A stretch of DNA of 23,900 nt from a virus: positions 1 to 23,900 of IMG/VR virus record IMGVR_UViG_3300030685_000094; one strand, written 5' to 3'. The position numbers and the translations under genes were made by a program. Positions 1 through 23,900 of the stretch are shown here, piece after piece; position 1 is the stretch's first letter; each line of letters opens with the position of its first letter. A model generated the notes under the pieces. The model was not told where the DNA came from, did no database searches, and was given only the letters and a program-made list of their open reading frames with translations.

Positions 1-448
1 ATTCTAGTGTCTCTCGATGTTGTTTTGTGTTCTGGTCTTCTCTTAATGGTACTCTTCTAGGGAATACACTTAAGTAAGCATCAGATAAGTACATATTTCT
101 ACATCAAAGACTATTTTTTTCTGCTAGACTAGCTGAGTATGAAATCTCCATAAACTTTATTCGTGGATCGTGTCATAAACACCAAGCAGGAAAAGCTATA
201 GATACAGACTCAGTCTTTAGGCTTCTAGGAGGTATATTGATGATAAGTCTTTTAATCTCACCACTATATACTTTCTCTAGCTTCTCACAGATTAACTGTA
301 TATGCCAGTTCTCATCTAATACCTGCTTCTTTTCTTTTAGCCAGTAGTATTTAAGATACTCGTATAGACTTTCTCTCTGTGGTTTATGGTCTTCCTCTAG
401 TCTTCTTATAGCTAGTTCTTTTAATGCCTGTTCTTTTAGAGTTCCCAT
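1..448 (-). CDS. terL: Phage terminase large subunit, N-terminal part (cut by window edge)
   Basis: ATPase subunit of the DNA-packaging motor, which pumps DNA into the prohead. 149 residues are visible. The region around residues 49-130 matches the Terminase_6-type N-terminus: WHIQLICEKL, then RLIINIPPRSLKTES with a deviant Walker A (P73-PRSLK78-T79), then FPAWCLGHDPRIKF and SYSASLA. The glycine at residue 92 is a TGA codon (173-175) and sits where the family has Gly. The start ATG at 446-448 follows an AT-rich leader with no Shine-Dalgarno. The Walker B and nuclease domains lie outside the window. This protein is a different terminase type from the one at 8920-9570. Family call is secure; completeness cannot be judged. 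Confidence 0.88.
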
Positions 449-472
449 AAGGATTGTTCTAGTTAAATAAAA

Positions 473-541
473 TTATTCTTCTTGTTTACGAAAACATAAA
501 TAAGTTACTACAAAACATACTACAATTATTGCTGTTGTCAT
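473..541 (-). CDS. Possible 22-residue membrane peptide
   Basis: A short frame ATG to TAA, MTTAIIVVCFVVTYLCFRKQ plus two Glu, with one hydrophobic segment (residues 3-17) and a charged tail, located between the structural gene ending at 526 (16-bp overlap) and the terminase gene. Small holin-like or packaging-region peptides are common in phages, but nothing beyond the hydrophobic stretch supports this one. No function assigned. Confidence 0.35.
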   Translation of the reverse strand: MTTAIIVVCFVVTYLCFRKQEE

Positions 542-1896
542 TTTATTATGCTTTTAACAGTTAAATATGTACCAATTCCTCCTGCTGCTGCACCTAGTTT
601 TCCTTTATTGTTCTGTATAAACCTAGATATTGATGATGTACCTCATTTTTCTGATTTACTTGATAGATTTTCTATTATTGACATTATATTTGTTTGTTTC
701 TTTAGACTATCTGCTACTGCATTTCATCATATTTTATCATTTATAAGTGTATTTGGTATTTTTCTTATTGCCTGAACTGCTAGCTTTATAGGAGTATCTG
801 CTTCACTTGAGTATAGATTAGGAAACTCTCTTTTTACTAGAGTATCAAACTCTTTTCTACCATCTAATAATCCTATAGCATTCTTTTTAGGCTGTCATCA
901 ATATATATCCATAAATGCTTTCTTTACATTATTGAACTTGTTTTCCATAACTGTATCTCATTTGATAGATAATGGTATTTCAATCTTATTAAGATTTGAA
1001 TTTACTATCTTCTTACTAAAATTAAATGGATTTGCTTCTACTAGTTTTCTAAGATTATTTGCTTCTACATCTTCTGCTGATCTTGCTCTATTTATATTTT
1101 TTACAACCGTTTTACTTGGATTTATTCATATTGTTTGTGCTATTTTAGCCATATCTTTTTCTTGTTTTGTTGGTAATACACTTATTTTACCAAATATATT
1201 AGATTTTTTAAGTCATTGTGATGCTCTAAATTCCTCCTCTGATGGTGTCATCTTTGGCATAACATATTTTTCTAGTTGTTTTTTACTTGCTACGTTAGAT
1301 AATCAACCAAATGCACTTCATATACCAGCACCTATCAATGTCTCTTGTGGTGTTGCTAATCTTCATTCTGTCAATAGTGTATTTGCTTGAGTAGATACTG
1401 CACCACCTGCTGCTCATTTAAGTATTCTAGGAACTAGATTACCTGTAGGTCACATAATTCAAGCTGTGGCTAATGTACTTGGTATATTTTTACCAACTAT
1501 TTCTCAAACCTGGAACGCTCAACCTTGTTTAGCACTACCCAATAGTTTACTTGTAACTGATTCTGTACTTCAAGCAATAGGTTGGTAGTTATTAAATAGT
1601 TTCTTACCTGCCCAATCCATAGCTGATCCTGTAGTCTTTTCTGCGACCTTACCTAATCCAGAAAACAATCATACTGTAGGAGCTGCAAACTGTTGTACTG
1701 ATGATTGATTATATACGTCACTTCCACCAGCCCATTTATTAAATGAATCCATAGCACCAACAACTTTCTCACCAAATGTATTTCTAGGTGCTGTAGAGTC
1801 AAACATACCATTCTGTATTGCTGATTTGTCTACGAACTTCATACCAGTTGATACTGGCTGTGCTGCTGGCTGTACTGGTTTGTCTATGAATTTCAT
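526..1896 (-). CDS. Large virion-associated protein, function unknown
   Basis: 456 residues, open throughout when TGA is Gly (many TGA codons after residue 75). It starts MKFIDKPVQP and repeats the phrase as MKFVDKS at residue 19. The middle is rich in Gly/Ala with mildly hydrophobic segments (around ETLIGAGIGSAFGG), followed by charged helical sequence (MTPSEEEFRASQGL), and the C-terminus is again small-residue rich (GAAAGGIGTYL). This arrangement, together with its place between tail genes and the terminase, is like internal or ejection-type virion proteins, but I do not recognise the family. The preceding gene stops 22 nt upstream, so the two are probably cotranscribed. Confidence 0.7.
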
Positions 1897-1917
1897 ATTG
1901 TATAGTTATGGATTAAA

Positions 1918-3507
1918 TTATTGTTGTATTGCATTTGTACCATCAAATTTATATGTCTTACCATCTTTGGTAAATGTATCACCTGCTTTATATGTTTTCT
2001 TCGCATCATATACTGGTGTAGTTGTTGTTTGTTGTCCACCAGCATAAGATGTATATGGTTTAGATGTTCATCCTGCTTTAGACACTATATCATTAAGAAA
2101 TCTATCTACTGTATCTTTAGAATTTAATCCTCATATATTTCCTACTGAATCTGCTAATATCTTCCATTCTCACTCACTCATAGCTCCAAATGTTCATCCT
2201 GCTTTCTTTACATCCAAGAATTTATTTAATGTAAGATTGCTCTTTAAGAAATTCAAATCTCTACTTACATCTGGTAAATATAATACAGATGATAATGGTA
2301 GGTTAGGATTATTTGCCATAGCCGTCTTTATTCTATCTATTGCTGATACGGCTGCTAATTCAACTGTTCATTTAATTCTACTACCTGCTCATCAATTACC
2401 TCCACCACTTCAACCTGAACCTCATACTGGTATATCATATAAGTTTGTTTTTGGATTCCATTGGAATATATATTCGTTCTTACCTACTTTTCTTGTTATA
2501 GTTTTAGCTGCTTCTCATGTACCTGCATTACTCAATCCCTGCAATAATAATGCTTCTTGTGGGTCAAGTGTAGCTAGATACTCTTTCTGTTGCTTAGGTT
2601 CCATTCCTTTCAATGCAAGTGCTGCATTCTCGAAACCTGCTTTGTTTATATCTAATCCACTTGCTTCTGCTGCTGTCATTAGGTTATTTATACTCTCTAT
2701 ATAACTTGCTCCTGTCTTTTGATTTGCTGCTGCTGTACTCTTTATACTTTCTACTTGTCGATCATTAGCTCATTTCTGGTATGTTTCCATTTGTTTATTA
2801 AGTGCTTGTAATTCTGCACTATCCGCTCCTCTTAGTTCTGCATCTTTTAATGCTATAGCTGTTTGTCTAGCTAGGTCTAATTGGTTTATTGCTGCAGCTT
2901 TATTTTGCTCTATTATACCCTGAGATCTTGCTGCGGCACTTCATCTTCCACCACCACCAAAACTATATATATTCTGTTCTGCTTGTTTTTGTCTTTCAGA
3001 TTGTGATTGTAGTCTAGCTGAGTCTGTAGTATATTGTGCATCTAGTTGTTTCTTATATGCATCTAAAGCTGCTGCATCAGAAGTATTCTCTGTTGTTCTA
3101 GCTGTATCTATTTGTCCTTGTAATGCCGTTGTATCAAAAGGACTAACTATAGACTGTTTCTGTAAAGCATCTTGTGCTTGATACATATTATATCGTTCTG
3201 TCTCTGTTGGCTTCTTACCAGTAGCTTGCATCCTAGCATTTAATCTCATCAAGTAGTCTGATGGATTAGTATTATCATAAGCTAAATCATTAGTAAAAGT
3301 CTTACTAATAACTGGTTGTCCAGGAGTAGCTACTGTTGGTGCTTTCCTAGCATATCAAGGTTCTAGTCATAAATCACCAGTATTAGGACTAGATATGATA
3401 CCGTTTGACGGCACAGTAGTCCCAACTGGTGCTTCTACATATGCTCAGCCACCTATGGCTTCATACTTACCTGTTAATGGATTTAGCTTGTTCAATGGTG
3501 TTGCCAT
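1918..3507 (-). CDS. Virion structural protein with coiled coil and C-terminal carbohydrate-binding-like motif
   Basis: 529 residues, TAA stop, start ATG MATPLNKLNPLTGKYEAIGG after an in-frame TAA. Residues about 85-330 are rich in Gln, Ala and Lys with heptad-like spacing, suggesting a long alpha-helical or coiled-coil region. A Gly/Ser linker follows (SGGSGG-type, partly TGA-coded). The last 30 residues contain YDAKKTYKAGDTFTKDGKTY, which resembles the aromatic YxxxxxYxxGDxVxxxGxxY pattern of small chitin/carbohydrate-binding modules; this would suit host-surface binding. It lies between a tail-fibre-like gene and another structural gene. Structural role inferred from context; binding role speculative. 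Confidence 0.68.
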
Positions 3508-3528
3508 AAGTATATTTTAGAATGTAAA

Positions 3529-5136
3529 TTATATATTAACTAATATTTCTACTCCGTTTGTTCAATTATTACCTGCTGTTCATAAATTAACTCCTACTGT
3601 ACCTGCTATTCATCCTGTTCATCCTGTTAGGTTTACTGTACCTTTAGATGTCAATGTATGATAAATAAGATATAATATACCACCACTTCCTCCTGCTCCT
3701 CCTCAACCACTTCAGCTTTGTCCAACTATTCAGTTTCATCCATTACCACCTGTACCCCCGATAGAGTTTATAGTACCAGTAAAATTAACTATGTTAGCAC
3801 TTATCCATATAATACCAGCAGAAGATCCACTTCATCCACCACTTCATCCTATACTAGTTATATTTCCTCCTCAACCTCCTCAACCTCCTCAAGATGCCGC
3901 AACTTTATATTGTGTTGTAGTCCATCGTAATCAAGTCAAAGAACTATTTGTTGATGCTGGATTTATAATTAAACAAAGTATATCTACTATTGATAGGACT
4001 CTATTATAAAATGATCAACGAGTAGATATTGCTGATGTTCATCCAGTATTACCAAAACCTATTGTCCCATTAGCTCAATTACCTCCTGCTGTACTTGTTA
4101 TATTTACATAACTAGGATTAGATGCTACCCCATTTGTTCCTTCTCCTGCTGTACCATTACCTGTTCCTGATCATCCTGCTACACCTGCTACTCAAGCATT
4201 TAATGTACCTGCGTTTATTATTGTTCAGGCTGTTCAAGGAGTTGAACTAGCTGTATTACCATTACCTCCATTATTACCATTAAATTGGATTGTACCGTTT
4301 CCACTTAGTGTTCATTTAACATATATTTTATATCCATTAGGGTTTAATACTCCTGGACTTGTTACTGTTAGATTATTATAAAACATATCTGAAGATAAAC
4401 TTACTGATGTAGTTATTGTTACATCACCATCTCTACCATCACCAAATCATATTGTATATTGTGGTTTTAATGCTAAATTAGAGTTATCTACATATGTTTT
4501 AGTAGCCAATATGTTTGTATCTGGATATAATCTCATAGTTTCACTTGCTCCTGGATTTACTACAGTCTTAGTCAACCCACTACCTACCAACAACTTATCG
4601 TTTAGTGTCCCTGTTGTTGTATCGTTGTTTGTGATTGCCACTTTCTGATCTGCTCCACTACCACTAGCTAACTGACTAAGTGTTATTGCTGGGTTATTAT
4701 CATCCTTTAATGTCATATCTCCTGTAGCTTTAATCTCACTGTTTGTTATTGTTACATTTCCAAACTTATCTATAAGTGCTGTAGTATCTGCTTTACTGTT
4801 TACTGCTGTCATTATATCTTCCCAGAAAGCATAGTTGTTAGAAAATCTTACTACTGCTCCTGCTGCGTGGCTTTGTGTAGTATAGTCTATACTTGCACCT
4901 TTCCTTACAGCTATTGATGTTACATTGAAAGTCTTAGCTCCACTATTCCATCAATCTATCTTTGCTACCTGCATATTACTTTCACCAGGATTAACTACGA
5001 TATAGGAATACTTACCACTAGGCATAGTTGCTGTAGGTACACTGTTTACTGTTACTGAACCTGTACCACCACTCCAAGTTGATTGGAGGGTAGTCTGGTA
5101 ATCATCTTGCAAAGGTATTGTCAATAAATCACTCAT
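3529..5136 (-). CDS. Glycine-rich tail fibre / receptor-binding protein
   Basis: 535 residues. The N-terminal half (MSDLLTIPLQDDYQTTLQST...) looks like a fibre attachment and shaft domain, with ATKTYVDNSNLALK near residue 220, a phrase common in phage fibre proteins. The C-terminal half has the pattern VTSPGVLNPNGYKIYVKGTL followed by long Gly-rich, collagen-like or beta-solenoid stretches (runs of up to eight Gly). Codon use changes sharply: almost no TGA before about 4450, but frequent TGA-Gly from there to the end. The gene sits between the propeller protein and another tail protein. Expected to form the distal adhesion structure. Role inferred from composition, repeats and position. Confidence 0.78.
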
Positions 5137-5154
5137 CCTATCTATAATTAAGAA

Positions 5155-7110
5155 TTAAACTATGTTCGCAAATCAAAATACATCTATTGGTTCACCATCT
5201 ACACCTATTCTAGCTTTGTTTAGTATCCACGTTCATCCTGTACTACTCATCTTGAAGTTTATACTTGAACCTGTTGTATACAAAGGGATTCTAGCTACAA
5301 ACTGATATAAATATACTGCTTCTGTTTGAGCTGATCCTGTTAAGCTATCTACTCCTATTGGTCTTGTACCCAATGTTTCTGTTGGTTTAGTTTCGATAAT
5401 CATATCGTCTGTTATCATACCTCAACCTACTACTACTCAATCTACCTCTATATCTAGTTGTATATCAAAGTATTTGTTCTTTTCTCCTATTACATCTATG
5501 TACTCATATGTCTTGAATGTACCAGGCTCACCGAAATCAAAACTCTTTGTCTTTAGTTCGTGTGCAATAAGTTCACCATCATCATCAAATCACGCTTCAA
5601 TTTCATACATCTGGTCACTACTAGCACTAGCTAATGTATATTGATATTCACCACTTGAATTGATATAGAATCCATAATCATAAGCTGTTGGGTATGTATA
5701 TTGTGTCCACGCTTTAACCATAGCGTTATATACTAGAGTTGTATCTGGGATATTGTCTCCGTTAGTATCAAATGTGAAATAATAGTTCCCTAATCTCTTT
5801 ATGTACCATCAACAATTAGCGTTTAACTGCTTCTCTTCTATCTGGGTGGTTAGTTCTCTAACTGTCTCATCTAATGGCGCTGATTCTATCGTAGATGCTC
5901 AAGCACTCGTATATCTTTGTTGTAATGTATCTACACCTCTCTCAGTGAGATATACTAGACTATTTCATACATTTGCTATCGTTCTGTCTGAGTATCATCC
6001 TGTCTGACTATCTATTGGAGTTGCTTTAGGTATTATTTCTCATAATGATGATGTTTGTGTCAAATCTGCTGAATATATATTTCAAGACTTCATAACCAAA
6101 ATTAGATTTCCAAATCACGTCAATCAGTTTATTCTTCAAAGCTCATCTCATCATATAACATAATAATCAGTATCTATTACAGATCAATTAGCTGGAGCTA
6201 CAGATGAGTAAAATAAAGAACTTGTTGCGTTATCAACACCAGCTCAATATAATCTATCACTGACCATATTTATATATCTATATTTTGGTTGGTCTGGATA
6301 TTCTGTGTATGTTGTTCCATTCCATTTAGATACTGTTGCTATAGCTCATAATCAGAATGTACCAGCCATAAGTGTTGCTAAGTTTGTTCCTTCTGGTACG
6401 TTACTCCACAATAGACTTACCTCTGAGATACTTGTTATGTTTGCTGATGTGATTATGAAATGGTCCGTACTCCACACCACTATCTCTAGTTTACTTGTTA
6501 CTGTTCTTATTGCTGTCTGGATCTTTGTTGCTACATTAGCCATTGTTGTTACTCCTGTTGAGAAGTTTATCCCTGATATATCTCTCTTAGTCCCGTCTAT
6601 CTTAAGTGTTATAGCTCCATCTGTTATAGCTGTCCATGTTCCTATAGTTGAGTTACCTGTCCCACAAGTAAGAAATCCAGGAGTAAATCCATCCAATCCA
6701 GCATAACTATCTACACCATTCGTAAGATAGATAGCGTTTCTGTAGACTGCAAAATCTCGTCTAGTTCTTCGTGTCTCTTGTCCTATATTCTTCTCAAACT
6801 CACTTAAACTTGATTTGATGCTTGTTCGATCTGAGCTTGTTTCATCATATACATATATATCTGTACCACTAGCACATATTGCTTGTGTTTCTAATGTATC
6901 GTCTCTTTGAAAAAAGAAGTAGGATGTTATAGGCTTATTACTTCCTACAGCACTACCAAACTTCTTGATTCCATATCTTGTTTGTATCTGTCACTTCTGG
7001 TTGTAAAACATATTCTTTGCAACAGAAAATTGATTGTCTCCTATATCACTTGATGTGCTTAGGTTTAATCATCACTTAAAGTTGTTAATGCTAATTGGTT
7101 TTACGGACAT
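5155..7110 (-). CDS. Beta-propeller-like virion protein (tail/DNA-stabilisation type)
   Basis: 651 residues from MSVKPISINNFKGGLNLSTS to a TAA at 5155. The N-terminus (FKGGLN..., RYGIKKFGS) and the repeated short strands (GTDIYVYD, FAVYRNAIYLTNG, YINMVSDRLYGAG, LFYSSV, LILVMKSGNIY) are typical of phage structural proteins that fold as a beta-propeller at the portal/tail junction. TGA codons interrupt it at several places and give Gly in turns (for example GFYINSSGEY lies between two). It is the third gene of the late block, after a head-tail adaptor, which fits a tail-tube or stabilisation role. Family-level assignment is by pattern only. Confidence 0.75.
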
Positions 7111-7139
7111 ATTGTTTTATACTCTACACACAGTAAAAG

Positions 7140-7164
7140 CCGATTAAACTCTAGGTATCATCGG
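7140..7164 (-). terminator. Weak inverted repeat between adaptor and propeller genes
   Basis: Arms CCGAT (7140-7144) and ATCGG (7160-7164) with a 15-nt loop. It is flanked by TTTT on the minus strand and by a run of seven T on the plus strand (after 7168). Five base pairs is weak. It might attenuate the late transcript between 7196 and 7110, or act on antisense transcription. Confidence 0.2.
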
Positions 7165-7195
7165 TAAACTTTTTTTAGTAAATTACGTTATCTCT

Positions 7196-7819
7196 CTATC
7201 AATTATTACATCTTTGGGAGCTAAATGTTAAACTCTCATCATCATACATATCCATCCCAAATAATCAGTTGATACAATCATTAAACTGAATCATCAACAT
7301 ATTGGCTTTAGCCTGCTTCTCTACTGACAACATAGCCAAATAAGATGCATACAAACATATAGCTTCATCATAGTCCTTTGGGAGTATACTATCTTGTGCA
7401 TCTGTTATCTTTGGTAGTTTCTTCCTATATATCATCTGGATTTCTAGTCCTGCATCTGCTATTGGGTAGAATCATATCTTACCATCATAAATGTAATAAG
7501 CTGTTGGTGTTCCTGTGTTCTGTGTAAGTCTTAGTACTTGGTTTCTTGTTGTCTTACCTATAGCCATAGTACCTACTAACATACCATCCTCCTCTAATCT
7601 TACGAAGTCTTCAGGGATAGCATACATAGCTGATCCATCTATAACTAATGTTGTAAGTTGTTCACACTCTTTTCGTTGATAATTACCTTTCCTTTGTACT
7701 TTATTATATGCTTCATTTATGAAAAAATCTAAGGTAGGATTATCTCGTACATTAGCATTAGGATCTATCTTCATATAGGTTGTTCTTGTTCTTGTTCTTA
7801 GGTTTACTAGACTGCTCAT
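7196..7819 (-). CDS. Head-tail adaptor (gp4/gp6-like connector)
   Basis: 207 residues. The sequence follows the usual adaptor pattern: an N-terminal helix with FFINEAYNKVQRKGNYQRK, then YAIPEDFVRLEEDGML, then GTPTAYYIYDGKIGFYPIAD, IQMIYRKKLPKITDAQDSIL and PKDYDEAICLYASYLAML. This is the layout of connector proteins that dock under the portal. The first 115 residues contain no TGA; then TGA encodes Gly at 7472 inside DGKIGFYP. The frame ends TGA-TAG, so the last residue is a TGA-Gly. A promoter lies just upstream (7881-7907). First gene of the late structural block. Confidence 0.78.
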
Positions 7820-7880
7820 AGGGATTCTTTTAGAAATTAAATCGCCTTAGAGTTCCTTGGGGGATTATTCTATTGCTCAC

Positions 7881-7907
7881 ATTATAGTTTTTTTTATCTA
7901 CAGTCAA
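7881..7907 (-). promoter_or_regulatory. Sigma70-type promoter for late structural genes
   Basis: On the minus strand: TTGACT (7902-7907), a 15-nt A-rich spacer, TATAAT (7881-7886). It starts right after the stop of the small terminase gene (7911) and about 60 nt before the adaptor start at 7819. The spacer is a little short, but both boxes are near consensus. It would separate expression of the structural block from the upstream packaging genes. Confidence 0.6.
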
Positions 7908-7910
7908 GAT

Positions 7911-8309
7911 TTATTTCTTGATGAACGCTAAAAGTTCTTCAGGTGTAGCGTTCTTTATATCTATCTCTACCTTAGACTCTTGGATTATCCTTTGCGTGGC
8001 TTTTCATTCTACTCTGTCTACTATATCTTGACAGGCTCTAAGTTTAGTATCATCTTTCTCTGCTGTTGTAGCAATTACGTAGATCATATCCTTAGCAACT
8101 TGGAGTCTGTCCTCTATAGCTTTCTTTATGTTAGGCTTTGTTAAGTTCTCACTACCTATTGCTCTTGCACTTCATTCTGTTGTTTTCTTATATACATTCT
8201 TTACAGCTTGGGTAGCATTACCACTCTTTACTACTTCATTAACAAACTTCTCTTGCTTGATAGTAAGTTTAGTTCTTGGTTTACTTTGTTTCTTTTTTAC
8301 TACTACCAT
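7911..8309 (-). CDS. terS: Terminase small subunit (Terminase_2-like)
   Basis: 132 residues. It matches the small-terminase plan: basic N-terminus, LTIKQEKFVNEVVKSGNATQ (helix-turn-helix), AVKNVYKK, then SARAIGSENLTKPNIKKAIE, and an acidic oligomerisation region (LRACQDIVDRVEGKATQRII). The protein recognises the packaging site and recruits the large subunit. Only one or two TGA-Gly codons are used. It is clearly related to the damaged copy at 9564-9939 but divergent in sequence. No TerL follows it directly; the adaptor gene does. It is probably the working copy because its frame is intact. Confidence 0.85.
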
Positions 8310-8333
8310 ATTTATTCTTTACTGATTAAAAAT

Positions 8334-8654
8334 TTATCTAGCTTCTAATTCTTTTATTAGTTCTAATACATTCTTATCTCCTATCCATAGTTGTACTTCT
8401 TTCTCATCCATATGCTTAGCTTGGAGTTCGTCTATCTCTTTTAGATATGCTTCTATATCTGCTTCGTTTTCTATCTTACCATCAGCATTCTTTTCATACT
8501 TGTCTGCTATTGCCGTATGCTCCATAAACGGCATCTCTTTCTTTACTATCTCCATAAGTTTACCATCTTTCATAGTTAGCTTTGCTCCATTTACTGTTAC
8601 GTTTTCACCATCAATAGTTAATGCTACTAGTTTATCAAATTGCATCTTTTTCAT
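8334..8654 (-). CDS. Conserved-looking hypothetical protein, 106 residues
   Basis: Open from MKKMQFDKLVALTIDGENVT to TAA without any TGA, so it reads the same in the standard code. It has a beta-rich N-terminal third (short strands around TIDGENVTVNGAKLTMKDGK) and a charged, Glu/Lys-rich helical C-terminus ending ELIKELEAR. No motif recognised. It lies between the small-terminase gene and the duplicated small gene at 8667-8879, in the same orientation. Confidence 0.7.
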   Translation of the reverse strand: MKKMQFDKLVALTIDGENVTVNGAKLTMKDGKLMEIVKKEMPFMEHTAIADKYEKNADGKIENEADIEAYLKEIDELQAKHMDEKEVQLWIGDKNVLELIKELEAR

Positions 8655-8666
8655 AAGTATATATAT

Positions 8667-8879
8667 TTATAATTTAAAACATTTCTTTCTCTGAACTCGT
8701 GTCCAGAATTGTTGCATATTGTAATCACTTAACTTTCTATGGTCACATTCACATTCTTCTGAGTGGGTGCTAAACTTAACCTGATCTCTAAACTCTATCA
8801 TCAGATCCATACATACTCTAGCTCTTTTATCTTGTAGTTCTTCGTATGTCATACGTTCCCTTACTCACTGTTGTCACAT
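8667..8879 (-). CDS. Small protein, paralogue of 10520-10720
   Basis: 70 residues if read from the upstream ATG at 8877-8879 (MGQQGVRERMTYEELQ, with two TGA-Gly). A shorter reading starts at 8852. It shares a pattern with the product of 10520-10720: MDxxIEFxxQxK, then TxSE, then DYxxxxFxxxxxRK. Cys and His residues (SEECECDHRK) could bind metal. It lies downstream of a 107-bp exact repeat, as does its paralogue, so the two genes look like copies from one duplication that have since diverged. Function unknown. Confidence 0.65.
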
Positions 8880-8898
8880 AGGATTTAATAATATGTGA

Positions 8899-9005
8899 TA
8901 AATAACTTATATATATATTTTACTTTAGTATTTTCAATAGCATATCATATCTAATTTTATCTATATAACTTTCTGCTCCATTCTCTCTTATACTTTGTAT
9001 CTCTT
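8899..9005. repeat. 107-bp exact direct repeat, copy 1
   Basis: Identical over 107 bp to 10739-10845 (offset 1840 bp). It contains the last 27 codons and stop of the truncated large terminase (8920-9570) plus 21 bp downstream. In copy 2 the same bases are the natural 3' end of the gene at 10760-10957. Identity stops abruptly at both edges. A gene-tail duplication or recombination is implied; a metagenome assembly join is the alternative. Confidence 0.95.
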
Positions 9006-9570
9006 CTTTAATTGGTCTTATGAATGTAGAATATAGATGTCATTTATCTGGATTACATCACATTATTATCTTACCAACTATATTGTATTGCTTTATCTTC
9101 TCTGTTGGTCTTGATTTGATAATATTTATAGCTTTTAGTTCTACCTCTTGTGCTTCATCTATAAATGCATATGTAATCTCATATCATCATAGCCAGTTAA
9201 ATTCTGTATCTGTTGATTGTGTTTTTAATGGTACAAAAAATAACTTACTTCAATTAGAATAAGTAAGCTCTTTAGTCTGCATATTCAACACATAATCAAT
9301 ATCTTTCTTCAGTCAATGTGCTGATAATACTTTTGTTATAGTCAAAAGAGATGTCTTTCTAAGGTCATCCCATTCTCTTCTTCATATCAACCAGACTATT
9401 CAAGGCATCTGGATACAAGTAATATTTATTATCTCAGCTATTCACCAAGTCTTTCATCATCTAGCTCATCATCAAAATAATATCTCTGTTATAAGAGGAT
9501 TATTAAAACTATGTAATAGCTCTCATTGCTTCTTTGTTATCTTGAGTTGTAGTTCTCAGTCTTTTATCAT
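8920..9570 (-). CDS. Truncated terminase large subunit: ATPase domain fused to a duplicated gene tail
   Basis: 216 residues, about half the usual length of a large terminase. It has a Q-motif-like ITKKQGELLHSF, Walker A GGGARGGKT (residues 33-41, all five Gly by TGA), the region WLIGRREWDDL, the NGS strand (TYSNGSKLFF), STDTEFNWLGGY, Walker B YAFIDEAQE (D138, E139) and the coupling segment MGCNPDKGHLYSTFIRP. The RNase H-like nuclease domain that should follow is missing. After FIRPIKE the protein continues with the 27-residue tail of the gene at 10760-10957 through the 107-bp repeat. The start ATG overlaps the upstream stop as ATGATAA (9564-9570). It may be inactive, or an ATPase-only helper. 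Confidence 0.85.
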
Positions 9571-9939
9571 TCATCGTTGATGGTTACTGATATAGATTTT
9601 ATATTCTCTAATCCTGTGTGTTCTACCTTTGATTGTTCTACTAGTTTATATCCAGCACGATCAAGAACATCCTTACATGCATTAAGTTTTACTGCTGCTG
9701 GAATCTTCTTTCACTTCACCAAATCCATAACAGTATCAGCTGCAATTTGTGAGTTATTCTTGAAATACTCTACTATTGTAGGTTTTTTTACGTTTTCTAT
9801 ACCAATTCCTGCTGCTGTTCAATAAGTAGCTTTAGGATAAGCTTTCATAGCTGACTTAACTTTATTACCTGTCTTTAGGTATTCATCAGCAAATATCTTT
9901 TTGTTTCATTGTTAGTTGGGGATTCTTTGCTTTTGGCAT
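9564..9939 (-). CDS. Second terminase small subunit, interrupted by a one-base frameshift
   Basis: Two frames together give a typical Terminase_2 small subunit of about 124 residues. The first reads MPKAKNPQLTMKQK from ATG 9937-9939, which overlaps the upstream stop as TAATG. The second reads IFADEYLKTGNKVKSAMKAY, then GIGIENVKKPTIVEYF and LNACKDVLDRAGYKLVEQ, ending TGA-TAA at 9564. The frames meet at a run of five A on the coding strand (forward T 9898-9902); removing one A restores a single frame. The cause is therefore a homopolymer sequencing error, a real mutation, or +1 slippage. The second frame has no ATG near its start. It is translationally coupled to the truncated large subunit. 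Confidence 0.78.
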
Positions 9940-10310
9940 TATTTTAGCTTAGATATTAAAACATCTCTGTACCATCATCCAAATGGTTTCTTACTAAACT
10001 TCTCTGTATATTCCTTTCTTAGTTCTTCTATTGTCTTTTCTTTGCTTAGTTCTTCTATTGATTCTGGTGTTATTTTTCAGCTCTTAATATATTCTATATT
10101 ATATATTGTCTTACCAAATACTAATTCCTTTACTTCATCCATAATATCTTGTGCTGCAGGATCTTGATATTTTATATTCAATAGATTTTTATAGAAGTCT
10201 TCTAGATCAGCTATTACTTCGTTTATTGTTGGTAATATATCCATACTCTTTAGGTTGAGATTCCAATTTAAGATATACTTTAAGTGCTTTAGTTTCTCTA
10301 TAGCTGTCAT
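9939..10310 (-). CDS. Hypothetical protein with C-terminal GWxxxxL motif
   Basis: 123 residues from MTAIEKLKHLKYILNWNLNL to a TAA overlapping the next start. One TGA-Gly at 10077 (YIKSGKITPES). The C-terminus EELRKEYTEKFSKKPFGGWY followed by RDVLISKLK matches a short motif seen in many phage proteins (a Tyr-x-x-x-x-Gly/Ser-Lys-Lys-Pro-x-x-x-Trp helix pair), of unknown role. The rest is charged and helical. It belongs to a chain of coupled genes (TAATG overlaps at both ends) leading to the terminase pair, so a DNA-packaging or DNA-binding role is possible but not shown. Confidence 0.7.
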
Positions 10311-10504
10311 TAGTCTTTGTTAGTATCTAAAATGTTCTTTGCTACTGTTGATGGATTCATATCATCTATAAACTGTATAGCCATAAATCATAGTTGCATA
10401 TACTCTGAGAACTCCTTAGCATTTGCTAATGTTCATTCAATAAAGATATTCTTTCATCTAAACTCTCATACTAATGTATACTTTGGTTTCTTTTCTTTTT
10501 TCAT
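10310..10504 (-). CDS. Small hypothetical protein, 64 residues
   Basis: MKKEKKPKYTLVGEFRGKNI start, TAA stop that overlaps the next ATG as TAATG (10308-10312). Four glycines near the middle and N-terminus are TGA codons, so the standard code would break it three or more times. The pattern of strands followed by a helix (NAKEFSEYMQLGFMAIQFI) suggests a small folded alpha/beta protein. Upstream it has GTTTAATTT 22 nt before the ATG, the minus-strand version of the leader motif. Function not recognised. Confidence 0.68.
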
Positions 10505-10519
10505 AGTACCTATTATAAA

Positions 10520-10720
10520 TTAAACCTCTTTCTGATGTGTATCGTCTATCTTTCTGCCTATATAACATTGGAAGTGGTGTAGTGTATAATCTTTAGTACA
10601 AAATGATTTCCCATAATAATTCTCTGAATCTGTTGGATATTTACACTGGTGTAGAAATTCTATGATAATATCCATTGCTCTCTTATAATCTTTATTCCTT
10701 TGTTGGATTTCTGAGATCAT
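10520..10720 (-). CDS. Small protein, paralogue of 8667-8879
   Basis: 66 residues, MISEIQQRNKDYKRAMDIII start, TAA stop, no TGA. It shares the pattern MDxxIEFxxQxK / TxSE / DYxxxxFxxxxxRK with the product of 8667-8879. Three Cys and several His (HQCKY, SFCTKDYTLHHFQCY) hint at metal binding. Downstream partner of the gene at 10760-10957, just as its paralogue follows the duplicated tail of that gene. Function unknown. Confidence 0.65.
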   Translation of the reverse strand: MISEIQQRNKDYKRAMDIIIEFLHQCKYPTDSENYYGKSFCTKDYTLHHFQCYIGRKIDDTHQKEV

Positions 10721-10738
10721 ATAAAACTTTTCTATATG

Positions 10739-10845
10739 TAAATAACTTATATATATATTTTACTTTAGTATTTTCAATAGCATATCATATCTAATTTTAT
10801 CTATATAACTTTCTGCTCCATTCTCTCTTATACTTTGTATCTCTT
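10739..10845. repeat. 107-bp exact direct repeat, copy 2
   Basis: Identical to 8899-9005. Here it spans the 3' end of the 65-codon gene at 10760-10957 and the start of the spacer before 10720. This copy is likely the original context because the 27 shared residues continue smoothly into a complete small gene. Confidence 0.95.
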
Positions 10846-10957
10846 GCATTATATATTCCATCTTCTCTTTATTGCTTTCCCAGATCGGTTGGTTTTTATT
10901 ATGATCTATGAAGTCTATTATCTCTTGGTTATATTCTCTTTGTGATTTTCTTTTCAT
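10760..10957 (-). CDS. Small charged protein; first gene of leftward operon
   Basis: 65 residues, MKRKSQREYNQEIIDFIDHN start, TAA stop, no TGA codon. Charged and helical, with no recognised domain. Its last 27 codons are duplicated exactly at the end of the truncated terminase (8920-9570). An in-frame TAA lies upstream of the ATG. Two promoters lie upstream (10990-11017 and 11100-11127), so it is likely the first translated gene of the leftward transcript. Confidence 0.65.
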   Translation of the reverse strand: MKRKSQREYNQEIIDFIDHNKNQPIWESNKEKMEYIMQEIQSIRENGAESYIDKIRYDMLLKILK

Positions 10958-10989
10958 CTTTTATTGCTTACATTCTAAATCTTTTTCTT

Positions 10990-11017
10990 ATTATACTCCT
11001 TTTTTATCATCAATCAA
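10990..11017 (-). promoter_or_regulatory. Leftward promoter, proximal
   Basis: Minus strand TTGATT (11012-11017), 16-nt spacer, TATAAT (10990-10995), about 33 nt before the ATG at 10957. Both hexamers are close to sigma70 consensus. Confidence 0.6.
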
Positions 11018-11099
11018 CCCTTTTTTTGTCTTTCTTTTTCTTTTACTATTGGCTATCTACGTATACTGTGAGAGTTTTTACTCGCTTTTATCTAAAAGT

Positions 11100-11127
11100 A
11101 TTATATAATATGTTTAGATTTTGTCTA
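11100..11127 (-). promoter_or_regulatory. Leftward promoter, distal
   Basis: Minus strand TAGACA (11122-11127), 16-nt spacer, TATAAT (11100-11105). Same spacing as the proximal promoter. The transcript would have a leader of about 135 nt before the ATG at 10957. Confidence 0.5.
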
Positions 11128-11175
11128 GTAGAAAGTTTAGAGAAAGTATTGGCTTATTACCTATATTCTTTTATC

Positions 11176-11205
11176 TATATTTTACTTTTATGTAAGATTC
11201 TCTTG
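11176..11205. repeat. 30-bp dispersed element, copy 1
   Basis: 29 of 30 bases match 16978-17007, with core TTTTACTTTTATGTAAGATT. Both copies are in spacers upstream of rightward genes, which suggests an operator or regulatory site. No protein reads through both. Confidence 0.6.
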
Positions 11206-11264
11206 ATTTATTACTTTTTTTGACTATCATTGCGTTATCAAATTTATCCATAACCCATTCATCT

Positions 11265-11378
11265 ATGAAAACATTTGCTATCTACTTCGTTATCTTTGCT
11301 ACTGCTACTGCTATGGGTGGTGGTATGTGATGGGGTATCTTAGCTTGTTTATTATTCAGGGCTATTCCTGTTAGATAG
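11265..11378 (+). CDS. Small membrane protein, 37 residues
   Basis: ATG to TAG, starting MKTFAIYFVIFATATAMGGG and ending FRAIPVR. One continuous hydrophobic stretch forms a likely membrane helix or pair with a Gly-rich turn; one TGA gives Gly before Trp (MGWG). First rightward gene after the divergent control region. Its stop TAG starts a TAGTTTTTATT motif 30 nt before the next ATG. Function unknown; small early phage membrane proteins often act on host physiology. Confidence 0.55.
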
Positions 11379-11405
11379 TTTTTATTCTCCTAAACAAAAT
11401 ATACA

Positions 11406-11600
11406 ATGTTCTGAGCTACTAAAAAACAAATCTCTATCCGTTTGAAGTATGTACAATTTAAAATTAGAAGAACAGAAAGTCAGATCCAATTCAGAGGTAA
11501 ATTAGATTTCAAAGAAAGAATACAACTAAAGGAAGCATTGAAAGAATTAAAGGTTGTTGAAAATTTATTAAGAAATTCATCTTTATTTGCTAAAGACTAA
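11406..11600 (+). CDS. Small basic early protein, 64 residues
   Basis: MFGATKKQISIRLKYVQFKI start with one TGA-Gly at codon 3, ends in TAA. Basic N-terminal half (KIRRTESQIQFRGK) and a Leu-rich helical C-terminus (ERIQLKEALKELKVV). A nucleic-acid-binding role would fit the charge but no motif is recognised. Five nt separate it from the next start, so the two are probably cotranslated. Confidence 0.6.
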
Positions 11601-11604
11601 ACCA

Positions 11605-11769
11605 ATGCGAAGAGTCTATAGAGCTATACTTGTTCCTAGTAGGGTATGAGTAAAAGAAAAGAAAGGAGAGTTATTATTTACTTGCTTTGATGCTAGTGAT
11701 ATAGATATTAAGCTAAAAGAACTAGGACTTAAAAGATCTGATGTTATTAGAAGTAAAGATTGTTGATAA
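11605..11769 (+). CDS. Small early protein, 54 residues
   Basis: MRRVYRAILVPSRVGVKEKK start. The frame ends TGT-TGA-TAA, so its last residue is a TGA-Gly. Predicted short strands then a helix (DIDIKLKELGLKRSDVIRSK). No family recognised. Last gene before the promoter/RNA/terminator unit. Confidence 0.58.
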
Positions 11770-11804
11770 TTCTCTTGCTTTTTGATACATTTTATGTATA
11801 TATG

Positions 11805-11832
11805 TTGGTATACATAGAAACAAATGTATAAA
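11805..11832 (+). promoter_or_regulatory. Promoter for the structured RNA
   Basis: TTGGTA (11805-11810), 16-nt spacer, TATAAA (11827-11832). The predicted start (about 11839) falls at the first paired base of the RNA below. A weaker overlapping candidate is TTGCTT with TATATA beginning about 11775. Confidence 0.55.
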
Positions 11833-11838
11833 TACATA

Positions 11839-11947
11839 AGTGTATCTCTCTTAAATCGTGGTGGGTTGGTGAGATAACACCACGAGCCAACCTGTATGAT
11901 TTAAGATATACACAGAACCCACCTCTAGCGATAGGAGTGGGTTTTTC
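11839..11947 (+). ncRNA. Candidate small structured RNA with pseudoknot or alternative hairpins
   Basis: About 108 nt with its own promoter and intrinsic terminator and no plausible reading frame. Outer helix: TGTAT (11841-11845) with ATACA (11908-11912), and TCTTAAATC (11849-11857) with GATTTAAGA (11898-11906), nine perfect pairs. Inner helix: CGTGGTG (11857-11863) with CACCACG (11878-11884). The inner loop carries GGTTGG (11864-11869), which can pair with CCAACC (11887-11892) between the two 3' strands, giving a pseudoknot or a competing hairpin. It lies directly before the replication initiator gene, so it could be a free sRNA, or a leader/attenuator controlling replication. Structure is by eye only. 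Confidence 0.6.
11916..11947 (+). terminator. Intrinsic terminator of the structured RNA
   Basis: AACCCAC (11916-11922) pairs with GTGGGTT (11937-11943), with a mismatch and three further pairs inside, a six-base loop, and then a T run (11942-11946). It ends transcription before the initiator gene at 11972, unless antiterminated. Confidence 0.8.
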
Positions 11948-11949
11948 TT

Positions 11950-11958
11950 TAGTTTATT
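11950..11958 (+). promoter_or_regulatory. Representative leader motif TAGTTTATT upstream of a start codon
   Basis: One of about a dozen TAGTTTTAT-like elements 21-30 nt before right-arm ATG codons; this one is 22 nt before the initiator start and lies in non-coding DNA. Others start at 11376, 14588, 15299, 15538, 15904, 17281, 18629, 20071, 20277, 21238 and 23565. See findings. It may aid translation initiation, as Shine-Dalgarno sequences are not seen. Confidence 0.45.
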
Positions 11959-11971
11959 ATTTGTTTTACTT

Positions 11972-12802
11972 ATGGACGGTCGAATAAAAATACATAGAAA
12001 GATGTTGCTATGGGGACGATATAGTGATGCAAATACATTTCGTGTATTTTTACATCTATTACTCATAGCCAACCATAAAGAAGTTAATCGAAGATGAATA
12101 AATATACCTAGATGATGAACAACTACATCTATGGAAACAGTAGCAAATGATTTGAAGCTAACAAAAAAACAAATAATTGTTGCAATAAAACACCTAAAAA
12201 GGACACAGGAAGTGTCACAAGAAAAAGTGTGAAGTTATTGGTTGATAACTGTTAAAAACTATGACTCTTATCAATCAGAGGTAACAGGAACGGTCTCTCA
12301 GAGGTCACAAGGAGGTCACAAGGAGGTCACTAAACAAGAATGAAAGAAAGAAATAACTAAAGAAATAATAAATATGTTCGATTTGTTTTGGAAAGAATAT
12401 CCATTAAAGAAATGAAAACATAAAGCTATGATTGCTTTCGATAATGCTACAAAGAAAACAGATGCACAGATTATAATTGATTGAGCTAAACTATACTACA
12501 ATGAATGTAAGAGAGAATGAACAGTACCAAAGTATATCAAACGACCTCAATGATGGTTAAATGAAAATAGATGGAAAGATATACAAGAAGATATTGAACC
12601 AGATACAGAAAATAAATGACATTATGAATGGTATAAGAGAAATATAATATGAAATGAGTTTACTGATCTTGATTGAACTAAACTAAAATATAAGGATATA
12701 AACTACAGAAGATTCCTTATCTATGAGAGATGAATAGAAAGAACAAAAGCACAGGAACTATATGAGAAAGCTAAGTGAGAACGAGTTGATTTATCTATTT
12801 AG
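11972..12802 (+). CDS. Phage replication initiator / replisome organiser
   Basis: 276 residues. The N-terminal half is a winged-helix domain of the phage replisome-organiser type: LLWGRYSDANTFRVFLHLLL, then INIPRGGTTTSMETVANDLK and LTKKQIIVAIKHLK, ending with YWLITVKNYDSYQ. A polar linker encoded by iteron-like repeats follows. The C-terminal half has the pattern FDLFWKEYPLKKGKHKAMIA, then YIKRPQGWLNENRW, found at the end of many phage initiators. It should bind the origin and load the helicase encoded at 13091. Conserved Gly in KKGKHKA and PQGWLN are TGA. It starts right after a terminator, so promoter read-through or another promoter is needed. Confidence 0.8.
12278..12330 (+). repeat. Iteron-like tandem repeats inside the initiator gene
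   Basis: GAGGTCACAAG at 12301-12311 and 12312-12322, GAGGTCAC at 12323-12330, and a diverged GAGGTAACAGG at 12278-12288. They encode the polar linker between the two initiator domains. Tandem repeats at this position recall the lambda O gene, where the origin lies inside the initiator gene. Candidate replication origin. Confidence 0.6.
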
Positions 12803-12810
12803 ATTCCATT

Positions 12811-13119
12811 ATGAAACTATCGGATATAAAGATAAAGGATATTATTGATATGTATCATATCGAATATAAGAAGATGTGATATTGAAATGAATATGCTATG
12901 TATGAGTGATGAAAGCTAACTAACTGATGGAGGTTTAATGAGAATAAGAATAAAGCATTTGATTTAGCTTGAAAATGAAGAGCCTGTTGATTCCCTATGA
13001 GGTTTATAATGATGTATTCTAACTGTTCTAAGGAAGAAGCTATACAAATACTACAAGAGAGGTTTTATCTTGATAAACTTACTAAGAAAAATGGAAGAAA
13101 GTCAAACATTAGATTTTAA
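12811..13119 (+). CDS. Small primase-like protein (CHC2-type fold without its zinc ligands)
   Basis: 102 residues beginning MKLSDIKIKDIIDMYHIEYK. The segment WRFNENKNKAFDLAGKGRAC, then GFPMRFIM and SNCSKEEAIQILQERF, matches the later part of CHC2 primase N-terminal domains (the G.G..G.P..F and S..EAI..L pattern). The complete Cys/His zinc set is not visible. TGA encodes Gly nine times. It overlaps the helicase start by 29 bp. Together the two would make up a primase-helicase split into two proteins. Moderate confidence in the fold; enzymatic activity not shown. Confidence 0.6.
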
Positions 13120-14590
13120 CAAACTATTAGTATGTTCTGATGATGAGATAAAATATATCGAATCCAGAGGTATTAAGTATGATAAAATAAAAAATATTGT
13201 CCGTTGATGAAATAAATCTATTAAGTGTAAGATATGTGGATTCAATAAGAAATGAGATTTTGATATAATAAATATACAAAGTAGATTCATAGATAAGACT
13301 TGAAGTGATAGATTTAAGACTATTGAATGACAAAAGGCTACTGGTATATACATAGATAAAATAGATAAGAATTGTGATATATTATTTCTTGTTGAGGGTA
13401 TGTTTGACTTCCTATCTCTATACCAGTTTACAAATAATGTTGTTGGTGTATTTAATGCTTCTAGTACAGAAACTATTGATGTAATTAAATTCATAATTGA
13501 AAAGAAATCACCCAAAAGAATTATACTAATATCAGATACAGATGTGGCTTGAGACGGTTTAAGATATAGATTACAGCAACATATAGAGAAATTATGAACC
13601 ATTGACCTATCTGACTTTGGTAAGTACAAAGATATAAATGACTTGATTATAAATAAAGACTTTGATTATACTGACTTTGTATGATACGCAAATAAAGAAT
13701 ATGATAGAATGCTTACAGATAGAGTAAAGGATATAGAGAATGAGAAGCTAGAACAATTTGAGAAAGTAAAGAACATAAACAAAATACACCAATCTTGAAT
13801 GCCTATAGAATTTCCAGTAGATACATTGAACCAAGAGATAGGGAAGATTAAGCCAGACGATTTTAGTATTCTGATTGGATCTCCAAACTCTTGAAAAACA
13901 ACATTTGCATATATTATGATGCTACATAATATGAATATATGACATACTGTATGATTTCTTTCTTATGAGATGGATTTCTGAGATATATTGAACCAATATT
14001 ATCTTTGGAAGATACCTTGAGGTATGGATAGATTCGATGAGAGCTTATTAACTGATGAAGACGATAAGATACTATCTAAGTACAAAGAAGAAATATATAA
14101 AAATAAAAGATTCTATACATATTGAGGTGATGGAATATGAATAGATAGAATGAAAGAAGATATAAATAAACTAATTATGGCTTGATGTGATTATATCATA
14201 ATAGATAACTTGATTAAGATTAGACGAACTAATTCAGAGATAGCAGATAATCAAGAGGTTATTGAAACATTGTTTAATGTAAAGAAACAAAAAGGTATAG
14301 GTATTATGCTATTACATCATACAGATAAACTATCAAGTGTAAAAAATCTATTAAGCTATAAGTGAACAAGCGATGTGCAGATTAAACCAGATAATCTATT
14401 CTATATTCGTAGACCATCATTAACTCCTGCTGATGAGTGAATGACAATAGATGAGAAATGTGAACTTGTAGTAAGAAGAGCTAAACAAAGAATGGGAAGA
14501 AGCCATGCAGGAAACGAATGAAGTATCTATTTTCGAGAATGAGAATATCATAACCAAAAGGATTTCTTTGAAATAGTAAACAGTATTTAG
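13091..14590 (+). CDS. Toprim domain - DnaB-type replicative helicase fusion
   Basis: 499 residues. Residues 95-200 form a Toprim domain: ILFLVEGMFDF (E102) and LISDTDVAGDG (D149, D151). Residues 235-480 form a RecA-like helicase: Walker A GSPNSGKTT (263-271), H1a-like FLSYEMDFGDIL, Walker B CDYIIIDN (D372), the LLHHTDK motif, and a C-terminal RRAKQRMG arginine patch. This is the T7 gp4 / Twinkle arrangement but the N-terminal zinc domain is absent apart from a CKIC pair near residue 46; the gene upstream may supply it. The second Gly of Walker A is TGA, which fixes the code. It unwinds DNA at the fork and, with its partner, may prime. Confidence 0.9.
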
Positions 14591-14608
14591 TTATTTACCA
14601 ATATAATT

Positions 14609-15301
14609 ATGAAAAAATCAATTTATTTTGCAGGCAAGATTAAGAAAAACAATAATGAAGAAAGCTATTGATTCTTTGATTGGAGAAATCAAATATTATT
14701 AGACGAGAGTCATTGTGTATGGTCTACTGAGTCAAAAAAAGAGTTGTTTTTTAACTATACTTGACCATATTATTTAAGAGAACATTGAGATATATCTTGA
14801 GATGACCATTGATCGTATGATAAATGAGATGTATTCTTTAGAAACATAGAGTGAATAGACAACTGCGATTATATGTTTGTCTATTTAGATTCCAATGATT
14901 CTTTTTGAACACTATCAGAAATATGATATGCTAATTGAATATGAAAGAGTATCCATATATATTACACCAAAGATGTGGATATTGATGAATTATGGTTTGT
15001 GTTTTGATTTTCACACTCTACAACTAAAGTAAAAGACCATTTACAAGCTCGAGATATATTCTCCAAGAAAGTATTGAACTATATAGATTATAAAGAATAT
15101 CTAAAAAGCGATTATCGAAATAAATTAAGTTCTGAATGTAAAACTGAAGCAGGGAATAAATGTAAAATATGTAGTTCTACAAAAAAGCTAAATGTTCATA
15201 ATAGATCATACGATAATCTAAGAAATAAGGAAAAGGAGATAAAAGATTTAATAGTTCTTTGTGAGGATTGCCACTCTAAATTCCATAATAAAGTAAAGTA
15301 G
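14609..15301 (+). CDS. Nucleoside 2-deoxyribosyltransferase-like domain fused to HNH endonuclease domain
   Basis: 230 residues. The N-terminal domain begins IYFAGKI and contains CDYMFVYLDSNDSFGTLSEI followed by GYANGIGKSIHIYY, the signature of nucleoside deoxyribosyltransferases; E104 would be the nucleophile. The C-terminal domain (about 177-226) has CKIC, a VHNRSYDNL stretch and LCEDCHSKFH, typical of a zinc-stabilised HNH nuclease, although the first His pair is VHN rather than VHH. Twelve of 14 Gly are TGA, none of them in the HNH part, which reads through in the standard code. Possible roles: nucleotide salvage or modification, self/non-self cleavage. The fusion has no intervening stop. 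Possibly the HNH was captured later. Confidence 0.82.
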
Positions 15302-15325
15302 TTTTATATATAACCAATAGATAGA

Positions 15326-15472
15326 ATGAAAGAAGATGAAAAATTAATTAAAATACACGCTCAACGATATGCTAAATATAGTTTAGATGCCCACACTGCT
15401 CTATGACAAATGATTGTGAGGATAGTTTTGAATATGAGGACTTTAATTGAGAGTTTGATGAATCTAGTTTAG
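15326..15472 (+). CDS. Small hypothetical protein, 48 residues
   Basis: MKEDEKLIKIHAQRYAKYSL start after a TAGTTTTAT leader 27 nt upstream, TAG stop. One TGA-Gly (TALGQ). The C-terminal third turns hydrophobic and overlaps another small frame (15403-15504), so either a frameshift or two overlapping genes exist. The N-terminal 26 residues are the most protein-like. Confidence 0.45.
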
Positions 15473-15504
15473 AATGAATTGAGATTGTATGTATATTTTG
15501 TTAA
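15403..15504 (+). CDS. Possible small acidic protein overlapping the previous gene
   Basis: 33 residues, MTNDCEDSFEYEDFNGEFDE start, two TGA-Gly, TAA stop. Strongly acidic with four Cys. It lies in a different frame from 15326-15472 over 70 bp. Its composition is more protein-like than the overlapped tail of that gene. It could be the true C-terminus reached by a frameshift, or a separate gene. Confidence 0.35.
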
Positions 15505-15564
15505 AAACCATTTTGACTATCAGAAACATTTAGTTGTTAGTTTTATTTATAAAATATAGCACCA

Positions 15565-15906
15565 ATGAATAATACCAAATTGATAGATAATATTATGATA
15601 GCAATATATAATACAGATTATGAATCAAATATAGATAAAAAATCTATAAGAGATATTTTAGAAAAAATTATGATGAATAAAAATCCTGTAATTATTGATT
15701 GGGATATCCTTCAAAAAGAAGCTAATAAATATAAAGATTGGTGAGATATAAAAACAGACCATAAAGTAATAATAGCAAACCACAACATAATAATATTAAA
15801 TGATCGAATGAATATAGCGTGACCTTGTGATATGCCAGTATGGAGAGCAAACATAAAAGAAAAAACATTAACGTACATTGATACAGATTGACAAGCGTAT
15901 ATTTAG
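15565..15906 (+). CDS. Hypothetical protein, 113 residues
   Basis: MNNTKLIDNIMIAIYNTDYE start 27 nt after a TAGTTTTAT motif, TAG stop. Three TGA-Gly (DWGDIK, IAGPCD, DTDGQ). Charged helical N-terminus, then alternating strands (KVIIANHNIIILNDRMNIA) and a C-terminal beta segment (EKTLTYIDTDGQAYI). No family recognised. Same direction as its neighbours in the replication cluster. Confidence 0.65.
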
Positions 15907-15924
15907 TTTTTTACCTAAATAACA

Positions 15925-16155
15925 ATGTGTGAAAAGATATGATACCCTAGTGAAAAGAGAGCTAGGGAGTGTATAAATATGCCACATAAAAAATACTCAA
16001 AAAGAAATAGAAGTAAATCACCACCTAAAAGAGCATATTACTGTAAAGAATGCTGATATTATCATCTTACATCATCACCAGTAGAATTTTATCATTTATA
16101 CGATATTTGATGAAAACAAAGAAGTCAGTTAGTACCGAATATGAAAAGCAAATAA
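15925..16155 (+). CDS. Small zinc-ribbon protein with CxxC...HLTS motif
   Basis: 76 residues, MCEKIGYPSEKRARECINMP start, TAA stop. The segment YYCKECGYYHLTS is a zinc-knuckle motif known from small phage proteins, in which a Cys-x-x-Cys pair is followed by HLTS; Cys2 and Cys16 may complete a site. A basic Ser/Arg/Lys-rich linker (KKYSKRNRSKSPPKR) precedes it. The Gly after the second Cys pair is TGA. It overlaps the next gene by 46 bp. Nucleic-acid binding is likely but not shown. Confidence 0.7.
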
Positions 16156-16307
16156 GCATAACAAAATACTTAATGTTGCTAAATATACCACAAAGACATA
16201 TTACAGATGAAATTCTAACAGAATGGCTCTATCGTATGCGTTATCTTTGGACTAAAAACATAGACTCAAAGGAATTATTTTATAAGATAAAGAAAGAATA
16301 TGACTAA
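16110..16307 (+). CDS. Small hypothetical protein, 65 residues
   Basis: MKTKKSVSTEYEKQISITKY start, chosen because it is the first ATG consistent with its neighbours; an extended frame reaches back to 16050 inside the zinc-ribbon gene. TAA stop overlaps the next ATG (ATGACTAA, 16300-16307). No TGA codons and no Gly. Helical, basic, with LTEWLYRMRYLWTK. Unknown function. Confidence 0.6.
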   Translation: MKTKKSVSTEYEKQISITKYLMLLNIPQRHITDEILTEWLYRMRYLWTKNIDSKELFYKIKKEYD

Positions 16308-16527
16308 ACAAATACATTTCAACGATGCAAAGGTAGAAAAGATAAGAAACTTATGTAAGCTCTCCACCCAGTGTAAAGAACTCTATACCCCTATGCTAGA
16401 AGCCTACGACAAAGGAGATATGGAGCTACCTGATTTACTTGTGCAATTTGCTATGATGGAGATGAATAGGGCTACTCAATGATTTAGCTATAACAATCTA
16501 AAGAAATGAATGCAAGAAAACTCCTAA
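16300..16527 (+). CDS. Small hypothetical protein, 75 residues
   Basis: MTKQIHFNDAKVEKIRNLCK start, coupled to the previous stop. Two TGA-Gly near the end (TQGFSYNNLKKGMQ), TAA stop; the standard code would end it at residue 60. Helical and charged. The start of the NinG-like gene lies inside its last 22 bases. Confidence 0.62.
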
Positions 16528-16925
16528 AGAAATATCTTAGCTGAGAGAAGATGACTAAGAAAGAGATCGACTACTTATGGAAGAAACTTATAGATAAAGC
16601 AGATCAGGTTTTCTCACAATGGATCAGAAACAGAGATAAAAATAACGGATGTATAACTAAGGAAGTGTCTGCTTGCCAGAATAGGATAGATCATAACGCT
16701 CACTGGATAGAACGCTGACGATATAGCCATCGTTGGAATGAGGAGAACTGTAGTTGAGCTTGCTGTAGTTGCAATACCTACCACGAAGCAGAACACAAGA
16801 TATTCTATACTATGCACCAAATAAAGAAGCATTGACAAGAGCGAGTTGATGAACAATTGTTTAGCAGGCACAAGAGAAAACCAACGATTGATACATTATT
16901 ACAGATTATAAATAATTATAAATAA
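16506..16925 (+). CDS. ninG: NinG-like recombination protein
   Basis: 139 residues. Lambda NinG (Rap) family proteins share a Cys/His cluster and a region resembling HNH nucleases; here it is seen as CQNRIDHNAHWIERGRYSHR followed by WNEENCSGACCSCNTYHEAEH. They promote phage recombination and process branched DNA. The two Gly in ERGRYSH and CSGACC are TGA. The N-terminus (MNARKLLKKYLSGEKMTKKE) is shorter than in lambda. It fits the recombination/replication cluster with SSB downstream. Start ATG 16506 overlaps the previous gene; an alternative ATG lies 45 nt later. Confidence 0.78.
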
Positions 16926-16966
16926 ATATAAATAAATGTCAAAAGTTTGAATTAGCTTAATAACTA

Positions 16967-17002
16967 CAATCTTATATTATATTTTACTTTTATGTAAGAT
17001 TG
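16967..17002. repeat. Inverted repeat in spacer
   Basis: CAATCTTA (16967-16974) and TAAGATTG (16995-17002), perfect 8-bp arms with a 20-bp loop, overlapping copy 2 of the 30-bp dispersed element. AT-rich, no T tract after it, so a protein-binding site is as likely as a hairpin. Confidence 0.5.
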
Positions 17003-17007
17003 TCTTG
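16978..17007. repeat. 30-bp dispersed element, copy 2
   Basis: 29/30 identical to 11176-11205. Located in the 190-bp spacer after the NinG-like gene. An open frame from ATG 16936 runs through it in phase with the gene at 17119, but the match to a non-coding copy argues for a regulatory role. Confidence 0.6.
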
Positions 17008-17118
17008 CAATCGACACAAAAATCACTATTATCTCTATACACAAAGGGAACGAACGACAGAAACAACTTAGGAGTATGTCAGTTGCCAATGTATATTCTT
17101 TATTCTTACTATTCTATT

Positions 17119-17283
17119 ATGAAACCAACATTTGATGAAAAGATTACCCAACTCCAAAAAACATTACTCGCTAGAGGAGTAAGTATGGAAAAGGCTAAGA
17201 TTGTACCTTTTTATAACTACCGAAAGGAATATGGAGATGGTGACTTTGTTGATTATGTAATATCAGAGCAAGAAGTTAATTAG
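17119..17283 (+). CDS. Small hypothetical protein, 54 residues
   Basis: MKPTFDEKITQLQKTLLARG start, TAG stop that begins a TAGTTTTAT leader 26 nt before SSB. Compact alpha/beta pattern (YGDGDFVDYVISEQE). No TGA. With TGA read as Gly the frame is open back to ATG 16936 and would add a membrane segment, but that part includes the dispersed element, so the shorter start is preferred. Probable partner of SSB in the transcript. Confidence 0.58.
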   Translation: MKPTFDEKITQLQKTLLARGVSMEKAKIVPFYNYRKEYGDGDFVDYVISEQEVN

Positions 17284-17306
17284 TTTTATACTTAAATTAT
17301 ATACCT

Positions 17307-17843
17307 ATGACAAACGACAACTTTTTACCAGCAGACTACAAAAGTCCATCTACAGAGGGTGGATATATGAAATTCAAAGCAGGACAAAACAAATTTAGAG
17401 TTCTAGGATCAGCGTTGATTGGTTGGGAATACTTCAATCAAGACAACAAGCCACAAAGATTTGCTATGGATATGAAACCTAGCGCACCTAAGGACATCAA
17501 AGCCGATGGTAAAGTTAAACACTTCCGAGCGTTCCCAGTATTCAACTATCAAACAAACAGTATTGAGATTCTTGAACTTACTCAATCTAGTATTATGGGT
17601 ACTATCAAAGAATATATTGACAATCCTAAGTGGGGGAATCCTACTGCATACGATATTATTGTAGGTAGAACAGGAGAGGGACTAGAAACAGAATATACTG
17701 TGACAGTAGACCCTAAAGAAGCTATAGATAAAGAAGTACAAGAAGCGTATAAGCAAATGAATATCTATATGGAAGCATTGCTTACTGGAGAAAATCCATT
17801 CACTACACAAGCACCAAGTGAACCAGATAATTTACCATTTTAG
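17307..17843 (+). CDS. ssb: Single-stranded DNA-binding protein
   Basis: 178 residues. The plan is that of phage SSBs: beta-rich N-terminal OB-fold-like domain (GGYMKFKAGQNKFRVLGSAL,  then IGWEYF, FRAFPVFNYQ, IEILELTQSSIMGTI), then an acidic tail ending PSEPDNLPF, which matches the DDLPF-type tip that binds partner proteins. It coats single strands at the fork and during recombination. It uses no TGA at all: all 12 Gly are GGN, unlike flanking genes. A strong hairpin terminator follows its TAG stop. Likely one of the most expressed replication proteins. Confidence 0.82.
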   Translation: MTNDNFLPADYKSPSTEGGYMKFKAGQNKFRVLGSALIGWEYFNQDNKPQRFAMDMKPSAPKDIKADGKVKHFRAFPVFNYQTNSIEILELTQSSIMGTIKEYIDNPKWGNPTAYDIIVGRTGEGLETEYTVTVDPKEAIDKEVQEAYKQMNIYMEALLTGENPFTTQAPSEPDNLPF

Positions 17844-17847
17844 TCAT

Positions 17848-17869
17848 AGGGGAGTAATCCCCTTTCTTT
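17848..17869 (+). terminator. Intrinsic terminator after SSB
   Basis: AGGGGA (17848-17853), GTAA tetraloop, TCCCCT (17858-17863), then TTTCTTT. Stop codon of SSB is 5 nt before the stem. Confidence 0.8.
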
Positions 17870-17886
17870 ACTTACTACTATATCTT

Positions 17887-18276
17887 ATGGAAGAACTAGA
17901 AAATCTAAAGTACCAAGACCTAGAAAATATAGCTACTAGCATTATCCAACAAGCTGGACATACTCGTGAAGATGTTAAAACACTTTCACAACTTAAATAT
18001 TTTCTATCTTTGAAGTACAAAACTATCAATACATTATCAAGTGTCCACGAAGCACAGTATAACGAACATAGAAGTACACAAAGCGTTAAACTTCAAGAGG
18101 ATATGGCAGTTGGTAAGGCAGAGAATATAGCTAAGAGCGAAGCAGAAGAAAAGTATGGTATATATCGTCAAGAGAACGCAGAAGCACAAGGGATAAGTAA
18201 AATCATTGAAGCAGTAGGCTGATTTGTAATATCTATCCAAAGTGAGTTGAAAGCGTTAGACAGTACACAATTTTAA
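17887..18276 (+). CDS. Coiled-coil protein of unknown function
   Basis: 129 residues, MEELENLKYQDLENIATSII start, TAA stop. A single TGA-Gly near the end (EAVGGFVISI) would stop it at residue 111 in the standard code. Highly charged, with long helix predicted from residue 60 to 100 (EDMAVGKAENIAKSEAEEKY). It follows the SSB terminator, so it needs read-through or its own promoter. Similar small proteins are found beside SSB or recombination genes in other phages, but I do not recognise a family. Confidence 0.62.
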
Positions 18277-18292
18277 TTGATAATAATCCATT

Positions 18293-18631
18293 ATGACAAA
18301 TATAAGACATTGAGATATGGCACTTATAGGTATAACCAAACTCCCTAAGTGATTAAAACAAACAAAAAGTAATATTATTATGAAAGGTAATGAATGAAAT
18401 AACCATTCATTTAATACTGGTAAATTATATATTACTACTCCAGTAGAAAAACTAGAAGAGGGTAAATTCGTATTTGGATATTTAGTTGCAAAGAGTACAA
18501 CACTATTGCATCCAGACCATTGAGTAGATAATGGTACAAATACAAGGACTATGAAAATTCCAGATGGAATCTATGAACTTAGAAAGCAAGTGGAATACAC
18601 AAACGAATGATTAAAACCAGTTATAGATTAG
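18293..18631 (+). CDS. Conserved HGD...GE..H.H family protein
   Basis: 112 residues. Visible pattern: RHGDMALIGITKLPKGLK, then KGNEGNNHSF, then TTLLHPDHGVD, IPDGIYELRKQVEYTNEG and VID at the end. This arrangement (HGD, GE.xx.H.h, LxHPxH, P.G.Y.vR.Q.EY, V.D) belongs to a widespread small family of unknown function found in phages and bacteria; I cannot name it with certainty. TGA supplies the Gly in HGD, PKG, NEG, DHG and TNEG, so the family match is itself evidence for the code. His-rich motifs may bind metal. Confidence 0.68.
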
Positions 18632-18653
18632 TTTTATTATATTATTTATAAAA

Positions 18654-19868
18654 ATGCTAGAAAAACTAACAGCAAAACAAGAAAAAGATATGTTAAAACA
18701 TAGAGATAAATATCTCAATTACTTCTTTGATTGCAAAACTAAATATGACCAATCAAAAGTAGAAGCTGGTATAAATATGATGTATAGTCTATGTGGGTAT
18801 AAAAACCCAGAAATTGTATATTTATATTCTCCACTTGGATTACAATATTTTGCTAATCTTATAAATAATACGCAAACTGATAAAAAACTAGACAATGTTC
18901 GAGTCAATGTTAGAGACAATGTTAGAGCAAATGTTTTAGCCAATGTTTGATCCAATGTTCGAGCCAATGTTAGAGCAAATGTTAGAGCAAATGTTTGAGT
19001 AAATGTTTGATCCAATGTTCGAGCCAATGTTAGAGACAATGTTTTAGCAAATGTTTGATCCAATGTTAGAGCAAATGTTAGAGCAAATGTTTGAGTAAAT
19101 GTTAGAGAAAATGTTTGAGCCAATGTTATAGACAATGTTTGATCCAATGTTATAGACAATGTTCGAGCAAATGTTAGAGCAAATGTTAGAGCAAATGTTT
19201 GAGCCAATGTTTGAGCCAATCTATATTATTATGAATTTTCCTCATACGGCAATTGTTGGGATTTAGGATGGGTAGCTTTCTATGATTACTTTAATTCAAT
19301 TTGAATTGATTTAGGTAAATCAAAAGATAATTTCTTTATATTTAGAGATATGATATTAAATTGAGTATACGATATGATCCATTTTGAGAATATATGTATT
19401 GTATCTATGAATCCTATTAAAATAGAAAGAGACGATCGTGGTAGATTACATAATGAAAATTGATTTGCTATTGAGTTCAAAGATTGATATGTATTAAACT
19501 ATCTACAATGAGTAAATATCCCATACGAAATGTACGGTAAAATAGTAAATGATAAAATGACACCTAAAGATGTGTTCGCTATAGAAAATACAGAACTTAG
19601 AAGAATAGCTTATGAATATATGGATAAAAAGAAGATGAAAAAACTAAAGTGATATAAGATATTAGACAAAGCTAAAGATGGATATAATAATAAAATGAAT
19701 ATAGTGGAATTTAATATAGAATGATTTGATAAACCATTTAGATATTATAATTGTATTTGTCCTAGCACAGGTAGAGAATACTTCTTAGAGACAGAAGAAA
19801 AAACATGTGAGAAAGCTAAGTCTAAATCATTTGGTATGGATAATATAGTATGGGATATAGAGGCATAA
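18654..19868 (+). CDS. DUF6745-like protein with V-x-x-x repeat helix
   Basis: 404 residues. Residues 1-80 form a helical start (MLEKLTAKQEKDMLKHRDKY, then SPLGLQYFANLI). Residues 81-186 are about 27 tandem four-residue units N-V-x-x, coded by a 12-bp repeat. The C-terminal domain has the family hallmarks: MNPIKIERDDRGRLHNENG, then FAIEFKDGYVLNYLQGVNIP, then AIENTELRRIAYEYM and CPSTGREYFLE. Such proteins, with VxxxVxxx repeats before the domain, occur in bacteria and phages; role unknown. Many Gly are TGA, including those within repeats (NVGS, NVGA). Confidence 0.72.
18894..19211 (+). repeat. 12-bp tandem coding repeats (about 27 units)
   Basis: Unit AATGTTnnnnnn with preferred continuations AGAGCA, TGATCC, CGAGCC, AGAGAC. 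The first two codons are always Asn-Val; the third is Arg, Gly (TGA), Leu or Ile. Exact 12-bp periodicity suggests growth and shrinkage by slippage or unequal recombination. Confidence 0.9.
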
Positions 19869-19891
19869 TTTTAATCACTAAGTAAACGCAA

Positions 19892-20089
19892 ATGGAACAA
19901 AAACACTATAAGAAATGTCTGAAGATGTTAATCTCTGCTGGAGTAAGTAGAAAAAAGATAGCAATAGAATGCGAATTATCTAAACCAACAATATATGAAA
20001 TACTCAAATGAGGTATTCCATCAGCAGAAACACAAAGAAAGATATGTGCTTGATACGATAAGATAGTAGCTAGTTTTATTTCTTTATAA
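19892..20089 (+). CDS. Small helix-turn-helix protein
   Basis: 65 residues, MEQKHYKKCLKMLISAGVSR start, TAA stop. Residues 13-40 form a helix-turn-helix: LISAGVSRKKIAIECELSKP then TIYEILKGG, like those of resolvase or Cro/CI-type regulators. TGA-Gly in LKGG and CAG. It likely regulates transcription in the right arm. Its last codons contain the TAGTTTTATT leader of the next gene out of frame. Confidence 0.66.
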
Positions 20090-20094
20090 TTTAT

Positions 20095-20301
20095 ATGAAA
20101 TTAGAGAAACAATGTACAAAATGTAAACAAGTAAAAGACTACAATGAGTTCTATTGGAGAGCAAAAGAAGCAAACCTTAGACTAGAATGTAAAGAACGCT
20201 ATAAAAAAGATCGTAGAATTGTTGTAGAAGTAAAAGCATCATCACCTAGCGTAAATGTATGGGAGTGGATTAAGAGAGTTTTATTTATTAAATCTATTTA
20301 G
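20095..20301 (+). CDS. Small zinc-ribbon-like protein
   Basis: 68 residues starting MKLEKQCTKCKQVKDYNEFY. The KQCTKCKQVKDYNEFYW pattern is that of small phage zinc proteins (CxxC..K....FY); the usual second pair is reduced to one Cys (LECKERY), so zinc binding is doubtful. No TGA, TAG stop two codons before the next start. Basic C-terminus (YKKDRRIVVEVK). Confidence 0.6.
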   Translation: MKLEKQCTKCKQVKDYNEFYWRAKEANLRLECKERYKKDRRIVVEVKASSPSVNVWEWIKRVLFIKSI

Positions 20302-20302
20302 T

Positions 20303-20530
20303 ATGGATAATGTAGAAAAATTTTTAATTGGAACTATAACATTATTATTATTGATTTTCATAACCTGTCCTTTTTGGTGATATGAATTATCAAAAAAAGA
20401 ATGCCAGAATAAATATGGTAATATAAGATATGATTTCTTTGCTTGATGTATGGTAGAAAACAATGGTAAATATATTCCTGAATGACTATATATACAACAA
20501 TATAATCAAAATGTTAAATTTGTTAAATAA
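20303..20530 (+). CDS. Small membrane protein
   Basis: 75 residues. One membrane helix near the N-terminus (KFLIGTITLLLLIFITCPFW), then a short domain with KKECQNKYGN, FFAGCMVENNGKYIPEG: paired Cys around a GCMV..NGKYIP motif seen in many small phage membrane proteins. Three TGA-Gly, including the one in GCMV. Lysis-cassette neighbour; possible holin or accessory role not shown. Confidence 0.62.
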
Positions 20531-20563
20531 GTGTCGCCGTTTGATTTATTCTTATTATGTAAT

Positions 20564-21262
20564 ATGAACTATGAATATTCTAAAAAAACTATCATTCCAG
20601 AATTGGTTGCTATTAGTTGTATCCTTATTGTCAGTTATTTTGGTATTTTGTCTTTACAAATCACGTCAGACTGTAGACCAATATCAAACACAATTCAAGT
20701 ATGAGTTAAGACTTGAGCAACTCAGACAGGACAGCAAATTGCTAGACCAGAAAGACCCATTACAATCATTACAGGTGCAGTGAAATACAGCACAACTAGA
20801 AATCCTAAAAAAGATGATAATCCAAAGCAAAAATCTATATCCACAAACACAGGGATAATTACAAAAGTATTTATAAAAGATTGGTCTTGAACATATCAGA
20901 AAGTAAAGGCAGCAGTAGAAACAGAAGAAATAACTAAACATATTCTATATGCCTGTACCTATAGTAGAAATCAACCACATTGCGTTAATTCTATTCTTTG
21001 AATAGCTAAAGCTGAGTCTTCGTTATTTCATAACTGTTATATGAATTCCTGCCTAGGTATAAAGCCAAGTTCAAAGGTTAAAACATACCCTACAATAAAG
21101 TATGGGATAGATGATCGAGTGGAAAGATATAATAAATACCGATGGAATAACCATAATGCAGAAGATATGCTTACGAGAAGCCTATATTGTAATTGACCTT
21201 GTGAAGATAAATGAAGTAATTGGAGATTAAGTTTTGATAGTTTTATTTGATACATAAAGTAA
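20564..21262 (+). CDS. Transglycosylase-like lysis enzyme with N-terminal membrane segment
   Basis: 232 residues in the full frame. Residues 8-33 are hydrophobic (PELVAISCILIVSYFGILSL), then a polar linker of about 60 residues. The C-terminal domain has HILYACTYSRNQPHCVNSIL, then GIAKAESSLFHNCYM, NSCLGIKPSS and YGIDDRVERYNKYRW, the layout of SLT-type lytic transglycosylases with the Glu of AESS as likely catalytic residue. TGA-Gly in SILGIAKAE. The first 290 bp overlap the frame at 20571-20858. If the overlapping gene alone is real, this enzyme would start later and no good ATG exists before the domain. Its stop overlaps the next start as TAATG. Probably degrades peptidoglycan at lysis. Confidence 0.7.
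20571..20858 (+). CDS. Membrane-anchored coiled-coil protein overlapping the transglycosylase frame
   Basis: 95 residues, MNILKKLSFQNWLLLVVSLL start, one membrane helix (12-30), then a Gln/Leu/Arg-rich coiled coil (YELRLEQLRQDSKLLDQKDP), TAA stop. One TGA-Gly at residue 71. The arrangement resembles Rz-like spanins or other small lysis partners, but a spanin would be odd in a host without an outer membrane. It lies wholly inside the N-terminal part of the transglycosylase frame, in a different frame. Confidence 0.6.
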
Positions 21263-21558
21263 TGAAAAATAGAACAGCAATAATTACGCTTTGTATAGGT
21301 ACAATTCTTATTTTATCACTTGCTTATGCTGATAGATATTATAATATATTACAGCCCTCAGGAAACATCGAGCAATGTGGATTAGTAATGACAGCAAGTA
21401 ATAATTCAGAGCAATTCCAATGAGAAAAAACACGCTGAATAGTTAGAATGATGTTTGGTGTAAAGAGTTATGTAGTAAATGACTTTGTAGTAGAATGAGA
21501 TACTATCTGTAAGGATTGAACTAACCGAGTAAAGAAAGATGTTTTTATATCTTATTAA
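21262..21558 (+). CDS. Secreted small protein
   Basis: 98 residues. Signal peptide MKNRTAIITLCIGTILILSL then AYA-D (cleavage after residue 23). The mature part (DRYYNILQPSGNIEQCGLVM) has two Cys and beta-rich sequence (GIVRMMFGVKSYVVNDFVVE). Four TGA-Gly. Coupled to the transglycosylase by TAATG. Possible lysis accessory or surface protein; family not recognised. Confidence 0.66.
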
Positions 21559-21563
21559 GGATT

Positions 21564-21824
21564 ATGATATTAAGAACAACTATTATTGGAATATGTGTAT
21601 CTCTAGTTGTTTGGAAAATGTTTTTTGTATGATACCATACTAGATGACTAGAAACACCACACACAATTAGTACACATATATGGATATGTGATATAAATGA
21701 AGACGTACCATCTTATGTAGACGATATGACAAAAGAGTTTAATATTCTTAGTAAGGTTTGAGATAGTATATTTATAGAATCAGAATGATGATATAGAAGA
21801 ACCTGTTATCAATTGTATTATTAA
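21564..21824 (+). CDS. Small membrane-anchored protein
   Basis: 86 residues, MILRTTIIGICVSLVVWKMF start: one membrane helix, then a small outside domain with WICDINEDVPSYVDDMTKEF and two Cys (ICD and RTCYQ). Five TGA-Gly, including a pair in ESEGGYRR. Ends TAA just before a hairpin (21832-21855). Function unknown; end of the lysis-like operon. Confidence 0.62.
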
Positions 21825-21831
21825 CCGTTCC

Positions 21832-21855
21832 AGACTCCTACGGTAAAAGGAGTCT
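21832..21855 (+). terminator. Hairpin at end of lysis operon
   Basis: AGACTCC (21832-21838) with GGAGTCT (21849-21855), 10-nt loop ending GTAAAA. No T run follows, so it may be a weak terminator or RNA-processing site. The same 3' half recurs at 22535-22545. Confidence 0.5.
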
Positions 21856-21898
21856 ACCTTGAGTTAATTTATTAACGATTCTTTATATCATAATTACT

Positions 21899-22444
21899 AT
21901 GATGAAATTCAAACTAACAAAAAACACTAAAAACTATTATTGAACTACATTATATCAGATTGAAGCAACTATGTCATTCTGAAATATAAATAAATGAGAA
22001 CTTTGAGGATGGATAGAGAAAGAGAGTAATCTATCACAAGAAAATAATGCTTGGGTCTCTGGTAATGCTAGTGTCTCTGGTAATGCTAGGGTAGATGGTG
22101 ATGCTAGGGTCTTTGGTAATGCTAGGGTCTTTGGTAATGCTAGGGTCTCTGGTAATGCTAGGGTCTTTGGTAATGCTAGGGTCTCTGGTGATGCTAGGGT
22201 CTATGGTAATACTTGTGTCTCTGGTAATGCTAGGGTCTTTGGTAATGCTAGGGTCTTTGGTAATGCTATTGTCTCTGGTAATGCTAGGGTCTCTGGTAAT
22301 GCTAGGGTCTTTGGTAAAATAAAACTTCAATATGGGTGGTGTTTTGCAAGAAAAGAGAAAGACCGGGATGTGTCAGAAGTAGAAAACGAATGAATAATCC
22401 TACTTATTAAAGATTATAAACTAGCAGAGGAAGAAACAATTTAA
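21899..22444 (+). CDS. Left-handed beta-helix hexapeptide-repeat protein
   Basis: 181 residues. The N-terminus MMKFKLTKNTKNYYGTTLYQ followed by NINKGELGGWIEKESNLSQ matches a family common in phages and bacteria: a small start domain with the GxLGGW signature, followed by NARV-type repeats. Here 15 six-residue units (NARVSG, NARVFG) run from 22046 to 22315 and would form a left-handed parallel beta helix. Then a C-terminal tail (KIKLQYGWCFARKEKDRD). TGA codes for nearly every Gly in the start domain but the repeats use only GGT. Function unknown; adhesion or protein binding suggested for relatives. Confidence 0.72.
22046..22315 (+). repeat. 18-bp tandem coding repeats (15 units)
   Basis: Unit of the form AATGCTAGGGTCTCTGGT, with TCT/TTT variation at the fifth codon. 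Exactly 270 bp. Codes for hexapeptides of the beta helix. Confidence 0.92.
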
Positions 22445-22467
22445 GAATATACAATTTAAGAATATAC
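22438..22467 (+). repeat. 15-bp tandem duplication
   Basis: AATTTAAGAATATAC at 22438-22452 and 22453-22467. It spans the stop of the beta-helix gene and the spacer before the next small frame, so each copy offers a TAA. Looks like a recent local duplication. Confidence 0.85.
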
Positions 22468-22468
22468 A

Positions 22469-22519
22469 ATGGAAGAAGTATGTAAGATGCTAGGTAAAGA
22501 GATTAAGATTAAGAAATAA
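22469..22519 (+). CDS. Possible 16-residue peptide
   Basis: MEEVCKMLGKEIKIKK, ATG to TAA, between the duplication and a hairpin. Too short to judge. Confidence 0.2.
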   Translation: MEEVCKMLGKEIKIKK

Positions 22520-22524
22520 AACAT

Positions 22525-22546
22525 AGGACTCTGTAAAAGGAGTCTT
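22525..22546 (+). terminator. Hairpin before the structured region
   Basis: AGGACTC (22525-22531) with GAGTCTT (22540-22546), one G-T pair, 8-nt loop TGTAAAAG. It shares TAAAAGGAGTCT with the hairpin at 21832-21855. Only two T follow. Confidence 0.45.
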
Positions 22547-22552
22547 CTATAT

Positions 22553-22732
22553 GGGGTAGACAGTAGGTCAGTCTGTGTAAAGTGGTAGTGAAACACCTAT
22601 CCCAAAATATCCACCAATAAGCTATCTTTATGGCAATATTGGTATAGCCTCTGTTGGTGGATTATAATATGCAGGTAAGTGTTCGGCACATAATGACACT
22701 GAAATATATATATCTGAGAACAAAATAGCCGA
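22553..22732 (+). ncRNA. Candidate structured RNA or riboswitch-like leader
   Basis: Between 22520 and 22811 there is no convincing gene, but there are unusually many helices. GGGGTAG (22553-22559) / CTATCCC (22597-22603); ACAG (22560-22563) / CTGT (22573-22576); ATCCACCAA (22609-22617) / TTGGTGGAT (22654-22662), nine perfect pairs enclosing GCTAT (22621-22625) / ATAGC (22644-22648); AGTGT (22678-22682) / ACACT (22696-22700), whose loop holds TCGGC (22683-22687) that can pair with GCCGA (22728-22732) as a pseudoknot. ACCAAT (22613-22618) can also pair with ATTGGT (22638-22643) instead of the nine-pair helix, so switching is possible. It could be the leader of the gene at 22811. No known class recognised. 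Confidence 0.5.
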
Positions 22733-22810
22733 TAATGGTCTTTGAGTATATAGATAAGTTTGTTGAAATCAAACTACCTGCTAAATGATTTTAATTCCTA
22801 CCACTACAGA

Positions 22811-23197
22811 ATGAACTCATTAGAAAATCTCCTTAATAAGTTAATCCAGATGGGATGGAATCCAGCAGGAATAGAAAGTAAATCAGAAGTAAAGATGAAA
22901 AAAGAGGGTGAATTTGATTATATCTATATACCACCAAATACAATGACAGGAACTTATTTTGCTATGATACTTTCTCTCAGAGATTTAGTATCTATAGAGA
23001 GTGGATTCCGAAAGTTTGTAGTTGAAAATGAACTTACTTTAGATGATTATCTTCATTGAACAATACTATTAGACTTAATCCCAGTTAATATAGAAACCAC
23101 AGAATACCGACTAATGTTATCATCCATCCAGACAGACATAGAAAAGTTTATACTTGATAATGTTTTAATTCCTAATGTTTTAATTCCTAATGAATAA
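22811..23197 (+). CDS. Hypothetical protein, 128 residues
   Basis: MNSLENLLNKLIQMGWNPAG start, TAA stop. One TGA-Gly (DYLHGTILLD) at 23060; the standard code would stop there at residue 83. A frame open upstream to 22760 is probably untranslated leader. Contains EGEFDYIYIPPNTMTGTYFA and FRKFVVENELTLDDY; a short helical-sheet domain with no recognised motif. The C-terminus ends with a duplicated NVLIP. Its stop overlaps the next ATG region. Confidence 0.64.
23159..23188 (+). repeat. 15-bp tandem duplication in coding sequence
   Basis: AATGTTTTAATTCCT twice (23159-23173, 23174-23188), coding NVLIP-NVLIP at the end of the preceding gene. Same unit length as the duplication at 22438-22467. Confidence 0.85.
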
Positions 23198-23567
23198 GAT
23201 GACAGAAAAACAACCTGATTGGATAGATAACTTTTGGAATGAATATAGAGAGTGTGAACCTTGAAGATATTCAGATTTTATAAAAGTATTACAGAAACAT
23301 CTCCAAAAAGAATCCACCTATGAAAGTGGATACCAGAAGTGATATGAATACTGTAAGAAAGAAATGGAAGATAAACATTATTACAGAAGATTTTGAGAAC
23401 TAGCAAGATTCCTATTAACAATACCTATGTGAAAGGTATATTGATATGCTTCAAAAGATTATATACTTAAAATAGAAAAAATGCCTTATATGGATGCAGA
23501 GAAACCAAGTGTTTGATATGTCGATGATTGATTTGATGAACGAATAGATAATAAATCAAGTGATTAG
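23190..23567 (+). CDS. Hypothetical protein, 125 residues
   Basis: MNKMTEKQPDWIDNFWNEYR start, overlapping the previous stop; an alternative start is the ATG nine bases later. TAG stop that begins a TAGTTTTAT leader. Helical and charged (FIKVLQKHLQKESTYESGYQ, KGYEYCKKEMEDKHYY). TGA-Gly in ECEPGRY, KGYEY, MGKVYGYA and VGYVDDG. No recognised domain. Confidence 0.63.
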
Positions 23568-23592
23568 TTTTATCTCCTACAGATACTAAGTA

Positions 23593-23900
23593 ATGACCTA
23601 TGAAGGAAAACTACAGAAATTAAGAGATGCAGGTGTTATTGATATTGAACTCTCTTTTGGATGTGAATTTAGGGACCAATGGGATAATCTGAAATGAATT
23701 ATAACCAATAAACATAAAAACGATGATGTAGATTGATGATATGAATATTCAGTGATAGAATCGTCTATGAATAAAATATATATCTGTACTCCTTGGAATA
23801 TATGATGAAAAAGTACCTGACACGATTTACTCTATGGAAGAGTATGTCGATGGATTGAAACTCAATACGATGTAGAATTATGAAACTGACTAGATGAGAT
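23593..23900 (+). CDS. Hypothetical protein, cut by right window edge
   Basis: MTYEGKLQKLRDAGVIDIEL start 28 nt after a TAGTTTTAT motif; 102 codons visible and still open. TGA-Gly in LKGII, DGGYEY, NIGGKSTGHD and LGNGLD. Mixed alpha/beta with an IYICTPWNIGG segment. No family recognised from the visible part. Confidence 0.6.

Follow-up and report, generated by a model that had tools for sequence, protein, structure and literature searches.

The segment before the replication-initiator gene (rep) of a recoded phage is probably a default-terminated leader, that is, a transcription attenuator of that gene. It lies in IMGVR_UViG_3300030685_000094, a virus contig of 23.9 kb, all 23,900 nucleotides of which we call the window. 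Three observations carry this reading: a promoter, a 5′ hairpin and a terminator follow one another in order; terminators recur directly before rep in other recoded phages; and a loop–loop helix covaries in a family of flavobacterial phage leaders of similar layout.

Genetic code and gene layout of the window

Under translation table 11 the window contains almost no long frames, whereas reading TGA as sense yields frames of 400–650 codons. Within the initiator, two TGA positions fall where 29/29 and 26/29 standard-code relatives have glycine, and CGA stands at tryptophan columns (25/29 and 29/29); the initiator of a second phage, G002 (locus L090), likewise has CGA at tryptophan columns and TGA at glycine columns. 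The published Absconditabacteria code reads UGA as glycine and CGA/CGG as tryptophan (PMC8629427), and phages with code 25 have been assigned to Absconditabacteria hosts (PMC10746230). The codon pattern points to a phage that uses code 25 (TGA = Gly) with CGA = Trp in addition, and to an Absconditabacteria host. Because the window and G002 both use CGA for tryptophan besides TGA for glycine, plain table 25 mistranslates both phages.

Genes up to ~10957 run leftward and encode terminase and structural-type proteins, and rightward genes begin at ~11406; GC-skew changes sign at ~11 kb, where gene orientation flips as well. A small ORF (11605–11769, plus strand, from the code 25 ORF list) ends 35 bases before the −35 box of the unit, and family searches assigned it to no family. 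The initiator gene itself (11972–12802, plus strand; read with TGA = Gly and CGA = Trp) is DnaD-like and matches phrog_270 (PHROGs, 1e-20, and homologues); a TOPRIM/DnaB primase–helicase gene comes after it.

Several repeats were also observed. Positions 8892–9005 and 10733–10845 form a near-identical duplication of 114 bp, and the C-terminus of a terminase-like gene at 8920–9570 is the same as that of a small gene at 10760–10957, as if cut by the copied segment; a second terminase-like gene starts at 448 on the minus strand. Two rightward genes carry long in-gene tandem repeats of the ANVRANVGSNV and SGNARVFGNARV types (18889–19220 and 22045–22317) and probably encode beta-solenoid proteins. 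A 58-bp repeat connects 11148–11205 with 16951–17007 at 86% identity.

Promoter, 5′ domain and terminator of the unit

The unit opens on the plus strand with a putative promoter (11805–11832), TTGGTA (11805–11810) and TATAAA (11827–11832) separated by 16 bases, which was identified by consensus match and has the same layout as promoters before units of other recoded phages. By itself this pattern has a ~2% chance in shuffles; the window is AT-rich, so TATA boxes are common. The first-pass annotation had recognized this promoter and set the transcription start at the first base of a nine-pair helix. The promoter was recovered, whereas the predicted start moves to ~11839–11840, nine bases before that helix, where an outer helix GTGTAT (11840–11845)/ATACAC (11908–11913) begins.

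From this start, the 5′ domain (11840–11913, plus strand) is predicted to form one continuous hairpin of −31.5 kcal/mol, in which GTGTAT/ATACAC, then TCTTAAATC(GTG)/(TAT)GATTTAAGA, and the inner GGGTTGGT/GCCAACCT all stack. The folded region as a whole reaches −51 kcal/mol (z = −6.7), and 0 of 200 shuffles were as stable. Three elements proposed earlier were found as described: the nine-pair helix TCTTAAATC (11849–11857)/GATTTAAGA (11898–11906), the seven-pair hairpin CGTGGTG (11857–11863)/CACCACG (11878–11884), and the complementarity of its loop GGTTGG (11864–11869) to CCAACC (11887–11892). The pseudoknot built on them fared less well: the complementarity exists, but at minimum energy the RNA is predicted to fold into a single long hairpin that takes in GGTTGG:CCAACC as a nested helix and no longer contains the seven-pair hairpin. 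Among nested folds, the long hairpin has −46.8 kcal/mol versus −37.1 kcal/mol with the seven-pair hairpin kept. Our energies leave out pseudoknots and host temperature, and the seven-pair hairpin together with the pseudoknot may come near the long hairpin in energy. In a nascent-chain folding series, the seven-pair hairpin was favored up to ~11893 and displaced once the outer helix was complete. The 6-nt match of loop to 3′ flank alone occurs in 7.8% of shuffles; TATCTC (11843–11848) is complementary to GAGATA (11871–11876), so that both halves of the loop have a flank partner, and the two together gave P = 0.001 (shuffles; like some of our other P values, post hoc). We keep the seven-pair hairpin (11857–11884, plus strand) as an alternative structure and GGTTGG:CCAACC as a possible pseudoknot.

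Directly after the 5′ hairpin comes a predicted intrinsic terminator (11914–11951, plus strand) of the order AGAACCCAC-CTCTAGCGATAGGA-GTGGGTTTT, with an inner stem closed by a GCGA tetraloop. Its strength had been noted before, and both the stem AGAACCCAC (11914–11922)/GTGGGTTTT (11937–11945) and the T-run are present, giving the GC-rich hairpin and T-rich tail by which intrinsic termination is predicted. Within the 5′ domain, GGTGGGTT (11860–11867, plus strand) is a perfect complement of AACCCACC (11916–11923) in the terminator 5′ arm and is a candidate antiterminator strand. No other single helix of the unit is as strong (−17.3 kcal/mol; complementarity P = 0.009 in shuffles, post hoc). According to the folding model this pairing would break the terminator, but only while the 5′ domain is kept from closing; the fold that contains it lies ~18 kcal/mol above the terminated fold in total energy.

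The unit had been described as stand-alone and as fitting no reading frame. The first description is misleading, since only 26 nt separate the end of the terminator from the rep ATG, and rep thus follows as the next gene in one transcription unit with it. The second needs qualification: with TGA as glycine, no stop interrupts the rep frame upstream as far as a GTG at 11858, yet homologues begin at M-x-G, which corresponds to the ATG at 11972.

Recurrence in other recoded phages

The only close relative of the window is IMGVR_UViG_3300028857_000164, identical over 8.6 kb. Single-protein searches returned nothing beyond this sister contig, and searches of the spacer sequence in phages gave chance matches only. 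Because the element has no variable homologue, its helices are without covariation support. The comparison with Rfam 15 suggested in the first-pass annotation found no family above the gathering threshold in the window, and ARAGORN found no tRNA or tmRNA match for the unit. Pistol and hammerhead ribozymes, like type III toxin–antitoxin RNAs, were considered and rejected: Rfam gave no match, repeat arrays are absent, and a replication initiator lies downstream.

A DnaD alignment scan collected 80 loci, nearly all from standard-code relatives; recoded loci were reached only by initiator DNA patterns demanding TGA at conserved glycines. The same TGA-at-glycine pattern had three matches in GTDB genomes (DNA pattern only), in records labeled Prevotellaceae, Gammaproteobacteria and Actinobacteria. 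L094 and L088/89/92/93 were discarded as chance matches to the pattern. The recoded set comprised L087 (G001), L090 (G002), L091 (G003), L106/L107 (G004/G005, whose unit sequence is the same) and L108 (G006), making six independent phages with the window.

A terminator lies at most 45 nt upstream of rep in five of these six (the window, G001, G002, G004/G005 and G006), versus 6 of 272 other non-redundant ORFs of at least 60 codons (P = 2 × 10⁻⁷); in G003 it lies ~340 nt upstream. Two of those six other ORFs are the G001 genes at 17611 and 25911. The units before them, two more kissing-terminator units ending at 17592 and 25893 (rep orientation), stand directly before non-rep genes. The recoded rep units leave a terminator-to-ORF gap of 15–26 nt and resemble the window unit in the TTGNNN-N16-TATA promoter (found in front of six of the seven units examined in other recoded phages), the strong 5′ fold, the terminator and the TGA-recoded, DnaD-like rep. 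Unlike the window, all of these relatives have a terminator loop complementary over 8–11 nt to the 5′ domain (GGTACTCC, TCACCCTCC, GGTCGCCAA, GACTAAAGAGA and ACAATCCTTGC, with GCTAAAGACA and CGACCAGA in the additional G001 units).

A kissing-loop RNA family in flavobacterial phages

Loop-complementary terminators were found upstream of rep in 9 of 65 distinct regions of relatives (recoded ones included) versus 0 of 1300 dinucleotide shuffles, and the same scan of the reverse strand found none. A pattern derived from them matched at least 120 IMG/VR stretches. The matches listed contain 90 distinct sequences, of which 80 passed an automatic test and nine of the rest were chance matches; L122 has its matched loop pair. 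Thirteen loop types, each exactly matched, occur among the flavobacterial matches listed (family loci L118–L236, L013, L024, L028, L036, L040, L044, L050, L055, L057, L079, L082, L085, L114, L117 and L243–L247).

We aligned 44 of the listed units with MAFFT, which is blind to structure. Four helices, namely S1, the loop–loop helix, the terminator stem and the inner stem, kept 100% of 1142 pair cells, with double changes in 20 of 26 pairs and a covariation score of 0.759 versus 0.229 in shuffled alignments (0 of 500 as high); when partners were slid, pairing fell to 30–44%. Because units had been preselected for a terminator and some loop match, these figures favor the terminator stem and the loop–loop helix, whereas S1 and the inner stem are free of this selection. 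Several positions of the terminator stem have U-G in place of Watson–Crick pairs, which indicates selection on RNA. The terminators also share an internal loop, UGAA/GGAU, that is conserved and could accommodate tandem G-A pairs. Within a single genus, snork6-2 and morran9-1 differ by one compensated pair in the loop–loop helix (GTGAGACG/CGTCTCAC versus GTGAGAAG/CTTCTCAC).

The family is tied to replication genes, counted as DnaD-like genes or DUF6291 (annotated as 'replication protein' in Flavobacterium phages). Among the matches listed, 55 of 78 distinct units are followed by such a gene and none is preceded by one; the distance is 14–25 nt in 24 of the 55 and 179–269 nt in 27. The next ORF mostly begins 22–26 nt after the terminator in 75 of the listed units, and each listed flavobacterial locus has one unit. 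All seven flavobacterial isolates examined have the unit (P12002L, phi18:3, phi19:3, 11b, snork6-2, morran9-1 and elemoC), and none was found in nine other isolates with related initiators. In L187 and L165, genes that probably encode homing endonucleases (HNH/NUMOD4; one GIY-YIG-like) directly follow the RNA unit. We also noted that L113 (PP511318.1, Dulem virus 31) is filed as Microviridae yet has 35.8 kb and a replisome organizer gene, so its taxonomy looks wrong.

Rfam 15 matched no family at 19 of the loci, and the literature searched, which misses most subscription journals, contained no description of a kissing-loop leader family, which apparently is undescribed. The covariance model of the family, R1, had no match in 395 Bacteroidota genomes under strict filters and with no positive control. 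The loop–loop helix and the terminator occur in one and the same structure, so the helix is no simple antiterminator; its role may be to tune termination, to stabilize the RNA once released, or to offer nascent leaders a point of contact with released RNA in trans.

Relation of the window unit to known systems

The flavobacterial leaders (Flavobacterium phages 11b, snork6-2, morran9-1 and elemoC, Cellulophaga phages phi18:3 and phi19:3, and Polaribacter phages P12002L/S; A4/R1) share with the window a host-type promoter, a 5′ hairpin from the predicted start, a terminator and a next ORF 14–27 nt on, which in the window is rep and in the leaders either the replication gene or a small gene that precedes it. 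They differ from it in that an 8-nt loop segment pairs with the terminator apical loop, where the window has its GCGA tetraloop, and there is no sequence similarity. The best match of the window terminator loop to the 5′ domain is 4 nt, short of the 7 nt or more that characterize the kissing-loop family, and the scan for loop-complementary terminators had no match at the window unit. R1 gave no match at E ≤ 1 in the window or the recoded loci; it recovered phi18:3, on which it had not been trained, at 45 bits. The window unit is an architectural analogue of the kissing-loop family rather than an established member: it lacks both the loop match and an R1 match and has the layout and the target gene in common with the family. 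We therefore treat it as a distinct form of the terminated leaders of phages.

The phage lambda PR′–tR′ leader (6S RNA) has a constitutive promoter, a short RNA and a terminator just before an operon that is off by default, a layout shared with the window unit. In lambda, however, Q acts at DNA sites and late genes are controlled, and no Q-like factor was identified in the window. In phage P4 (CI RNA) and in plasmid rep attenuation (pT181/pIP501), leader RNA likewise ends transcription before replication genes; a trans-acting RNA is established there, whereas for the window unit it is hypothetical. IsrK of Gifsy-1 is described as a prophage-encoded short RNA that also has a longer messenger form (PMC4825925); it involves different genes and offers no sequence or structural link to the window.

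Function of the unit

As a default-terminated leader, the unit would work as follows. Host RNA polymerase would begin at ~11840, the leader would fold at once into the long, stable 5′ hairpin, and the terminator (11914–11945) would release an RNA of ~105 nt, so that rep would be made only by polymerases passing the terminator. Candidates for raising read-through are a factor encoded by the phage or the host and an RNA partner that blocks the 5′ domain, leaving GGTGGGTT free to pair with the terminator arm AACCCACC. The 26-nt gap has no room for a second promoter, which makes rep dependent on read-through, and this dependence is the main argument for attenuation in cis: to judge from the layout, rep is apparently transcribed only past the terminator. 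What the analysis shows directly are the sequence elements, the extra stability of the fold, its location and the repeated layout; activity of both signals in the host, and regulation of read-through by some trigger, are inferred. The earlier suggestion of a control unit placed before the initiator is thus partly upheld, by its position, by the recurrence of terminators at rep and by a covarying flavobacterial RNA before replication genes. Against attenuation stand the absence of the hallmark of the relatives, the energy cost of the antiterminator fold in the model, and the nature of the window evidence, in which the helices are without covariation and the putative promoter and terminator are consensus matches.

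A different reading, to which we give limited though appreciable weight, is a stand-alone small RNA gene whose terminated ~105-nt product works in trans, its target being a transcript or protein of the phage or the host, with proximity to rep reflecting co-inheritance only. The unit does have its own promoter, its own terminator and a very stable fold, and the flavobacterial family keeps all four helices together, which is what a completed RNA with a fold of its own should show. Between its divergent operons (8296–8730), G002 has three successive promoter/structured RNA/terminator stretches, only the last of which is directly before rep, while the other two do not immediately precede any gene; the pseudoknot score of the two upstream units was not significant. 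Such a gene would not, however, require the narrow terminator-to-ORF gap seen in both the flavobacterial and the recoded units.

It is improbable that the terminated RNA represses its own leader in trans, meeting nascent leaders of the same type loop to loop as in P4 CI-like or plasmid-like copy control. Antisense-controlled plasmids fall into loop-specificity groups, which the 13 exactly matched flavobacterial loop types, with one unit per locus among the matches listed, resemble; the window itself lacks a loop-to-terminator-loop match. Lysogenic immunity is an unlikely purpose, since the study that isolated morran9-1 reported 38 virulent phages and one temperate phage, laban6-1 (PMC7077304).

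We give little credence to an ordinary terminator of the small-ORF operon beside a chance promoter-like sequence, with no regulation involved. The shuffle frequencies of the promoter pattern (~2%) and of the antiterminator (0.9%), and the abundance of TATA boxes in AT-rich DNA, leave room for it, but the terminator sits after the promoter, 145 nt past the small ORF, and the layout recurs at rep. Most improbable is a DNA-level replication origin or transcript primer, with the repeats and hairpins as origin structure and the transcript as activator or primer, for although the unit adjoins the initiator near the GC-skew sign change at ~11 kb (where gene orientation flips too), terminators and promoters are kept and the U-G pairs of the flavobacterial terminator stem point to selection on one RNA strand, not on DNA.

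Implications

Few systems of RNA-controlled initiation of phage replication are known to us. The probable default-terminated leader of the window and its counterparts suggest that leaders of this kind recur at the replication initiator of phages whose hosts belong to two unrelated phyla. Speculatively, the window might be a divergent form of a widespread, undescribed group of self-terminating phage leaders before the initiator, in which loop pairing (at least 13 exactly matched flavobacterial types) would set type-specific replication control and the released RNA would silence same-type leaders in trans, a group whose origin or exchange would span Bacteroidota phages and the phages of recoded Absconditabacteria; we regard this broader picture as unlikely in full. 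The flavobacterial RNA family, with its textbook covariation and its absence from Rfam, can be tested in cultured phages, namely Flavobacterium phages 11b, snork6-2 and morran9-1, Cellulophaga phage phi18:3 and Polaribacter phage P12002L. For phages of the uncultured Absconditabacteria, the unit provides a concrete candidate for replication control.
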